Origin: Halobacterium jilantaiense
GTDB taxonomy: Archaea; Halobacteriota; Halobacteria; Halobacteriales; Halobacteriaceae
Assembly: GCF_900110535.1 (NCBI RefSeq)
Contig: NZ_FOJA01000001.1
Coordinates: forward strand, 496,001 to 560,000
Direction: 5' to 3'
Length of the DNA stretch: 64,000 nucleotides
Shown: one piece after another, positions 1-64,000 of the stretch
How positions within the stretch are numbered: position 1 is the first letter of the stretch
How the letters are laid out: every line of letters begins with the position of its first letter
Program-made: the position numbers and the translations under genes
Notes under the pieces: model-generated
Database searches by the model: none
Seen by the model: only the letters and a program-made list of their open reading frames with translations
What the model was told of the DNA's origin: nothing

Positions 1-431
1 TGCTCGTCGAAGCGCCGCTTCGCGTCCACGCTGATGACGATGCACTGGCTGCCGAACGCCTTCGCGCCCTGATTGACGAGGCTCGGTTCGGCGATTGCGC
101 CGGAGTTGATAGAGACCTTGTCCGCGCCGGCCCGCAGCGTCTCCTTGATGTCTCCCGTGTCCCGGATGCCGCCACCGACAGTCAGCGGGATGAACACCTC
201 GTCGGCGACCGCGGAGACCGTGTCCAGCATCGTCTCCCGGCCGTCCGCGCTCGCCGTGATGTCGAGGAAGACGAACTCGTCGGCACCCGCCTCGTTGTAG
301 CGTTTCGCCATCTCGACGGGGTCGCCCGTGTACTCGAGGTCCTCGAAGTTCACACCGGTGTAGACGGCGGCGTCGCCGTCGTCGTCGAGCGCCACGTCGA
401 TACAGGGGATGACGCGCTTGGTGAGAGTCAT
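1..431 (-). CDS. hisF: Imidazole glycerol phosphate synthase subunit HisF (partial, C-terminus outside window)
   Basis: Cyclase subunit of the HisF/HisH enzyme; it converts PRFAR plus ammonia into imidazole glycerol phosphate and AICAR in histidine biosynthesis (cytosolic). Reading the minus strand from the ATG at 431 gives [19 protein letters not shown], the classic HisF N-terminus with its catalytic Asp in the IPCID segment. It is followed by a TIM-barrel strand with FLDITAS and the phosphate-binding loop LTVGGGIRD. The frame stays open to base 1, so about 143 residues of a usual ~270 are present. Upstream lies a divergent gap to the UspA gene. Identification is firm; only the end is missing. 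Confidence 0.96.
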
Positions 432-539
432 CGGTCAGTTACCGCCGGCTACGACCGACGCCGAGAAAAGCCGTCCGGTCCCCGCTGCCACCCGGCCGCT
501 CGACGCGGCCGACAGCCCGCTCCGGCCGGGACGCTCCGA

Positions 540-549
540 TACGTTAACG
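540..549 (+). promoter_or_regulatory. TATA-like box of the UspA gene
   Basis: GTTAAC sits in this stretch, about 26 nt before the ATG at 576. That is the spacing expected for an archaeal TATA box driving a leaderless or nearly leaderless transcript. Assigned by position and composition only. Confidence 0.45.
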
Positions 550-575
550 GTGCGGACTCTCCACTCGTAGCCGTA

Positions 576-1010
576 ATGACCTACGTCGTCGCTTTCGACA
601 ACTCACCGCTCGCGAAGACTGCGCTCCGGCGCGCGGTCGAGTACGCCGACGCCGTCGGGGAGGAGGTCGTCGCCGTCACCGCCATCCAGCGGGACCCCAG
701 TCGCGCCCGCGAACTCGGGTGGCTCGGCGGCGACGAGTCCTTCGACGTCGAGACGGTCGCCCGGAACCTCACCGCGGCCGTGACCGCCATCGACCCCGAT
801 GTCGGATTCGAGTACGCCACACTCGACGCGTACGCGCCCCGCGGCCGTGTCAGTCGAACGGTCCGCGAACTCGCGGTCGAGCAGGACGCCGCGGTCGTCT
901 TCGTCGGCAGCGACAACGCCGGCCGGATGGTCGGCGGGCTGGCGTCGGTCGGGCAGACCGTCTCCGCGGACGACCGCTACGACGTCCACATCGTCCGCCA
1001 CGACGAGTAG
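576..1010 (+). CDS. Universal stress protein (UspA) family
   Basis: Single-domain Usp of 144 residues, the usual family length. It begins MTYVVAFDNSPLAKTALRRA, the Rossmann-like beta1 strand and conserved Asp of the fold. Near the C-terminus VFVGSDNAGRMVGG is a degenerate form of the G-x2-G-x9-G-S/T nucleotide loop, so ATP binding is uncertain. Such proteins are cytosolic and commonly stress-linked, but no specific function can be assigned. It stands alone between divergent hisF and a small membrane-protein gene. Confidence 0.85.
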   Translation: MTYVVAFDNSPLAKTALRRAVEYADAVGEEVVAVTAIQRDPSRARELGWLGGDESFDVETVARNLTAAVTAIDPDVGFEYATLDAYAPRGRVSRTVRELAVEQDAAVVFVGSDNAGRMVGGLASVGQTVSADDRYDVHIVRHDE

Positions 1011-1054
1011 CGGCCTTCGACACAGCCAAGTGCCGGCGCACAGAATTCCCGGGC

Positions 1055-1204
1055 ATGTCCGACGACCACGGCCACGACGACCACGGCGACGAGGGACGAG
1101 TCACGTCACCGATGCAGGAGTTCTCGATGGGGCAGGTCACGACCGGCTTCGTCGTCCTCCTCGTCGGCCTCGCCGTCGCGTACGCCCTGCCGGCGTTCGT
1201 CTGA
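1055..1204 (+). CDS. Small His-rich single-span membrane protein (DUF7550-like)
   Basis: A 49-residue protein starting at ATG 1055. The N-terminus MSDDHGHDDHGDEG is rich in His and Asp. A segment SPMQEFSMGQVTTG is followed by one hydrophobic helix (about residues 30-48, FVVLLVGLAVAYALPAFV). It resembles the small one-TM haloarchaeal proteins grouped as DUF7550; that family assignment is from memory. The His/Asp cluster could bind metal, which is inference. It starts 44 nt after the UspA stop and may be read through from it. The TM segment and acidic start argue for a real gene despite the length. Confidence 0.65.
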   Translation: MSDDHGHDDHGDEGRVTSPMQEFSMGQVTTGFVVLLVGLAVAYALPAFV

Positions 1205-1262
1205 AGACAGTCGAGACCCGACGCCGCGTCCTCGCGAGTCCGTCGACTGCGCAGCCTCGCGA

Positions 1263-3374
1263 CTAGTCGAGCTCGCGGTCGAGGACGGCACGCGTGCCGC
1301 GAATCGCGTCGGCGTCCCGGGTCACTGTCTCCTCCCCGGCGGACACCGACAGCGTACCGTCGTCGGTCGCCGCGCCGAGGTCGACGACCGGCGCGTCGAC
1401 GGCCACCCGTAGCGCCTCGGGGTCGGTGGTCTCCACGACCGCGCGGCCGGGGCACTCGGAGAACAGTGCCGGGAGGTCGGGCACCGCCACGTCCACGCCG
1501 GCGTCCTCGGTCACCATCTCAGCGAGCGTGACCGCGAGCCCGCCGTCGCTGACGTCGTGGACGGCGAGCGTGTCCTCGTGGGTCGCGGCTGCCCGCACGG
1601 CGTCGACTGTCGACGCGTCCACGTCCGGGAACTGGTCGCTACCGCCGAGTTCCTGGAGGAGAACAGAGCCGCCGAGGGCGTCGGCGTGCCCGCCGACGAG
1701 CACGAGGTCGCCCGCGCCGTCGAGTGCGGTGCCGGGCGTGTCGTAGCCCTCGCGGTGCCCGAGCAGCGCGAGCGTCGGCGTCGGCGGAATCGGGCCGGCT
1801 GCAGAGTCGTTGTAGAGGCTGACGTTGCCGCCGACGACCGGCGCGTCGATGGCGCGACAGCCGTCCGCGAGCCCGTCGACCATCGCCGCGAAACCGCCGT
1901 ACACGTCGGGCTTCTCGGGGTTCCCGCCGTTCAGGCAGTCGACGGCGGCGAGCGGCTCTGCCCCCTGCGCGGCGAGGTTCGTCGCGTTCTCGACCGCCGT
2001 CGCGTACGCGCCCTCGTACGGCGCGCAGTCAGTCCAGCCCGGGCTGGTGCCCGTCGAGAGCGCGACGGCGGTTTCGGTGTCCTCACCGCTGGCTTCGTGA
2101 ACCGCGAGTCCGGCCGCGTCTTCTCCGGGGCGCTGGAGCGTCCGCAGGCCGACCTCGTGGTCGTACTGGCGGTACACCCACTCCTTGCTCGCGGTGTTCG
2201 GGCTCGCGAGCACGGCGTCGACCGCGGTTTCGAGGGACGGCGTCGGGCGGTCGGTCTCGGGCTGTGTCGGGTCCTCCATTGGGAGGTCGTTCATCGGCGC
2301 GCCGTCCGCGAGGAACTCGGCTGGGGCGTCGACGACCGTCTCACCCTCGAACTCGCAGACGTAGTTGCCGTCGGTGACCTCCCCGATGACCGAGCAGCCG
2401 AGGTCGAAGCGCTCGGCGACCTCGCGGACCGCGTCGACATCGTCGGGGGTGACTTCGTAGCACATCCGCTCCTGGGACTCCGCGAGCAGGATTTCGAGCG
2501 CGTTCATGTTCGGCTCGCGCTGGTGGACGGCGTCCAGTTCGATGCGGGCTCCCTTGTCGCCGAGCGCGACCAGTTCGGAGGACGCGCCCCCGAGCCCCGC
2601 TGCGCCGAGGTCGCGGGCGGCAGCGACGAGGTCGCGGTCGACAAGCGTCTCGTTGGCCTCGACGAGGAGCTTCTCCGTGTACGGGTCGCCGACCTGGACC
2701 GCGGGCCGGTCCTCGGTCTCGGCGTCCTCGGCGAGGTCCTCGCTCGCGAAGCTCGCGCCGCCGAGGCCGTCGCGGCCCGTGGCGTTCCCGACGAGCACGA
2801 GTTTGTTCCCGGCGTCCTTCGCGGCGGCGGTCACGAGCCGGTCCTCGTCGAGGCGGCCGACGCACGCGACGTTCACGAGTGGGTTGCCCTCGTAGCCGTC
2901 GTGGAACTGCGTGGACCCGGCGACGGTTGGGACGCCGATGGCGTTCCCGTAGTCGCCGATGCCCTCCACGACGCCTTCGAGGAGGTACCGGGAGTGCTCG
3001 CGGTCGAAGTCGCCGAAGTACAGCGAGTCGGCGAGCGCGATGGGGTACGCGCCCATCGAGAGCGTGTCCCGGACGATGCCGCCGACCCCGGTGGCTGCGC
3101 CGTCGTAGGGGTCGACGTAGCTCGGGTGGTTGTGGCTCTCCACGCCGAACGTGAGCAACTGGTCGGTGCCCGGAATCCGGACGACTGCGGCGTCGTCGCC
3201 CGGCCCGACCACGACGTCCTCGCTCTCGCTGTCGAACGCGGACAGCAGCGGGCGCGAGGAGCGGTACGCGCAGTGTTCGCTCCAGAGGTTCTCGAACAGG
3301 GCGGCCTCCGCCGGCGTGGGGTCGCGGCCGAGTTCCTCGGCGACGAGCCGTCGGTCCGAGTCGGCGAGTGGCAT
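1263..3374 (-). CDS. purL: Phosphoribosylformylglycinamidine synthase subunit PurL
   Basis: Small-type PurL of 703 residues, catalysing ATP-dependent conversion of FGAR to FGAM in purine biosynthesis; it works with PurQ and PurS, neither in this window. Diagnostic motifs are [10 protein letters not shown] (residues 31-40), GVESHNHPS (about 77-85) containing the catalytic His, and the two AIRS-like halves typical of the family. The start at 3374 is supported by a BRE/TATA pair about 25 nt upstream. It is monocistronic here, and the other purine gene purM lies 11 kb away on the opposite strand. Confidence 0.97.
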
Positions 3375-3398
3375 TCATCTTCTTGGTTCTCGCGGCGA

Positions 3399-3412
3399 GG
3401 TTTAGTCGTTTC
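3399..3412 (-). promoter_or_regulatory. BRE/TATA promoter of purL
   Basis: Read on the minus strand this is GAAACG followed by ACTAAACC, a good haloarchaeal BRE plus TATA pair. It ends about 25 nt before the purL start codon, implying a leaderless transcript. Confidence 0.6.
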
Positions 3413-3456
3413 TATGCGCACGTTCGTGCGTAACAAAGCCATTTGAGTCAAGCCGG

Positions 3457-3464
3457 CTTTTACC
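3457..3464 (+). promoter_or_regulatory. TATA box of the PGF-CTERM protein gene
   Basis: CTTTTACC lies 27 nt before the ATG at 3492, the expected archaeal TATA position. It is back to back with the purL promoter in a 117-nt divergent gap. Confidence 0.55.
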
Positions 3465-3491
3465 TCCGGCCGTCACCTCAGCCCGACTACG

Positions 3492-4115
3492 ATGAGACGA
3501 ACTCCCCTACTCGCTCTCCTCGCCGTGTTTACTCTCGTCCTCGTGGGCGTGGGTGCAGCCGCGACGCCGGAGGCCTCGTTCTCCACCCGAGGCCCCGAGA
3601 CGACGCCGAACGGAACCGCTGCGTTCACCATCGACATCACCGAAACCGACCGGGCGACCCTCCACGTCGGGTCCGAGCGCGACGGCTATCTGCTGAACGC
3701 GACAATCGTCGACGCGAACGGTGACGGCACGGTCGCCGTCGAGTTTGACGCCTCGAACGCTGGAACGAGCGACACGACGCTCTCGGCGACCGACGGTGAC
3801 TCGGTGACGGTCAACAACGAGACCGAACTGCAGGCTCCGCGGCTGGAGCCAGCCGCCTACCGGCTCGCGCTCTTCGTCGAGGGCAACAAGAGCGACGTGG
3901 ATCGAATGCTCGTTCGCCAAGCCCATACGGCCGAACAGACCACGGAGACGTCCAACGGAGCCACGACGACCAAGTCTGCGTCGGAAGGTACCACGACCGA
4001 ACGAGCCACCGGGATGGCCGACGACCCGTCCTCGAACGGGACAGTGCCCGGATTCGGCATGCTCGGTGCGCTCGCCGCAGCCGCCGCCGCGGCGCTGGTC
4101 GCGGTGCGTCGCTGA
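3492..4115 (+). CDS. Secreted cell-surface protein with PGF-CTERM archaeosortase signal
   Basis: 207 residues in four parts. A Sec signal peptide (about 1-24) has Arg-Arg, a hydrophobic core and an Ala-rich cleavage region. A beta-rich ectodomain (about 30-140) resembles the DUF7827/S-layer-type domain found beside PGF-CTERM tails. A Thr/Ser-rich linker (about 145-183) is likely O-glycosylated in the envelope. The tripartite tail begins PGFG at residue 186 and continues with an Ala-rich helix to final Arg-Arg. PGF-CTERM proteins are cleaved by archaeosortase A and lipid-anchored (known for Haloferax volcanii). Its job on the surface is unknown. Confidence 0.85.
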   Translation: MRRTPLLALLAVFTLVLVGVGAAATPEASFSTRGPETTPNGTAAFTIDITETDRATLHVGSERDGYLLNATIVDANGDGTVAVEFDASNAGTSDTTLSATDGDSVTVNNETELQAPRLEPAAYRLALFVEGNKSDVDRMLVRQAHTAEQTTETSNGATTTKSASEGTTTERATGMADDPSSNGTVPGFGMLGALAAAAAAALVAVRR

Positions 4116-4167
4116 CCGGCGCACCGGTACCGAGGTGCTTTTCTCCCCGCCACTGCAACCTCGGGTC

Positions 4168-4851
4168 GTGCTGTCGGTCGAACTCCACGCGCACTCCGAA
4201 CTCTCCTACGACGGCCGGGACCCCGTCGAGATGCTCCTCGAGCAGGCACAGGCGGTGGGGCTCGACGCGCTGGCGGTGACGGACCACGACGAAATCGACG
4301 CGAGCATGCGGGCCGCCGACCTCGCGCCGGACTACGACCTCGTGGGCATTCCGGGGATGGAGGTGACCAGCGCCGCCGGCCACGTGCTCGCCATCGGCGT
4401 CGACTCCGCCGTCCCGCCGGGGCTGCCGTTCGGCGAGACCCTGTCGGAAATCCGGGACCGGGGCGGCATCGCCATCGTCCCTCACCCGTTCCAGTCCTCG
4501 CGCAGCGGCGTCGCGCCGAACATCTCCCGGGAGGAGTTGGCGTCGGCGGACGCCATCGAGGTGTACAACTCGCGGCTGCTGACCGGGCGCGCGAACCGGA
4601 AGGCCGAGAAGTTCGCGCGCCGCAACGACCTCCCGATGACCGCCGGGAGCGACGCCCACATCGCCGAGATGGTCGGGCAGGCGGTCACGAGAGTGAACGC
4701 CGAGGAGCGCAGCGTCCAGAGCATCCTCGACGCCATCCGGGCGGGAGAGACGAGCGTCGAGGGCAAGCGCACGCCCTGGCACATCAGCTTCCGGCAGGCC
4801 GCCGGGGGCGCGAAGCGCCGCGTGAAGAACCGGCTCGCGAGCTTCTTCTGA
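4168..4851 (+). CDS. PHP-domain metal-dependent phosphoesterase
   Basis: 227 residues from the GTG at 4168, chosen because the PHP fold begins right there with ELHAHSELSYDG. Metal-ligand motifs are HAH (residues 7-9), TDHDEID, the central PHPFQ and SDAHIAEM near the C-terminus, as in TrpH/YciV-like and PolC/PolX-type PHP phosphoesterases. The substrate cannot be told; small phosphorylated molecules or nucleotide ends are possible. Its stop codon overlaps the next start (TGATG at 4849-4853), so it is translationally coupled to the asparagine-synthase-like gene. An in-frame ATG at 4066 would add residues unlike the family and overlap the previous gene. Confidence 0.85.
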   Translation: MLSVELHAHSELSYDGRDPVEMLLEQAQAVGLDALAVTDHDEIDASMRAADLAPDYDLVGIPGMEVTSAAGHVLAIGVDSAVPPGLPFGETLSEIRDRGGIAIVPHPFQSSRSGVAPNISREELASADAIEVYNSRLLTGRANRKAEKFARRNDLPMTAGSDAHIAEMVGQAVTRVNAEERSVQSILDAIRAGETSVEGKRTPWHISFRQAAGGAKRRVKNRLASFF

Positions 4852-5939
4852 TGCGCGGCGCGACCTCCGACGTGGTCGCCGGCGCTATCGCGGACCGCGA
4901 CCCGTTGCCCGGGACCGCCGGATTCGCCGGCGACCTGCCGGACGGGCGTCTCGCCCGAGACGTGCTCGGGCGTGAACTCTGCTACGTCGACCGCGGCGAC
5001 TGGAGCCACGACCCCGACGAACTGACTGACCCGACGCTGCTGCCCGCGGGCCACGTCCGCGCCGCGGGCGAGGCAGGGGTCGGCGACCGCGTCTGGTCGC
5101 TTCCGGACCCGTCAGTCCGCGATGAGCGCCCGGTAGAGTCGGTCCAAGCGGCGCTCCGGGGCGCGCTCGCTGGGGTTCCGGCGGGTGACGACCTCGCCGT
5201 CGCGTTCTCCGGGGGCGTGGACTCGGCGCTCGTGGCCGCCGAACTCGACGCGCCGCTGTACGTCGTCGGCTACGAGGGCAGCAGCGACATCGAGGCGGCC
5301 CGCGAGTCGGCCGCAGCGATGGACCGGAGCGACGACCTGCGCGTCCACGAGGTGAGCCTCGACGACATCGAAGCGGCTGTCCCCGAGGTCGCAGAGGCTA
5401 TCGGCCGCACGAACGCGATGGACGTCCAGATTGCGCTGCCGCTGTACCTGGTCGCGGAGCGCGCGGCCGCGGACGGCTTCGACCGGCTCGCGCTCGGGCA
5501 GGGCGCGGACGAACTGTTCGGCGGCTACGCGAAGGTCGCGAAGGCACCCGACGACCCGCGCACGGACGCCGACACGGTCCGGGGCGCGCGCCGGGAGACG
5601 GTGCTGTCGCTGCCGGACCAGCTGGAGCGCGACGTTCGCGCGCTGCGGGCGGCGGGCGTGGAGCCGGTGACGCCGCTGCTCCACGACGACGTGGTTCGGG
5701 CGGCGCTCGAACTCCCGGGCGAGTGGCTCGTCTCGGGGGGAACGCGGAAGCGCGCGCTCCGCGAGGCCGCTCGCGCGTGGCTGCCTGATTCGGTCGCCGA
5801 CAGGGACAAGAAGGCCGTCCAGTACGGGAGTCTGGTCGCCCGGGAGGTCGACCGGCTCGCCCGGCAGGCGGGGTTCAAGCGGCGGATGGACGACCACGTC
5901 ACGAAGTACGTCTCGTCCCGCGTGAGAAACGGCACCTAG
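4851..5939 (+). CDS. Asparagine synthase-like ATP-pyrophosphatase lacking a functional glutaminase domain
   Basis: 362 residues with an AsnB-type synthetase domain. The PP-loop SGGVDSA is at residues 120-126 and a second AsnB-like motif GQGADELFGGY at about 217-227, so it should adenylate a carboxylate or similar group. The N-terminal ~110 residues look like a shrunken class-II amidotransferase region and lack the Cys2 nucleophile. It therefore probably uses free ammonia or another amine, or has a different substrate. The ATG at 4851 overlaps the PHP gene stop by one base. The ending with KKAVQYGS is typical of the AsnB C-terminal lobe. True asparagine synthesis is possible but unproven. Confidence 0.8.
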   Translation: MRGATSDVVAGAIADRDPLPGTAGFAGDLPDGRLARDVLGRELCYVDRGDWSHDPDELTDPTLLPAGHVRAAGEAGVGDRVWSLPDPSVRDERPVESVQAALRGALAGVPAGDDLAVAFSGGVDSALVAAELDAPLYVVGYEGSSDIEAARESAAAMDRSDDLRVHEVSLDDIEAAVPEVAEAIGRTNAMDVQIALPLYLVAERAAADGFDRLALGQGADELFGGYAKVAKAPDDPRTDADTVRGARRETVLSLPDQLERDVRALRAAGVEPVTPLLHDDVVRAALELPGEWLVSGGTRKRALREAARAWLPDSVADRDKKAVQYGSLVAREVDRLARQAGFKRRMDDHVTKYVSSRVRNGT

Positions 5940-5970
5940 AGTAAAGGTGTCGTTCGCCGTAGGTGTCGAT

Positions 5971-6750
5971 ATGGCCGATTTCCTGGACGACGGTGCAGCG
6001 GTCGTGACCGGCGGTAGCTCCGGCATCGGACGAGCGATCAGCCTGGCGTACGCGGACGCAGGGGCCGACGTGGTGGTCGCGGACCTCCAGCGGGAGTCCC
6101 GCGACCCCGAGGAGGACGTCCCGACGGCCGAACTCGTCGAGGCGGAGACCGACCAGTCGGCGGTGTTCGTGGAGTGCGACGTGAGCGACCCCAGCGACAC
6201 GGAGGCGGCCGTCGCGGCGGCCGACGACTTCGGCGGCGTCACGGCGATGGTGAACAACGCCGGGGTGTTCCGCGGCGGCGACTTTCTCGACGTCTCCGAG
6301 GAGGACTTCCAGTCGCTGCTGGACGTCAACCTCAAGGGGACGTTCTTCGGCGCGCAGGCCGCCGCCGAGCGCATGGTCGCCGGCGACGGCGGTGCCATCG
6401 TGAACCTCTCCAGCGTCGCCGGCCTGCGTGGCTCGGCCGGTTTCGCGACCTACTGCGCGTCGAAGGGCGCGGTCCGGCTGCTGACGTACTCGCTGGCGGC
6501 CGAACTCGGTCCACAGGGCGTGCGCGTGAACGCCATCCACCCCGGCCTCGTCGACACGGCGATGACCACCGAGGACGTGCCCATCATCGGCAGCGAGTCC
6601 GGCGAACAGTACCTCGACGGCATCCCGCTGGGGCGGTTCGCCGACACCGGCGACATCGCGGACGCGGCGGTCTACCTGGCGAGCGCCGCGGGCGACTACG
6701 TGAACGGCGAGAGCATCACGGTCGACGGCGGCATGACGAACACGAGCTAG
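5971..6750 (+). CDS. Short-chain dehydrogenase/reductase (SDR), FabG/glucose-dehydrogenase-like
   Basis: Classical SDR of 259 residues. It has the cofactor loop TGGSSGIG at 13-20, NNAG at 95-98, catalytic Ser at about 147-148, and Tyr161/Lys165 in YCASK, all intact. An Asp after beta2 (VVADL) favours NAD(H) over NADP(H) by the usual SDR rule. The ending VNGESITVDGGMT is typical. Substrate unknown (3-oxoacyl or sugar/alcohol type). The ATG at 5971 is preferred to an upstream in-frame GTG at 5947 because the family begins a few residues before the glycine loop. It starts 31 nt after the previous gene and could be read through from it. Confidence 0.9.
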   Translation: MADFLDDGAAVVTGGSSGIGRAISLAYADAGADVVVADLQRESRDPEEDVPTAELVEAETDQSAVFVECDVSDPSDTEAAVAAADDFGGVTAMVNNAGVFRGGDFLDVSEEDFQSLLDVNLKGTFFGAQAAAERMVAGDGGAIVNLSSVAGLRGSAGFATYCASKGAVRLLTYSLAAELGPQGVRVNAIHPGLVDTAMTTEDVPIIGSESGEQYLDGIPLGRFADTGDIADAAVYLASAAGDYVNGESITVDGGMTNTS

Positions 6751-7221
6751 CTACTCGGTAGCTGCTTCGATGGCTTCGACGCCGAGCTGGGCCGTGTCCG
6801 GGTCGACGTCCTCGCTCGCCCGGAGTTCGGAGGGCGTGTACCAGTCCCAGACCTCGGGCGGTGCTTCGTCGGGCCCCGGGTCGACGTTCCGGGAGGAGAC
6901 GGTCGCGAAGTAGACGTGGTCGACGTGTTGGTGGCCGACCGTGCCGTCCTCGTGGACGTTGATGTCGTAGCAGAGCTGGTAGCGCGGCGTCGGCAGCGCG
7001 AAGCCGTCAGGCGCGGGTACGTCCGGCGCTTCGCCGAGAATGGTGGGGTCCTGTCCGAGTTCCTCCGTGACCTCGCGCTTGCCGGCCTCGTGGGGGAGTT
7101 CGTCGCGGTCGACGTGCCCGCCGGGCGGGATGGTGATACCGAGCCGGCCGTGTTCGTGGAGGGCGGTCGCGCCGTCGTTGACGACGTAGACGGTTGCGGT
7201 GAAGTGCCGCGTGGTCTCCAT
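6751..7221 (-). CDS. Nudix hydrolase
   Basis: 156 residues from the ATG at 7221. A complete Nudix box runs from G35 (GHVDRDE, seven residues, then REVTEELG) to about residue 57, matching G-x5-E-x7-REUXEEXGU. It therefore hydrolyses a nucleoside diphosphate linked to some group, with Mg2+ bound by the Glu cluster. The HEHGRLG segment before the box and the acidic C-terminal half are usual for haloarchaeal members. Specific substrate not inferable. It converges with the SDR gene; its stop directly follows the SDR stop. Confidence 0.88.
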   Translation of the reverse strand: METTRHFTATVYVVNDGATALHEHGRLGITIPPGGHVDRDELPHEAGKREVTEELGQDPTILGEAPDVPAPDGFALPTPRYQLCYDINVHEDGTVGHQHVDHVYFATVSSRNVDPGPDEAPPEVWDWYTPSELRASEDVDPDTAQLGVEAIEAATE

Positions 7222-7454
7222 ACCCGCTGGGAGGGCCGGCCCGTGCAAATCGGTTCGGGCTCCGGGCGGACGAGAAAGTCCCAGTCGGGCGAGGTCCGGT
7301 CGCCCGGCCCGGCGGACAAGTACCCTGAAACAACGCCTTTCCGGCAGTTCCCCGAAGTCGCCGGTATGCCATCGGGTGACCGGCAGGCCAGCGAGACGCC
7401 TCGACTCGCCGCCAGCGAGTGCGGCCGCAGCGTCGACCCGCGGCCCGGGGACCG

Positions 7455-7460
7455 GGAGGT
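7455..7460 (+). promoter_or_regulatory. Shine-Dalgarno site selecting the HMA-like start
   Basis: GGAGGT ends 8 nt before the GTG at 7469 and only 2 nt before the in-frame GTG at 7463. The spacing favours 7469 as the true start. A strong SD is notable because most genes in this window look leaderless. Confidence 0.55.
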
Positions 7461-7468
7461 GTGTGACC

Positions 7469-7696
7469 GTGGCGACTAGCCGAGCGACGTTCACCGTGAC
7501 CGACGCTCGGTCGCCGGCCGACGTCGAGAACATCGAGGACGCGCTCCGCGACCACGAGGGCGTCCAGCTCGTCGACATCGACCCGGAGACCGGCGAGACC
7601 GAGGTCCGGCACGGCGAGTCGCTGGTGTCAGGCGAGGAGATTCGGTCGGCCGTCGAGGAGCTCGGCTACGACGTGGAGCCCGACGAGGAGCCGTGA
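7469..7696 (+). CDS. HMA-fold mini-protein without the metal-binding Cys pair
   Basis: 75 residues with the beta-alpha-beta-beta-alpha-beta pattern of heavy-metal-associated domains: ATFTVTD, helix DVENIEDALRDHEGV, VQLVDIDPETGETEVRHG, helix EEIRSAVEELGYDVE. The loop that holds CxxC in copper chaperones reads TDARSPAD, with no Cys anywhere in the protein. It may bind another ligand, bind metal differently, or be purely a protein-interaction module. The start is set by the GGAGGT site just upstream. It lies between divergent Nudix and convergent manganese catalase genes. Confidence 0.75.
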   Translation: MATSRATFTVTDARSPADVENIEDALRDHEGVQLVDIDPETGETEVRHGESLVSGEEIRSAVEELGYDVEPDEEP

Positions 7697-7738
7697 GGGG
7701 CAGCCCCGTTCTCGCAGCGCAGCGCTCCGCCGACCCAG

Positions 7739-8566
7739 TCAGTCCTCCCCCTGGGGTGCGGGCTCGTTGTACGCCTGCGCGGACGGCTTCGGCACGCTCA
7801 TCGGCGCGCCGTCGAGGTCGAGCTCTCGGAGGAACGAGTACTCGCCCTCTTCGTCGATAGAGGAGCCGGTCGTCCACGGGAGGTCGGTCGCCTCCTGCGG
7901 TTCGACGTTCGTTGACATGAACGCGTAGCTGAACTCCTGGTTCTCCACTTCGTCCGGGAAGCTGTCGGGAATCGGATGCACGTCGAAGACCTCCTCGGGG
8001 TCGCCGAGTTCCTTCAGGAGGGTGATCCACTGGTTCTGGTGCATCGTGTCTCGCGCGATGAGGTACGCGAGCATGTCCTTCATCCCGGGGTCGTCAGCGA
8101 GCTCGTAGAGCCGCGTGGCGAGCAGCCGGCCCGTGGACTCGGCCATGATGTTAGCGTACATGTCGGCCGCGAGGTTGCCGCTGGCGACGATCCAGCTGCC
8201 GTCGAAGGCGGCCCCGTTGGCGTCCGTCGGCATCGCGTGCATGCCGGACGAGAGGAACTGCCGGGGGAGCAGCTCGGAGACGGCCGAGTCGCCGTCGCCG
8301 AGCGATGCGGACGCGCCCCGGAGGTTCTTGTTGACGGCGGCGGCGAGCATCTCGATGTGTCCGAGTTCCTCGGCGGCGGTGTCCCGCAGCATCTCCCGGT
8401 ACTCGGCGTGCTCGTCCGGGATGGCGGCCGCCTGGAAGAAGTACTGCATGGCGACCCGCATCTCGCCCTCGACGCCGCCGATGGCCTGCTGGAGCATCCG
8501 CCCGAACTCGGGGTCCGGTTCCTCGACTTCGACCTCGTACTGGAGCTGGTTGTCGTGGTAGAACAC
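7739..8566 (-). CDS. Manganese catalase (non-haem)
   Basis: 275-residue di-manganese catalase that breaks down hydrogen peroxide in the cytosol. It has the ferritin-like four-helix fold with likely dimetal ligands Glu35 (GEMRV), Glu67 and His70 (EELGHIEM), Glu143 (MAESTGR) and His176 (DTMHQNQW). Their spacing matches the Lactobacillus enzyme (35/66/69/148/181). The C-terminal tail (residues ~200-275) is Pro/acidic-rich, as in other members. The start is the GTG at 8566 (MFYHDNQ), the typical family N-terminus. Transcribed alone. Confidence 0.93.
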   Translation of the reverse strand: MFYHDNQLQYEVEVEEPDPEFGRMLQQAIGGVEGEMRVAMQYFFQAAAIPDEHAEYREMLRDTAAEELGHIEMLAAAVNKNLRGASASLGDGDSAVSELLPRQFLSSGMHAMPTDANGAAFDGSWIVASGNLAADMYANIMAESTGRLLATRLYELADDPGMKDMLAYLIARDTMHQNQWITLLKELGDPEEVFDVHPIPDSFPDEVENQEFSYAFMSTNVEPQEATDLPWTTGSSIDEEGEYSFLRELDLDGAPMSVPKPSAQAYNEPAPQGED

Positions 8567-8826
8567 GGTTGAAACCTCGTGACGTACGTCGACGGTGACA
8601 GAAAATAGGGTTCGGACCAGTTGGCTGGGATTGCCTGAGCGAGCCGGCGAGTTCGGTGTCGGCTACCTCGGTGTTCACGGCGCGTGTTCTACCAGTCCCC
8701 GCGAGGTTCCACCCGACTGACGGCCGGTCGGTTACACGCCTTCGACGAGTGACGTACGGGGGCCGACACAGCGCCGTGGCTGTCGGACTCCCTCGAAACG
8801 GCTCTGCTGTCCGAGAAAAAGGGGTC

Positions 8827-9819
8827 TCAGGCCTCCACGCCGGTCTCGCCGCCGGCCTCCAGAATCTCGTGGTAGCGGTTCCGGATGGTGACCTCGCTGA
8901 TGCTCGCGACCTCGCTGACCTCGCTCTGCGTGACGCGCTCGTTGGCGAGCAGCGCGGCGGCGTAGACGGCCGCCGCGGCGAGCCCGACGGGTGACTTCCC
9001 GGACGTGATGCCGGCGTCGTCGGCCGCCGACAGCAGCTCGCGGGCGCGGCGCTCGACTTCCTCCGTGAGATCGAGTTCGGAGCAGAACCGGGGCACGTAG
9101 CTCGCGGGGTCGGTGGGGGCGACTTCGAGGCTCAGCTCCCGGGCGACGTACCGGTAGGTCCGCGCAATCTCGTCGCGGTCCACGCGGCTGACGCTCGCCA
9201 CCTCGTCGAGGCTCCGGGGCGTGTTCGCCTGCCGGGCGGCCGCGTACAGCGCGCTCGTCGCGACGCCCTCGATGCTGCGGCCGGGGAGGAGGTCCTCGGA
9301 GAGCGCGCGGCGGTAGATGACCGACGCCGTCTCCCGGACGTTCTCCGGTAGGCCCATCGCCGAGGCCATGCGTTCGATTTCGCCGAGGGCCTGCTTGAGG
9401 TTGCGTTCCTTGCTGTTGCGGGTGCGGAAGCGCTCGTTCCACTTGCGCAGCCGCTGCATCTTGCGGCGCTGTCGGCCGGAGAGGCTGTTGCCGTAGGCGT
9501 CTTTGTCCTGCCAGCCGATGTTCGTCGACAGTCCCTTGTCGTGCATCATGTTCGTCGTCGGCGCGCCCACGCGGGACTTCTGGTCCTGTTCGTGTGAGTT
9601 GAAGGCACGCCACTCTGGACCGCGGTCGATGCCGTTCTCCTCGACGACCAGCCCGCACTCCGAGCAGACCGTCTCCCCGTGTTCCTCGTCCTCGACGAGG
9701 TCGCCGCCGCATTCGGGACAGCGCCGCGTCTCGTCGGCGTCGTGGTGTCGACGCTGTTCCTCGTCCTCTTCGTCTTCGGTTTCCCGCTCCGCTTCCCGGG
9801 TCGTTCGTTGGTCAGTCAT
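8827..9819 (-). CDS. tfb: Transcription initiation factor IIB (TFB)
   Basis: 330-residue archaeal TFB that bridges TBP-bound promoters and RNA polymerase and recognises BRE. It has an N-terminal acidic tail (1-30) and a zinc ribbon with Cys34, Cys37, Cys52 and Cys55. The B-reader/linker region is GPEWRAFNSHEQ (about 67-78), followed by two cyclin-like repeats (about 125-225 and 230-325) ending with a helix-turn-helix (SEVSEVASISEVTIRNRY). Haloarchaea carry many TFB paralogues with different promoter preferences; which one this is cannot be decided from sequence alone. Transcribed alone. Confidence 0.96.
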   Translation of the reverse strand: MTDQRTTREAERETEDEEDEEQRRHHDADETRRCPECGGDLVEDEEHGETVCSECGLVVEENGIDRGPEWRAFNSHEQDQKSRVGAPTTNMMHDKGLSTNIGWQDKDAYGNSLSGRQRRKMQRLRKWNERFRTRNSKERNLKQALGEIERMASAMGLPENVRETASVIYRRALSEDLLPGRSIEGVATSALYAAARQANTPRSLDEVASVSRVDRDEIARTYRYVARELSLEVAPTDPASYVPRFCSELDLTEEVERRARELLSAADDAGITSGKSPVGLAAAAVYAAALLANERVTQSEVSEVASISEVTIRNRYHEILEAGGETGVEA

Positions 9820-9976
9820 GGTGGGCGGACTGCGGAACCGGACACGGCACCAGTTCGTTCGGACTGAGGGCGCGAGCGACCAAAAGAGCTTTGGCAGATG
9901 TTACCAAATGTTGTCCGGTTCGCGTCGCGCTCGCGCCATCGAAACGCTTACCGCCGGCACGCGCGACCACTCGCGT

Positions 9977-10252
9977 ATGACTGACGCCGTCGACGCCGAG
10001 GAGATTCGCCACGTCGCGGACCTCGCGCGCCTCGACCTGGCCGACGACGAGGTCGAGGAGTTCGTCGACCAGTGCGGGGCCATCCTCGAACACTTCGAGC
10101 AGCTCGAGGAGGTCCCGGAGGTGGACGCCGACCCCGACCTCGTGAACGTGATGCGGCCCGACGAGGTCGAGGAGTCGCTGTCCCAGGCGGACGCGCTCGC
10201 GAACGCCGAGGAATCCGAGGACGGCCGCTTCAAGGGGCCGAACGTCTCGTAA
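9977..10252 (+). CDS. gatC: Asp-tRNA(Asn)/Glu-tRNA(Gln) amidotransferase subunit C
   Basis: 91-residue GatC, the small subunit that wraps GatA and stabilises GatCAB. The N-terminus EEIRHVADLARLDLADDEV is the family signature, and the tail GRFKGPNVS is typical. Its TAA overlaps the gatA ATG (TAATG at 10250-10254), so the pair is translationally coupled. gatB is not in the window. An upstream reading-frame extension to 9503 lies over the divergent TFB gene and is not used. Confidence 0.95.
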   Translation: MTDAVDAEEIRHVADLARLDLADDEVEEFVDQCGAILEHFEQLEEVPEVDADPDLVNVMRPDEVEESLSQADALANAEESEDGRFKGPNVS

Positions 10253-11523
10253 TGAGCCTAAACGCCTTCATCACCGAGACGGACATCGAGGGCGAGGGGG
10301 ACGGACCACTCGACGGCACCACCGTCGCCGTCAAGGACAACATCTCAACCGAGGGCGTGCCGACCACCTGTGGCTCCCGGATGCTCGAAGACTACGAGGC
10401 TCCCTACGACGCCACCGTCGTCGAACGCCTCACCGACGCGGGCGCAACCATCGTCGGGAAAGCGAACATGGACGAGTTCGGGATGGGGACGACGACGGAA
10501 ACGTCCTACTTCGGCCCGACGAAGAACCCCGTCGACGACGAGCGCGTCCCCGGTGGCTCCTCGGGAGGCTCTGCGGCCGCAGTCGCAGCCGGCGACGCCG
10601 ACGTCGCGCTCGGCTCCGACACCGGCGGCTCGGTGCGCTGCCCGGCTGCATTTTGCGGCGTCGTCGGCATCAAGCCGACCTACGGGCTCGTCTCCCGGTA
10701 CGGCCTCGTCGCGTACGCGAACAGCCTCGAACAGATCGGTCCGATTGCACCGACCGTCGAGGAGGCCGCCGAACTGCTCGACGTCATCGCCGGCCCCGAC
10801 CCCCGTGACGGCACGACCCGGGAGGCGGGCGCGGACTCCGACTACGCCGGCGCTGCCGAGGGCGACGTCGACGGCCTCACTGTCGGCGTCCCCACCGAAC
10901 TCGTCGAGGGGGCCGACGAGCGCGTCGTCGAGCGCTTCGAGGAGTCGCTCGACGACCTCCGCGCGCAGGGTGCCGAGACCGTCGAAGTGTCCCTGCCCTC
11001 GGTCGAGTACGCCGTCGCCGCCTACTACGTCATCGCGATGTCCGAGGCGTCCTCGAACCTCGCGCGTTTCGACGGCGTCCGGTACGGCACCTCCGGCGGC
11101 TTCGACGGCAACTGGAACGAGACGTTCGCCGAGTCGCGCTCCGAGGGCTTCGGTGACGAGGTCAAGCGCCGCGTCCTCCTCGGGACGTACGCGCTCTCGG
11201 CGGGCTACCACGACAAGTACTACAAGCAGGCCCAGGAGGCCCGCGCGTGGGTGAAACAGGACTTCGACGAGGCCTTCGAGGACGTCGACGTGCTGGCGTC
11301 GCCGACGATGCCCGTGCTCCCGCCGAAGCTCGGCGAGAGCCTCGACGACCCGGTCCAGATGTACCTCGCCGACGCGAACACCACGCCGGTGAATCTCGCG
11401 AACCTCCCCGCAATCTCGGTGCCCGCCGGCGAGGCCGACGGGCTCCCGGTCGGGCTGCAGCTCGTCGGCCCGAAGTTCGGCGAGGAGACCATCGTCAACG
11501 CCGCCGCGGCGGTCGAGCAGTAA
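10252..11523 (+). CDS. gatA: Asp-tRNA(Asn)/Glu-tRNA(Gln) amidotransferase subunit A
   Basis: 423-residue glutaminase subunit that releases ammonia from glutamine for tRNA-dependent Asn/Gln synthesis. The amidase triad is complete: Lys28 (VAVKDN), cis-Ser103 (GGSSGGS) and nucleophile Ser127 (DTGGSVR); the 24-residue spacing of the two serines matches bacterial GatA. It is somewhat shorter than bacterial GatA (~485), as in other haloarchaea. The start is fixed by the overlap with gatC. An in-frame extension beginning at 10072 lies inside gatC and is rejected. Confidence 0.96.
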   Translation: MSLNAFITETDIEGEGDGPLDGTTVAVKDNISTEGVPTTCGSRMLEDYEAPYDATVVERLTDAGATIVGKANMDEFGMGTTTETSYFGPTKNPVDDERVPGGSSGGSAAAVAAGDADVALGSDTGGSVRCPAAFCGVVGIKPTYGLVSRYGLVAYANSLEQIGPIAPTVEEAAELLDVIAGPDPRDGTTREAGADSDYAGAAEGDVDGLTVGVPTELVEGADERVVERFEESLDDLRAQGAETVEVSLPSVEYAVAAYYVIAMSEASSNLARFDGVRYGTSGGFDGNWNETFAESRSEGFGDEVKRRVLLGTYALSAGYHDKYYKQAQEARAWVKQDFDEAFEDVDVLASPTMPVLPPKLGESLDDPVQMYLADANTTPVNLANLPAISVPAGEADGLPVGLQLVGPKFGEETIVNAAAAVEQ

Positions 11524-11540
11524 CGCCGACCCGACCCGTC

Positions 11541-12002
11541 TCAGTTCTCCGCCTGTTCTGCCTTCGCTTCGAAGGCCGCGTCCCGCAGTCCCTGCTCGGC
11601 GTCCGACTCGCAGGTGAGGTCCGGCACCTCGGTGGGTTCGCCGTCCTCGTCGAGCGCGACGAACGTGAAGAACGACTCCGTCGTCTTGCGCTCCGTGCCC
11701 TCACGGGGGTCCTCGGCGCGCACGTCCACTTTCACGTCGATGCTGGTGCGGCCGGTGTCGAAGACGTAGGCCTCGACGACCGCGACTTCGCCCATCTCGA
11801 TGGCGCTGATGAAGTCGACGTGGTCCATCGACGCCGTCACGACCTGATTGCCGGCGAACCGCATCGACGCGATGGCCGCACAGATGTCCATCCAGTGGAG
11901 GACGGCACCCCCGAGCGCCCGCCCGAGGTTGTTCGTGTCGTTCGGCAGCAGCATCTCCGTCATCTCCGTGTACGAGTCCATCAGCCGCGCGGAGTCGCTC
12001 AT
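11541..12002 (-). CDS. Hotdog-fold acyl-CoA thioesterase
   Basis: 153 residues of the YciA/BACH-type acyl-CoA hydrolase family. MLLPNDTNNLGRALGGAVLHWMD (about 17-39) carries the conserved Asn and Asp of the hotdog active site. VTASMDHVDF and ESFFTFVALDEDG are the usual strands. It probably releases free fatty or isoprenoid acids from CoA; chain preference unknown. The start at ATG 12002 begins exactly where the family does. It is divergent from the TraB gene and convergent with gatA. Confidence 0.9.
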   Translation of the reverse strand: MSDSARLMDSYTEMTEMLLPNDTNNLGRALGGAVLHWMDICAAIASMRFAGNQVVTASMDHVDFISAIEMGEVAVVEAYVFDTGRTSIDVKVDVRAEDPREGTERKTTESFFTFVALDEDGEPTEVPDLTCESDAEQGLRDAAFEAKAEQAEN

Positions 12003-12113
12003 AGACCCGCGTTCTCGGTGGAGGGCTTGAAAGCTTCCGGGACGCGCCGACCGCGCCGGCTGCCGTGCGGGGTATCGACAGGCGTAAGGCCGGTCCGACG
12101 CACCCGCTAGGCA

Positions 12114-13622
12114 ATGAGTGAGGAAGCCCAACCCGACCGCGAGGGGTCGGTGCGGGTCGTCGGCACGGCGCACGTCTCCTCGGACAGCGTCGAGGAGGTC
12201 GAACGCGTCGTCGCCGAGGAGCAGCCCGACACGGTCGCCGTCGAACTCGACGAGGGTCGGTTCCGACAGATGCAGGGCGACGCCCCGGAGGACCTCGACC
12301 CGAAAGACCTCCTGAAAGGGAGCATGGCGTTCCAGTTCCTGGCGTACTGGCTGCTGTCGTACGTCCAGCAGCGCCTCGGCGAGCAGTTCGGTATCGAGCC
12401 CGGGTCCGACATGCAGGCGGCCGTCGAGGCCGCGAAGGCCGCGGGCTCCGAGGTGGCGCTCGTCGACCGCGACATCCAGGTGACAATCCAGCGGTTCTGG
12501 TCGCGGATGACCGGCACGGAGAAGCTCAGGATGGTCGCGGAACTGGCGCTGGGCGTCACCGACAGCCGGACGCTCGGGTTCGCGGTCGGTGGATTCGTCG
12601 GCGGGCTCGTCGGTCTGGCCGCCGAAGCGCTCGGCGGACCGTACGTGCTACCGCCGGTTCCGGGCGGGCTCGGCGTCCTCGGCTGGATAGTGGGGATTGT
12701 CGTCTCCGCCGCAGAGGTCGTGCTGTTCGCCATCGCGGGCGGAGCCGTGCTGGGTGCGGTGTTCGTCGTGCTGTTCGCGCGGGCCGCGCCCGAGGAGGAC
12801 GTCGAGGAGTTCTCGATGGACGAGCTCACCGACACGGACGTAGTGTCGGCGATGATGGAGGAGTTCCGGCGGTTCAGCCCGGGCGGCGCGGAAGCGCTCA
12901 TCGACGAGCGCGACGCGTTCATCGCGCACAACCTCGTCGGGCTCCGGAATCAGGGCAAGCACGTCGTCGCCGTCGTCGGCGCTGGCCACCGGGAAGGCAT
13001 CGAACACTACCTCGCGAACCCCGAGGAGCTCCCGCCGATGGAGGGGCTCACCGGCCGGGAGTCGGGCGGGTCGTGGCTGTCGAAGGCCTTCGGCCTGCTC
13101 ATCACGGTGGGCTTTCTCGCGTTCTTCGCGCTGCTCGTGATGGCGGGGGTGGACAACACCATTCTGCTCCAGGTGTTCGGCGCGTGGTTTCTCTTCAACG
13201 GGGCTATCTCTCTGATCGCGGCGAAACTCGCGGGCGCTCACTGGACGTCTGCGGGCATCGGCGGTGCGGTCGCGTGGCTCACGTCGGTGAATCCGCTTCT
13301 GGCACCGGGCTGGTTCGCGGGCTACGTCGAGTTGCGGTACCTCTCGGTCCGAGTCGCGGACATCAGCACCTTGAACGACCTGCTCGACGACGAGACCCGG
13401 CCGATTCGGGACATCGTCTCGGACATGCTGGACGTGCCGCTGTTCCGGCTCATCGCCGTCGTCGCGATGACGAACATCGGGAGCATCGTCGCGACGCTGC
13501 TGTTCCCGTTCGTGATTCTCCCGCTCGTCGGCGGGCCGTTCGACTCGGTCGCCGCGGTCTCGGACGCGATGGTCCGCGGCGCGGAGAACAGCGCTGACGC
13601 CATCTGGGGGCTGCTCCGGTGA
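12114..13622 (+). CDS. TraB/GumN family membrane protein
   Basis: 502 residues. The N-terminal soluble TraB domain has GTAHVSSDSVEEV (about 17-29), VAVELDEGR and VVGAGHREGI, the three conserved TraB/Tiki-like motifs. Several hydrophobic segments interrupt and follow it (about 145-230 and 320-500), giving perhaps 6-8 membrane helices. The founding protein inhibits a conjugation pheromone, and Tiki relatives are metalloproteases; the archaeal role is unknown. Its stop overlaps the next start (GTGA at 13619-13622), linking it tightly to an M50 protease. Confidence 0.9.
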   Translation: MSEEAQPDREGSVRVVGTAHVSSDSVEEVERVVAEEQPDTVAVELDEGRFRQMQGDAPEDLDPKDLLKGSMAFQFLAYWLLSYVQQRLGEQFGIEPGSDMQAAVEAAKAAGSEVALVDRDIQVTIQRFWSRMTGTEKLRMVAELALGVTDSRTLGFAVGGFVGGLVGLAAEALGGPYVLPPVPGGLGVLGWIVGIVVSAAEVVLFAIAGGAVLGAVFVVLFARAAPEEDVEEFSMDELTDTDVVSAMMEEFRRFSPGGAEALIDERDAFIAHNLVGLRNQGKHVVAVVGAGHREGIEHYLANPEELPPMEGLTGRESGGSWLSKAFGLLITVGFLAFFALLVMAGVDNTILLQVFGAWFLFNGAISLIAAKLAGAHWTSAGIGGAVAWLTSVNPLLAPGWFAGYVELRYLSVRVADISTLNDLLDDETRPIRDIVSDMLDVPLFRLIAVVAMTNIGSIVATLLFPFVILPLVGGPFDSVAAVSDAMVRGAENSADAIWGLLR

Positions 13623-14212
13623 ACGTCTCCCGCCGCGAACTGCGGGACCTCGCCGCGGCCTGGCTCCTGCTGGGACTGGCGTTCGCGCTGTTCCGGGTGC
13701 CGGTGTCGCCGACCACGATGACCGAGGTTCTGGGGAGCCGCTTTTTCGCGCGGGAGTTCCTGCTCAGTCTCGCGACGGTCGGCGTCGCGTTCCTGCTGCA
13801 CGAACTCGCGCACAAGGTCGTCGCGGTTCGCTTCGGGCAGGACGCCGAGTTCCGCGCCGACTACGGGATGCTCGGGCTCGCGGTCGCCGGCGGGCTGGCC
13901 GGGTTCCTGTTCGCGGCACCGGGCGCAGTCCACCACCGCGGGTACATCACGCCCCGGGAGAACGGACTCATCGCGGTCGCCGGTCCGCTGACGAACGCCG
14001 CGCTCGCCGTCGTCTCGCTCGCGCTGCTGCCGGTCGCGCCCGACATCGGGGCACGCGGCCTGTTCATCAACGTCCTGCTTGCTGGGTTCAACATGATTCC
14101 GTTCGGGCCGCTGGACGGCGCGACAGTGCTGGAGTGGAGTCCGGTCGCGTACGCCGGAGCCGCCGTCGTGACCATCGGGCCGGCGGCCCTGTACTTCCTC
14201 GGCCTGCTCTGA
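13619..14212 (+). CDS. M50 family (site-2 protease) intramembrane metalloprotease
   Basis: 197 residues, nearly all membrane helices. The zinc motif HELAH is at residues 61-65 (LLHELAHKVV) and the third-ligand motif NMIPFGPLDG at about 159-168; both are intact, so it should be active. There is no PDZ or CBS domain; this is the minimal haloarchaeal S2P type. Site-2 proteases cut membrane-anchored regulators or leftover signal peptides. The GTG start overlaps the TraB stop by four bases, so the two are made together. Confidence 0.92.
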   Translation: MNVSRRELRDLAAAWLLLGLAFALFRVPVSPTTMTEVLGSRFFAREFLLSLATVGVAFLLHELAHKVVAVRFGQDAEFRADYGMLGLAVAGGLAGFLFAAPGAVHHRGYITPRENGLIAVAGPLTNAALAVVSLALLPVAPDIGARGLFINVLLAGFNMIPFGPLDGATVLEWSPVAYAGAAVVTIGPAALYFLGLL

Positions 14213-14240
14213 GCGTTGGACTGACTCGCACAGACCGGCA

Positions 14241-14249
14241 CGCTTAACG
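14241..14249 (+). promoter_or_regulatory. TATA box of purM
   Basis: CTTAAC in this stretch lies about 24 nt before the purM ATG at 14273, consistent with a separate leaderless promoter rather than read-through from the M50 gene. Confidence 0.5.
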
Positions 14250-14272
14250 ACCAGAGTTACGCACGTCCGTGT

Positions 14273-15277
14273 ATGACTGGCGGCGAGGCAGACGGCGACA
14301 CCGAACAGGACGAGGACGGACTGACGTACGCCGACGCGGGCGTCGACATCGAGGACAGCGAGGCGGCGACGGCTGCGCTCGTCGGCGCGGTCTCCGAGCA
14401 GGCCGACACCACGGAGTACGCGGGCCTCGTGGACCTCGGCGACCGGTACCTCGCGCTCGCCACCGACGGCGTCGGCACGAAACTGCTCGTCGCGGAGGCC
14501 GTCGACGACTACTCCACGGTGGGTATCGACTGCATCGCGATGAACGTCAACGACCTCGTCGCGGCCGGCGTCGAGCCGGCGGCGTTCGTCGACTACCTCG
14601 CCGTGGACGAACCCAGCGAGCGCCGCGAGGCGGAACTCGGTGAGGGGCTCGCAGCGGGAGCCGAAGCGGCGGGCGTCGCGCTCGTCGGCGGCGAGACGGC
14701 GGTGATGCCGGAGGTCGTGAAGGGCTTCGACATCGCGGGCACCGTCGCCGGCCTCGCGACCGAGGCAGACCTGTTCCCGGGCGACGCCGAGGCGGGCGAC
14801 GCGCTGGTCGGCTTCCCGTCCTCCGGCATCCACTCGAACGGCCTCACGCTCGCTCGCGAAGCCGCGGCACGCGAGGGCGGCTACGACGAGCCGTTCCCGT
14901 ACGACGGCTACGAGACGGTCGGCGGGGCGCTGCTGGAGCCGACCCGCATCTACACGCACCTCCTCGGGGACTTCCGCGAGCACGGCGTCCACGCCGCCGC
15001 GCACGTCACCGGTGGGGGCTGGACGAACCTCGAACGCATGGGCGAGTTCCGCTACGAGGTGTCGGACCCGCTGCCCGCCCAGCCCGTGTTCGACTACGTG
15101 CAGGACGCCGGCGACGTGAGCGACGAGGAGATGCACCGCACCTTCAACATGGGCACCGGGTTCGTCGTCGCGCTCCCCGAGAACGACGCGAAGTCGCTGG
15201 CGAGCGAGACCGACGGCGGGGTCATCGGGCGGGTCAAGGAGGGCGACGGCGTGGCGATTCGCGGGCTGACGCTGTAA
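14273..15277 (+). CDS. purM: Phosphoribosylformylglycinamidine cyclo-ligase (AIR synthetase)
   Basis: 334-residue PurM converts FGAM to AIR with ATP, the step after PurL. It begins with an acidic tail, then TYADAGVDIEDSEAA. Typical motifs are VGTKLLVA (substrate phosphate loop), DCIAMNVNDLVAAG, GGETAVMPE and HVTGGGWTNLERM. The length is normal. It lies downstream of the M50 gene with its own TATA-like box. Confidence 0.97.
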   Translation: MTGGEADGDTEQDEDGLTYADAGVDIEDSEAATAALVGAVSEQADTTEYAGLVDLGDRYLALATDGVGTKLLVAEAVDDYSTVGIDCIAMNVNDLVAAGVEPAAFVDYLAVDEPSERREAELGEGLAAGAEAAGVALVGGETAVMPEVVKGFDIAGTVAGLATEADLFPGDAEAGDALVGFPSSGIHSNGLTLAREAAAREGGYDEPFPYDGYETVGGALLEPTRIYTHLLGDFREHGVHAAAHVTGGGWTNLERMGEFRYEVSDPLPAQPVFDYVQDAGDVSDEEMHRTFNMGTGFVVALPENDAKSLASETDGGVIGRVKEGDGVAIRGLTL

Positions 15278-15332
15278 CAGCGGCGGCGAGGTGCGTTCTG
15301 TCTCTCTCGGTCGTCAGTGGGGCATGCGCCCA

Positions 15333-15348
15333 AAACGATATGTATACT
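15333..15348 (+). promoter_or_regulatory. Putative BRE/TATA for the acyl-CoA synthetase gene
   Basis: AAAACG followed by ATATGTATAC resembles a BRE/TATA pair. It overlaps the ATG at 15340 and lies about 20 nt before the in-frame GTG at 15367. If real, it argues that translation begins at the GTG. Confidence 0.4.
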
Positions 15349-16902
15349 AACTGGGATAGCGGCTGTGTGCATCCCACAATAAGTGATACCTTGGAGCAGA
15401 CTGTCAAACGACACCCCGACCGCGACGCCATCGTCTACCCACGGAAGGACCAGCAGTGGACGTACGCGGAGTTCGACGAGCGAGTCAATCGGCTCGCGAA
15501 CGCGCTCGCCGACGTGGGTGTCGAGAAGGGCGACCGCGTCGCGACACTGCTGTACAACGGCTCGGAGATGGCGGTGACGGTGTACGCGTGCGCGAAGCTC
15601 GGTGCCGTGTTCACACCCCTCAACTACCGGCTGTCCAGCGACGAAGTGCAGTTCATCGTCGAGGACGCCGGCGCACGCGCGCTCCTGTTCGAGGCCGAGA
15701 CACGCGACGCAGTCGAAGGCGCGAAGCCCGACCTGTCCACCGTCGAGGACTACGTGTTCGTCGACGAGGACACTCCCGACTACGCCAGTGATTTCTACGA
15801 GCTAGTCGACCGGGGGGAGCCGAGCGCGCCCGACACCGACGTCGCGGAGGACGACGCCTACGCGTTCATCTACACGTCGGGGACGACGGGACGGCCGAAA
15901 GGAGTCGTCCACGAACACCGGAGTATGGTGGAGCACAATCTGCTCTGCATCGCCGAGTTGGACATCACTCGTCACGACGTCGGCCTCACGGTCCTCCCGA
16001 TGTACCACTGCGCGGAGCTCCACGCGATGCTGTTCAGCCGTATCGCTCGCGGGGCGACGAACGTCATCCACCACGACTTCGACGCGCCGAACGCGCTGCG
16101 AGCCATCGAGGACCACGAGATCAGCCTGCTGTTCGCCGCACCGACGGTGTGGAACGCTCTGGCGCAGGGCGCGAAAGAACTGGACGTCGACACGTCGTCG
16201 CTCCGCGTCGGTCTCTACGGTGCTGCACCGATGCCCGAGCAGGTCTTCGAGGACTGCATGGAGCAGCTCTGCGAGGACTACGTCCAGGCGTACGGGATGA
16301 CAGAGATGGGGCCCTGTGCCGTGTTTCAGGCACCGGAAGACCAGCTCACCAAGCAGGGCTGTGCGGGGCTGCCGGCCCTCCACCACGATGTCCGAGTCGT
16401 CGAACCGGACGCAGACCCGACCGAGCAGGTCGCCACGGGAGACATCGGCGAGATTCTCTTCGCCGGGTCGACCACGATGCGGGAGTACTGGAACCGCCCC
16501 GACGCGACCGCCGAGTCGCTCCGCGAGGCCGACGGCACGACGTGGTACTACACCGGCGACCTCGGCTACCTCGACGAGGACGGCTACCTGTGGGTGGTCG
16601 ACCGGAAGGACGACATGATAATCACGGGCGGCGAGAACGTCTACCCGACGGAAGTCGAGGACGCCCTGTTCTCTCACGAGGGTGTGGCGGAAGCGGCGGT
16701 CGTCGGCGAACCGGACGACGAGTGGGGCGAGCGCGTCGCCGCCTACGTCGTCGGCGACGCCACCGCAGACGAACTCGACGACTACCTCACGGCGGGCGAC
16801 GCGCTCGCCGACTTCAAACGCCCCCGTGAGTACTACTTCGTCGACGAACTCCCGAAGAACCCGAGCGGGAAGATTCAGAAGTTCAAGCTCCGAGACGACT
16901 GA
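15340..16902 (+). CDS. Acyl-CoA synthetase (AMP-forming)
   Basis: 520 residues of the ANL superfamily: fatty or other carboxylic acid + ATP + CoA gives acyl-CoA. Motif A3 YTSGTTGRPKGV is at 178-189, the A5-like YGMTEMGP in the middle, and the hinge VDRKDDMIITGGENVYPTE follows. The C-terminal lysine motif PSGKIQK is near residue 510. Acid specificity cannot be read from sequence; FadD/AlkK-like medium or long chain is likely given the crotonase and thiolase next door. The start may be the GTG at 15367 instead of ATG 15340, because a TATA-like box overlaps the ATG. Confidence 0.92.
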   Translation: MYTNWDSGCVHPTISDTLEQTVKRHPDRDAIVYPRKDQQWTYAEFDERVNRLANALADVGVEKGDRVATLLYNGSEMAVTVYACAKLGAVFTPLNYRLSSDEVQFIVEDAGARALLFEAETRDAVEGAKPDLSTVEDYVFVDEDTPDYASDFYELVDRGEPSAPDTDVAEDDAYAFIYTSGTTGRPKGVVHEHRSMVEHNLLCIAELDITRHDVGLTVLPMYHCAELHAMLFSRIARGATNVIHHDFDAPNALRAIEDHEISLLFAAPTVWNALAQGAKELDVDTSSLRVGLYGAAPMPEQVFEDCMEQLCEDYVQAYGMTEMGPCAVFQAPEDQLTKQGCAGLPALHHDVRVVEPDADPTEQVATGDIGEILFAGSTTMREYWNRPDATAESLREADGTTWYYTGDLGYLDEDGYLWVVDRKDDMIITGGENVYPTEVEDALFSHEGVAEAAVVGEPDDEWGERVAAYVVGDATADELDDYLTAGDALADFKRPREYYFVDELPKNPSGKIQKFKLRDD

Positions 16903-16940
16903 CTGCAGGACCTCCCCGCCCCGATTCTCGTCGTCGGTCG

Positions 16941-17735
16941 CTACCGACCGACGAACTCCGGGTCGTCGTCGCCGTAGAACGCGGCGTGGCCGCTGGCGTA
17001 GTCCTCCGTCCGGGTGGCCTGCGCAATCGCGTCGGTCTCGGCGGCCAACTGGTCTTCTAGTCGGCGGTCGAAGCCCTCGGTCACGAGGCGTTTCACGCGA
17101 CCGAACGCCTCCGTCGGGCCGTCGGCGAGTCGGGACGCGACCGCGTCGAGGAGCTCGTCGAAGTCGCCTCCGTCGGCGGCCTCGGTGGCGATGCCGAGGT
17201 CCACGGCTCGCTCGGGCCCGATCGGCTCGTCGAGCAGGACAATCTCCTTCGCGTGCCGGAGGCCGACCAGCCGCGGCAGGAAGAACGTCGACCCGCCGTC
17301 GCCAGTGAGCCCCAGTCGGGGGTAGGCGAACTCGAACCGGGCTGCGTCACTCGCGACCACGATGTCGCCCGCGAGCGCGAGGCCGAACCCTGCGCCTGCG
17401 GCGCTCCCGTCGACACCGACGACAATCGGTGTCTCGGCTCGGTGGAGGCGGAGAATCGTCTCGTGGAGCGTCGACGCGAGCTGCCGGATGACCGGTTCGT
17501 CGTCCGAACCGCCGTCGAACCGGCTGAGGTCGGCACCGGCGCAGAAGGCGTCACCGGCACCCCGGACGACGACGCAGCGGACGCCGTCGTCGTCGGTGAG
17601 CGCTGTCACTGCTTCGCGGAGCTCCGCATTCATCGCCGGTGTCAGCGAGTTCAGGTGGTCTGGTCGGGCGAGCGTCACGGTGGCCGCGTTCCCGTCGCGT
17701 TCGACTCGAATGGTGTCGTAGGTCGTATCGGGCAT
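16941..17735 (-). CDS. Enoyl-CoA hydratase/isomerase (crotonase) family
   Basis: 264 residues. Oxyanion-hole segments are GAGDAFCAGADLSRF and GSAAGAGFGLALAGD. In the second active-site loop (LGLTGDGGST) an acidic residue sits where the PaaG-type isomerases have Asp, and the first hydratase Glu is absent. It may therefore be an isomerase (PaaG/ECI-like) rather than a plain hydratase. The start at ATG 17735 follows family length. It is divergent from the thiolase and convergent with the acyl-CoA synthetase, so it probably belongs to acyl-CoA degradation. Confidence 0.88.
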   Translation of the reverse strand: MPDTTYDTIRVERDGNAATVTLARPDHLNSLTPAMNAELREAVTALTDDDGVRCVVVRGAGDAFCAGADLSRFDGGSDDEPVIRQLASTLHETILRLHRAETPIVVGVDGSAAGAGFGLALAGDIVVASDAARFEFAYPRLGLTGDGGSTFFLPRLVGLRHAKEIVLLDEPIGPERAVDLGIATEAADGGDFDELLDAVASRLADGPTEAFGRVKRLVTEGFDRRLEDQLAAETDAIAQATRTEDYASGHAAFYGDDDPEFVGR

Positions 17736-17768
17736 CGTCCGTCGTCCGAACACGAGGCGGGCGGCACC

Positions 17769-17777
17769 GATATATCC
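17769..17777 (-). promoter_or_regulatory. TATA box of the crotonase gene
   Basis: GGATATATC on the minus strand, about 33 nt before the start codon at 17735. Confidence 0.5.
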
Positions 17778-17850
17778 CGGCGACAGAGCGAGGCTGCACT
17801 GGCAGTGGACCGCCACATGACGACGTCTGGCGAGTGTGACGGGTCGGCCC

Positions 17851-17862
17851 CCAAACGTAAAG
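17851..17862 (+). promoter_or_regulatory. BRE/TATA of the thiolase gene
   Basis: CCAAACGTAAAG lies about 25 nt before the ATG at 17888, good spacing for a leaderless transcript. Confidence 0.5.
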
Positions 17863-17887
17863 CAGCGGTGTCGCGAACTCGCGCTCG

Positions 17888-19069
17888 ATGCAGGACGCCT
17901 ACGTGGTCGACGCGGTGCGGACGCCGCTCGGGAAACGCAATGGGTCGTTCCGCGACACTCACCCGCAGGACCTCGCTGCGGAACCGCTACGTGCCCTCGA
18001 AGCGCGCAACGGCTTCGACGGCGGCGAGACCGTCGAGGACGTGATTCTCGGGTGCGTGACGCCGGTCGGCGAACAGGGCAGCAACGTCGGCCGCATCGCG
18101 CCGATGGTCGCCGGCTGGGGCGACAGCGTCCCGGGCGTCCAACTCAACCGGATGTGCGGCTCCGGGCAGCAGGCGGCGAACTTCGCGGCCGGCCAGATTC
18201 GCGGCGGGATGCACGACGTGCTGGTCGCCGGCGGCGTCGAGCACATGACGCGGGTCCCGATGGCGAGCGACACGGCGTCGGACGAGTACAGCTACGCCGA
18301 CCCCGAGAACGTGACCGAGACGTACTTCGAGCACTTCGACGAGCTGACCACGCAGGGAGAGGGTGCCGAGCGCATCGCCGAGCAGTGGGGGTTCGACCGG
18401 CGGGACGTGGACGAACTCGCGGTCGACTCCCAGCAACGGTGGAGTGAAGCGGCCGAAGCCGGGAAGTACGACGACCGGGTCGTCCCCGTCGAGACCGAAG
18501 TCGACGGCGAGCCGGTCACCGTCGAGCGCGACGAACACCCGCGTCCGGAGACCGACGTGGAGACACTGGGCGACCTCCCGCTGGTCTTCCGCGAGGAGGA
18601 TGCGGGCGTCGTCCACGCGGGGAACGCCTCGGGCATCGTCGACGGGGCGTCAGCCCTGCTGGTCGCGTCGGGAGACGCCTGCGACGCGCACGACTGGGAG
18701 CCGATGGTCCGCATCGTCGACACCCACGTCGTCGGGGTCGACCCGAAGACGATGCTCACGGGGCCGATTCCGGCGACGCGCGAACTCCTCGACGACAACG
18801 ACCTGACCGTCGAGGACGTCGACCGCTTCGAGGTGAACGAGGCGTTTGCGTCTGTCGTCCTGGCGTGGCTGGAGGAGACCGGCGCGGACTGGGAGCGAAC
18901 GAACGTCTGGGGCGGCGCAATCGCCCACGGCCACCCGCTCGGCGCGACCGGCAGCGTACTCATGGGGAAGCTCGCCGCCCAACTGGAGGACTGCGGCGGC
19001 CGGTACGGCATCTGCACGATGTGCATCGGCTTCGGGCAGGGAATCGCCACGCTCGTCGAGCGCGTCTGA
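17888..19069 (+). CDS. Acetyl-CoA C-acyltransferase (thiolase)
   Basis: 393-residue thiolase, normal length. The nucleophile Cys90 is in LNRMCGSG. The His of GGAIAHGHPLGATGS and the second Cys of CTMCIGFGQG near the C-terminus complete the active site. It either cleaves 3-ketoacyl-CoA in beta-oxidation or condenses two acetyl-CoA. The neighbouring acyl-CoA synthetase and crotonase favour degradation. No acyl-CoA dehydrogenase or hydroxyacyl-CoA dehydrogenase is in the window, so the pathway here is incomplete. Confidence 0.95.
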   Translation: MQDAYVVDAVRTPLGKRNGSFRDTHPQDLAAEPLRALEARNGFDGGETVEDVILGCVTPVGEQGSNVGRIAPMVAGWGDSVPGVQLNRMCGSGQQAANFAAGQIRGGMHDVLVAGGVEHMTRVPMASDTASDEYSYADPENVTETYFEHFDELTTQGEGAERIAEQWGFDRRDVDELAVDSQQRWSEAAEAGKYDDRVVPVETEVDGEPVTVERDEHPRPETDVETLGDLPLVFREEDAGVVHAGNASGIVDGASALLVASGDACDAHDWEPMVRIVDTHVVGVDPKTMLTGPIPATRELLDDNDLTVEDVDRFEVNEAFASVVLAWLEETGADWERTNVWGGAIAHGHPLGATGSVLMGKLAAQLEDCGGRYGICTMCIGFGQGIATLVERV

Positions 19070-19102
19070 CGTCGGTGGCGCGACCGTGGCCGCACCGCGG
19101 GG

Positions 19103-19642
19103 TTAGCTCAGGCGAGCCGCCACGTCGGCCTGCGTGATGATGCCGACGGTGTCACCGTCTTCGGTCACCATCACGGCCTTGTAGTGGTCGAGCAGGCTCG
19201 AAATCTCGTCGAGCGTGGCGTCCGCCGAGACGGTGGGGAAGCTCTCGCTCATGACTTCGCGGACGGCGTGGTCGCCGACATCCTCGCCGGCGTGAACGAC
19301 GTCGCTATCGCTGATTGAGCCGACCGGGACGCCGTTCGTGATGACCGGGAGCTGGGAGTAGCCGGCGTCCTGCATCTTCTCGACGGCCGCACTGACGGCG
19401 TCGTCGGGAGCGACGCTGATGACTTCCTCGTGCATCAGGGTCTTCGCACGCACGACATCGCCTTCGGCGGCGTCGAGGGCTTCGACGATGCGTCGCAGGG
19501 TCGACAGCCGGGGGTCGACGTCGCCGCCCTCGATGCGGGCGATGAGCGGCTGGGAGACGTCTGCGCGGTCGGCGAGCTCGCTCTGGGTGAGGTCCAGCGA
19601 GGTCCGGCGCTCGCGCAGGTCCTGGGGCGTCGGCAGTCGCAT
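19103..19642 (-). CDS. Xre-type HTH regulator with two CBS domains
   Basis: 179 residues. An N-terminal Xre helix-turn-helix (about 5-60: LRERRTSLDLTQSELADRAD, then SQPLIARIEGG) is followed by a CBS pair (about 65-120 and 125-178). CBS pairs usually bind adenosyl ligands, so the protein probably couples DNA binding to energy or SAM status (inference). This arrangement is common in archaea. Its promoter is very clear (19661-19672), giving a leaderless transcript. Targets unknown. Confidence 0.92.
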   Translation of the reverse strand: MRLPTPQDLRERRTSLDLTQSELADRADVSQPLIARIEGGDVDPRLSTLRRIVEALDAAEGDVVRAKTLMHEEVISVAPDDAVSAAVEKMQDAGYSQLPVITNGVPVGSISDSDVVHAGEDVGDHAVREVMSESFPTVSADATLDEISSLLDHYKAVMVTEDGDTVGIITQADVAARLS

Positions 19643-19660
19643 ACGCCCCGATTACCACGA

Positions 19661-19672
19661 GTTATTAATAAA
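19661..19672 (-). promoter_or_regulatory. TATA box of the Xre-CBS gene
   Basis: TTTATTAATAAC on the minus strand is an unusually A/T-rich box for this genome. It ends about 19 nt before the start codon at 19642. The near-palindromic TTATTAATAA could also serve as a binding site for an autoregulator. Confidence 0.6.
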
Positions 19673-19682
19673 GCTTCGGGGG

Positions 19683-20045
19683 TCAGGCGTCCTCTTCCTC
19701 GCCGGCCTCCTCGGCGACTTCGATGACTTCGAGGGGAACGTCGCGGAGCGCGCCGCCGACCTCGCTCTTCGCGATGCGCTTGGCGTGCTCCTCGCTGTCG
19801 GCGTTGAACACCGTCAGCTCCAGTACGAGGCCCACGAGCGCGGTGCTGGCCGCCAGGAACGCCGCGTCGAGGGGCTCCCCGCAAGCGGGACAGCCCGTCA
19901 AACCAGCTTCCACCTCGACGTAGTCGAGGTCCTGGTCGTTCAGTCGTTTGCCGGCTTCGCTCACGGCGACGCCGATGGCGTCGTCGGAGTTCTCGACGTC
20001 ACGGACCAACCAAGCAGCCTCCATCGCAACGACGTAGTTGCTCAT
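19683..20045 (-). CDS. UPF0212 (DUF555) family protein
   Basis: 120 residues from the ATG at 20045. It begins MSNYVVAMEAAWLVRDVENS, the conserved start of this archaeal family. One zinc-knuckle-like pair sits at Cys52/Cys55 (GCPACGEPLDAAF), and the C-terminus is helical and acidic. Function is unknown. The Cys pair may bind zinc, possibly as a dimer. It sits just upstream of the Xre-CBS gene on the same strand (40-nt gap), but that gene has its own promoter. Confidence 0.88.
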   Translation of the reverse strand: MSNYVVAMEAAWLVRDVENSDDAIGVAVSEAGKRLNDQDLDYVEVEAGLTGCPACGEPLDAAFLAASTALVGLVLELTVFNADSEEHAKRIAKSEVGGALRDVPLEVIEVAEEAGEEEDA

Positions 20046-20257
20046 GTCCCACCAATCGTGGCCTGGAAAGTCGTGCTTTGTGGTTCGGCCGTCCGACGGA
20101 CGTGACTCGAAGGATTCGCATAACTTAGAGAGTGCTCTGACGGAACTGACACGGCGCATACGAACGAGCGGGTCGAACGAGCGCAGCGGGACGCCCGAAC
20201 CGCCGATTCGAGCGAATCGCAAGACAGCGGCGGGTTAGGCCGGAGTGCGTGGTCGGC

Positions 20258-20266
20258 AGATATATC
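20258..20266 (+). promoter_or_regulatory. TATA box of the small membrane protein gene
   Basis: AGATATATC, 27 nt before the ATG at 20294. This supports 20294 as the real start and the gene as real. Confidence 0.55.
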
Positions 20267-20293
20267 AGTGGCCGTCCTCTGGGCGCGACCACG

Positions 20294-20461
20294 ATGTTGG
20301 ACCGCGTTACCCGCCTCGGACTGCTCGCGCTGTACCAGTCCACGCTCGTCGTCGGTATCCTCGCACTCCCGTTCGCGCTGCTCGCCTCCCGCCTCGGCGT
20401 CACGCTCCCGGTCGGCCGGCTCGTGGAGGGGGCCACGGACGCCTACGAGGCCACCGCCTGA
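20294..20461 (+). CDS. Small membrane protein (55 aa)
   Basis: Not recognised by name. A short basic start (MLDRVTRLG) is followed by one long hydrophobic stretch (about residues 9-40, ALYQSTLVVGILALPFALL) and an acidic tail. It is probably a single- or hairpin-spanning membrane protein. The TATA box is at the right distance. It lies upstream of psmB, which has its own promoter. Purpose unknown. Confidence 0.6.
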   Translation: MLDRVTRLGLLALYQSTLVVGILALPFALLASRLGVTLPVGRLVEGATDAYEATA

Positions 20462-20525
20462 GAGCGCTCCGTAGACGGCGTATCGCCCGAGTTTTCGGAC
20501 GGCAAGGGAATCCCCGGAAGAGATG

Positions 20526-20533
20526 CTTTTATC
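20526..20533 (+). promoter_or_regulatory. TATA box of psmB
   Basis: CTTTTATC, 25 nt before the ATG at 20559. It rules out an upstream in-frame ATG at 20523, which would lie before the transcription start. Confidence 0.6.
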
Positions 20534-20558
20534 AGTCCCGGACTGGTATCGTCTGGTA

Positions 20559-21290
20559 ATGTTCAACCCGAACGACGGCTCTGACTTCGCCCGCAATCGG
20601 GCGCGGCTCGACGACACGCCGAACCCCTACGAGCCGGAGGTCGGCTCGCTCCCGGAGAGCGACCTCTCGCACGCCGACTCGGACAAGATCAACAAGACCG
20701 GCACCACCATCGTCGGCATCACCGCCGAGGACGGCGTCGTGATGGCCTCCGACATGCGCGCCAGCCTCGGCGGCCGAGTCGTCTCCAACAAGGACGTTCA
20801 GAAGGTCGAGCAGATCCAGCCGAACGCGGCCATCTCCATCTCGGGGTCCGTCGGCGGCTCCCAGAGCTTCATCCGCTCGCTGCGCGCCGAGGCCAACCTC
20901 TACGAGGCTCGCCGCGGCGAGTACATGTCCATCGACGCGCTCTCCACGATGGCGTCGAACCTCCTGCGCGGCGGCCCGTTCTTCCGCGTCGTCCCGATTC
21001 TCGGCGGCGTCGACGACGAGGGCGGCCACGTCTTCAGCCTCGACCCCTCGGGCAGTTCGCTCTCCGACAAGTACACCGCGCAGGGCTCGGGGATGCCGTA
21101 CGCCCTCGGTGTCCTCGAACAGGAGTTCAGCGACGACCTCACGATGGACGAGGCCGAGCGCGTCGGCGCGCAGGCGGTCAAGTCCGCCAGCGAGCGCGAC
21201 ACCGCGTCCGGCAACGGCGTCCACATCACGAAAATCACCGAGGACGGAGCCGAGACAGTCGGACACAAGGAGTTCGACGACCTCCTGTAA
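20559..21290 (+). CDS. psmB: Archaeal 20S proteasome beta subunit
   Basis: 243 residues. The N-terminal ~48 form a propeptide rich in charged residues. Autocatalytic cleavage should occur in NKTG|TTIVG, exposing Thr49 as the nucleophile. Asp65 (MASDMRA) matches catalytic Asp17, and Lys82 probably matches Lys33 of the mature enzyme. The propeptide is long compared with the ~8 residues of Thermoplasma but ordinary for haloarchaea. The alpha subunit and PAN ATPases are elsewhere. It converges with the GCS-like gene with one base between stops. Confidence 0.96.
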   Translation: MFNPNDGSDFARNRARLDDTPNPYEPEVGSLPESDLSHADSDKINKTGTTIVGITAEDGVVMASDMRASLGGRVVSNKDVQKVEQIQPNAAISISGSVGGSQSFIRSLRAEANLYEARRGEYMSIDALSTMASNLLRGGPFFRVVPILGGVDDEGGHVFSLDPSGSSLSDKYTAQGSGMPYALGVLEQEFSDDLTMDEAERVGAQAVKSASERDTASGNGVHITKITEDGAETVGHKEFDDLL

Positions 21291-21291
21291 G

Positions 21292-22824
21292 CTAGTCGTC
21301 TAGCTCTTCTCCGCGACCCACCCAGTCCGCGAAGCTACCGGACAGCAGCGTCTCCCGCTGGTTCTGGATGTACTCGTACTGCATCGCGTAGACGGCGTTC
21401 TCGAACGTGCTGCCGTCGTCGAGCGCCTCCCGGATGCGGTCGACCTTCCACTTCGCTGGCGTGACGGCGTGGCGGGCGCGCTGGCGGAGCGGCCAGAGGA
21501 ACTTCGCGGCCTCCTCCTCGGAGAGCCCGCGGCGTTTCAGCCCGGCTTCGGCCTGCTCGAAGAGATCGACGTACAGTTCTTTGCTGTCGGTGGTGTGGTC
21601 GCCGTCGGCGGTCACCCACGACAGGTCGGCACTGAGACCGTCTCGGGCGGCGTCGTAGAAGGCGTCTCGGGCGGTCTCCCAGTCGAGTTCGTACAGAGGG
21701 TGTTCGGTGCGCGGGAGGTTCTCCAGCAGGCCGGCGAACGCGGCCTGCACGGCGATGGTGTCCCGGACAGTCGGCTGGCCGGCGATGGGGCGAAACTCGA
21801 TGCGGGCGTTCGCGGACTCCTTCGAGGAGCCGCCGAACACCGGCCGCACCCACCGCCAGTACGTGCCGTGTTTGCGCCGCCAGTGCGCGAACTCGTCGTC
21901 GAATCGCCCGCCCTCCGCCACCGGCATCGGCACGATTGTCTCGTCGTCGGCGACGCGGTCGACGGCGTCCGAGACGCTGTCCATGTCCGCGGGGAACCGC
22001 ACCTTCTCGGACTCGCCGGGAACGTTCAGGACGGACTCGAAGACGTCGATGCGGGACTCCTGCCAGCCGTCGGCCAGAATCTCCTCAGGGGCGGCGTCGG
22101 CGTCGTAGAGGTCCGGCGGGAACACCGGGGCGTTCACCGAGAGCGCGAGCAGCGGCGCGGCGAACCGCAGCGCGTACCGGAAGTACGTCGGCAGGTCGAC
22201 GGCCTGTGGCACCTGGTAGTGGGGCTGGATGGAGGTGATGAGCGCCTCCGGCATCACCGTCTCGGCCTCCAGAGAGACGTGTGGCGAGTCCAGCCGCATA
22301 CCGGCCGGCTGGTCGGTGTTCGCCATCGCGTGGTAGCGCGCCGAGTCGCTCATGTTCGTCGCTACCTCCACGCCGTCGTGGTTCACGCTGTCCGTGAGGT
22401 ACTCTCGGGCCGTCTCGCCCTCGGGCGGAATCGTCCACATCCCGTCGCTGACGAGGTGGAGGCCTTCCGCCGCCATCGGCTCGGTCGCGGCGGCGAGCTT
22501 CGAGCGCACCTCGGCTTCCTGAGCCGCGAGCCCGTACTCGTTCAGGGGGACCGGGCTCGTGGTCATCTCGGCGTTGTGGAGCCCGAGTTCCTTCTCGAAG
22601 CCGACGAATTCGAGGACGCGACGCGGGACGCGGGCGAGCGACCCGTCCTCGGTCGTCGCGTAGAACTCGTACTCCAGACCGACGATTGCCTGCGGATTGT
22701 CGAACGTGCCGGCGGCAATCTCTTCGCGGACGACCTCGGCGTCTTCCCGGACTCGGTCCTGGAACGCGTCTGCGTCGACGGCGAGCACGTCCCGGACGCG
22801 GTCCACGAGCTCCGGTGCTGGCAT
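21292..22824 (-). CDS. GCS2-like carboxylate-amine ligase family protein
   Basis: 510 residues. The segment VGLEYEFYATTED (about 48-60) resembles the metal-binding first strand of the glutamate-cysteine ligase/glutamine synthetase fold. Later NARIEFRPIAGQPTVRD matches the second acidic strand of GCS-type ligases. It should therefore ligate a carboxylate to an amine using ATP. Haloarchaea make gamma-glutamylcysteine, but the characterised Halobacterium GshA is a shorter protein, so this is probably a paralogue with another substrate. It abuts psmB tail to tail. Confidence is good for fold, low for substrate. Confidence 0.7.
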   Translation of the reverse strand: MPAPELVDRVRDVLAVDADAFQDRVREDAEVVREEIAAGTFDNPQAIVGLEYEFYATTEDGSLARVPRRVLEFVGFEKELGLHNAEMTTSPVPLNEYGLAAQEAEVRSKLAAATEPMAAEGLHLVSDGMWTIPPEGETAREYLTDSVNHDGVEVATNMSDSARYHAMANTDQPAGMRLDSPHVSLEAETVMPEALITSIQPHYQVPQAVDLPTYFRYALRFAAPLLALSVNAPVFPPDLYDADAAPEEILADGWQESRIDVFESVLNVPGESEKVRFPADMDSVSDAVDRVADDETIVPMPVAEGGRFDDEFAHWRRKHGTYWRWVRPVFGGSSKESANARIEFRPIAGQPTVRDTIAVQAAFAGLLENLPRTEHPLYELDWETARDAFYDAARDGLSADLSWVTADGDHTTDSKELYVDLFEQAEAGLKRRGLSEEEAAKFLWPLRQRARHAVTPAKWKVDRIREALDDGSTFENAVYAMQYEYIQNQRETLLSGSFADWVGRGEELDD

Positions 22825-22942
22825 ACCCGGGGCATCGTCGTGCCGAGTGAAAGGCGTGACGGCGCTCGGACTCCCCGCACGGCCAGCAGCGCCGACAGCC
22901 GGTTCGCGGGGTTTACTTGCCGGCAGCGGCTACGCCGCAGCG

Positions 22943-24610
22943 ATGGAGTTCCAGGAGTTCGCCGCTCGCGCCGCCGACGTGGAGGCCGAGCCGGCGGACC
23001 TCGAAGTCGTCGACCTGGTCGCCGACCTGTTCGCGGCGGCCGGCGACGACCTCGGGGTGGTGGCGCGGTTCGTACAGGGACGGGTGTTCCCGGCGCACTC
23101 GGAGACGAAACTCGACATCGGCCCCCGGCTCTGCTACGAGGCGCTCGCGCGGGCCGCGGGCCGGAACGTCGACGTCGACGAAATCGAGGACCTCCTCGCG
23201 GACGCAGGGGACATCGGCGCGGTCGCAGCGGGACTGGACCTCGGCGGGCAGGCCGGCCTCGGCGCGTTCGGCGACGGCGGCGGCGGCGACGACCTCACCG
23301 TGAGGGGTGTCGCCGACGAACTCGCCGACCTCGCCGCCGCGGCGGGCGACGGCAGCCAAGACGAGAAAGTCCGGCTGCTGTTCGGGCTGTTCAATCGGTG
23401 TTCGAGCGAGGAGGCCCGGTACCTCTCCCGGCTCGTCCTCGGCGAGATGCGCATCGGCGTCGGCGAGGGCACCGTGCGGGACGCCGTCGTCGAGGCGTTC
23501 GACGTGCCCGCGGCGTCGGTCGAGCGCGCGCTCCAGGTGTCGAACGACTACGGGCTCGTCGCCGAGACGGCACGCGACGACGGTGAGGCGGCGCTTGACG
23601 CGATGGGGCTGGAAGTCGGTCGGCCGGTGCAGGCGATGCTCGCGCAGGCCGGCACCGTCACCGACGCGCTCGACGAGTGGGGGACGGCGGCCGTGGAGAC
23701 GAAGTTCGACGGGGCGCGGGTCCAGGTCCACTACGACGGCGACGAGGTCGCGCTGTACTCGCGGAACATGGAGGACGTGACCGACGCGCTCCCCGAACTC
23801 GTGGAGTTCGTCGAGGAGCACGTCGACCCCCCAGTCATCCTCGACGGGGAGGCGGTCGCGGTCGACGAGGACGGCGACCCGCTGCCGTTCCAGGAGATTC
23901 TCAAGCGCTTCCGCCGCAAGCACGACGTGGCGGCGATGCGCGAGGAGGTCGCGGTCGAACTCCACGCGTTCGACTGCCTGCACGCGAACGGAGAAGACCT
24001 CCTCGGCGTGCCGTTCCGGGAGCGCCACGACCGCCTCCGGTCGGTCGTCGGCGACAAGTCCGCCGTCTCAGAGTTGCTCGTCACCGACGACGCCGACGAG
24101 ATTGCGGACTTCGAGGCAGCGGCCCTCGACGGCGGCCACGAGGGTATCATGCTGAAGAACCCGGAGGCGGCGTACACGCCCGGCGACCGGGGGAGAGACT
24201 GGCTGAAGCGCAAGCCCGACGTGGAAACTCTCGACCTCGTTGTGACGGGCGCGGAGTGGGGCGAGGGTCGGCGAGCCTCGTTCCTCGGAACGTTCCTGCT
24301 GTCGGCCCGCAACGAGGCGTCGAGCGAGTTCGAGACCATCGGGAAGGTCGCGACGGGACTCACCGACGAGGAGCTCGACGCCCTCACCGACCGCCTGGAA
24401 CCCCATATCCGACAGGAGGACGGGCAGGACGTCGACATCGAGCCGGCGGTCGTGCTGGAGGTGGGGTACGAGGAGATTCAGGCGTCGCCGACGTACTCCT
24501 CGGGGTACGCGCTGCGGTTCCCGCGGTACGTCTCCGTCCGCGAGGACAAGACCCCGGAGACCGCCGACACCATCGAGCGCGTCGAACGGCTCGCCGACCA
24601 GCAGGGGTAG
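22943..24610 (+). CDS. lig: ATP-dependent DNA ligase
   Basis: 555-residue archaeal replicative-type ligase. It has an N-terminal DNA-binding domain (about 1-215), the adenylation domain with Lys254 in ETKFDGAR (motif I) and later EGIMLKNPEAAY and WLKRKPD (motifs IV-V), and the OB fold at the C-terminus (LEVGYEEIQASPTYSSGYALRFPR). The start is the ATG at 22943 because the family begins MEFQEFA. An open frame extending upstream to 22697 overlaps the divergent gene. It seals nicks in replication and repair. Confidence 0.97.
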   Translation: MEFQEFAARAADVEAEPADLEVVDLVADLFAAAGDDLGVVARFVQGRVFPAHSETKLDIGPRLCYEALARAAGRNVDVDEIEDLLADAGDIGAVAAGLDLGGQAGLGAFGDGGGGDDLTVRGVADELADLAAAAGDGSQDEKVRLLFGLFNRCSSEEARYLSRLVLGEMRIGVGEGTVRDAVVEAFDVPAASVERALQVSNDYGLVAETARDDGEAALDAMGLEVGRPVQAMLAQAGTVTDALDEWGTAAVETKFDGARVQVHYDGDEVALYSRNMEDVTDALPELVEFVEEHVDPPVILDGEAVAVDEDGDPLPFQEILKRFRRKHDVAAMREEVAVELHAFDCLHANGEDLLGVPFRERHDRLRSVVGDKSAVSELLVTDDADEIADFEAAALDGGHEGIMLKNPEAAYTPGDRGRDWLKRKPDVETLDLVVTGAEWGEGRRASFLGTFLLSARNEASSEFETIGKVATGLTDEELDALTDRLEPHIRQEDGQDVDIEPAVVLEVGYEEIQASPTYSSGYALRFPRYVSVREDKTPETADTIERVERLADQQG

Positions 24611-24657
24611 GTCGCCGACGCCCGAGGCTTCAAGCCGAATCCGCGCCAAACACCGAC

Positions 24658-25437
24658 GTGACCTACAGAGGGGCCGTCCTCGACCTCGACGGCACTGTCC
24701 TTCGCGGCGGCGACCTGCTCCCGGGTGCCCGGACGGGTGTCGCGGCGCTCCGCGAGCACACCGAGTCCGTCCTGTTCCTGACGAACAATCCGACGCGGCC
24801 CGCCAGCGACCACGCCGAGCGCCTGCGCGACCTCGGCATCGAGGCGAGTGCGGACGACGTGCTCACGTCGGCAGACGCGACGGTCGCCTACCTCCGGGAC
24901 CGCCACGCGGACGAGCCCGCGTTCGCCATCGCCGAGTCGTCTATCGTCGACCAGCTACGGGCGGGCGACGTGTCGCTGACCGACGACCCCGGGGCGGCGG
25001 GCGTCGTCGTGGCGGGCTACGACCGCGAGTTCCACTTCCGAGACCTCCAGGCCGCCCTCGACGCGATGGACGACGACACCGCGTTCGTCGGCACGGACCC
25101 GGACCGCACGATTCCGGGAGCGGATGGCCTCGAACCGGGGTCAGGCGCAATCGTCCACGCCGTCGCCGGCGTCACCGACCGCGAGCCGGACGCGGTTCTC
25201 GGTAAACCCTCGGAGACGACGGCGCGGCTGGCGGCGGACCGCATCGGCGTGCCGCCAGAGGACTGTCTGCTCGTCGGCGACCGCCTGGAGACGGACGTCG
25301 CGATGGGCGATCGCGCCGGGATGACGACCGCGCTCGTGCGGACGGGCGTCGACGGCGACGACGAAGTCGACGCGAGCGACCGACGACCAGACTTCGTCCT
25401 CGACTCGCTCGGGGACGTGGTGGAGCTGCTCGGCTGA
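24658..25437 (+). CDS. HAD superfamily IIA phosphatase (NagD/PGP-like)
   Basis: 259 residues from the GTG at 24658, chosen because VTYRGAVLDLDGTVLRGG is the typical start. Catalytic Asp9 and Asp11 are in DLDGTV, the motif II Thr in FLTNNPTRP, and the Lys and acidic motif in LGKPSETT and LVGDRLETDV. A large C2a cap lies between them. Family members dephosphorylate small sugars, phosphoglycolate or nucleotides. It follows the DNA ligase by 47 nt and may share its mRNA. Confidence 0.9.
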   Translation: MTYRGAVLDLDGTVLRGGDLLPGARTGVAALREHTESVLFLTNNPTRPASDHAERLRDLGIEASADDVLTSADATVAYLRDRHADEPAFAIAESSIVDQLRAGDVSLTDDPGAAGVVVAGYDREFHFRDLQAALDAMDDDTAFVGTDPDRTIPGADGLEPGSGAIVHAVAGVTDREPDAVLGKPSETTARLAADRIGVPPEDCLLVGDRLETDVAMGDRAGMTTALVRTGVDGDDEVDASDRRPDFVLDSLGDVVELLG

Positions 25438-25513
25438 GTGCGACCAGCAGCGGTCGGCCTACGCGCTGGGAACGACGGCAGTGCCTTTTGTCCGGCCCGC
25501 CGTATCCAGTGGC

Positions 25514-26257
25514 ATGACCGTCTCACACGCGGGTCTGACCGTCGACTGGCTCGGCTACGCGACAGCGCGCGTCGAGTGGCCGGACGGCACCGTCACCTAC
25601 ACCGACCCCGGCCGGTACGGCGTCCTCACGGGCGAGTGGACGCCCGGCGACTTCGACGGCGCACGACACCACCCGCCAGCGAGCGACTACCACGAACAGG
25701 ACGCGGACCTCGTGGTCGTCACGCACGACCACCACTACGACCCCCACGGCATCGAGCGAGTGGCCGGCGACGACGCCACTGTCGTCGTCTACGAAGCCGT
25801 CAGCGCCGAGACGGCCAGCCGGAACGTCACCCCCGTCGATTCCCTCGACTACGACGTCGAGCGAGTGGCGTACGGCGACAGTCCGACAGTCTCGGGCGTC
25901 GACATCCGGACCGTCAAGGCGGAGACGGCCCCCGACGAACCCGGCGGCGAATCCTCGCACCCGCCCGGGTTCGGCTGCGGGTACGCGCTCACCCACGAGG
26001 ACACGACCGTCTTCTACCCCGGTGATTCCGACGCGCTCGCCGCCCACGGTGACGTCCACCCGGACGTGTTCCTGCCGCCGCTCAGCCGTCGCATCACGAT
26101 GGGGGAAGCCGAAGCCGCCGACCTCGCCGAGCGCCTCGACCCCGGACTCGTCGTGCCCGTCCACTACAACACCTTCGAGGGGCTGGTCGGTGACAGCCGG
26201 CTGTTCGCGTCAGACGTGGCGAGCCGCGGGATTCCGGTGGCGCTGGACGAACGGTAG
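25514..26257 (+). CDS. Metallo-beta-lactamase-fold hydrolase (UlaG-like)
   Basis: 247 residues from the ATG at 25514. The metal motif is THDHHYDPHG at about residues 73-82. Then come a GYALTHEDTTVFYPGDSD strand with its metal Asp and a final PVHYNTF His. It resembles haloarchaeal UlaG/RomA-type L-ascorbate-6-phosphate-lactonase-like proteins; the real substrate is unknown. It stands 76 nt after the HAD gene. Confidence 0.88.
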   Translation: MTVSHAGLTVDWLGYATARVEWPDGTVTYTDPGRYGVLTGEWTPGDFDGARHHPPASDYHEQDADLVVVTHDHHYDPHGIERVAGDDATVVVYEAVSAETASRNVTPVDSLDYDVERVAYGDSPTVSGVDIRTVKAETAPDEPGGESSHPPGFGCGYALTHEDTTVFYPGDSDALAAHGDVHPDVFLPPLSRRITMGEAEAADLAERLDPGLVVPVHYNTFEGLVGDSRLFASDVASRGIPVALDER

Positions 26258-26323
26258 CCGGGGACTCAAGTCCGCGCTGAACTCCACGGAAGACCTACGT
26301 CTCGCTGGACAGATGCGTCACGT

Positions 26324-27253
26324 ATGCGACGCCGCGCCCTCCTCTCCGCGGTCGCGTCGGCCGCCGCGCTCGCTGCTGGCTGTACGTCGGCACCGACCGC
26401 AGACAACACCGCATCGACGACCGACGGACAGACCCATCTCAGGACCGTCCCCGAGCCGGGTCCCGACGCCGACCTCGCGATAACCGAACTGTCCGTCGAG
26501 ACGGAGAAGACCGCGCCGACCCACGAGTGGTACCTCCGCATCGAGGGCGTCTACAGCACCGACGCCGTCGGCCGGAACTTCGAGGACCCGACGGTCGTCG
26601 ACGTTTCCGACATCGAGGACGAAGCGGTGCGCGAGGCGGTCGAGCGCATCCTCGACGAGGGAAACGTGCGGGTCGACGAGATTCCGGACGGGCTCCGCGA
26701 GTTCGTGGACGCCACGGACCTCGTGACGTGGGCGGCCGACACCGAGGCCGACGACATCGCCACACACTGGACCCTCGGCGTCTACGACGCCCACCCCGAC
26801 CGCGACCCAGTGTTGGCGTTCGACGTCTCTGTGCTCGACGCCGGCATCGGGGAGGACCCCGCCGCGCTGGAGTTCGCCGTCGAGAACACCGGTGACACCG
26901 AACAATCCGTGTACGGCGGCGTGGTCCGACCGTTCGGCATCCCGCGCGTCCACCACCCCGGAGAGCCCGAAGGCGCGTCGTTCCTCCTCTGGCAGGACTA
27001 CGAGTCCATCGACGGCCTGAGCGTCACCGAGAACCGCATCACCAAGAACGCCATCGGGACGTCGACACCCGTCGCTCCCGGCGAGACGCTCACCCGCACC
27101 TACACGCTCGACCCGTCGAAGCCCCAGTGCGACGCCATCGGTCCCGGCGAGTGGGTCCACGAGGACGTTCTGGAGTACACTCAGAGCGGCGAGCCAGAGG
27201 GCCCGGGAGCGACAGTCGACTACCGACTCGAATTCACCATCGAGGACGTCTGA
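26324..27253 (+). CDS. Secreted lipoprotein of unknown function
   Basis: 309 residues. The N-terminus MRRRALLSAVASAAALAAGC has twin Arg, an Ala-rich core and lipobox Cys20, so export (probably Tat, as usual in haloarchaea) and lipid anchoring are likely. The rest (about 45-309) is acidic and beta-rich with no family I can name. A central FAVENTGDTEQSVYGG is reminiscent of an immunoglobulin-like sheet. It is followed by the 27285-27452 repeat element. Confidence 0.75.
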   Translation: MRRRALLSAVASAAALAAGCTSAPTADNTASTTDGQTHLRTVPEPGPDADLAITELSVETEKTAPTHEWYLRIEGVYSTDAVGRNFEDPTVVDVSDIEDEAVREAVERILDEGNVRVDEIPDGLREFVDATDLVTWAADTEADDIATHWTLGVYDAHPDRDPVLAFDVSVLDAGIGEDPAALEFAVENTGDTEQSVYGGVVRPFGIPRVHHPGEPEGASFLLWQDYESIDGLSVTENRITKNAIGTSTPVAPGETLTRTYTLDPSKPQCDAIGPGEWVHEDVLEYTQSGEPEGPGATVDYRLEFTIEDV

Positions 27254-27284
27254 GAAGCGCCGCGAATACTGAGCAACCGACAGT

Positions 27285-27452
27285 GAGCATCCGGCGACCG
27301 AGTGGTCCGAAGGACCCGGTAGGTCGCCGGTTCTCTGCGCGAACGAGCAGAGCGAGTGAGCGCAGGCCGACGAGCGACCGCAGGGAGTGAGGAGTGCTTT
27401 TAGCGTAGCTTTTGCCAGGGAGCGAGCGAAGCGAGCGACCGCAGCAAAAGGT
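27285..27452. repeat. Dispersed haloarchaeal intergenic repeat, copy A
   Basis: This gap between the convergent lipoprotein and top6A genes shares a long block with 35605-35838. Bases 27354-27416 match 35735-35797 at 58 of 63 positions, including GCTTTTAGCGTAGCTTTTGCC. Both copies start with GCATCCG and a CGAAG.ACCCG segment and end GCAAAAGGT just after a minus-strand stop codon. The arms CTTTTGC (27409-27415) and GCAAAAG (27444-27450) can pair. On the minus strand it reads as a spurious open frame (GKSYAKST and on). Confidence 0.8.
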
Positions 27453-27466
27453 ACGAGTAGAAGGTA

Positions 27467-28563
27467 CTAGATGACGCCCATCTCGTCCAGCCGCTCCGGC
27501 AGGTAGGTGTCCGTGACGAAGTCGAGGCCGCGGGAGGCGAGCGCCTGCTGTTCGGCCTTCTTGTCGATGTCGAGCTGGAGCTCTATCTGTTCGGTCCAGA
27601 AGTCGCTCTGGAACCGAGGGTCTTCGAGTTCGGATTCGAGGGCGTTCACGTCGGAGTCGCTGAGCGGGTCCGTGGGCAGGTCGTAGTCGACGATGTCCTG
27701 CGGGCGGATGCCGACGAACTGCGCCTGCGGGGTGGCGAGGTACTCCGAGAGGTGCGCGGACTTGATAGAGCCGTAGGCGACGGAGCCGTAGATGCGGTAC
27801 GACCACGGGTCGCCGTCAGTGAACACGGTGACCGGGAGGTCGAGTTCGTCGTGGAGGCGCTTGGTGAGCCGGCGGGTGGCGCGGGCCGGCTGGCCGCCGA
27901 GGTGGACGACGATGGCGTTGTGCTCGTCGTCGAAGCCGTTCTCGACGAGGCGGTCCCGCATCCCGCCGGTCTCGACGCACATCACGAAGTCCGCGTCGTT
28001 CTCGAGGAACTCGATGGTGTCTGGGTTGTTCGGAATCTGGTAACCGCCCTGCCCGACGTCGTCCTGGCAGTGAATCTCGCGGTCGCCGCGGTTGGTCTGC
28101 TCGCGCAGCAGCAGCGGCCCCATGACCTTCGCGCCGGACTCCTCGGGGCGCATGTGGAAGTCCTCGCGCTTGACGCCGGAGACGATTTCGAGGTCCTCGA
28201 TGAGCTTGTCGCTCTCGCTCTGGTCGTTGAACTGGGCCTCCTCCTCGTCCCAGGACTCCGAGAGGTAGTACAGTTCACGCAGCGTCGACGACCGGTTCTC
28301 TTCGAGCTGCTGGGCGAGGAAGTCGACGGTGAATACGGACTTCAGCAGCTTCCGAGCGCCCCGGACGGAGTTCGCCGAGCGCGTCGACGTGCGGTCGCCG
28401 TACACCCAGACGTCCGCGTCGTCGTCGTACTCGATGTTGGACTTCGAGCGCGTCGGCAGCGTCATCCGAGGGATGTCGCCGTCCTCGAACTGTTCGTAGA
28501 ACTCTTCGGCCAGCGCGACCAGGCGGTCGCGGGCGTCCTCTCCTTTCGGGGTGTCTGTCTCGC

Positions 28564-28567
<4 letters not shown>
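27467..28567 (-). CDS. top6A: DNA topoisomerase VI subunit A
   Basis: 366-residue Spo11-type DNA-cleaving subunit of the type IIB topoisomerase that relaxes and decatenates DNA. The catalytic Tyr is in [12 protein letters not shown], most likely Tyr101 (second of the pair, by analogy with the Spo11 RDIFY motif). The Toprim acidic site is in [14 protein letters not shown]. The ATG at 28567 overlaps the top6B stop (TCAT on the plus strand, 28564-28567), so B and A are coupled, B first. Length is normal. Confidence 0.97.
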
Positions 28568-33088
<4,521 letters not shown>

Positions 33089-33089
33089 C

Positions 33090-35579
33090 ATGAGTTCGGA
33101 ATCACCTGACGTACCCGACGACGTGGCGGACCGAGTGAAGAACGTGCGCGTGGACGAGGAGATGGAGCAGTCGTACATCGACTACGCGATGAGCGTCATC
33201 GCGGGTCGCGCGCTCCCGGACGTCCGGGACGGCCTCAAGCCGGTCCACCGGCGCATCCTCTACGCGATGCACGAGTCCGGCGTGACCAGCGGGTCGAGCC
33301 ACCGGAAGTCCTCGAACATCGTCGGGGACACGATGGGGGACTACCACCCGCACGGCGACTCCCCCATCTACGACGCGCTGGTCCGGATGGCCCAGGACTT
33401 CTCGATGCGGTACCCGCTGGTGGACGGCCAGGGGAACTTCGGCAGTGTCGACGGCGACCCGGCCGCGGCGATGCGGTACACGGAGGCCCGGATGGCCCCC
33501 ATCGCGGAGGAACTGCTGACGGACATCGAGAAGGACACGGTCGACTTCCAGGCGAACTACGACGACCGCCTGACCGAGCCGACCGTCCTCCCGTCTGCGT
33601 TCCCGAACCTCCTCGTGAACGGCTCGTCCGGCATCGCGGTCGGGATGTCGACGAACGTCCCGCCGCACAACCTCGGGGAAGTCATCGACGCCACCATCCA
33701 CCTCATCGACAACCCGGATTGTACGGTCGTCGACCTGATGGACCACGTGAAGGGGCCCGACTTCCCGACGGCAGCGAATATCGTCGGCCGCTCGGACGTC
33801 AAGGAGGCCTACCAGACGGGCCGCGGTCGCGTCCGGATGCGCGCCGAGTACCACGTCGAGAGCGACGGCAAGAAGGACTCCATCGTCATCACGGAGCTGC
33901 CGTACCAGCAGAACAAGTCGAAGCTCGTCGAGCGCATCGCCGAGGACGTCAAGGACGGCAAGCTCGAGGGCATCACGGACCTCCGAGACGAGTCCGACCG
34001 GAACGGCGTCCGCGTCGTCATCGACCTCAAACGGAAGGCGAACACGGACGTCGTGGAGAACCGCCTGCTGGAGAGCCACCTCGAGAAGACGTTCAGCGTC
34101 ATCAACCTCGCGCTCGTCGACGGCGAGCCGAAGGTACTCACGCTGAAGGAGATGCTCGCGGAGTACGTCAGCCACCGCAAGGAGGTCGTGCGCCGCCGCA
34201 GCGAACACGACCTGGCGGAGGCCGAGGACCGCGCGCACATCCTCGAAGGCCGCCTGAAGGCGCTGGAGAACGCCGACGACGTCGTCGAACTCATCCAGAA
34301 CGCCGAGGACCGCGACGACGCGAAGGAGGTCCTCAAGTCGGAGTTCGGCTTCTCGCAGGACCAGGCCGACCACATCGTCCGGATGCAACTCGGCAGCCTC
34401 ACGTCGATGGAAGCCGCGGAGATCGAGTCCGAGTACGAGGACGTCTCGGCGCGCATCGAGCGCCTCGAAGAGATTCTCGGCAGCGAGCAGGAGCTGCTGG
34501 ACGTAATCAAGGACGAACTGCAGGAGATCAAGGCGCAGTACGCCGACGAGCGCCGCACTTCCTTCATCGAGGACACGGGGACCGTCGACGACGAGGACCT
34601 CATCCCCGAGGAGGACGTGGTGGTCGTGCTCACCGAGGGCGACTACATCAAGCGCGTGCCGGCCGAGACGTTCGACGCCCAGCACCGCGGCGGCAAGGGC
34701 ATCATCGGCTCCGACCTGAAAGACGGCGACCGGGTGTCGACGGTGTTCACCGCGAGCACGCACGACTACCTCCTGTGTTTCACGAACCAGGGCCAGGTCT
34801 ACCGGCTGAAGGTCTACCAGGTGCCGGAGATGTCCCGGACTGCACGGGGCACGTCCGCGGTGAACCTCATCGACCTCGACGACGACGAGGAGCTGTCGGC
34901 GGTCGTCACCGACGACGACCTCGACTTCGAGGCCGACGACGAGTACCTCACAATGGCGACCCGCGACGGCTACGTGAAGCGGACGAGCGTGGGCGAGTTC
35001 GGGAACATCCTCTCGACGGGCATCATCGCCATCGACCTCGAGGACGGCGACGAACTCGCCGACGTAGAAGTCACGGACGGCAGCCACGACGTCATCCTCG
35101 GCAGCGAGGCGGGGATGGCGATTCGATTCGACGAGAACGACGTCCGGCCGATGGGCCGCAACGCCCGTGGTGTCCGCGGCATGGACCTCGAAGGCGACGA
35201 CCGGGTCGCCGGCGTTGCTGACGTCGAGCCCGAGGACGACCGCAGCCTGCTGACCGTCACCGAGTTCGGCTACGGGAAACGGACGCGGCTCTCGGAGTAC
35301 CGCGCCCAGTCCCGGAACGGGAAGGGGCTGGTGGACATCAAGACCGGCGACCGGAACGGCGACGTGGTCTCCATCGACACGGTCGCCGACGACGACAACC
35401 TCGTCGTGATGAGCGAGGACGGCCAGATCATCCGGATGCCCGTCGACGAAATCTCGACGGTCGGCCGGAACACGAAAGGCGTCAAAATCATGGCAGTCGA
35501 CGAGGGCGACGAAGTCGCCGGCGTCTCGGTCTACAACCCCACGGAGACGGACGACGAAGACGCGGACGACGACGAGTAA
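33090..35579 (+). CDS. gyrA: DNA gyrase subunit A
   Basis: 829-residue breakage-reunion subunit. The winged-helix/tower domain holds catalytic Tyr130 in [11 protein letters not shown]. The quinolone-region positions corresponding to E. coli Ser83 and Asp87 are Ser91 and Asp95 in [11 protein letters not shown] coiled-coil domain spans about 350-470, and a C-terminal beta-pinwheel (about 510-815) has repeated YxKR-type blades. The GyrA-box-like motif QHRGGKG is present, consistent with true gyrase supercoiling activity. It ends in an acidic tail. Downstream is repeat copy B. Confidence 0.98.
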
Positions 35580-35604
35580 CGCCCCACCGAATTTTCTTCG
35601 AGGC

Positions 35605-35838
35605 TAGCATCCGCGAGCGAGCGGTTCGAAGAACCCGAGCGACGCGGTTCGCTGCGCGAGTGAGCGGTGCGAGGCGTGAGCGTAGCGAACGCCTCGGTTT
35701 GTGCGAACGGCGAGCATCGCGAGCCGTGAGCCACGAGTGAGCGCAGGCCGACGAGCGACCAGCGGGAGCGAGAAGTGCTTTTAGCGTAGCTTTTGCCGAG
35801 TGGGGCGCGCTTCGCGCGCCCCACGCAGGGCAAAAGGT
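35605..35838. repeat. Dispersed haloarchaeal intergenic repeat, copy B, with perfect hairpin
   Basis: Second copy of the element at 27285-27452, again between convergent genes and ending just after the stop codon of a minus-strand gene (arginase). It is longer because of a middle stretch of short GCGAG/GAACG-type units (35645-35735). Outer arms CTTTTGCC (35790-35797) and GGCAAAAG (35829-35836) enclose a perfect inner inverted repeat (arms 35800-35810 and 35814-35824, loop TTC). It could terminate transcription in both directions. Confidence 0.8.
35790..35836. terminator. Candidate bidirectional hairpin terminator between gyrA and arginase
   Basis: Nested inverted repeats: an 8-bp outer stem CTTTTGCC/GGCAAAAG and an 11-bp GC-rich inner stem GTGGGGCGCGC/GCGCGCCCCAC with a 3-nt loop. 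The structure is the same on either strand. Archaeal terminators are usually T-tracts rather than hairpins, so a terminator role is inference; an mRNA-stabilising 3' structure is also possible. Confidence 0.5.
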
Positions 35839-35841
35839 CCC

Positions 35842-36747
35842 TCAGAGGATGCGTTTGCCGAGCGCGCTGGCGGCGAGTTCGGCGGCGATGTCGGCGGTGC
35901 GGTTGGATTCGTCGAGGATGGGGTTGACTTCGACGAGGTCCATGCTGCGGAGGATGTCGTCGGCGCGGTCGCGTTCGGCGACGGTTTCGAGGGCGGCGTG
36001 GGCTTCGCGGTAGGTCGCGCCGCCGCGGACCGGGGTGCCGACACCGGGAGCTTCGTCGGGGTCGAGCCAGTCCACGTCGAAGGAGACGTGGATGCCGTCG
36101 ACGCCGTCGGTGGCGGTGTCGAGGGCGTCGTCGACGACGGCCGTGATGCCTCGTTCGTCGATGTCCCGCATGGTGTAGGCGGTCATGTCGCTGTCGCGGA
36201 TGGCGTCGCGTTCGCTCTCGTCGAGCGTGCGGAGGCCGACGTAGACGATGTTCTCCTCGCGGAGGCCGCGGGCGTTCGCCCACTCCTCGGCGGCGAAGCG
36301 GCCTTCGCCGAGCGCGGCGGCCAGCGGCATGCCGTGGACGTTCCCGCTGGGCGAGGTCTCGGGCGTGTTGTAGTCGCCGTGAGCGTCGAACCAGATGGTG
36401 CCGACGTCGGCGTCGCGGGCGGTGCCGGCGAGCGAGCCGATGGCGACGGCGTGGTCGCCACCGAGCACGAGCGGGGTGTGGCCGGAGTCGATGGCGTCCG
36501 CGACTTCGTCGGCGAGCCGGGTGCAGAGGTCCTCGATTTCGGGGAGGAACTTCGCGGATTCGTCGCCGGGGTCGCGTTCCTCGGCGCGAGGGACGAGCAG
36601 GTCGCCGGCGTCGACGGCGTCGACGTCGGCGGCAGCGAGTTCGTCGGCGAGGTCCGCGTAGCGGATGGCCGACGGTCCCATGTCGACGCCGCGTCGGTCC
36701 GCACCGTAGTCCATCGGCGCTCCGATGACGTGGACAGTTCGAGACAC
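35842..36747 (-). CDS. rocF: Arginase (ureohydrolase family)
   Basis: 301 residues from a GTG start at 36747 (MSRTVHVIGAPMDYGADRRG). Arginase motifs are all present: GGDHAVAIGS, FDAHGDYNTPETSPSGNVHGM with Mn ligands and the substrate-binding Asn/Ser pair, and SFDVDWLDPDEAPGVGTP. The SGN-type substrate loop favours arginase over agmatinase. It hydrolyses L-arginine to ornithine and urea. It has its own TATA box and no amino-acid-metabolism neighbours. Confidence 0.92.
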   Translation of the reverse strand: MSRTVHVIGAPMDYGADRRGVDMGPSAIRYADLADELAAADVDAVDAGDLLVPRAEERDPGDESAKFLPEIEDLCTRLADEVADAIDSGHTPLVLGGDHAVAIGSLAGTARDADVGTIWFDAHGDYNTPETSPSGNVHGMPLAAALGEGRFAAEEWANARGLREENIVYVGLRTLDESERDAIRDSDMTAYTMRDIDERGITAVVDDALDTATDGVDGIHVSFDVDWLDPDEAPGVGTPVRGGATYREAHAALETVAERDRADDILRSMDLVEVNPILDESNRTADIAAELAASALGKRIL

Positions 36748-36770
36748 AACGCGGAGTACAGCGACCGGGC

Positions 36771-36780
36771 CTTAGATTCC
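36771..36780 (-). promoter_or_regulatory. TATA box of the arginase gene
   Basis: GGAATCTAAG on the minus strand, about 24 nt before the GTG start at 36747. Confidence 0.45.
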
Positions 36781-36830
36781 ACCGGTTCGGCTCGGTCGTC
36801 ACACCGCTAGTGAGTCCTGTGTCGGCATCA

Positions 36831-36840
36831 CAATTTTGTA
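36831..36840 (+). promoter_or_regulatory. TATA box of the 105-aa membrane protein gene
   Basis: CAATTTTGTA lies 23 nt before the ATG at 36863. It supports that start over an upstream in-frame TTG at 36836, which falls inside this box. Confidence 0.5.
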
Positions 36841-36862
36841 CGAAGAGCGCAGACAGGGTGGT

Positions 36863-37180
36863 ATGTCCGCCCTCCGAGAAGTACAACACATCACGCGGGA
36901 TGTCGCCGTCTGGTTCACGTGGTTCCTCCTCACCCTCAAGGTGTCGCACGGGCGAAGCTACGGGGACCTGCGGCGGCTGACCCTCGTCCAGTGGCTCGCA
37001 TACGTCGCGCCGCTGCTCGCCGTCACTTCCGTCGCGACCTACGTCTACCTCAACGCGCCACCGGGGTACCGGTTCATGTTCGCGGCGGGCGGCGGTCTGG
37101 GACTGGCGACCGGTGGGACGCTGGTCGCGTCGACGCTGCTCGTCACGAAACTCGTCGACATCTCGTTCACGTACCGCTGA
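36863..37180 (+). CDS. Small membrane protein (105 aa), unknown function
   Basis: Not recognised. The first ~38 residues are amphipathic with a Trp-rich hydrophobic patch (VAVWFTWFLLTLKV). Two membrane helices follow, about 42-62 (WLAYVAPLLAVTSVATYVYL) and 73-97 (MFAAGGGLGLATGG onward). The ending VDISFTYR is basic/aromatic. No motif points to an enzyme. It converges with the epimerase gene, with 15 nt between stops. Confidence 0.7.
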   Translation: MSALREVQHITRDVAVWFTWFLLTLKVSHGRSYGDLRRLTLVQWLAYVAPLLAVTSVATYVYLNAPPGYRFMFAAGGGLGLATGGTLVASTLLVTKLVDISFTYR

Positions 37181-37195
37181 GAGACGGCCGGTCGG

Positions 37196-38119
37196 TCAGT
37201 CGTCGAGGTAGGGCTCGCAGACCAACTCGACGCCTTCCTCGAAGGCGATTGTGGGCTCCCAGCCGGTGGCGTCGTGGATGCGGCTGTAGTCGGCGCAGGT
37301 GTCGTGGACGTAGTTCTTCAGCGGAATCGGCTCGTACTCCGGTTCGACGTCGGTGCCGAGCGTCTCGTTGATGAGGTCGACCATCTCGTTGAACGAATAC
37401 GCGTCACCCGTGCCGAGGTTGTACACCCCAGCGAGGTCGTGGTCGGCCGCGAGTTCGAGGCCGGCGACGATGTCCGAGACGTGCGTGAAGTCCCGGGTCT
37501 GGCTGCCGTCGCCCCAGAGGACGGGCGATTCACCGTTCGCAATCTGTTCGGTGAACTGGGAGACGGTGTTGGCGTACTCGCCTTTGTGGCCCTCGCTGCC
37601 GCCGTAACCCTGGTAGACGGAGAAAAAGCGCATCCCAGCACACGTGAGGTCGTCGTAGAAGTCGTTGTAGTACTCGCCGTAGCGCTCGCGGCCGAGCATC
37701 GACGCGTCGTACCCCGTCGAGGCTTCCATGTCCGTGTCCTCGGGCGTGGGCTCGGTGCGGCTGCCGTACGCCGACGACGTGGAGGCGTAGACGACCGTGT
37801 CGCAGCCGTCGGCGTGCGCTTGCTCGACGACGTTCACGAATCCCTCGACGTTCACCCGGGCACCCCGCCGGGGGTTCTCTTCGAGCATCTGCCGGCTGGA
37901 GAGCGCGGCGAGGTGGTAGACGACGTCGACGTCCGTCGGCAGGTCGTCGTCGAGCACGTCGCCCTCGACGAACTCGACGTCGTCGTCGAGGTTCTCCGGT
38001 GTGCCGAGATAGCAGTCGTCCAGCGCCACGACGTCGTTGCCTTCGCTGGCGAGGTGGTTCGCGAGGTTCGAGCCGATGAATCCAGCACCACCAGTGACCA
38101 GCACGCGGTTGTCGTTCAT
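37196..38119 (-). CDS. NAD-dependent sugar-nucleotide epimerase/dehydratase, catalytic Lys replaced
   Basis: 307-residue extended SDR. The dinucleotide loop GGAGFIG is at 10-16, an Asp/acidic beta2 end favours NAD, and STSSAYG (113-119) supplies the catalytic Ser. The usual YxxxK motif reads YDASM, with Tyr137 but Met141 where Lys is expected; no nearby Lys can substitute. RFFSVYQGYG and the sugar-binding C-domain look normal. Relatives are UDP-glucose 4-epimerases and dTDP-glucose dehydratases that supply surface glycans. Activity is doubtful unless another residue compensates. The start is the ATG at 38119. Confidence 0.85.
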   Translation of the reverse strand: MNDNRVLVTGGAGFIGSNLANHLASEGNDVVALDDCYLGTPENLDDDVEFVEGDVLDDDLPTDVDVVYHLAALSSRQMLEENPRRGARVNVEGFVNVVEQAHADGCDTVVYASTSSAYGSRTEPTPEDTDMEASTGYDASMLGRERYGEYYNDFYDDLTCAGMRFFSVYQGYGGSEGHKGEYANTVSQFTEQIANGESPVLWGDGSQTRDFTHVSDIVAGLELAADHDLAGVYNLGTGDAYSFNEMVDLINETLGTDVEPEYEPIPLKNYVHDTCADYSRIHDATGWEPTIAFEEGVELVCEPYLDD

Positions 38120-38202
38120 ACTGGTTGGTGGTGTGGTCGATGGCAAAACGATACTGATGCCGAGCGCGTTCGCGGCGGACCGTCGTGGAGCGCGGAGTGG
38201 AA

Positions 38203-38228
38203 AGTAGTTTAGGCAGGCCTAAACTACT
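38203..38228. promoter_or_regulatory. 26-bp perfect palindrome, probable DtxR/Idr-type iron operator 1
   Basis: Arms AGTAGTTTAGGC and GCCTAAACTACT are exact reverse complements around a 2-nt AG centre. The core TTTAGGC..GCCTAAA resembles the TTAGG.CCTAA boxes of DtxR/IdeR-family iron regulators (SirR, Idr1 and Idr2 in Halobacterium). It ends 11 nt before the ATG at 38240 and includes the TATA-like AGTTTAGG, so a bound repressor would block TBP/TFB. A second copy of the core is at 39187-39206. Confidence 0.8.
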
Positions 38229-38239
38229 GCGGGTGACGG

Positions 38240-39103
38240 ATGACAGTCGAGAACCCAGGGCAACAGACGAGAGGCAGAGAGCGCGACCAGTTCCCCGAGC
38301 AAGCAGTGGAGTCCGTCGCGTTCCTCGCCCGCTCGGAGCATCGGCTGCGCGTCCTCGATTTGCTGTCCGACGGCGCTCGCTCCCGGGACGAGATTCTCGA
38401 CCGAACGGATGCGACACGAGTGACGTTGAGCCGCATTCTGGGGGACCTCGAAGACCGGGGGTTCGCTCGGCGAACGAGTGTCGACCGCGCGTACGAACTG
38501 ACGACCTTCGGAGAGCTGGTCCACCGCGACTTCACGGAGTTACTGGGGACGATGTCGGTCGGGAAGGCGTACCCCGACCTGGTGTCGCGGCTGCCGACTG
38601 ACTGGTTCGACTTCGACCTCCAGTGTCTCGTCGACGGCGAACACGTTCACGGCGAGAGTGCGGACCCGCTGGCGGCCGCTCGCGTCGTCGCGAACGCACT
38701 CAGTGATGCACGCTCGTGTGAGTCACTTGTCGGGACGTTCACGTCTCTGCCGATGTACGCGCACGAACAGGAACTCGAACAGGGCACCGATTCGGAGGTC
38801 CGGGTCGTATTCGACTCGGCTGTCACAGCGACGATGCTCCGTGATCCGTCGCTGCGCGCCAGGTGGCAGCACATCGAATCCGTTACCGAGTCCACGGTCT
38901 ACTACAGTCTCGACGAACAGATTCCGTGTACGGTCGACCGCATCGACGAGACGGTGTTTCTGACGGTCGACAGAGACCAGCGGGATGGCTTCGACATCAT
39001 CTCGTGTACCCATCCAGACGTGCTAGCGTGGGCAGACCGTGTCGTCGGTGAGTACCGCAGTCGTGCGGTACCGCTCAGCGAGCGCGCGGACGGCGTGGAG
39101 TGA
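38240..39103 (+). CDS. Winged-helix transcriptional regulator (COG4742-like), iron-box controlled
   Basis: 287 residues. A winged HTH spans about 22-95 (ESVAFLARSEHRLRVLDLLSDG, then a wing ending RAYELTTFGELV). A ~190-residue C-terminal domain (about 100-287) is typical of a large haloarchaeal regulator family; its ligand is unknown. It is separate from the DtxR fold and has no obvious metal-ligand cluster. The gene follows a perfect TTTAGGC palindrome and precedes an importer with the same box. It is therefore probably part of the iron regulon and may be a local siderophore-uptake regulator (inference). Confidence 0.8.
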   Translation: MTVENPGQQTRGRERDQFPEQAVESVAFLARSEHRLRVLDLLSDGARSRDEILDRTDATRVTLSRILGDLEDRGFARRTSVDRAYELTTFGELVHRDFTELLGTMSVGKAYPDLVSRLPTDWFDFDLQCLVDGEHVHGESADPLAAARVVANALSDARSCESLVGTFTSLPMYAHEQELEQGTDSEVRVVFDSAVTATMLRDPSLRARWQHIESVTESTVYYSLDEQIPCTVDRIDETVFLTVDRDQRDGFDIISCTHPDVLAWADRVVGEYRSRAVPLSERADGVE

Positions 39104-39143
39104 TGGCGTGTACACGCTGTGTTGTCTAATTGCGTCGTGAACA

Positions 39144-39170
39144 CTGTTCGGCCCGTGTCGGTTCGAACAG
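39144..39170 (+). terminator. Inverted repeat after the regulator gene
   Basis: CTGTTCG (39144-39150) and CGAACAG (39164-39170) form a 7-bp perfect stem with a 13-nt loop, 40 nt after the stop at 39103 and before the importer promoter. It could separate the two transcripts or be a further operator. Confidence 0.3.
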
Positions 39171-39186
39171 CGAGAATCACTAAGTT

Positions 39187-39206
39187 GTTTTAGGTATGCC
39201 TAAAAC
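39187..39206. promoter_or_regulatory. Probable DtxR/Idr-type iron operator 2
   Basis: GTTTTAGG and CCTAAAAC are exact reverse complements around TATG, sharing the TTTAGG..CCTAAA core and spacing of the site at 38203-38228. It ends 2 nt before the ATG at 39209, so it covers the -20 to -2 region of a leaderless transcript. A bound protein should prevent initiation of the siderophore importer operon. Confidence 0.8.
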
Positions 39207-39208
39207 AC

Positions 39209-40393
39209 ATGCCACGAAGGCGCCAGCTACTCGCAGGCACCGCTAGTCTCATCGCAACCAGTCTCGCCGGCTGTAGCGGTACCAGCGGCGAATCTCAGAG
39301 TACGCCAGAGTCGACTACCAAGTCCCCGGAGACGAGCACCGGCGACGAAGCCACAGACGGCTCGACTCCGTACACAGTCGAGGTGAAGCCGAACGACCCG
39401 TACACGTTCGAGTCGGTCCCGGAGACGTACGCAGCGATTCCCAGTGTCTGGATGGACATCGGGATGGCACTCGGGATTCAGCCGTCGGCAACTGCGAGTC
39501 TCAAGCGCGCGCCCCTGAAGTACTACGACCAGCTTCCGGACGTCTCCTTCGACGCGGACGCCGTCACGAAACTGGCGTCCGACTCGGAGTCCGGCTACGA
39601 CAAAGAGAACTTCTACGCTGCCGACTGCGACGTACACCTCATCGACCCGCAGATGCTGAAGTTCTACGCCAACTGGAACGACGCCGACATCGAGGAGATC
39701 GAGAACGGCGCGGGACCGTTCCTAGGGTCGAGTATCCGGTTCGCCTCCTCGTCGGTGACCGACAACGGCCCCTACTACGACCTCTACGGCGCGTTCGAGA
39801 AGGCCGCAAAAATCTTCCAACGGCAGGAGCGCTTCGACGCCTGGCAGTCCTTCCACGACGAGTTCATGCAGACGATTCGCGACGGACTCCCGCCGGAAGG
39901 AGACCGACCGTCGGTCGCCGCAATCTGGCGCGGTGTCCGTCCCGACTCGGGACAGTTCCGTATCGCGCCACTCGACCCGCTCCAGAACAACACCCTGACC
40001 TACCGACGGCTCGGCATGAGAGACGCGTTCGAAGACGACGTTCCCGACGGCCCCATCGGGTACGAAGAACTGCTTCGCGTCGACCCGGACTACATCGGTG
40101 CCGTCGGCGGCCTCACGTCCCTGACGCGCGAGGAGTTCGTGAGTACCGTGGTCGAACCCTTCGAGGGCAACGAGAACGGACAGAGCTTGACTGCCGTCCA
40201 GAACCGGAATCTCGTCCGGACGGGTGGACAGTTCATGGGCCCGATTGTCGACCTGTTCTCCACGGAGGCCCTCGCGAAGATGGTGTACCCCGACTCGTTC
40301 GGCGAGTGGCCCGGGTCGGTCGGAGCCGTCCCCGAAGGCGAGCGGCTCTTCGACCGGCAGCGGCTCTCGGACATCATCAACGGGACTCTCTGA
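39209..40393 (+). CDS. Siderophore/haem-type ABC transporter substrate-binding lipoprotein
   Basis: 394 residues. The signal has RRR, hydrophobic core SLIATSLAGC and lipobox Cys22, followed by a Ser/Thr/Glu-rich tether (about 23-55). The rest is a class III periplasmic-binding fold with a long helical backbone, consistent with BtuF/FhuD-like Fe3+-siderophore binding. Ligand unknown; ferric siderophore is favoured by the FecCD permease and iron-box operator. It is the first gene of the operon with permease (7 nt later) and ATPase (overlapping). Confidence 0.88.
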   Translation: MPRRRQLLAGTASLIATSLAGCSGTSGESQSTPESTTKSPETSTGDEATDGSTPYTVEVKPNDPYTFESVPETYAAIPSVWMDIGMALGIQPSATASLKRAPLKYYDQLPDVSFDADAVTKLASDSESGYDKENFYAADCDVHLIDPQMLKFYANWNDADIEEIENGAGPFLGSSIRFASSSVTDNGPYYDLYGAFEKAAKIFQRQERFDAWQSFHDEFMQTIRDGLPPEGDRPSVAAIWRGVRPDSGQFRIAPLDPLQNNTLTYRRLGMRDAFEDDVPDGPIGYEELLRVDPDYIGAVGGLTSLTREEFVSTVVEPFEGNENGQSLTAVQNRNLVRTGGQFMGPIVDLFSTEALAKMVYPDSFGEWPGSVGAVPEGERLFDRQRLSDIINGTL

Positions 40394-40399
40394 ACACCG

Positions 40400-41512
40400 A
40401 TGGCGAAGCTACTCGACGGACTCGCGACGCGCCACAGCGCGTGGGGCGACTGGTACGAGAACTCGAAGCTCGCCGTCGTCGCGCTCGGGAGCCTCGCGGT
40501 TCTCGTCGGTGCGGCGCTCCTGCAGGTGAGCTTCGGTGCGTTCCCGCTGACGCTCGGCGAGGCCTGGCACACGGTGTTCGACACCGAGGTGCTGTTGAGT
40601 CCAGACGTGTGGCGTGCGTTCCTCCTCGGTGACGACATTCCGGGGTGGCTCTCGCGCCGGCAGCTCATCGTCTGGAACATCCGCCTGCCGCGCGTCCTCG
40701 TCGGCGTCCTCGTCGGTGCGAACCTCGCAGTGTCGGGCGCAATCTTCCAGATCATCACCAGAAACGAACTCGCGAGCCCGTACATCCTCGGAGTGAGCGA
40801 CGGAGCCGGCCTCGTCGTCCTCCTCACGCTCACGATGTTCTCCGGGCTCATGCCCGTGATGCCGGTGCTCGCGGCGCTCGGGGGCGGAGCCGCGTTCCTG
40901 CTCGTCTACGCCATCGCGTGGAAGAACGGGACGAGTCCGGTCCGACTCGTCCTCGCCGGCGTCGTGGTCGGAACCGTCTTCAGCTCGGTCCAGCGGGCGC
41001 TGTTCTTCTTCATCGACAACCTCGGTGTCGTCATGTCCGCCCAGACCTGGCTCTCCGGGTCGCTGCTGGGGACGGACTGGGCACAGGTCCGGCTCGCGTT
41101 GCCGTTCACTCTGCTCGCGATGGTGCTGGCGTTCGTCGTGACACGAGAACTCGACGTGCTGCTGCTCGGAGAGGAAACGGCGGAGTCGCTCGGAATGCCC
41201 GTAGAGACAGTCCGGTTCGCCGTCGCCGGCATCGCCATTCTCTCGACAGCCGCCGCGATAGCCGTTGCGGGCCTCGTCGGGTTCGTCGGACTGATTGTCC
41301 CGCACATGGTGCGAAACATCGTCGGTAGTGACTCCCGCCGGCTCTTGGTCGGCTGCCTGTTCCTCGGACCCGCGCTCTTGGTCGGTGCGGACGTCGGCGC
41401 ACGCCTCGCGCTCAGCCCAGTCCAGTTACCGGTCGGGATTATCACCGGTCTCGTCGGTGGCCCGTACTTCCTCTACCTGATGCGGAAAAAAGAGAACCTC
41501 GGTGCGGTGTAA
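40400..41512 (+). CDS. FecCD-family iron-siderophore ABC transporter permease
   Basis: 370 residues with about ten membrane helices in the BtuC/FecCD pattern. Signatures are WNIRLPRVLVGVLVGANLAVSGAIFQ (about 86-111, shown in part), NELASPYILGVSDGAG, AVAGLVGFVGLIVPHMVR and the C-terminal PVGIITGLVGGPYFLYLM. A ~30-residue N-terminal extension precedes the first helix. It forms the homodimeric channel of the importer. The stop overlaps the ATPase start (TAATG). Confidence 0.95.
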   Translation: MAKLLDGLATRHSAWGDWYENSKLAVVALGSLAVLVGAALLQVSFGAFPLTLGEAWHTVFDTEVLLSPDVWRAFLLGDDIPGWLSRRQLIVWNIRLPRVLVGVLVGANLAVSGAIFQIITRNELASPYILGVSDGAGLVVLLTLTMFSGLMPVMPVLAALGGGAAFLLVYAIAWKNGTSPVRLVLAGVVVGTVFSSVQRALFFFIDNLGVVMSAQTWLSGSLLGTDWAQVRLALPFTLLAMVLAFVVTRELDVLLLGEETAESLGMPVETVRFAVAGIAILSTAAAIAVAGLVGFVGLIVPHMVRNIVGSDSRRLLVGCLFLGPALLVGADVGARLALSPVQLPVGIITGLVGGPYFLYLMRKKENLGAV

Positions 41513-42414
41513 TGACCAGCGAGAACCCAACACACTCGAAACGAGACCGGAAGTCCGGCGGAGCCAAGTCAGAGGAGCCCACGTCCGACGCGACGGCCGA
41601 CGCGGAGTCGGCTGTGGGACTGCGCGGGACGGACCTCGTCGTCGGCTATCCGGGGATGGAGACGCCGGTCATCGACGGTGAATCCATCGCGGTCCCGCCA
41701 GACGGCGTGACCGCACTCATCGGCCCGAACGGCAGCGGAAAGAGCACTCTACTCAAGGGGCTCGCGAACAAGCTGGACCCGAGCGACGGAACGGTCGTCC
41801 TCGATGGAGACGCCATCGACACGATGGGCACGAAAGCACTCGCCCGGAAGCTCGGGTTGCTCTCGCAGGAGCACGCCACACCGGAGGGAATCTCGGTCGC
41901 CGACCTCGTCGAACGCGGCCGGTATCCGCACTGTGGCTTCTTCGAGTCGCTGACAGACGAGGACCGGCGGGCGGTCGACAGAGCCATCCAGATGGCTGGA
42001 ATCGACCACCTCCGGGAACGCGACGTCGGGAGTCTCAGCGGCGGCCAGAAACAGCTGGTGTGGATTGCGATGGCGCTCGCTCAGGAGACGGACGTGTTGC
42101 TCCTCGACGAGCCCACGACGTTCCTCGACCCCCACCACCAACTGGAAGTGATGCAGGTCGTGGAGACGCTGCGTGACGAGAGCGACACGACGGTCGTTCT
42201 CGTCCTCCACGACATCGGGCAAGCCGCGCGGTACGCGGACCACGTCGTCGCGCTGAAAGACGGGTCGGTGTACGCTCGGGGCGCGCCCGAGTCGACGATC
42301 ACGACACAGCTGCTGGCGGACGTCTTCGACATCGAGGCCGCAGTCCTGGACACGGACCACGGCCTTCAGGTCGTCCCAGTCGACCCGCTGCACGACGACG
42401 ACCGGTCGGCGTGA
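41512..42414 (+). CDS. Siderophore-type ABC transporter ATP-binding protein
   Basis: 300 residues. Walker A GPNGSGKST is at 71-79, signature LSGGQKQ, Walker B VLLLDEPTTFLD, and an H-loop His in LVLHDIG, all intact. It belongs to the FepC/BtuD group. An extra N-terminal ~36 residues are charged and low-complexity (KRDRKSGGAKSEEP). It completes the SBP-permease-ATPase operon governed by the 39187 operator. Confidence 0.95.
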   Translation: MTSENPTHSKRDRKSGGAKSEEPTSDATADAESAVGLRGTDLVVGYPGMETPVIDGESIAVPPDGVTALIGPNGSGKSTLLKGLANKLDPSDGTVVLDGDAIDTMGTKALARKLGLLSQEHATPEGISVADLVERGRYPHCGFFESLTDEDRRAVDRAIQMAGIDHLRERDVGSLSGGQKQLVWIAMALAQETDVLLLDEPTTFLDPHHQLEVMQVVETLRDESDTTVVLVLHDIGQAARYADHVVALKDGSVYARGAPESTITTQLLADVFDIEAAVLDTDHGLQVVPVDPLHDDDRSA

Positions 42415-42610
42415 CCTGTCGTTCGGCTGCGACCACTCGGCCGGTTCCGCTGCGGTCGCTGTCCGGCGACCGGTAGCGACACTCGAAGGCGACGTTCGCG
42501 GGTGACCGGCCGGATTCCCGGACTGATTCGCCCGCGACAACGCACCGCGAGTGGAAGACAGTTCCCGCCCCATCGGGGGTTTGAAGTGCGTCTCGCGCGA
42601 AATCGGCTCC

Positions 42611-43144
42611 ATGTCATCGATAGAACTGACCTCCAGCCAGAAGACCGTCCTCCGGGCGCTCGTAGACCGGTACACGCAGGAGGAGACGGCTGTGAAAGGC
42701 GAAGCCATCGCCGAGGAGGTCGACCGCAACCCCGGAACCATCCGGAACCAGATGCAGAGCCTGAAAGCCCTCCAGCTAGTGGAGGGCGTCCCCGGCCCGA
42801 AGGGTGGATACAAGCCCACCGTCGACGCCTACGAGGCACTCGACATCCAGCAACTCGACAGCGCTGCCGAGGTCCCGGTCACGCACGACGGCGAGGACGC
42901 TACCGAGGTGAACGTCAAGGAGATCAATCTGACGAGCGTCCACCACCCCGAACTCTGCCGGGCCGAAGTCCACCTCCGCGGGTCGGTGCGGGGCTTCCAC
43001 GAGGGCGACTCGGTTGTGGTCGGGCCGACCCCGCTGTCGAAGCTCAGGGTCGAGGGGACAGTCGACGGGAAAGACGACTCGAAGGGTATCCTCATTCTGA
43101 AGATCGACTCGATGGAGGCACCGGCCGGCGAGCCCGCGCACTGA
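42611..43144 (+). CDS. HTH-domain regulator with HrcA-like DNA-binding domain
   Basis: 177 residues from the ATG at 42611. The N-terminal winged HTH (about 5-68: LTSSQKTVLRALVDRY, KGEAIAEEVDRNPGTIRNQM, GPKGGYKPT) resembles the HrcA/Rrf2-like domain seen in archaeal CBS regulators. The C-terminal half (about 100-170) is a small beta domain with VVVGPTPLSKLRVEG, not CBS. Function unknown. It precedes the NADH dehydrogenase gene by 45 nt and could regulate it. Confidence 0.75.
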   Translation: MSSIELTSSQKTVLRALVDRYTQEETAVKGEAIAEEVDRNPGTIRNQMQSLKALQLVEGVPGPKGGYKPTVDAYEALDIQQLDSAAEVPVTHDGEDATEVNVKEINLTSVHHPELCRAEVHLRGSVRGFHEGDSVVVGPTPLSKLRVEGTVDGKDDSKGILILKIDSMEAPAGEPAH

Positions 43145-43189
43145 GCCGCTATCGCAGCCTTTGTATCATCGGCAGTCCGATTTCTCTCT

Positions 43190-44359
43190 ATGACAACGAG
43201 AGTCGTCGTTCTCGGTGCAGGGTACGCCGGTGCAGGCGCGGTCTCGAAACTCGAGGACGAACTCGGTAGCGACGCCGAACTCGTCTGGGTGTCCGAGACC
43301 GACTACCACCTCGTGCTCCACGAGGCCCACCGCATCATCCGGGACCCCGGCGTCCGGGAGAAGGTCACGATTCCCGTCGAGGACATCAAGTCCCGGAGCA
43401 CGGAGTTCGTCCACGACAGCGTCGTCGACATCGACACCGACGAGCGCGTCGTGGAACTCGACGAGAGCGACGCCATCGACTACGACTACCTGGTCGTCGG
43501 CATCGGCTCCGAGACGGCGACCTACGGCATCGACGGGATGGGCGAACACCCGCTCACGCTGAAGAGCCTCGACGACGCCCTCGAAATCCACGAGCAGGTG
43601 CGGGAGGCGGCCCGCGAGGCGACCCGCGAGGACCGCGCGCAGATTGTCGTCGGCGGTGCCGGGCTGTCCGGCATCCAGAGCGCGGGCGAGATTGCGGAGT
43701 TCCGCGACCGCCACAACGCCCCCATCGACGTAACGCTCGTCGAGGCGCTGCCCGAGATTTTCCCGCCGGGCGACAGCGAAATCCAGGGCGCGCTCCGTCA
43801 CCGCCTGGAGAACGCTGGCGTGGACATCCTCACGGACGACCCCATCACGGCGGCGACCGAGGACAGCCTGGAGTTCGACGAGCGGGACAGCATCGACTAC
43901 GACGTGTTCCTCTGGACCGGCGGCGTCACCGGACCGAGCGAACTCGGCGAGGTCGATCTGGACGCGGAGCACAACCGACTGCAGGCGGAGTCGACGCTCC
44001 AGACCGAGGACGAGCGCGTGTTCGCCATCGGTGACTGTTCGATGGTCTCGCAGGGCGACGACGAGGTCGCGCCGCCGACCGCGCAGGCCGCCTGGCAGGC
44101 CGCCGACGTCGCCGCCGAGAACGTCGTGCGCGCCAGCCAGGGTCGCCCGCTGCAGACGTGGACGTACGAGGACCAGGGAACGCTGGTGTCCATCGGCGAG
44201 ACGGCCATCGCCCACGAGGTCGAGATGAACGGAATCTCCGCGCCGGTTCGGACGTTCAACAGCCTGCCGGCGAAGGTCCTGAAGAAGGGCGCGGCGGCGC
44301 GCTGGATCGCGAAGATCACCGACTGGAAGCGCGCGATGAAGGCCTGGGACGCCCTGTAA
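43190..44359 (+). CDS. Type-II NADH dehydrogenase-like FAD oxidoreductase
   Basis: 389 residues with two Rossmann motifs: FAD-binding VLGAGYAGAG (about 6-15) and NAD(P)H-binding VGGAGLSGIQSAGE (about 154-167). The FAD-contact FAIGDCSM follows. The C-terminal segment (about 340-389) is amphipathic, as in membrane-bound NDH-2. It probably passes electrons from NADH to menaquinone without proton pumping. Sulfide:quinone reductase is less likely because the paired catalytic cysteines are absent. Confidence 0.88.
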   Translation: MTTRVVVLGAGYAGAGAVSKLEDELGSDAELVWVSETDYHLVLHEAHRIIRDPGVREKVTIPVEDIKSRSTEFVHDSVVDIDTDERVVELDESDAIDYDYLVVGIGSETATYGIDGMGEHPLTLKSLDDALEIHEQVREAAREATREDRAQIVVGGAGLSGIQSAGEIAEFRDRHNAPIDVTLVEALPEIFPPGDSEIQGALRHRLENAGVDILTDDPITAATEDSLEFDERDSIDYDVFLWTGGVTGPSELGEVDLDAEHNRLQAESTLQTEDERVFAIGDCSMVSQGDDEVAPPTAQAAWQAADVAAENVVRASQGRPLQTWTYEDQGTLVSIGETAIAHEVEMNGISAPVRTFNSLPAKVLKKGAAARWIAKITDWKRAMKAWDAL

Positions 44360-44681
44360 CGCGGCAGTACTCGGGCCGCTGCTGTTTCTGTCTGTCAGTC
44401 GTAGGTCTGGTAGCCGCCGGCATCGACGACTTCGCCGACGAACGCCTGTCAGTCGAATCGCTTGCCGCGTTCGCAGACGGCACCGTGAGAGAGCAGTCGA
44501 CCGCCAGCGGAAGCGCGCTCGCGAACTTAGTGGCGTCTCGTTGAAGCGACGGCGGCCGCCACGACGATTGTGCGTGGCTAGGTGACACGAGTCCTGCGAG
44601 GCCCGGACGGGCACCAGTCGACGGGCGAGGCTGTGGGTGAGTTGCGATACGACCGGGAAGTTTTCCGGCCGCGTCGGTCGC
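44360..44681. other. 322-nt intergenic stretch without a recognisable gene
   Basis: I find no start codon with a plausible protein, no tRNA-like fold and no clear promoter here. One plus-strand frame around 44400-44543 reads with haloarchaeal-like acidic composition (DDFADERLSVESLAAFADG) but has no good start codon. It could be a decayed gene remnant. Confidence 0.4.
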
Positions 44682-45008
44682 TCACGCGCTCAGCAGCGAT
44701 TCGAGGGTCTCTCGGGCGCACTGGAGGGACTGGGCGGCACCGTCGCGGATGCCGACGATGTCGGCGTCCTGCTCGTAGCGGACGAGCGATGCGTCCTGCA
44801 GTACGGGGAGGTGGGTGTGGTACAGGGAGAAGTACACTCTGCTGACGCGCTCGGCGTCGTGGTCGCTGGCGTTCGTTCCCGTCTCTCGTTCGAGGACGAG
44901 TTCTGCGAGGTCGGCGAGCGCGATCGACTGGTGGGTCCGGACGCAGTCGAGGGCGTGTCGCCGCCGCGGGTGCTGGAGGGCTCGGAAGGTGCCTTCGACG
45001 TCGCACAT
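44682..45008 (-). CDS. Winged-helix regulator, DUF7344-like
   Basis: 108 residues. It starts with TFRALQHPRRRHALDCV, has a central charged linker and ends HLPVLQDASLVRYEQDADIV, the pattern of the very common haloarchaeal ArsR-like proteins classed as DUF7344. It should bind DNA as a dimer; the signal is unknown. The promoter (45033-45042) is flanked by CGCGAA/TTCGCG inverted repeats, suggesting autoregulation. Confidence 0.82.
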   Translation of the reverse strand: MCDVEGTFRALQHPRRRHALDCVRTHQSIALADLAELVLERETGTNASDHDAERVSRVYFSLYHTHLPVLQDASLVRYEQDADIVGIRDGAAQSLQCARETLESLLSA

Positions 45009-45032
45009 GACAGTCCGGAAACTAACTTCGCG

Positions 45033-45042
45033 AACTAAAGCC
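45033..45042 (-). promoter_or_regulatory. BRE/TATA of the DUF7344-like regulator, flanked by inverted repeats
   Basis: GGCTTTAGTT on the minus strand, 24 nt before the start at 45008, preceded by CGAAAC as BRE. The plus strand has TTCGCGAA at 45027-45034 and TTTCGCG at 45044-45050, so CGCGAA and TTCGCG bracket the TATA box. Confidence 0.55.
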
Positions 45043-45114
45043 GTTTCGCGTAAGGCCGGCTTACCGACGGAGTAGCCGGGGCCATCCAGCCGCGCGGTGC
45101 GGGTGCGACCCTGG

Positions 45115-45936
45115 TCAGTCCAGGCTGAGGCCGGCGTGCCACTTGTCGACGCCGGCGTCGGCTTTCACCTGGTCCATCTTCGCGAGCAGGTGGACTGCGA
45201 GGCTCGCCGTCTCGGCGGCGACGGACTCGCCCTCGGTGCGGAACTCGCCGGTCTCGCGGTTCGCGAACACCGAGCAGACCGCGCCCGCGCGCAGCCCGTA
45301 GACGTTCGCGAGCGTGAGGATGGCGGCGGCCTCCATCTCGATGTTCTTCACGTTCGCGTCCCGGAGTTCGTCGAGCATCGTCTCCGCGCCCGGTGCGCGG
45401 AACCCCTCGAAGCCGTCGCGGCCCTGGCCGGCGTAGAAGGAGTCAGAGCTCATCGTGAGGCCGACGTGGTAGTCGTGGCCGAGGCGTTCGGCGGCCGCGA
45501 CGAGCGCGGCGACGACCTCGTGGTCCGCGACCGCGGGGTAGTCCTCGCGGACGTACTCGTCGCTGGTCCCCTCCTGCCGGACGGCACCGCGGGTGATGAC
45601 AAGGTCGCCGGGGTCCATCTCCGGCTGGAGTGCGCCACACGACCCGACGCGGATGAAGGTGTCCGCGCCGACGCGCGCGAGCTCCTCGACGGCGATGGCC
45701 GCCGACGGCGACCCGATGCCCGTCGACGTGACGGAGATTGGCGTCCCGTCGTAGGTGCCGGTCGCGGTGCGGTACTCGCGGTGGTAGGCGCGCTCCTCGT
45801 GGTCGTCCCACAGCGGCGTAATCTTGTCGAGGCGTTCGGGATTGCCCGGCAGGAGCACGGCGTCGGCGACGTCGCCCTCGGAGACTTCGATGTGGTACTG
45901 GACCTCGTCGTTCGGGTCCTCGCTGGTTCCCGGCAT
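45115..45936 (-). CDS. udp: Uridine phosphorylase / nucleoside phosphorylase
   Basis: 273 residues from the ATG at 45936. It has the NP-I fold with LLPGNPERLDKI (phosphate loop), TSTGIGSPSAAIAVEEL, RVGSCGALQ and the sugar/base motif NIEMEAAAILTLANVYG. It splits uridine and probably other nucleosides to base plus ribose-1-phosphate. In haloarchaea, uridine phosphorylase feeds ribose-1-phosphate into a pentose bisphosphate route (known for the class). Other cluster members bring in and deaminate nucleosides. A perfect palindrome lies between its TATA box and start. Confidence 0.92.
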   Translation of the reverse strand: MPGTSEDPNDEVQYHIEVSEGDVADAVLLPGNPERLDKITPLWDDHEERAYHREYRTATGTYDGTPISVTSTGIGSPSAAIAVEELARVGADTFIRVGSCGALQPEMDPGDLVITRGAVRQEGTSDEYVREDYPAVADHEVVAALVAAAERLGHDYHVGLTMSSDSFYAGQGRDGFEGFRAPGAETMLDELRDANVKNIEMEAAAILTLANVYGLRAGAVCSVFANRETGEFRTEGESVAAETASLAVHLLAKMDQVKADAGVDKWHAGLSLD

Positions 45937-45944
45937 GGCCCTGC

Positions 45945-45961
45945 GTTCGGGATGCCCGAAC
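45945..45961. promoter_or_regulatory. 17-bp palindrome upstream of the uridine phosphorylase gene (candidate operator)
   Basis: GTTCGGG and CCCGAAC are exact reverse complements around ATG. It sits 8 nt before the start codon at 45936 and just after the TATA-like CATTTTG (minus strand, 45961-45967). A protein bound there would block initiation. The likely regulators are the two HTH genes immediately upstream, which is inference. Confidence 0.65.
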
Positions 45962-46001
45962 AAAATGCCTTGTCGTTCGTCCGTCCCGGAGTCCACCGGC
46001 G

Positions 46002-46307
46002 CTACGGCCAGTCGCCCGGGAACTCCGAGGCGTTCGATTCGAGGACGCGCATCACTGCCGCGACCTCGCCGAAGTCGTCGCCCCGGTACGCGAGCTGCGA
46101 GTCGTAGGTCGTCTCGACGTACCCGTGTTGTTCGAGCTTCGGGAGGTGGACGTGGTGGACGTTGGGCGGCACGTCGTCGCTGTCAACGTCCGTGACTCGG
46201 ACTCCGACCGACGGCGCGGCGTCGTGGAGGCGCGCCAGCAGTCGCCGCCGGTACCGGTCGCCGAGCGCGTCGAGCGCGCGATCGAGCGCGTCGTCTCCGT
46301 CACCCAT
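46002..46307 (-). CDS. Winged-helix regulator, DUF7344-like
   Basis: 101 residues beginning MGDGDDALDRALDALGDRYRRRLLARLHD, then VHHVHLPKLEQHGYVET and a short C-terminal helix, matching the ArsR-like DUF7344 pattern. It lies upstream of the uridine phosphorylase gene on the same strand (65-nt gap containing the palindrome) and is a candidate local regulator of nucleoside salvage. Confidence 0.8.
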   Translation of the reverse strand: MGDGDDALDRALDALGDRYRRRLLARLHDAAPSVGVRVTDVDSDDVPPNVHHVHLPKLEQHGYVETTYDSQLAYRGDDFGEVAAVMRVLESNASEFPGDWP

Positions 46308-46416
46308 CTCGTCGTCCTCCGGTGCTCTCCCGCAGTGTCCGGCACTCTCCGTCTCCGCGATCGCTCCCTGTCACGCCGTCGATACGTGGACGGCGTCGGT
46401 GGTTCTGTGGTGTGGC

Positions 46417-47109
46417 TTACTGGGAAGGGTCTTGAAGTCGCGGCGTCCCGGGGCGGACCGCGTCGGCGACCACTTTCTCGACGGCGACGCGGAGGTGTCG
46501 GGAGAGCGTCTGCGGGGTGACGCCGAACTCCTCGGCGAGCGCCTCCAGCGTGACTTCGCTGGGCGTCTCGTAGTAGCCGCGTTCGTGGGCGAGTTCGAGG
46601 GCGGCGCGCTGGCGCTCCGTCAGGTCGTGGCTGTCGGCCGGACCGCTCTCCGCCGCGTACAGCCGGTGGACGTCGGCGCGACGGCCGACCGCTTCGGCGG
46701 CGTCGAGGAAGGCGTTGAGGGCGTCGCGGTCGGGGAACCGAGCGCGGACGTGGAGGCCCTCGGCGTCCCGCGTCGCGTCGATGTGGGTCGCGTCGTGGGC
46801 GCGCAGCGTGGGCACCAGTAACGGCTGCTCGGGAGGGAACGAGACTGTCTTGACCCGGAAGAGGGTTCGGTCGTTGAGGCTGCAGACCTGTCGAGTGCAT
46901 CGGACTGTGGGGTCCGCGTCGAGCGCGGCCTCGAAGTCGGGTGCGGGACAGCCGGTCAGCCACCAGAAGCTGACGTAGTAGGTGCCACCGGAGTCGTCGG
47001 TGAGGTCGTGTGCGGCTTCGAGTGTCCAGACCGCGTCCGGTTCGCGGTCGAAGGCGTCCTCGAAGAAGATGATGGGGACCGAGAGAGTAACCTCCGAGAT
47101 GAGGCTCAT
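46417..47109 (-). CDS. Bat-type HTH-10 transcriptional regulator
   Basis: 230 residues from the ATG at 47109. The N-terminal ~150 residues form the beta-rich sensor half seen in bacterio-opsin-activator relatives. The C-terminal HTH-10 domain (about 168-220) reads LTERQRAALELAHERGYYETP, then TLEALAEEFGVTPQTLSRHLR. Haloarchaea carry dozens of these; none of the PAS/GAF domains of Bat itself is present. It lies inside the nucleoside block with its own promoter-like ACTATATC about 25-32 nt upstream. Confidence 0.85.
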   Translation of the reverse strand: MSLISEVTLSVPIIFFEDAFDREPDAVWTLEAAHDLTDDSGGTYYVSFWWLTGCPAPDFEAALDADPTVRCTRQVCSLNDRTLFRVKTVSFPPEQPLLVPTLRAHDATHIDATRDAEGLHVRARFPDRDALNAFLDAAEAVGRRADVHRLYAAESGPADSHDLTERQRAALELAHERGYYETPSEVTLEALAEEFGVTPQTLSRHLRVAVEKVVADAVRPGTPRLQDPSQ

Positions 47110-47161
47110 GGAGCCTTCTCGGTCCCACTGCCGATATAGTTGTCGTATTGATACTTCTGCC

Positions 47162-47557
47162 TTACTTCCCCAGCGTGGCCGGTGAGATGGTGTCCGGAAT
47201 GAGTTCGCCGACGGTGTACCGCACGAAGTCGTCGCCGTCGTCACAGAGCACGGGGACGTCGTCGTCACAGAACTCCGCGAGCGTCTGCCGACACATCCCG
47301 CAGGGCGTCACGGCGTCCCGCTCGCTGGACGTGACGACGAGCTTCGCGAACTCGTCGTGCCCCGCGGACACCGCCTTCCCGACGGCCACTTCCTCCGCGT
47401 GGAGGCTGTTCGAGTAGTTCGCGTTCTCGATGTTGCAGCCCGTGAACACGTCGCCGTCGGCGGTCAGCAGTGCTGCGCCGACCTCGTACTCGGAGTACGG
47501 CACGTAGGCGTTCTCGGTCGCGTCTCGGGCGGCGGCGAGCAACTCGGAATCGTCCAT
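47162..47557 (-). CDS. cdd: Cytidine deaminase
   Basis: 131 residues, the normal homotetrameric Cdd size. Zinc and catalytic motifs are complete: CNIENANYSNSLHAEEVAVGK gives HAE, and TPCGMCRQTLAEF gives the two Cys. It converts (deoxy)cytidine to (deoxy)uridine, making substrate for the uridine phosphorylase a few genes downstream. The ATG at 47557 lies 89 nt after the permease gene, so it is likely the last gene of the importer operon. Confidence 0.94.
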   Translation of the reverse strand: MDDSELLAAARDATENAYVPYSEYEVGAALLTADGDVFTGCNIENANYSNSLHAEEVAVGKAVSAGHDEFAKLVVTSSERDAVTPCGMCRQTLAEFCDDDVPVLCDDGDDFVRYTVGELIPDTISPATLGK

Positions 47558-47646
47558 ACTGTCCCGGAGTCGGACGACCGACAAGAGTCCCCCGCTCCAG
47601 AGAGCGCAGAATCGAACGCAGCGTCCGTCGAAACTCCCGGAGGCAG

Positions 47647-48732
47647 TCAGCGGTCTTCGCCGGACTCGTAGTACTCACCGGCCGCGTCCGGAATCCGAGT
47701 CCGGCCGACGAGCACGAGCACGACGACGACAGTCGCGTACGGGATGAGCTGAATCAACTGCGAGGGGATTTCGTAGGGCGTGAACTGCTGGATGCCGATC
47801 TGGAGGGACTCCAGCCCGGAGAACAGTATCGCCGCGCCGAACGTCCCGAGTGGATTGTAGTTCCCGAACAGGTAGGTGGCGATGGCGATGAAGCCCTTGC
47901 CGTCGATCATCGTCGTGCCGTTCCCGACGAACGACCCGACGTGGCCGATGGACAGCGCAGCGCCACCCATGCCCGCGAGCAGGCCCGAGATGAGGACGCT
48001 CGCGTAGCGAACGCGGTGGACGTTCACGCCCGCAGTGTCGAGGGCGTCGGGGTTCTCGCCGGACGCTTCGACCCACCGGCCGAACGCGGTGTGGTTGAGG
48101 ACGTACCACGACACGGCGACCGCGGCGAACATCAGGTAGACGATGGGGTTCGCGCGCAGCAACACCTGTCCGACGTACTCCAGAATCCGGACGCCCGAGT
48201 TCACGAACGCGTCGTGAAGGACGGGGACCGTCCACTCGCCGAAGCGGCTGATGGACGCCGTGTTCTTGTTGCCGAACACGACCGACGACGCGAACGGCGC
48301 GAGGCCCAGTGCCACCAGCCACACCGCGAGTCCGGCGATAATCTGGTCGGCCTCGTACTCGATGCAGACCACGGCGAACAGCCCGGCGAGCAGCACGCTC
48401 GCGAGTACGCCGCCTGCGAACCCGGTCCACAGCGCGGTGCCGCTGCTCCCGCCGAGCCCCCACGCGACGAGGACGGCGGTGAACGAGGAGATGATGAGCA
48501 GCCCCTCGAGGCCGATGTTGATGACGCCGGACTTCTCGGCGAAGATGCCGCCGAGCGCCGCGAGCGTGATGGGGACCGCGAGCCGGAGCGCGATTTCGGC
48601 CATGATGGGCCGGGACGCGATGTCGACGAGTTCGCCCGCGACGCTGTCGGGGAACAGCACGCCGAACACGGCGACGGCCGCGGCGAGCACGCCGAGAGCG
48701 GCCACAATCGTCGACCGCTCGGGCTTACGCAT
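47647..48732 (-). CDS. Nucleoside ABC transporter permease (second, YufQ/NupQ-like)
   Basis: 361 residues, about nine membrane helices of the BPD_transp_2 family (simple sugar/nucleoside importers). ITLAALGGIFAEKSGVINIGLEGLL (about 55-79) is the diagnostic segment for the smaller permease of BMP-type importers. The start ATG at 48732 overlaps the end of the first permease by 8 nt. With that permease it forms the membrane pore. Confidence 0.92.
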   Translation of the reverse strand: MRKPERSTIVAALGVLAAAVAVFGVLFPDSVAGELVDIASRPIMAEIALRLAVPITLAALGGIFAEKSGVINIGLEGLLIISSFTAVLVAWGLGGSSGTALWTGFAGGVLASVLLAGLFAVVCIEYEADQIIAGLAVWLVALGLAPFASSVVFGNKNTASISRFGEWTVPVLHDAFVNSGVRILEYVGQVLLRANPIVYLMFAAVAVSWYVLNHTAFGRWVEASGENPDALDTAGVNVHRVRYASVLISGLLAGMGGAALSIGHVGSFVGNGTTMIDGKGFIAIATYLFGNYNPLGTFGAAILFSGLESLQIGIQQFTPYEIPSQLIQLIPYATVVVVLVLVGRTRIPDAAGEYYESGEDR

Positions 48733-49945
48733 CCACGTCACCTCCGACACCGACGCGGTCACCGAGCATTCTGAAGAACTCCGGCATCGCCACGAACAGG
48801 ATGATGAGCCCGCGGAGGACGTCCACGAGTGCGGGCGGGACGTCCGTCCCGAACCCGATGGCCGCGGACCCGCTCTTGAGCACGCCGAACAGGAGCGCGG
48901 CGAACCCGACACCGAGCGGATTGTTGCCCGCGAGAATCGAGACGGTGATGCCGTCGAACCCGAGTTGCGGGAGGTTCGCGAGCCACCGCCCCTGGACCAT
49001 CATCACGAGAATCGCGCCGCCGATGCCGCCGAGCGCCCCGGAGATACCCATGCTCGCGACCATCGTGCGCTTCTCGTCGACGCCGCCGTAGGCGGCGGCC
49101 TCCGGCTGCTCGCCGCTGGTCCGCAGGTCGTACCCGAACGCGGTGCGCGCGAGCAGGTACGCGATGCCGACGACGAGCGCGACCGCGAACAGCAGTCCGA
49201 GGAGGCTGAAGTTGTTCCGCGGGTCGAACCCGAACGGGAGGTTCGGAATCTGTGCGGCCGCGGGGATGGTCGCGGTCTGGACGAGCGAGCTGTCCGCGGG
49301 CGTGAACCACGTCGAGACGACGACGTAGGCGAGGTTCGCGGCGACGAAGTTCAGCATGATGGTGGTGATGACTTCGTTGGCGTCCGCGTACGCCTTCAGC
49401 GCGCCCGGGAGCGCCCCCCAGAGACCGCCGGCGAGCGCGCCAGCGGCGAGGCCGACCGGCACCAGCACGACAGCACCGATGAGGCCGGCGGGCACGACCT
49501 TGCCGACGTAGACGGTGGCGAGCGCAGCGCCGAGCGCCCCGAGCACCATCTGTCCCTGCACACCGATGTTGAACATGCCGGCGCGGAACGACACCGCGAC
49601 GGCGAGCCCGGTGAACACGAGCAGCGTCGTCGACTGGAGCGTGGACGCGACGCGGAAGTCGAACGGCGACCACGTGCCGGTGCCGAGGAGGACCCGCTCG
49701 GGGTGGCCGATAGCGCCGAGGAACAGTTCGCTGTAGACCGCGAACGGGTCGTAACACGACGGCGTCTGCACGCCGAGGATAGCGACCTTCTGCGTGCAGG
49801 ACGCCGCCAGACCAGCGAGCGCGACGATGACGAACCCGACCGCGACGGCGAGCACGAGCGCCGCGACGCTGATGACGAGCCGTTCTTTCACCGACGCGTC
49901 GACGAGCCGAGCGAGCGCACTCCGCCACCGTGCGTCCTCGCTCAT
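48725..49945 (-). CDS. Nucleoside ABC transporter permease (first, YufP/NupP-like)
   Basis: 406 residues. One N-terminal helix is followed by a ~90-residue external segment containing two Cys (SCTQKV and PSCYDPF), then about eight helices of the BPD_transp_2 family. FRAGMFNIGVQGQMVLGALG is the diagnostic stretch. It overlaps the ATPase stop by four bases (49942-49945) and the second permease by eight, so the genes are translationally coupled. Confidence 0.92.
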   Translation of the reverse strand: MSEDARWRSALARLVDASVKERLVISVAALVLAVAVGFVIVALAGLAASCTQKVAILGVQTPSCYDPFAVYSELFLGAIGHPERVLLGTGTWSPFDFRVASTLQSTTLLVFTGLAVAVSFRAGMFNIGVQGQMVLGALGAALATVYVGKVVPAGLIGAVVLVPVGLAAGALAGGLWGALPGALKAYADANEVITTIMLNFVAANLAYVVVSTWFTPADSSLVQTATIPAAAQIPNLPFGFDPRNNFSLLGLLFAVALVVGIAYLLARTAFGYDLRTSGEQPEAAAYGGVDEKRTMVASMGISGALGGIGGAILVMMVQGRWLANLPQLGFDGITVSILAGNNPLGVGFAALLFGVLKSGSAAIGFGTDVPPALVDVLRGLIILFVAMPEFFRMLGDRVGVGGDVDA

Positions 49946-51462
49946 CGTTCCTCCGGCCGCTGCCCGGCCATCAGGAGTCCGAGTTCCTCTTCGGTCACGT
50001 CGTCGGGATCTACTTCGTCCATGAATGTGCCCTCGTACATCACCGCGAGCCGGTCCGAGAGGCTCGTCACCTCGTCGAGTTTCGACGACACCAGCAGCAC
50101 CGCCGCGCCGTCGTCGCGGAGTTCCAGGAGTCGCTCGCGGATGAACTCCGTCGACCCGATGTCGACGCCGCGGGTCGGGTGGGTGACGACGACGAGGTCG
50201 GGGTCGCGTTCGAACTCGCGGCCCACGATGAACTTCTGCTGGTTGCCGCCGGACAGCGACGCGGCGTTGGCGTCCGCGTTGCCCGGCCGCACGTCGTAGG
50301 TGTCCACGATGTCGGTGGCGTGCTCGCGGGAGCGCTGCCAGTCGATGCGGCCGCCCTCCGCGAACTCGGGGTCGTGCTGGCTGCCGAGGATGCCGTTGGC
50401 GACGAGGTCGAAGTCCATCACGAGCCCACGCTCGTGGCGGTCCTCGGGGACGTACGCCATCCCCGCTTCGATGTGGCGGCGACGCGACGCACGGGTCACG
50501 TCCTCGCCGTCGAAGGTCACCGCGCCGTCGTCGGGGATGCGGAGCCCCGTAATCGCCTCAACGAGTTCGGCCTGTCCGTTGCCGTCCACGCCGGCGATGC
50601 CGTACACTTCGCCCGACCGAATCGTCATCGACACGTCGGCGACGCGGTCGATGCCATCATCGTCGGTCACTGTCAGGTCGGCCACGTCGAGGACCGGGTC
50701 GCCGGGCGTTCCGGCGTCGGCGTCGACGTCCAGGAGGACTTCGCGTCCGACCATCAGTTCCGCGAGTTCCTCGCGGGTCGCGTCAGCCGCGGGCAGCGAG
50801 CCGACGTTCTTGCCGTCCCGGAGGACGGTCACGTCGTCGGCAGCGTGCAGCGCCTCGCCGAGCTTGTGCGTGATGAAGATGATGGTCTTCCCCTCGGCGG
50901 TGAGTTCGCCGAGGACGTCGAAGAGGTCCTCTACCTCCTGTGGAGTGAGGACTGCGGTCGGTTCGTCGAGGATGAGGACGTCGGCACCCCGGTACAGCGC
51001 CTTCAGAATCTCGACGCGCTGCTGGACGCCGACGCTCACGTCCTCGATGCGCGCGTCCGGGTCCACGTCGAAGCCGTACCGGTCACAGAGGTCCTCGACG
51101 GCGTCCCGGGCGGCGTCCCGGTCCACGCGCAGCCCGCCCCACTTCCGGGGTTCGTTGCCGAGGACGACGTTCTCGGCGACAGTCATCGGGTCCACGAGCA
51201 TGAAGTGCTGGTGAATCATCCCGATGCCCGCGTCGATCGCGTCCCGCGGCGAGTCGAAGTCCTGGTCGACACCGCCCACGGAGACGGTGCCCTCGTCCGG
51301 CTCGTAGAGGCCGTAGAGGACGTTCATCAGCGTCGTCTTGCCAGCGCCGTTCTCGCCGAGCAACGCGTGGACGGTGCCCTCCTCGACGGTCAGCGTAACG
51401 TCGTCGTTGGCCACAACGCCGGGAAATCGCTTCGTGATTCCCGACAGGGAAATCGAAGTCAT
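49942..51462 (-). CDS. Nucleoside ABC transporter ATP-binding protein (duplicated ABC, YufO/NupO-like)
   Basis: 506 residues with two ABC domains. The first has Walker A LLGENGAGKTTLMNVLYGLY, the variant signature VSVGVQQRVEILKAL and Walker B VLILDEPTAVL. The second has GIAGVDGNGQAELVEAI as a degenerate Walker A without Lys-Ser/Thr, a normal signature SGGNQQKFIVGRE and VVTHPTRGVD. This asymmetry is typical of the sugar/nucleoside (CUT2-like) ATPases. The start follows the BMP gene by 24 nt. Confidence 0.95.
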   Translation of the reverse strand: MTSISLSGITKRFPGVVANDDVTLTVEEGTVHALLGENGAGKTTLMNVLYGLYEPDEGTVSVGGVDQDFDSPRDAIDAGIGMIHQHFMLVDPMTVAENVVLGNEPRKWGGLRVDRDAARDAVEDLCDRYGFDVDPDARIEDVSVGVQQRVEILKALYRGADVLILDEPTAVLTPQEVEDLFDVLGELTAEGKTIIFITHKLGEALHAADDVTVLRDGKNVGSLPAADATREELAELMVGREVLLDVDADAGTPGDPVLDVADLTVTDDDGIDRVADVSMTIRSGEVYGIAGVDGNGQAELVEAITGLRIPDDGAVTFDGEDVTRASRRRHIEAGMAYVPEDRHERGLVMDFDLVANGILGSQHDPEFAEGGRIDWQRSREHATDIVDTYDVRPGNADANAASLSGGNQQKFIVGREFERDPDLVVVTHPTRGVDIGSTEFIRERLLELRDDGAAVLLVSSKLDEVTSLSDRLAVMYEGTFMDEVDPDDVTEEELGLLMAGQRPEER

Positions 51463-51486
51463 CAGTTCGGTCGGTGGTCGATACGA

Positions 51487-52536
51487 CTAGGGTTCCGTCG
51501 GAACGTCGATGTCCCCCGCGATGAGTTCGTCCCGGGTCTCGGAGATCGTGTCCTTGACGTCCTGGGGAATCTCCGAACCGAGCTCGTCGCCGTACACCGC
51601 GGCGACGCCGTCGTCGTCGAGACCGAGTCGAGTGGTCTCGCCGCCCTTGAAGTTACCATTGTCGACCGCCTCGACCGCTTCGAAGATGGCGGTGTCGACT
51701 CGCTTGACCATGCTCGCGAGGATGACATCGGAGAAGTCGGACTGCGTGACGGACTGGTCGCGGTCCACGCCGATGGCGAACTTCCCGAGGTCCTGTGCGG
51801 CGCGGAAGACGCCGACGCCGGTCGCGCCGGACGCGTGGTAGACGATGTCGGCACCGGAGTCGTACATCGAGCGCGCCTGGGACTGTCCCGCGGACGGGTC
51901 GTTGAAGCTCCCGACGTACGACGACAGCACGTCGATGTCCCCGTCGACGCTCTTCGCGCCGGCCTTGAAGCCGGCCTCGAACTTCTTGATGAGCGGGGAC
52001 TCGATGCCGCCGACGAACCCGACGGCGTTGGTGTCCTGACCGGTCGCGCCCGCGCCGGCACTGAAGTCCCGCTGCGTGAGCATCCCCGCCATCTCGCCGA
52101 CGAGGTAGGAGCCGGTCTCCTCGCGGAACCGGTAGCTCGCGACGTTGTCTCTGTCGACCGTCTCGTCGATGAGCGTCCACTTCTGGTCCGGGAACTCCTC
52201 CGCGTTCGTCGTCAGCGCGTCCTTCTGCGCGAAGCCGATGCAGTTCACGAGGTCGAAGCTGCCGTCCTGTGCGTACTGCTGCTGGGCGGACGCGAAGTCG
52301 GAGTTGCTCTCGGGCTGGGACTCCTCGTACGTGATGCCCAGCTCGTCCTCTGCCTGTTCGAGGCCCTGCTGGGCCTGGTCGTTGAACGACCCGTCGCCGA
52401 GCCCGCCGGTGGCGTACACCATGCCGACCTTCGTACTGTCACTGCCGCCGCCCCCGCCAGTACAGCCAGCGAGTAGTGATGCGCCAACCGTGCCCCCCGT
52501 CAGCTTCAGGAATTTTCGTCGATCGAACTCGGCCAT
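51487..52536 (-). CDS. BMP-family nucleoside-binding lipoprotein
   Basis: 349 residues from the ATG at 52536. Tat motif DRRKFLKL, then lipobox LLAGC with Cys25 and a Gly-rich tether. The mature part is the basic membrane protein/PnrA fold: VGMVYATGGLGDGSFNDQAQQG at its start is the nucleoside-binding signature, and YHASGATGVGVFRAA follows. PnrA-type proteins bind purine nucleosides, others guanosine or uridine. An in-frame TTG at 52545 is a weaker start. It leads the importer operon with a TATA box 27 nt upstream. Confidence 0.95.
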   Translation of the reverse strand: MAEFDRRKFLKLTGGTVGASLLAGCTGGGGGSDSTKVGMVYATGGLGDGSFNDQAQQGLEQAEDELGITYEESQPESNSDFASAQQQYAQDGSFDLVNCIGFAQKDALTTNAEEFPDQKWTLIDETVDRDNVASYRFREETGSYLVGEMAGMLTQRDFSAGAGATGQDTNAVGFVGGIESPLIKKFEAGFKAGAKSVDGDIDVLSSYVGSFNDPSAGQSQARSMYDSGADIVYHASGATGVGVFRAAQDLGKFAIGVDRDQSVTQSDFSDVILASMVKRVDTAIFEAVEAVDNGNFKGGETTRLGLDDDGVAAVYGDELGSEIPQDVKDTISETRDELIAGDIDVPTEP

Positions 52537-52563
52537 GCTTGCCAATAGTCAGGGCGAGAACTC

Positions 52564-52572
52564 GTGATAAAC
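52564..52572 (-). promoter_or_regulatory. TATA box of the nucleoside importer operon
   Basis: GTTTATCAC on the minus strand, 27 nt before the BMP start at 52536. It indicates a promoter for the importer independent of the upstream mutase gene. Confidence 0.5.
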
Positions 52573-52644
52573 GTGCCGTTTTGTCCAGCTACCGTCGGCG
52601 ATATCGACATCTATAGGCCCGCACCGTCCCGTCCCGAGTGAACG

Positions 52645-54006
52645 TCACGCGTCCTCAACGGCGTCCCGAACGACGCCGACCGCGGCTTCGACGAGGTCGT
52701 CGACGTCCTCGCTCTCGGCGTACACGCGGACGTAGGGTTCGGTGCCGGACGGCCGCACGAGCACCCACGAAGCGTCCGGGAAGGACAGCCGGACGCCGTA
52801 CTCGGTGTCGACGTCGGCGTCCGGGAACGCCGCGGGGAGGTCGTCACCGAGCGCGGCCATCACCGCCGCTTTCTCGTCGTCGGGGCACTCGACGCTGACC
52901 TTCCGGTACGGGCGTTCCGTGACCGGCTCTCGGAGCGGCGCGAGCCCCCCGGCGTCGGCCGCGAGCCGGGACAGGATGGCCGCGGAGGTCACGCCGTCTA
53001 TCCAGCCCCCGAACCCGGTGTGGACGTGCTTCCAGGGTTCGGCCGCGAACACGACGTCGCCGCCGTCCTCGCGCGCCGCGGCGATGCCCTCGTGGAGCGC
53101 GCCGAGTCGAACGCGCTCGACGCGACCCCCGGCCGCCTCGACGCGCTCGTCGATGCGGGCGCTCGCGTTCGGCGTTGTCACCACGACGGGGTCGTCGGCG
53201 TCGCTCGCGTCCGTGTAGTGCTCCGCGAGGACGGCGACGACGGTGTCCTCGTGGACGACGTCGCCGTCGCCGTCGACGAGCACGATGCGGTCGGCGTCAC
53301 CGTCGTGGGCGATACCGAACGCGGCGTCGCCGTTCGCGACGAACTCCCGGAGGTCGGTGACCGTCTCCGGTGTCGGCTTGCTCGGCCGGCCGGGGAAGTG
53401 GCCGTCGACGTTCGCGTTCAGCGTGACGACGTGCGCGCCGAGCGCCCGCAGCACCTGCGGCGTGGCGAGCGCGGCGACGCCGTTCCCGCAGTCCACGGCG
53501 ACGGTGAGGCCGGCCAGCGGCGCACCGTGCTCGCTGGCGTACTCCGTGACGGCCGCCCGGTAGTCTGGGAGCACGTCGAGTGACTCCGTGTCGCCCCACT
53601 CGTCCCAGGTCGCGTAGCTCGCGCCGTCCGCGACGCTCGCCTCGACGGCGCGCTCGGCGTCGCGGTCGTACTCCTCACCGTCCACGAACAGCTTGATGCC
53701 GTTGTCCTCCGGCGGATTGTGGCTCGCCGTGAGCTGGATGCCGCGCCGCCCTCGGCTGGCGTACGCGAGCGCCGGCGTCGGCAGCACGCCCGCTCTGAGG
53801 ACGCGAGCGCCCGCCGACTCCAGGCCGGCCGTCGCCGCCGCGGCGAGCGCCGGGCCGGTCACTCGGCCGTCCCGCGACACGACGAACTCGCGGTCGCCGC
53901 CGTCGCGCGCCTCACTCGCCGCCGCGGTCCCGACAGCCAGCGCCAGTTCAGGGTCGACGGTCTCGGCCGCGTCCCCCCTGATGCCTGCCGTCCCGAAGAG
54001 GTCCAT
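52645..54006 (-). CDS. Phosphohexomutase-superfamily enzyme (possible phosphopentomutase)
   Basis: 453 residues of the PMM/PGM/GlmM superfamily. Phosphoserine Ser95 is in TASHNPPEDNG, Mg loop DGDADR at 235-240, phosphate-binding RPSGTEPYVRVY near 420. The sugar-recognition loop, normally GE(x)SGH, reads AAEPWKHVHTGFGGW (about 321-335). It keeps Glu323 and a His at the same spacing but changes the residues between. Since the gene precedes the nucleoside importer, ribose-phosphate (phosphopentomutase) is a reasonable substrate. Phosphoglucosamine or phosphomannose mutase remains possible. Confidence 0.88.
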   Translation of the reverse strand: MDLFGTAGIRGDAAETVDPELALAVGTAAASEARDGGDREFVVSRDGRVTGPALAAAATAGLESAGARVLRAGVLPTPALAYASRGRRGIQLTASHNPPEDNGIKLFVDGEEYDRDAERAVEASVADGASYATWDEWGDTESLDVLPDYRAAVTEYASEHGAPLAGLTVAVDCGNGVAALATPQVLRALGAHVVTLNANVDGHFPGRPSKPTPETVTDLREFVANGDAAFGIAHDGDADRIVLVDGDGDVVHEDTVVAVLAEHYTDASDADDPVVVTTPNASARIDERVEAAGGRVERVRLGALHEGIAAAREDGGDVVFAAEPWKHVHTGFGGWIDGVTSAAILSRLAADAGGLAPLREPVTERPYRKVSVECPDDEKAAVMAALGDDLPAAFPDADVDTEYGVRLSFPDASWVLVRPSGTEPYVRVYAESEDVDDLVEAAVGVVRDAVEDA

Positions 54007-54080
54007 GGGCGACGGCAGCGGGCCCGCGCACTTAGCTATCCCTATTCCAGAACCAGCCCGGGCGGCCGCCCCGGCGCGCC

Positions 54081-54554
54081 TCAGAGTTCGACGCCGCTCG
54101 GGATGAGACTGTGACCGCGGAGGAGGTCGCCGTCGCTGCTGTAGACGAGGAACGTGGCTTTCTCGTAGACGGCGAGTACACCGTCGTCGACGCGAATCTC
54201 GACGCGGTAGCGGCCGTCGCCGTCGTCCGTGGACTCGCCGTAGCGGCGGGCGGCCCGGACGAACTGGAGCACGTCCTCGGCGTCGACGTTGAGTTCGAGG
54301 ACGAAGTCCCCGGTGATGCGGTTCGTGACCGAGACGACGCCGCTGGCGTCCGGGTCGTCCACGTCGTCGGTCAGCCGGAAGCCGGCGTCCGTCCCCTCGG
54401 CGTCGAGGAGTTCGCCCGTGTTGTCAGTGAGTCGGTCACGGAGCTCGTCGGCGGGCCCCGCGAAGTCGATGGCGACGTTCGGCTTCTCGGGGCTGCCGCT
54501 GCCGTCCACCCAGTCGACGTTCGACACGTCCAGTTCGAAGTAGTCCCGGCGCAT
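54081..54554 (-). CDS. DUF5793 family haloarchaeal protein
   Basis: 157 residues starting MRRDYFELDVSNVDWVD, the conserved opening of this haloarchaeal family. It is beta-rich and very acidic, with a central FVLELNVDAEDVLQFVRAARRYGE helix and a final strand TFLVYSSDGDLLRGHSLIPSGVEL. Function unknown; no catalytic motif is visible. It sits on the same strand between a small zinc-knuckle gene and the mutase gene. Confidence 0.8.
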   Translation of the reverse strand: MRRDYFELDVSNVDWVDGSGSPEKPNVAIDFAGPADELRDRLTDNTGELLDAEGTDAGFRLTDDVDDPDASGVVSVTNRITGDFVLELNVDAEDVLQFVRAARRYGESTDDGDGRYRVEIRVDDGVLAVYEKATFLVYSSDGDLLRGHSLIPSGVEL

Positions 54555-54607
54555 TCCCTACAGACCAGTTGGGTGGACGGGGAAATGAACGTAACGCCCG
54601 TTGCGGG

Positions 54608-54823
54608 TCACCGGCCGTACGCGAACTGTTCGACCGCGTCGTTCAGCCGCGCGGTGACGCGGCGGGTCCACGCGACGGGGTTCACTCGCGTCAACTCCGA
54701 CTCCTCGACCTCGATACGGTCGTCGCCGAACGGGTCGCGGCCCTCGTCTTCGTCGACGGCCGCGTCGACGACTGTCGTCATCGAGCAGCGGCCGCAGGCC
54801 TCGGTCGGACTCTCGTTTCCCAT
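54608..54823 (-). CDS. Small acidic protein with CxxC knuckle
   Basis: 71 residues, not recognised. It begins MGNESPTEACGRCSMTTVVDAA, so Cys10 and Cys13 form one CxxC half-knuckle that might bind zinc in a dimer. An acidic middle follows and the ending VNPVAWTRRVTARLNDAVEQFAYG is basic/helical. Size and composition look like a real haloarchaeal protein. It starts 49 nt after the RND exporter stop and is probably co-transcribed. Confidence 0.55.
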   Translation of the reverse strand: MGNESPTEACGRCSMTTVVDAAVDEDEGRDPFGDDRIEVEESELTRVNPVAWTRRVTARLNDAVEQFAYGR

Positions 54824-54872
54824 GGGTGTCCGTCACACGCCCAGGGGCAAAGGTCTGCCGGCGGCAGCGGGC

Positions 54873-57404
54873 TCAGCCGCCAGTGACGGCGTGGCCGCGG
54901 TGCCGGTGCCAGAGCGCGAGCAGGCTCGGGAGCACGAGGACGCTGGCGACGAACGCGAACGCGATGGCCGTGCTGGTGACGGCACCGAACCGCCGCAGCG
55001 AGGGGACGAGCGCGAGCACGAGCACGCCGAAGCCAGCGGCCGTCGACGCCGCGCTCGCGAGCAGCGCGCCGCCGGTGCCCGTGACGGTGGCGTCGAGCGC
55101 GTCGAAGACGTCGGTCGCGGCCCCGAGTTCGTCGAGGAACCGTTCGCTGACGTGGATGGCGTAGTCGACGCCGAGCCCGATGGCGATGCTCGCGATGATT
55201 GCGGTCTCCGTGGTGAACGGGATGCCGAGGAGGTACATCGCGCCGAGAATCCAGCCGAGCGCGGCGACCACCGGCACCATCGTCACGGCACCGAGCAGGG
55301 GCGTACCGTGCCGGCGGTAGAACAGCGCCGTGAGGAACGCGAGGATGACGCCGAGCGTGATGAGGAACGTCTCCACGAGCGTCCGCAGGAGCGCCGACTG
55401 CACCACCTGGTCGACGACGGGCGGGCCGGTGGCGGTGACGGTGAGCGCGGAGTCACCGCGGACGGTGTCGGCGACCGACCGCATCTCGCTGGTGATGGCG
55501 GCGGTGGTGGCGCTCGCAGAGACCGTGATGCGGGTGTCGAGCGCCCGGTACTCGCCGTCGCTCCGGGCGACCACGGCGCTCGCGCGGTCCGGCGCGGTCT
55601 CGTAGAGGCCGTCGTAGACGGCTGCGAGGTTCGCCTCGGGGACGCCGTCGCCGTCCGGGTCGTTGCGCTCGACGAGCGCGGCGAACGTCTCGTTCTCGGC
55701 GGCCGTCTGGCGGATTGCGGTCACCGGACTGTCGAGCGCCGGGCGGCCGTTCGCGAGCGTGACGGCCGAGGAGGCGTTCGGGACCGCGGCGTCACCGGCG
55801 GCCACGCGGTCGAGTGTTTCGGGGTCCGTGACCGCTCCCTCGACCAGCACGTGGACCGTCGTTCTGTCCCGCGACTGGGCGAAGTTGTCGTTCAGGAAGA
55901 CCGCGCCCTCGCGGATGTCGTAGTCGCTTGGCGCGAACGGTCCGGGCAGCGAATCCATCCACTCCGGGGAGTCCCGCGGCAGGAAGTCGACCTGGTCGAT
56001 GGACGTGTCGATGTCGGTCGCTGCGTACCCGCCGCCAGCGCTCACGACGAGCGCGAGCACGACCACGACGACGGGTGCGGTTCGGGCGAGCGTCGTGCCG
56101 GCTCCGACGACGCGCTCGGCGGTGCCGCTCGACCCGAACGCGGGCTTCCGGCGGTCGACGCCGAACCGTTCGAGGAGGGCGTCGAGTTCGAGTTTGGCCG
56201 CGGGCAGCAGCGCGCCGAAGACGACGAACGCGGAGGCGATGCCGACTGCACTGACGAGGCCGAAGTCGGCGATGGACTGGATGGGACTGACCGTGTTCGA
56301 GAGGAACCCGACAACCGTCGTGAACGTCGTCGCGGCGATGGCCACGGTGACACCCGCGAGGCCGACGCGCATCGCCTCCTGAACCGGCGCGTCGGGGTCG
56401 GCCTCGCGGGCCTCCCGGTAGCGCATCACGACGTGCAGCGCGTAGTCGATGGAGAGCCCGACGAGCAGGAACGGCACGGCGATGAGAATCTGGGTGACGC
56501 CGATGCCCGCCCACCCCATGAAGCCGCCCATCCAGACGAGCGTGACGAGTGTGCCGGCGAGCGCGAGCGCGACGTCCACGACGTCCCGGTAGGCGACGCC
56601 GAGCACGCCGAGAATCAACAGGAGCGCGACCGGCGTGATGAGCGCGAAGCTCTCACCCGTCGCCCGCGTGGACTCGTCGTCGACGATACCTGCGCCGAAG
56701 ACGAACGCGTCACTGGTCTCGACGTACTCGTCGGCGAGTCCCCGGGTCGCCAGCTGGGCGTCGACGACGGCCTCGGACAGCGACTCGCCGCCGTCGGTCG
56801 CCTGCCTGACGAACAGGACCCGGGCGCTCGCCGTGGTGCTGCCGGGCTCGTAGTCAGTCGCCAGCAGCGAGTAGGGGTCGACGCCCGGCGTCTCCCGCTC
56901 GGGGTCGAGCACCGCGGCGACCGTCGCCTCGACCTCGCTGGCGCTCATGGCTTCGAGTTGGGCGATCTGCTCGTCCAGCGTCGGCCGCGTCGGTGGGCCC
57001 GCCCCGTCGCCGCTGCCGGCGTGGACGGCCGCCGTCGCGACGAGGTTCCCGACGCCGACGGTCGGCTGGCCGGCCGCCAGCGTTCCCCCGATGGCGTCGT
57101 CGGTGCGGACCGCGCGCTGGAACCGCAGCGTCTCCAGCAGCGAGTCCCGCGAGAGGACGTTGTCGCTGCGCACGACGACCTGCATCGACGTGGTGTTGCG
57201 GTCGCCGGTGTCGAAGGTCTCGCGGACGTAGTCGAGTTTCTGGGCCTCCGTCGAGTCGCTGCCGAACGAGGCGATTGAGAGCCCGCCGTCGACGCCGGTC
57301 GCGCTGGCCCCCATCGCGAGCGTGAGGACCAGCAGGACGGCGAGTATCGGGCGACTGTACCGTGTGAGTGTCGCGGCGTAGCGGTCGGCGAGTCCGTCGC
57401 TCAT
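54873..57404 (-). CDS. RND/MMPL superfamily exporter
   Basis: 843 residues with the two-fold RND layout: helix 1 near residue 25, a large external domain, then five helices including a sterol-sensing-like segment (LLVGLSIDYALHVVMRYREA). This is repeated in the second half (ASIAIGLGVDYAIHVSERFLDEL). The conserved Asp of each GxDY motif is the proton-relay candidate. It matches the archaeal hopanoid/MmpL-like group that moves lipids or other hydrophobic cargo; cargo unknown. The start at ATG 57404 is preferred to an in-frame start at 57428. Divergent from a TrmB gene. Confidence 0.92.
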   Translation of the reverse strand: MSDGLADRYAATLTRYSRPILAVLLVLTLAMGASATGVDGGLSIASFGSDSTEAQKLDYVRETFDTGDRNTTSMQVVVRSDNVLSRDSLLETLRFQRAVRTDDAIGGTLAAGQPTVGVGNLVATAAVHAGSGDGAGPPTRPTLDEQIAQLEAMSASEVEATVAAVLDPERETPGVDPYSLLATDYEPGSTTASARVLFVRQATDGGESLSEAVVDAQLATRGLADEYVETSDAFVFGAGIVDDESTRATGESFALITPVALLLILGVLGVAYRDVVDVALALAGTLVTLVWMGGFMGWAGIGVTQILIAVPFLLVGLSIDYALHVVMRYREAREADPDAPVQEAMRVGLAGVTVAIAATTFTTVVGFLSNTVSPIQSIADFGLVSAVGIASAFVVFGALLPAAKLELDALLERFGVDRRKPAFGSSGTAERVVGAGTTLARTAPVVVVVLALVVSAGGGYAATDIDTSIDQVDFLPRDSPEWMDSLPGPFAPSDYDIREGAVFLNDNFAQSRDRTTVHVLVEGAVTDPETLDRVAAGDAAVPNASSAVTLANGRPALDSPVTAIRQTAAENETFAALVERNDPDGDGVPEANLAAVYDGLYETAPDRASAVVARSDGEYRALDTRITVSASATTAAITSEMRSVADTVRGDSALTVTATGPPVVDQVVQSALLRTLVETFLITLGVILAFLTALFYRRHGTPLLGAVTMVPVVAALGWILGAMYLLGIPFTTETAIIASIAIGLGVDYAIHVSERFLDELGAATDVFDALDATVTGTGGALLASAASTAAGFGVLVLALVPSLRRFGAVTSTAIAFAFVASVLVLPSLLALWHRHRGHAVTGG

Positions 57405-57437
57405 TGGTCGACGTGTCGCCGCCAGCAACTTAGCTGT

Positions 57438-57453
57438 TTGTAGAATCCTACAA
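57438..57453. promoter_or_regulatory. Imperfect palindrome between the RND and TrmB genes (candidate operator)
   Basis: TTGTAG and CTACAA are exact reverse complements around AATC. It lies 33 nt from the RND start and 59 nt from the TrmB-family start. An A/T-rich CAATATTTCTT follows at 57451. It is a likely binding site for the TrmB-type regulator controlling itself and the exporter. Confidence 0.5.
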
Positions 57454-57512
57454 TATTTCTTGAGTCGGGAGGCGAACGCTCTTCAGTCCGGCCCGCGGAC
57501 TCGGAGGCGACG

Positions 57513-58283
57513 ATGAGCGCACACGACGCCGTCGACGCGCTGCGCGACCTCGGGCTCTCGAACTACGAGGCCCGTGTGTTCGTCGCGCTCCAGCGGCTCG
57601 GCGACGGCACCGCTCAGGACGTCGCCGCGGTCGCGGACGTCCCGCGCTCGCAGGTGTACGGCGCTGCCGACGACCTCGCCGACAGAGGGCTCCTGGAGGT
57701 CGTCGAGTCCTCGCCGAAGACGTACCGGCCCGTCTCACTGGAACGCGCCCGAGCCCAGCTCCGGGAGCGAATCGACCGCCAGCAGGCCCGCGCGTTCGAC
57801 AACCTCGAAGCAGTCGCCGGCGACCACGGGGACCGGACCGACGCGGGCGACGTCGCGACGCTCCGCGGCCACGGCCCCATCCGTGACCGCGCGGTCGACC
57901 TCGTGGAGCGCGCCGACGACCAGGTGGTACTCGTCGGCGCAGGCGCAGCCACCATGCGGGACGACCTCGCGGCGGCGCTCGACGAGCGCGCCGCGGCCGG
58001 CATCGACGTGACAGTGGTGACGGCGGACTCCGCGCTCGCCGACCGGCTATCGGACGCGCGAGTAATCGTCTCCGAGGCGTCCGCCGACGAGGGGTACGCG
58101 GGTCGCACGCTGCTCGTCGACGACGCGACGGTCCTGCTGTCGGTCCCGACCGACGACGGCCACGAGCCGTTCGACGAGGTGGCGATGTGGACCGCCGGGA
58201 CCCGCATCGGGCACATTCTCGCGCGGTTCGTCCACGCCGGCATGGAGTCCGGGCTCGACGACGGCGCGCTCGACGGCCGGTAG
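57513..58283 (+). CDS. TrmB-family transcriptional regulator
   Basis: 256 residues. The N-terminal TrmB winged HTH (about 5-75: LRDLGLSNYEARVFVALQRLG, DVPRSQVYGAADDLADRGLLEVVESSPKTYRP in part) is very typical. A coiled coil spans about 78-105. The C-terminal PLD-like domain (about 115-245) has strands of the ORC/TrmB effector domain but no sugar-binding Cys/His pattern I can assign. The effector is unknown. Divergent from the RND exporter, which is the obvious target. Confidence 0.9.
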   Translation: MSAHDAVDALRDLGLSNYEARVFVALQRLGDGTAQDVAAVADVPRSQVYGAADDLADRGLLEVVESSPKTYRPVSLERARAQLRERIDRQQARAFDNLEAVAGDHGDRTDAGDVATLRGHGPIRDRAVDLVERADDQVVLVGAGAATMRDDLAAALDERAAAGIDVTVVTADSALADRLSDARVIVSEASADEGYAGRTLLVDDATVLLSVPTDDGHEPFDEVAMWTAGTRIGHILARFVHAGMESGLDDGALDGR

Positions 58284-58333
58284 GGACTGCCGGGACGCGA
58301 CGGCCTTTTACCCTCCCTGTGGTATCTTGGCAC

Positions 58334-58714
58334 ATGGGATACCGCGTCGTCGACACGGAGACAGTCCAGCCGGCCGAGGGCCGTCCCTGCGAGTACCGCG
58401 GCCTCACCGAGCCCGCGGACCTCTCACAGCTGGCGCTCAACTACTTCTGTGCCGAACCCGGCGAACAAGCGCCGCTCGCCTACCACTACCACGAGACCCA
58501 GGAGGAGGCGTTCTACGTCCTCTCCGGGACCCTCCACGTGGAGACGCCCGAAGGAGACCTGACGGTCCCGGAGGGCAGCCTGTTCGCCGCGGACCCCGAG
58601 AGCCCGCACCGCGCGTACAACCCCGAGGACGCCGACGACGCCGTCGAGTTGCTCGCGGTGGGCGCACCGCCGGCCGACGATGACGCTGTCCCCTACGACC
58701 CCGAGGACGAATGA
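58334..58714 (+). CDS. Cupin-domain protein
   Basis: 126 residues from the ATG at 58334. A single cupin: motif 1 YHYHETQEEAFYVLSG supplies His51, His53 and Glu57 or Glu58. Motif 2 PEGSLFAADPESPHRAYN supplies His92. It is therefore probably a metal-binding beta barrel. No enzyme activity can be predicted. It overlaps the next gene by four bases (ATGA). Confidence 0.88.
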   Translation: MGYRVVDTETVQPAEGRPCEYRGLTEPADLSQLALNYFCAEPGEQAPLAYHYHETQEEAFYVLSGTLHVETPEGDLTVPEGSLFAADPESPHRAYNPEDADDAVELLAVGAPPADDDAVPYDPEDE

Positions 58715-59331
58715 GCGACACCGAGAGCGCGGCGAGAGACCCGGAGGAGCTCCCCGAGGAGATTCGCGAGGAGGTGCCGGCGTGGGACGACGAGTACTTC
58801 GACCGCGTCGGCGACCGACTGATGTACAGCTACGACCTCGAACGCGACTACGCGGTGCGCGGCCACTCGTTCGCGCTGTACGGCGAACTCCGGATGGAGA
58901 GCCAGAAGCAGTTCCTCCACCCGGCGCTGAACTACGCCGACCACGAGACCCGCGAACACGTCTTCGCGCGGCGCGCCGGCGAACCGACAGTCGCGGATCT
59001 GCGGGCGCTCGTCGACCTCGGTCACGACCTCGCCGACGACTGGATCGACGCCGACGAGGAACACTACGAGACGAACTTCACGTTCGTGCTCGTCGCAGAC
59101 AGCCTCTCGGACGCCGTGCAGTCGTTCGTCTCCGGGTTCCGGGACCGCACGCTCCTGAAGTACGGCTACTACGGCTGCTACGAGGTGAACCTCGTCGTCG
59201 TCGCGCCCGACGACGAGAACGGTGTCGCCAGTCAGGAGGCCGACGTCCTCCAGGCGTTCGCGCTCTGGGGCGACGTCGAACGGCCCGACGAGGGGTTCTT
59301 CTCGCGGTTCGCGAAGCGTTTCTGGAACTGA
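58711..59331 (+). CDS. Conserved haloarchaeal hypothetical, coupled to cupin
   Basis: 206 residues, family not recognised. It is mainly helical and acidic with aromatic-rich stretches (VPAWDDEYFDRVGDRLMYSYDLERDY, in part) and a beta segment TNFTFVLVADSLSDAVQSFV. It ends in an unusually basic/aromatic FSRFAKRFWN, which may touch the membrane. There is no signal peptide and no catalytic signature. The ATG overlaps the cupin stop, so the two proteins are made together and may interact. Confidence 0.75.
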   Translation: MSDTESAARDPEELPEEIREEVPAWDDEYFDRVGDRLMYSYDLERDYAVRGHSFALYGELRMESQKQFLHPALNYADHETREHVFARRAGEPTVADLRALVDLGHDLADDWIDADEEHYETNFTFVLVADSLSDAVQSFVSGFRDRTLLKYGYYGCYEVNLVVVAPDDENGVASQEADVLQAFALWGDVERPDEGFFSRFAKRFWN

Positions 59332-59396
59332 CCGGCGCGGCCGCTCTCCGGCGCGAGTAGAGGGCGGAAATGGCGGGGACTGTGACGAACGACGCG

Positions 59397-61271
59397 TCAG
59401 TCGTCGCTCGGGTCGGCCGCCGGTTCGCGGCCGCTCCGAACGCTCGTGATGTTTCCGTAGCCGATGCGCACCAGCGACAGCGCGAGGTAGATCAGCACGA
59501 CCGCGAGCACGACGCGCACGCCGGCCGACGCTTGCGCACCGATTCCCGTCGCACCGCCCTGAATCAGCTGGTCGTAGAGCTGTTCCTTGAACGCGATCCA
59601 TGACAGCCCGAGCACAGTGACGACGACCATGATGGCCATCGGAACACCCGTGCTGACGAGCTGCTTGGACTCGTCCCAGTTAGCGAGCCACACCGTGCCC
59701 GTCAGCAGCGCGAGCGCGGCGAGCAGCTGATTCGCACCGCCGAACAGCGTCCACAGCGTGTTCCACTCGCCGGAGATGACGAGTACGTACGCGACGACAC
59801 ACTGGACGATGGGGTTCGTGTACCGGCCGCGAGCGAACGACCCGATGCCGCCGGAGAGACCGGTCTCGGAGCCGCTTCCCTGCGTTCCGACGATCTCCTC
59901 CATCATATAGCGACCGAGCCGCGCGGCCGTGTCGGTGGAAGTCAGCAGGAAACTCACGAGCACGAGCGCCATGAACGGCGCGCCGAACTCGGCGGAGAGG
60001 CCGAGGCTCGTGAGGATGGTGCCGCCGCCCGCCGCGAAGTTCGGCAGCGCGCCACCGATGTTGCCGGCCGTGGCAGCGCTGGCCGCGCCCGCCACGGCGA
60101 GCGTGGAGATTGCGACGGCGGCGAGCAGCCCCTCACCGAGCATGCCGCCGTAGCCGATGAGCCGCGCGTCGCTCTCCTTGTTGAGCTGTTTCGCGGTCGT
60201 CCCCGAGGACACCAGTGAGTGGAAGCCACTGATGGTCCCACAGGCGATGGTGACGAACAGCATCGGGAACAGGGGGAACGGCGACACTGCGTCGACCCCG
60301 AGGAACCCGGTAAACGGTTCGAGGCTGTCGGCGATGACGAGCGGTTCGGTTGGCGTGATGGCCGAGATGCCGAAGGCGGACCCGATAGTCCCGGCGACGA
60401 TGGCGAGCAGCGCGCCGCCGACGCCCGCGTACAGCAGGAACGACGACAGGTAGTCACGCGGCTGGAGCAGCACCCAGACTGGGAGCGCGCTCGCCAGCGC
60501 CGCGTACACCAGAATTACCGGCACCCACGCGGCGGTGTTGCCGCCGAGGGCTCCCGCGCCGGGCACCCACGAACCGGTTCCGCTGAAGAGGATGAACGTT
60601 CCCGCGGGGTGCGCGGCGTCGCCCGCTAACTCGAACAGCGCGAACGGGTACTGGACGCCGAGCCAGACGCCAGCGAACACGCCGGCGACGAACACGACGG
60701 TGCCGGGGATGAACGGGCCGTCGAGCTGGTAGAGGTAGATGCCGAACGCGAACGCCAGCGCGATGTACACGAAGCTCGCGGTGGCTGCCGACGGGTACGC
60801 GTTCAGCACGATGCCGACGACGAGCGCGAACACCGCCACCACGAGAATGATGGTGAGGAAGGCGAACCACAGCAGCATGTCCTTCCCGCGCTCGCCGACG
60901 TACTCGCCCATGATGTAGCCGATGGACTTTCCCTCGTGTCGCATCGACCCGGACAGCGAGATGAAGTCGTGGACGGCCCCCATCAGGGGGTTCCCGATGG
61001 CGACCCACGCGAGCGCCGGAGCCCAGCCCCAGATTGCGCCCGCCGTGATGGGGCCGACGATGGGTGCGCCGCCCGCGATGCTCGAGAAGTGGTGTCCGAG
61101 CAGCACTGGTTTCTTCGCCGGTACGTACTCCTGTCCGTCTTCGTACTTGTGTGCCGGGGTCTCGCGGGAGTCGTCCAGGTCCACGAATCGGGAGAGGTAC
61201 TTCGAGTACCCCACGTATCCCACCGTGAACGTGACGAGTACCGCGGCCACGATCCAGATTACTTGCGTCAT
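59397..61271 (-). CDS. cstA: Carbon starvation protein CstA family transporter
   Basis: 624 residues, polytopic with roughly 14-16 helices. The family signatures include GHHFSSIAGGAPIVGPI, DFISLSGSMRHEGKSIGYIMGEYVG (in part), SGFHSLVSSGTTAKQLNKE and NQLLAALALLTGTVWL. CstA/BtsT proteins import peptides or pyruvate. A Shine-Dalgarno GAGGT (61281-61285) lies 9 nt before the start at 61271 and the TATA box is farther up, so this mRNA has a short leader. Confidence 0.95.
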   Translation of the reverse strand: MTQVIWIVAAVLVTFTVGYVGYSKYLSRFVDLDDSRETPAHKYEDGQEYVPAKKPVLLGHHFSSIAGGAPIVGPITAGAIWGWAPALAWVAIGNPLMGAVHDFISLSGSMRHEGKSIGYIMGEYVGERGKDMLLWFAFLTIILVVAVFALVVGIVLNAYPSAATASFVYIALAFAFGIYLYQLDGPFIPGTVVFVAGVFAGVWLGVQYPFALFELAGDAAHPAGTFILFSGTGSWVPGAGALGGNTAAWVPVILVYAALASALPVWVLLQPRDYLSSFLLYAGVGGALLAIVAGTIGSAFGISAITPTEPLVIADSLEPFTGFLGVDAVSPFPLFPMLFVTIACGTISGFHSLVSSGTTAKQLNKESDARLIGYGGMLGEGLLAAVAISTLAVAGAASAATAGNIGGALPNFAAGGGTILTSLGLSAEFGAPFMALVLVSFLLTSTDTAARLGRYMMEEIVGTQGSGSETGLSGGIGSFARGRYTNPIVQCVVAYVLVISGEWNTLWTLFGGANQLLAALALLTGTVWLANWDESKQLVSTGVPMAIMVVVTVLGLSWIAFKEQLYDQLIQGGATGIGAQASAGVRVVLAVVLIYLALSLVRIGYGNITSVRSGREPAADPSDD

Positions 61272-61280
61272 TACAGTCCC

Positions 61281-61316
61281 ACCTCGTGCGAGTCATTCAC
61301 AGACTATTATTTATGT
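61281..61316 (-). promoter_or_regulatory. CstA promoter and ribosome binding site
   Basis: On the minus strand, ACATAAATAATAG (61304-61316) is an A/T-rich TATA box. GAGGT (61281-61285) is a Shine-Dalgarno 9 nt before the ATG. The promoter-to-start distance is longer than for the leaderless genes here. Confidence 0.5.
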
Positions 61317-61493
61317 GTTTGTATCCAAGTGAAATCCTCGTACGGAACGGCTTTCATTCCGCATTTGTCGAATCGAAAGGACGACTGAATCCGGGTGAGA
61401 CCCCACGAACTGTCGTCGAGCGGACTCGTCGCGGCTCGGGTAGTCTGTGCATAACAGCGGCCGCGCGCGGCGAGGACAATCTGACGTCTCCGC

Positions 61494-62468
61494 TCAGACG
61501 AACGTCGGCGGCTCCGCGCGCACCTCGACGTCGAGTTCGGCCGCAACGTCCTCGAGCAGGTCGCCCTGAACCTCGCGGGTGCGGAACTCGATTTCGGCGA
61601 CGAGCGGCGGGTCGAACGTCTCCCGCACGCGCTCGACCCGCTCGCGCTCGGTCTCGACGCGGTCCCGGAGGTAGCGGGCCCCTCGTCCGTCCTCGTCGTC
61701 GTCCGGGGACGGTGCGAGCTTGTTCGCCACGAGCCCGCGGACGCCGAGGTCCTCGCCCTCCAGGTCGGCGATGGCGCGCTCCGTCTCGTTCAGCGAGAGC
61801 GTGTCCGGGTTCAGCACGAGGAAGAACGCGGCGTCGTTGCGGAGCGCGCCGCCTGCGTATTCGAAGAACTCCTTGCGCTCCCGGAGTCGCTCCAGGACGG
61901 GGTCGCCGTCCATCACGCGGCGGGGTTCGTTGTTCCCGATGGCGGCCTTCTCGAAGAGGTCGATGCTCTGCTCGCGCTTGTGCATCAGGCGGTTCACCCA
62001 GCCCTCCATGAACTCCGGGAGCGCGAGCAAGCGCAGCGTCGACCCGGTCGGTGCCGTGTCGAAGACGACGCGGTCGTAGGGGTCGCTGTGCCGCATCACG
62101 TCGACGAACCGGTCGAACAGCGCCGACTCGTAGGCACCCGGCGTCTGGTGGGCCATCTCCAGTTGCTGGTTGATCTCGTTGACCATCGCCGCCGACACCT
62201 GGTCGGAGAGCCGGCGACGGATGTCGTCGAGGTGAGCGGTCACCTCCTCCTCGGGGTCGATTTCGAGGGCGTCCAGATTGTCGATGCCCGCGACGGGCTC
62301 CGGTTCGTCGCCGAACTGCTGGTCGAAAACGTCGGAGACGGAGTGTGCGGGGTCGGTGGAGACGACGAGCGTGTCCACATCCTCGTTCGCGCACTTCACG
62401 CCGTACGCGCAGGAGACGGTCGTCTTGCCGACGCCGCCCTTCCCGCCGACGAACACGAACGGCTCCAT
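61494..62468 (-). CDS. ArsA/Get3-family ATPase
   Basis: 324 residues. The deviant P-loop GGKGGVGKTT (8-17), switch I TDPAHSVSDVF and switch II FDTAPTGSTLRLLALPEFM are all characteristic of the ArsA/GET3 group. There is no CxxC zinc motif of eukaryotic Get3. It is a single-domain form unlike duplicated bacterial ArsA. The role may be tail-anchored protein targeting or metalloid-pump driving; no ars genes are nearby. A 98-residue protein gene lies just upstream on the same strand. Confidence 0.92.
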   Translation of the reverse strand: MEPFVFVGGKGGVGKTTVSCAYGVKCANEDVDTLVVSTDPAHSVSDVFDQQFGDEPEPVAGIDNLDALEIDPEEEVTAHLDDIRRRLSDQVSAAMVNEINQQLEMAHQTPGAYESALFDRFVDVMRHSDPYDRVVFDTAPTGSTLRLLALPEFMEGWVNRLMHKREQSIDLFEKAAIGNNEPRRVMDGDPVLERLRERKEFFEYAGGALRNDAAFFLVLNPDTLSLNETERAIADLEGEDLGVRGLVANKLAPSPDDDEDGRGARYLRDRVETERERVERVRETFDPPLVAEIEFRTREVQGDLLEDVAAELDVEVRAEPPTFV

Positions 62469-62533
62469 CTATCGCGTCACCCGGCTGTCCGCGCAGTGCT
62501 CGGTCTCGGCGTGGCTGTCGTGTGGTCCCTGCA

Positions 62534-62830
62534 TCAGAAGTGGTACTGCTGGCCTTTCCGCTCCATGTAGCTGTCGCGGTCCCAGAGCCGTCGCTCCCAG
62601 GCCTCGAACTCGTCCTCGATGTACGGGAGCAGCTCGGCGGTGTAGTAGGAGACGGGCGACGGGATGCCGAAGGCGTCCGGGAAGCACGCCAGCAGGAACG
62701 CGTCCTCGGCGTCCTCGGCCTCCTTCTCGATTTTCTCGTAGGCCGGGTGGGTAATCATGCCGTGGTAGAGCCCCCGGAGCCACTCTTCGAGGGTCGCCCG
62801 GTAGGATTCGATGCGGTCGGCCAGCGTCAT
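62534..62830 (-). CDS. Small conserved haloarchaeal protein (98 aa)
   Basis: 98 residues from the ATG at 62830, family not named. It is all-helical: LADRIESYRATLEEWLRGLYHGM, then KIEKEAEDAEDAFLLACFPDAFGIP, SYYTAELLPYIEDEFEAWERRLWD. The middle LLACFPDAFGIPSPVSYYT is hydrophobic but too short and polar for a clear membrane span. It ends 65 nt before the ArsA-like gene on the same strand and may act with it. A long open frame extending to 63961 only overlays the CobW gene. Confidence 0.7.
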   Translation of the reverse strand: MTLADRIESYRATLEEWLRGLYHGMITHPAYEKIEKEAEDAEDAFLLACFPDAFGIPSPVSYYTAELLPYIEDEFEAWERRLWDRDSYMERKGQQYHF

Positions 62831-62926
62831 GGGCGAGGATACGAACCCGTGCGGTAAAAGCTGTCGTCCCACGCAGTGGGGTGCTGGGAGCGGGAGCCTG
62901 AAGGAGGGCGGCCCGAATCGGGGGGT

Positions 62927-64000
62927 ATGAACGAACGCATTCCCGTGACGGTGCTGTCCGGCAGCCTCGGCGCGGGGAAGACGACGCTGCTGAACCACGT
63001 TCTGCGGAACGCGGGCGACCGCGACGTCGCCGTCCTCGTCAACGACATGGGCGACGTGAACGTGGACGCCGAGCTCGTCGCCGAGGGCTCGGAGACGGAC
63101 GTCGCCGGCGGCGTCACGGAGCTGTCGAACGGCTGCATCTGCTGTGAGCTCCAGGACGATCTGGAGTCGGCGGTGGTGCGGCTGGCGACCGAGCGCGAGT
63201 TCGACCACCTCGTCGTCGAGTCCTCGGGCATCTCGGAGCCCGCGCCGGTCGCGCGGCTGTTCACCGCCGAGTCGCGGGCGGCGGCCCGGTACCGAGTGAA
63301 CGCGCTCGTGACGGTCGTGGACGCCCGCCTGCTCGTGGACACCTTCGGCGGCGACGGTACTCCGGAGCGACGCGGCACCGGCGAGGAGGACCGCCCGCTC
63401 TCGGACCTGCTCGTGGAGCAGATCGAAGTCTCGAACGCCGTCCTCCTGAACAAGGCCGACCTCTGCAGCGAGGCGGAGCTCGACCGCGCCGAGGAGCTCG
63501 TCGCCGCGCTCCAGCCGGACGCCGAGACGCGCCGAACGGAGTTCTCGGCGGTCGACCCGGACTGGCTGTTCGACCTCGACAGCTTCGAGGAGACCGGAGT
63601 CGAGGACCTCCCCGGCTGGAAGCGCGCGCTGGCGGAAGGTGACCACGACCACGACGAGGGAGAAGACCACCACGGCCACCGCCACCCGGACGAGGTGTAC
63701 GGCGTGTCGTCGTTCACGTTCCGTCGGCGGCGGCCGTTCCACCCGGAGCGGTTCGCGGCCGTGCTGCGGGACCTCCCGGACGGCGTCGTGCGCTCGAAGG
63801 GGACGACGTGGGTCGCCGGCTCGGAGTTTCGGCAGACGGTCGCGCAGGCCGGCCCGTCGGTGCGCGTGACCGCCCGCGGCCCCTGGATTGCGTCGCTGCC
63901 CGAGGTCCAGCGCGACCTCTACAGGTCGAACCGGCCGAGCCTGAAGTGGGACGACGAGCACGGTGACCGCCGCACGGAGTACGTCGTCATCGGCACGGAC
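62927..64000 (+). CDS. CobW/COG0523 metal-related GTPase (partial, no stop in window)
   Basis: 358 codons remain open to the window end. The GTPase motifs are complete: Walker A GSLGAGKTTLLNH (11-23), CxCC motif NGCICCEL (68-75), a Walker-B-like ESSGISEP and NKAD. A His/Asp-rich loop (DHDHDEGEDHHGHRH) falls at about residue 243-258, before the CobW C-terminal domain VYGVSSFTFRRRRPFHPERF (about 260-279). Such proteins deliver zinc, cobalt, iron or other metals; the His loop and CxCC motif fit zinc. Divergent from the 98-aa gene. Confidence 0.94.
   Translation, partial: MNERIPVTVLSGSLGAGKTTLLNHVLRNAGDRDVAVLVNDMGDVNVDAELVAEGSETDVAGGVTELSNGCICCELQDDLESAVVRLATEREFDHLVVESSGISEPAPVARLFTAESRAAARYRVNALVTVVDARLLVDTFGGDGTPERRGTGEEDRPLSDLLVEQIEVSNAVLLNKADLCSEAELDRAEELVAALQPDAETRRTEFSAVDPDWLFDLDSFEETGVEDLPGWKRALAEGDHDHDEGEDHHGHRHPDEVYGVSSFTFRRRRPFHPERFAAVLRDLPDGVVRSKGTTWVAGSEFRQTVAQAGPSVRVTARGPWIASLPEVQRDLYRSNRPSLKWDDEHGDRRTEYVVIGTD

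Follow-up and report, generated by a model that had tools for sequence, protein, structure and literature searches.

A structured non-coding repeat family at RNA 3' ends in Halobacteria, with signs of mobility

Two intergenic repeat copies, A and B, in a 64,000-nucleotide stretch of the Halobacterium jilantaiense genome (the window) belong, on balance of probability, to a single family of structured non-coding repeats that is mobile, occurs in Halobacteria and serves as a 3'-end structure. Compensatory changes in the first stem (the P stem) show that the structure of the element is under constraint. The element is present or absent at orthologous sites, and long direct repeats flank a minority of its copies. 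Judged from such sequence comparisons, insertion at RNA 3' ends and service there as a 3'-end structure is the most likely reading.

The two copies (repeat family D9) are identical at 58 of 63 bases between 27354-27416 and 35735-35797 of the window, which confirms the repeat pair reported in an earlier sequence-only reading. As described there, each copy begins at the 3' end of a minus-strand gene and fills a convergent gap. Copy A stands behind the stop codon of top6A (27467-27469, minus strand) and faces an uncharacterised plus-strand gene that ends at 27253; copy B stands behind the stop codon of arginase (35842-35844, minus strand) and faces gyrA, which ends at 35579. The arms CTTTTGC/GCAAAAG, noted as a possible pair, are indeed paired in the predicted folds of both copies. 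Copy A had been given the limits 27285-27452; its location stands, and its first stem begins at 27455, not 27452 (Table 1). Stem H1 of copy A is matched by model R1 at 27457-27389, with 75.9 bits and an E value of 2.4e-14 in a search of the window. In copy B, P is GGA and forms one G.A mismatch with P'. The 21-mer core has eight exact occurrences and nine with 1-3 mismatches in the genome (2.95 Mb), compared to none for the reversed control. Chance or composition as the source of the repeat was ruled out by this empty control together with the shuffles of P/P' pairing given below. The folding energy of the whole gap is unexceptional for both window copies (z of -0.9 and -2.1); single-copy energies were therefore left out as evidence, and the case for a structure is comparative.

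Table 1. Positions in the window of the two repeat copies, their parts and the adjoining genes
Feature	Position	Strand	Basis
Copy A, whole (first stem to GGATGC end)	about 27287..27455	-	boundaries by comparison with other copies
Copy A, stem H1	27404..27455	-	model R1 match and covariation
Copy A, P (CGUA), C.C mismatch, CUUUUGC, variable hairpin	P 27455-27452; CUUUUGC 27450-27444	-	
Copy A, GCAAAAG and P' (UACG)	GCAAAAG 27415-27409; P' 27407-27404	-	
Copy A, second A run (AAAAGC), adjoining P'	27396..27403	-	(nearly) invariant columns in alignment A1
Copy A, hairpin H2 region (ACTCCTC ... GTCGGCC)	27365..27395	-	kept across copies
Copy A, hairpin H3 region, variable	27334..27364	-	copy comparison
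Copy A, hairpin H4 (GAACCGG ... CCGGATGC)	27287..27333	-	predicted fold; arm types co-vary
Copy B, whole	35607..35841	-	model match 35843-35770, 70.0 bits, E 4.3e-13
Copy B, core GGCAAAAGCTACGCTAAAAGC	35777..35797	-	21-mer genome search
DNA topoisomerase VI subunit A (top6A)	27467..28573	-	NF003332, E 1.7e-205
Arginase	35842..36747	-	TIGR01229, E 7.7e-85, over cut-off; agmatinase models under cut-off
Uncharacterised gene convergent to top6A	26324..27253	+	ORF; no NCBIfam match
gyrA, convergent to the arginase gene	33090..35579	+	

On the sense strand of the gene that precedes it, the element starts 0-4 nt behind the stop codon with P (two free bases and an A), followed by C or CC, T4-5, GC and a variable GC-rich hairpin. 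On the 3' side of this hairpin stand GC, A4-5, one base, a C that is mismatched with the C after P, and then P', which consists of a T and two bases complementary to P; after a further 2-3 nt comes a second A4-5 with GC. The 3' part comprises ACTCCTC (or CGTC/GCCGTC), H2, GTCGGCC, H3, and H4 between GAA and ATGC, so that the whole unit measures about 170-240 nt. By eye, H2 shows the 2-bp steps GC/GC, CU/AG and AC/GU. The T4-5 tract lies 5-10 nt behind the stop codon, and the opposite strand carries two T4-5 tracts. The ends are unlike, with NNACC on the left and GGATGC or a variable sequence on the right, and no inverted termini were noticed on inspection of the copies. Small perfect palindromes, such as GAAAGAGCG..CGCTCTTTC and CACGGGCGC..GCGCCCGTTC, are nested in elements at recurrent points (L042, L033, L027, L101, L138 and other loci) and look as if they were mobile themselves.

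Analysis of 124 unique copies, picked by a rule blind to P pairing, revealed that both free positions of P pair with P' in 107 of them, compared to 29.5 on average and at most 48 in 5000 shuffles. Seven paired combinations occur, namely GTA/TAC, CGCA/TGCG, CCCA/TGGG, CGA/TCG, GAA/TTC, GGA/TCC and CTA/TAG. Among the 17 unpaired copies, 11 have GG opposite AC, copy B included, and at least four (L150, L174, L205 and L208) resemble register shifts that were nevertheless counted as unpaired. In alignment A1, which holds the 63 of 71 regex matches with a short inner hairpin and was preselected for a 3-base match, 91.5% of the cells are paired, compared to 30.6-49.2% in slid controls. The arm types of H4 also match each other, in a set selected for at least three of four pairs. 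A conserved coding ORF was considered for the GKSYAKST-type translation singled out in the sequence-only reading; this translation is a minus-strand reading of the conserved core, and a coding role was rejected in view of the covarying stems and of hairpins that are entirely different from copy to copy.

Within clean stems, defined by three clean pairs on each side of the mismatch (flank 3), the sense strand has 13 G.U against 2 A.C mismatches (15 sites), with a split of 4:1 in H1 and 9:1 in the tail, compared to 15 against 38 in upstream coding DNA. The smaller first set of copies gave 9 against 1, and with two clean pairs (flank 2) the bias is weaker, at 27 against 14, compared to 55 against 71 in upstream coding DNA. 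Small as these numbers are, the G.U excess would favour folding of the element as a sense RNA.

A covariance model built from the first stem and the core found 22 copies in the H. jilantaiense genome, all on contig C1, whereas a total of only two had been named beforehand as an outcome that would speak against a widespread element. In the class, 174 of 292 genomes and 53 of 77 genera have at least one match at E <= 1e-4, in a survey that scored only 17 candidates per genome. Two congeners have 26 and 23 copies at the same threshold, and a third, G018 (2.4 Mb), has no element by model search; in the large genus g9 a match was seen in one genome only (G226). A phylum-wide sample of 120 genomes gave nine with a match, all in the order to which H. 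jilantaiense belongs. Carriers named by the DNA pattern are Halobacterium sp. CBA1126, Natrinema, Haloferax denitrificans, Haloprofundus, Haladaptatus, Halarchaeum, Halogranum and Haloferacaceae XH8. The exact core, with at most one mismatch, was found in 11 of the 292 class genomes, all of them members of the same taxonomic family as H. jilantaiense. The structure, with altered but still paired stems, is thus widespread and the exact core is not, and the earlier suggestion of a widespread haloarchaeal element holds for the structure only. No Rfam family matched the element: searches of 12 loci at E <= 1 and of nine loci at gathering found only adjoining tRNA and SRP RNA. The exact patterns had no match in IMG/VR viruses, and six weak matches in plasmids were all to haloarchaeal ones.

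In H. jilantaiense, 18 of the 22 copies immediately follow a stop codon or a tRNA, 13 of them as tabulated automatically and 5 by junction reading, which bears out the placement at gene 3' ends; three others are antisense to a gene with a duplicated end, and one is ambiguous. Among the 127 copies across all loci, a count that may include a few duplicates, 75 have a coding-like stop codon no more than 60 nt upstream. In 61 of the 75 the element begins 1-6 nt after that stop codon. The 52 rows outside this distance histogram are RNA genes, short flanks and antisense copies. The same 1-6 nt separate the element from tRNAs (L029 by Rfam; L229 and others by reading), from SRP RNA (L030, L047, L064), and from an RNA-like gene ending in ACA plus 3 nt (L203, L214), which is H/ACA-like by reading and has no Rfam match. 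The neighbouring gene downstream is often, not always, convergent: at the DnaJ, GcvH and S-adenosylmethionine synthetase sites it is co-directional, and the convergent gap proposed from the window copies is not a rule. One copy (L216) stands at the 5' end of a gene, the single case of a position upstream of a start, which the earlier reading had set down as contrary to its proposal.

An RNA-like gene ending in GTTCCGGGCGTACA plus 3 nt was observed upstream of the element at L203, L207, L214, L217 and L224. It is conserved across families, looks H/ACA-like by eye and has no Rfam match at gathering; at L214 a tandem repeat comprises its end together with the element.

Comparison of the orthologous flanks of eight H. 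jilantaiense genes in up to 12 relatives each, with model matches taken in gene sense and by locus, revealed patchy occupancy. The element is present in relatives behind top6A (1/12), PCNA (1/7), arginase (3/10), DnaJ (9/10), alanine dehydrogenase (7/11), GcvH (3/9), S-adenosylmethionine synthetase (7/11) and the L027 gene (6/10), counts that omit relatives already known by the core (four more for PCNA). Remnants without some of the parts were recognised by eye, for example at L108, L130 and L133, and a single site can have different P types in different species. The H. jilantaiense sequence aligns cleanly with that of G018 at DnaJ and at S-adenosylmethionine synthetase, save for about 200 and 390 extra bases directly behind the stop codon, respectively, the longer insert also containing a second module with TGCGTAGGTTCAAGTA; at PCNA the alignment is too poor to judge.

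Direct repeats of 24-71 bp that enclose the end of the neighbouring gene flank about ten copies; the flank comparison found none at most copies, A and B included. They are perfect over 64 bp in Natrinema mahii (L225/L234) and over 47 bp in Haloferax denitrificans (L221/L233), and reach 66 bp with one mismatch in another genome of the latter genus (L245) and 71 bp with five mismatches in Haloferacaceae XH8 (L230). Further repeats measure 64 bp, imperfect (L035), 34 bp with one mismatch (L034), 36 bp (L216), 30 bp (L214), 26 bp (L203) and 24 bp (L031, the same as L014). The screen dropped copies sharing their core with another, L230 included, and L230 and L245 were measured separately. Random flank pairings set a 99% limit at a score of 16; a single random pairing at 135 presumably joins two loci of one site. 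Between the left repeat and the element's ACC lie 0-9 nt. At L225 and L245, by reading, the right end meets an antisense gene at its stop codon and provides a new one. At L214 another element comes after the right repeat, and tandem duplication is therefore also possible there. The site of the Haloferax copy is empty in the close relatives L252, L253 and L258, with a short scar in L246.

Altogether, the patchy sites, direct-repeat flanks and empty sites argue for a non-coding mobile element and not only a terminator, and the flanks and empty sites go part of the way towards the non-autonomous mobile unit suggested earlier. A target-site duplication of fixed short length, as in MITEs, was not seen, the repeats being variable, and they could stem from recombination or template switching and not from one transposition chemistry. 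Profile searches of the H. jilantaiense genome for an autonomous partner found none, with no match to the Y1 transposase PF01797 and a single match to the TnpB-like PF07282, which lies on contig C2.

Just 3' of many elements lies a second conserved module of about 130-150 nt, TGCGTAGGTTCAAGTA...GGGACCA.CCC...GTGACCTGAC...CCGCCTG. Its best four matches in H. jilantaiense (C1:110350, 1163917, 1886021 and 2729171; L293-L296) are all behind elements, and it occurs in many relatives (L039, L043, L069, L119-L126, L148-L159). The module looks like a putative promoter with a short structured RNA and has no Rfam match; at L155 it contains an internal tandem duplication of about 40 bp (GTTCAAGTAGGTGGCCGGGACCAACCCGTCGCGTGAC).

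We propose that the element spreads without a protein of its own, by an enzyme or repair route that would be able to duplicate 24-71 bp of target. Once in place, it would form the first part of the transcribed 3' UTR or trailer, fold as sense RNA and define the RNA 3' end. The T4-5 tract behind the stop codon and the two on the other strand are putative terminators in both directions, and such bidirectional action would explain why the element suits mRNAs, tRNAs, SRP RNA and convergent neighbours alike. The position and the sense-strand wobble bias lend partial support to the 3' processing or termination that had been suggested and may reflect it. It speaks against this reading that, in sense, the T tract forms the 5' arm of the stem, whereas the T tail of a classical intrinsic terminator lies behind the stem. 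According to the available part of a study of Haloferax volcanii, the T stretch is an intergenic terminator motif, and T5C stopped 95% of transcripts (PMC7237163).

It is possible, though rather unlikely, that the element is selfish DNA only, of the hairpin-ended PATE or IS200/IS605 kind and copied by an HUH or another transposase. Copies would then be stop-adjacent because insertions elsewhere were lost, and P/P' would represent target/guide pairing in a single-strand transposition complex. Patchy sites and direct repeats agree with this, as does a P at the junction that pairs with an internal strand; the near-terminal palindromes, the apparent lack of terminal inverted repeats and the mostly missing target duplications are also as in PATEs, judging from the accessible part of their description (PMC3119063). 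However, purging alone would scatter the stop distances, which are observed at 1-6 nt, and sites are kept across the genus, as at DnaJ. Moreover, the P stem is formed around the hairpin and not with a guide on its 5' side, and PF01797 is missing from the H. jilantaiense genome. The long variable repeats fit neither IS200/IS605 nor the usual DDE transposition.

We regard as quite improbable a 3'-end or terminator domain that is immobile and inherited vertically, and whose patchiness would result from loss and gene conversion between copies. Most congeners have the element at the DnaJ, alanine dehydrogenase and S-adenosylmethionine synthetase sites, and P types differ at shared sites as compensatory change or conversion would give; but such inheritance does not account for copies flanked by perfect repeats (47 and 64 bp) of the end of a neighbouring gene, with empty sites in close relatives, for copies antisense to a duplicated gene, or for the copy at a gene start. 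An effect on translation, in which a hairpin at most 15 nt from the stop codon would slow termination or recycling, has very little likelihood; the part of PMC12306157 available cites such a proposal for REPs of E. coli that lie near stop codons. An effect of this kind would suit the 1-6 nt distance from stop codons, yet the same element stands at the same distance behind untranslated tRNA, SRP RNA and H/ACA-like RNA. Since what these ends share with stop codons is the RNA 3' end, 3'-end formation is favoured over translation.

To our knowledge, 3'-end formation in haloarchaea is poorly understood. In more than half of the sampled genomes of the class, a covarying RNA domain is seen here at the ends of stable RNAs and of the core genes for PCNA, DnaJ, topoisomerase VI and S-adenosylmethionine synthetase, but it is nameless in the families and papers found. 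If it both moves and makes 3' ends, it would be an archaeal mobile element that supplies terminators. The long direct repeats point to a transposition route that matches no family known to us. G018, which lacks the element, offers a natural comparison for 3' ends and for the missing mobilising gene. A bolder and unlikely extension is a new class of mobile 3'-end domain, in which the P/P' junction stem would help in selecting or fitting the place of insertion at the 3' ends of RNAs, and which would insert with long variable target duplications, for instance by RNA-primed copying, and take over 3'-end formation of mRNAs, tRNAs and SRP RNA across Halobacteria.

Among known systems, REP/BIME sequences are likewise short palindromic repeats interspersed at gene 3' ends, and some REPs lie near enough to supply or touch the stop codon, according to the parts of PMC3733652 and PMC12306157 available. 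They differ in size and signature, since REP/BIME units are 20-40 bp with a GTAG or CGTC tag, whereas the element is a multi-hairpin unit of 170-240 nt whose core has no such tag at the palindrome foot. The covarying P/P' stem, the long direct repeats at some copies and a genome devoid of Y1 transposase also set it apart. Archaeal T-stretch terminators have T4-5 just behind the gene, as far as the available part of PMC7237163 describes them, but in the element the T tract (T4 and then GC) lies inside a covarying stem of a multi-copy repeat.

Two elements of Haloquadratum were also compared, through the accessible part of PMC3119063. PATEs are likewise haloarchaeal and non-coding, with palindromes near their ends, and have no terminal inverted repeats, of which none were noticed in the element either; they are IS605-derived, make no target duplication and have ends in common with IS605-type transposons. 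The element, in contrast, has 24-71 bp repeats in about ten copies and none at most, and no transposon with its ends was seen in the H. jilantaiense genome. SMRs (about 110 bp) are small and transposase-less and have a strong target preference, as the element does, but possess terminal inverted repeats and target the palindromes of other mobile elements, whereas the element targets RNA 3' ends. The element is undescribed in the literature searched, which most subscription papers lay beyond, including the available parts of PMC7237163, PMC12306157, PMC3733652, PMC2864571, PMC3119063 and PMC4500146. No named family was found for it, and in kind it resembles the non-coding interspersed palindromic mobile elements at gene 3' ends.
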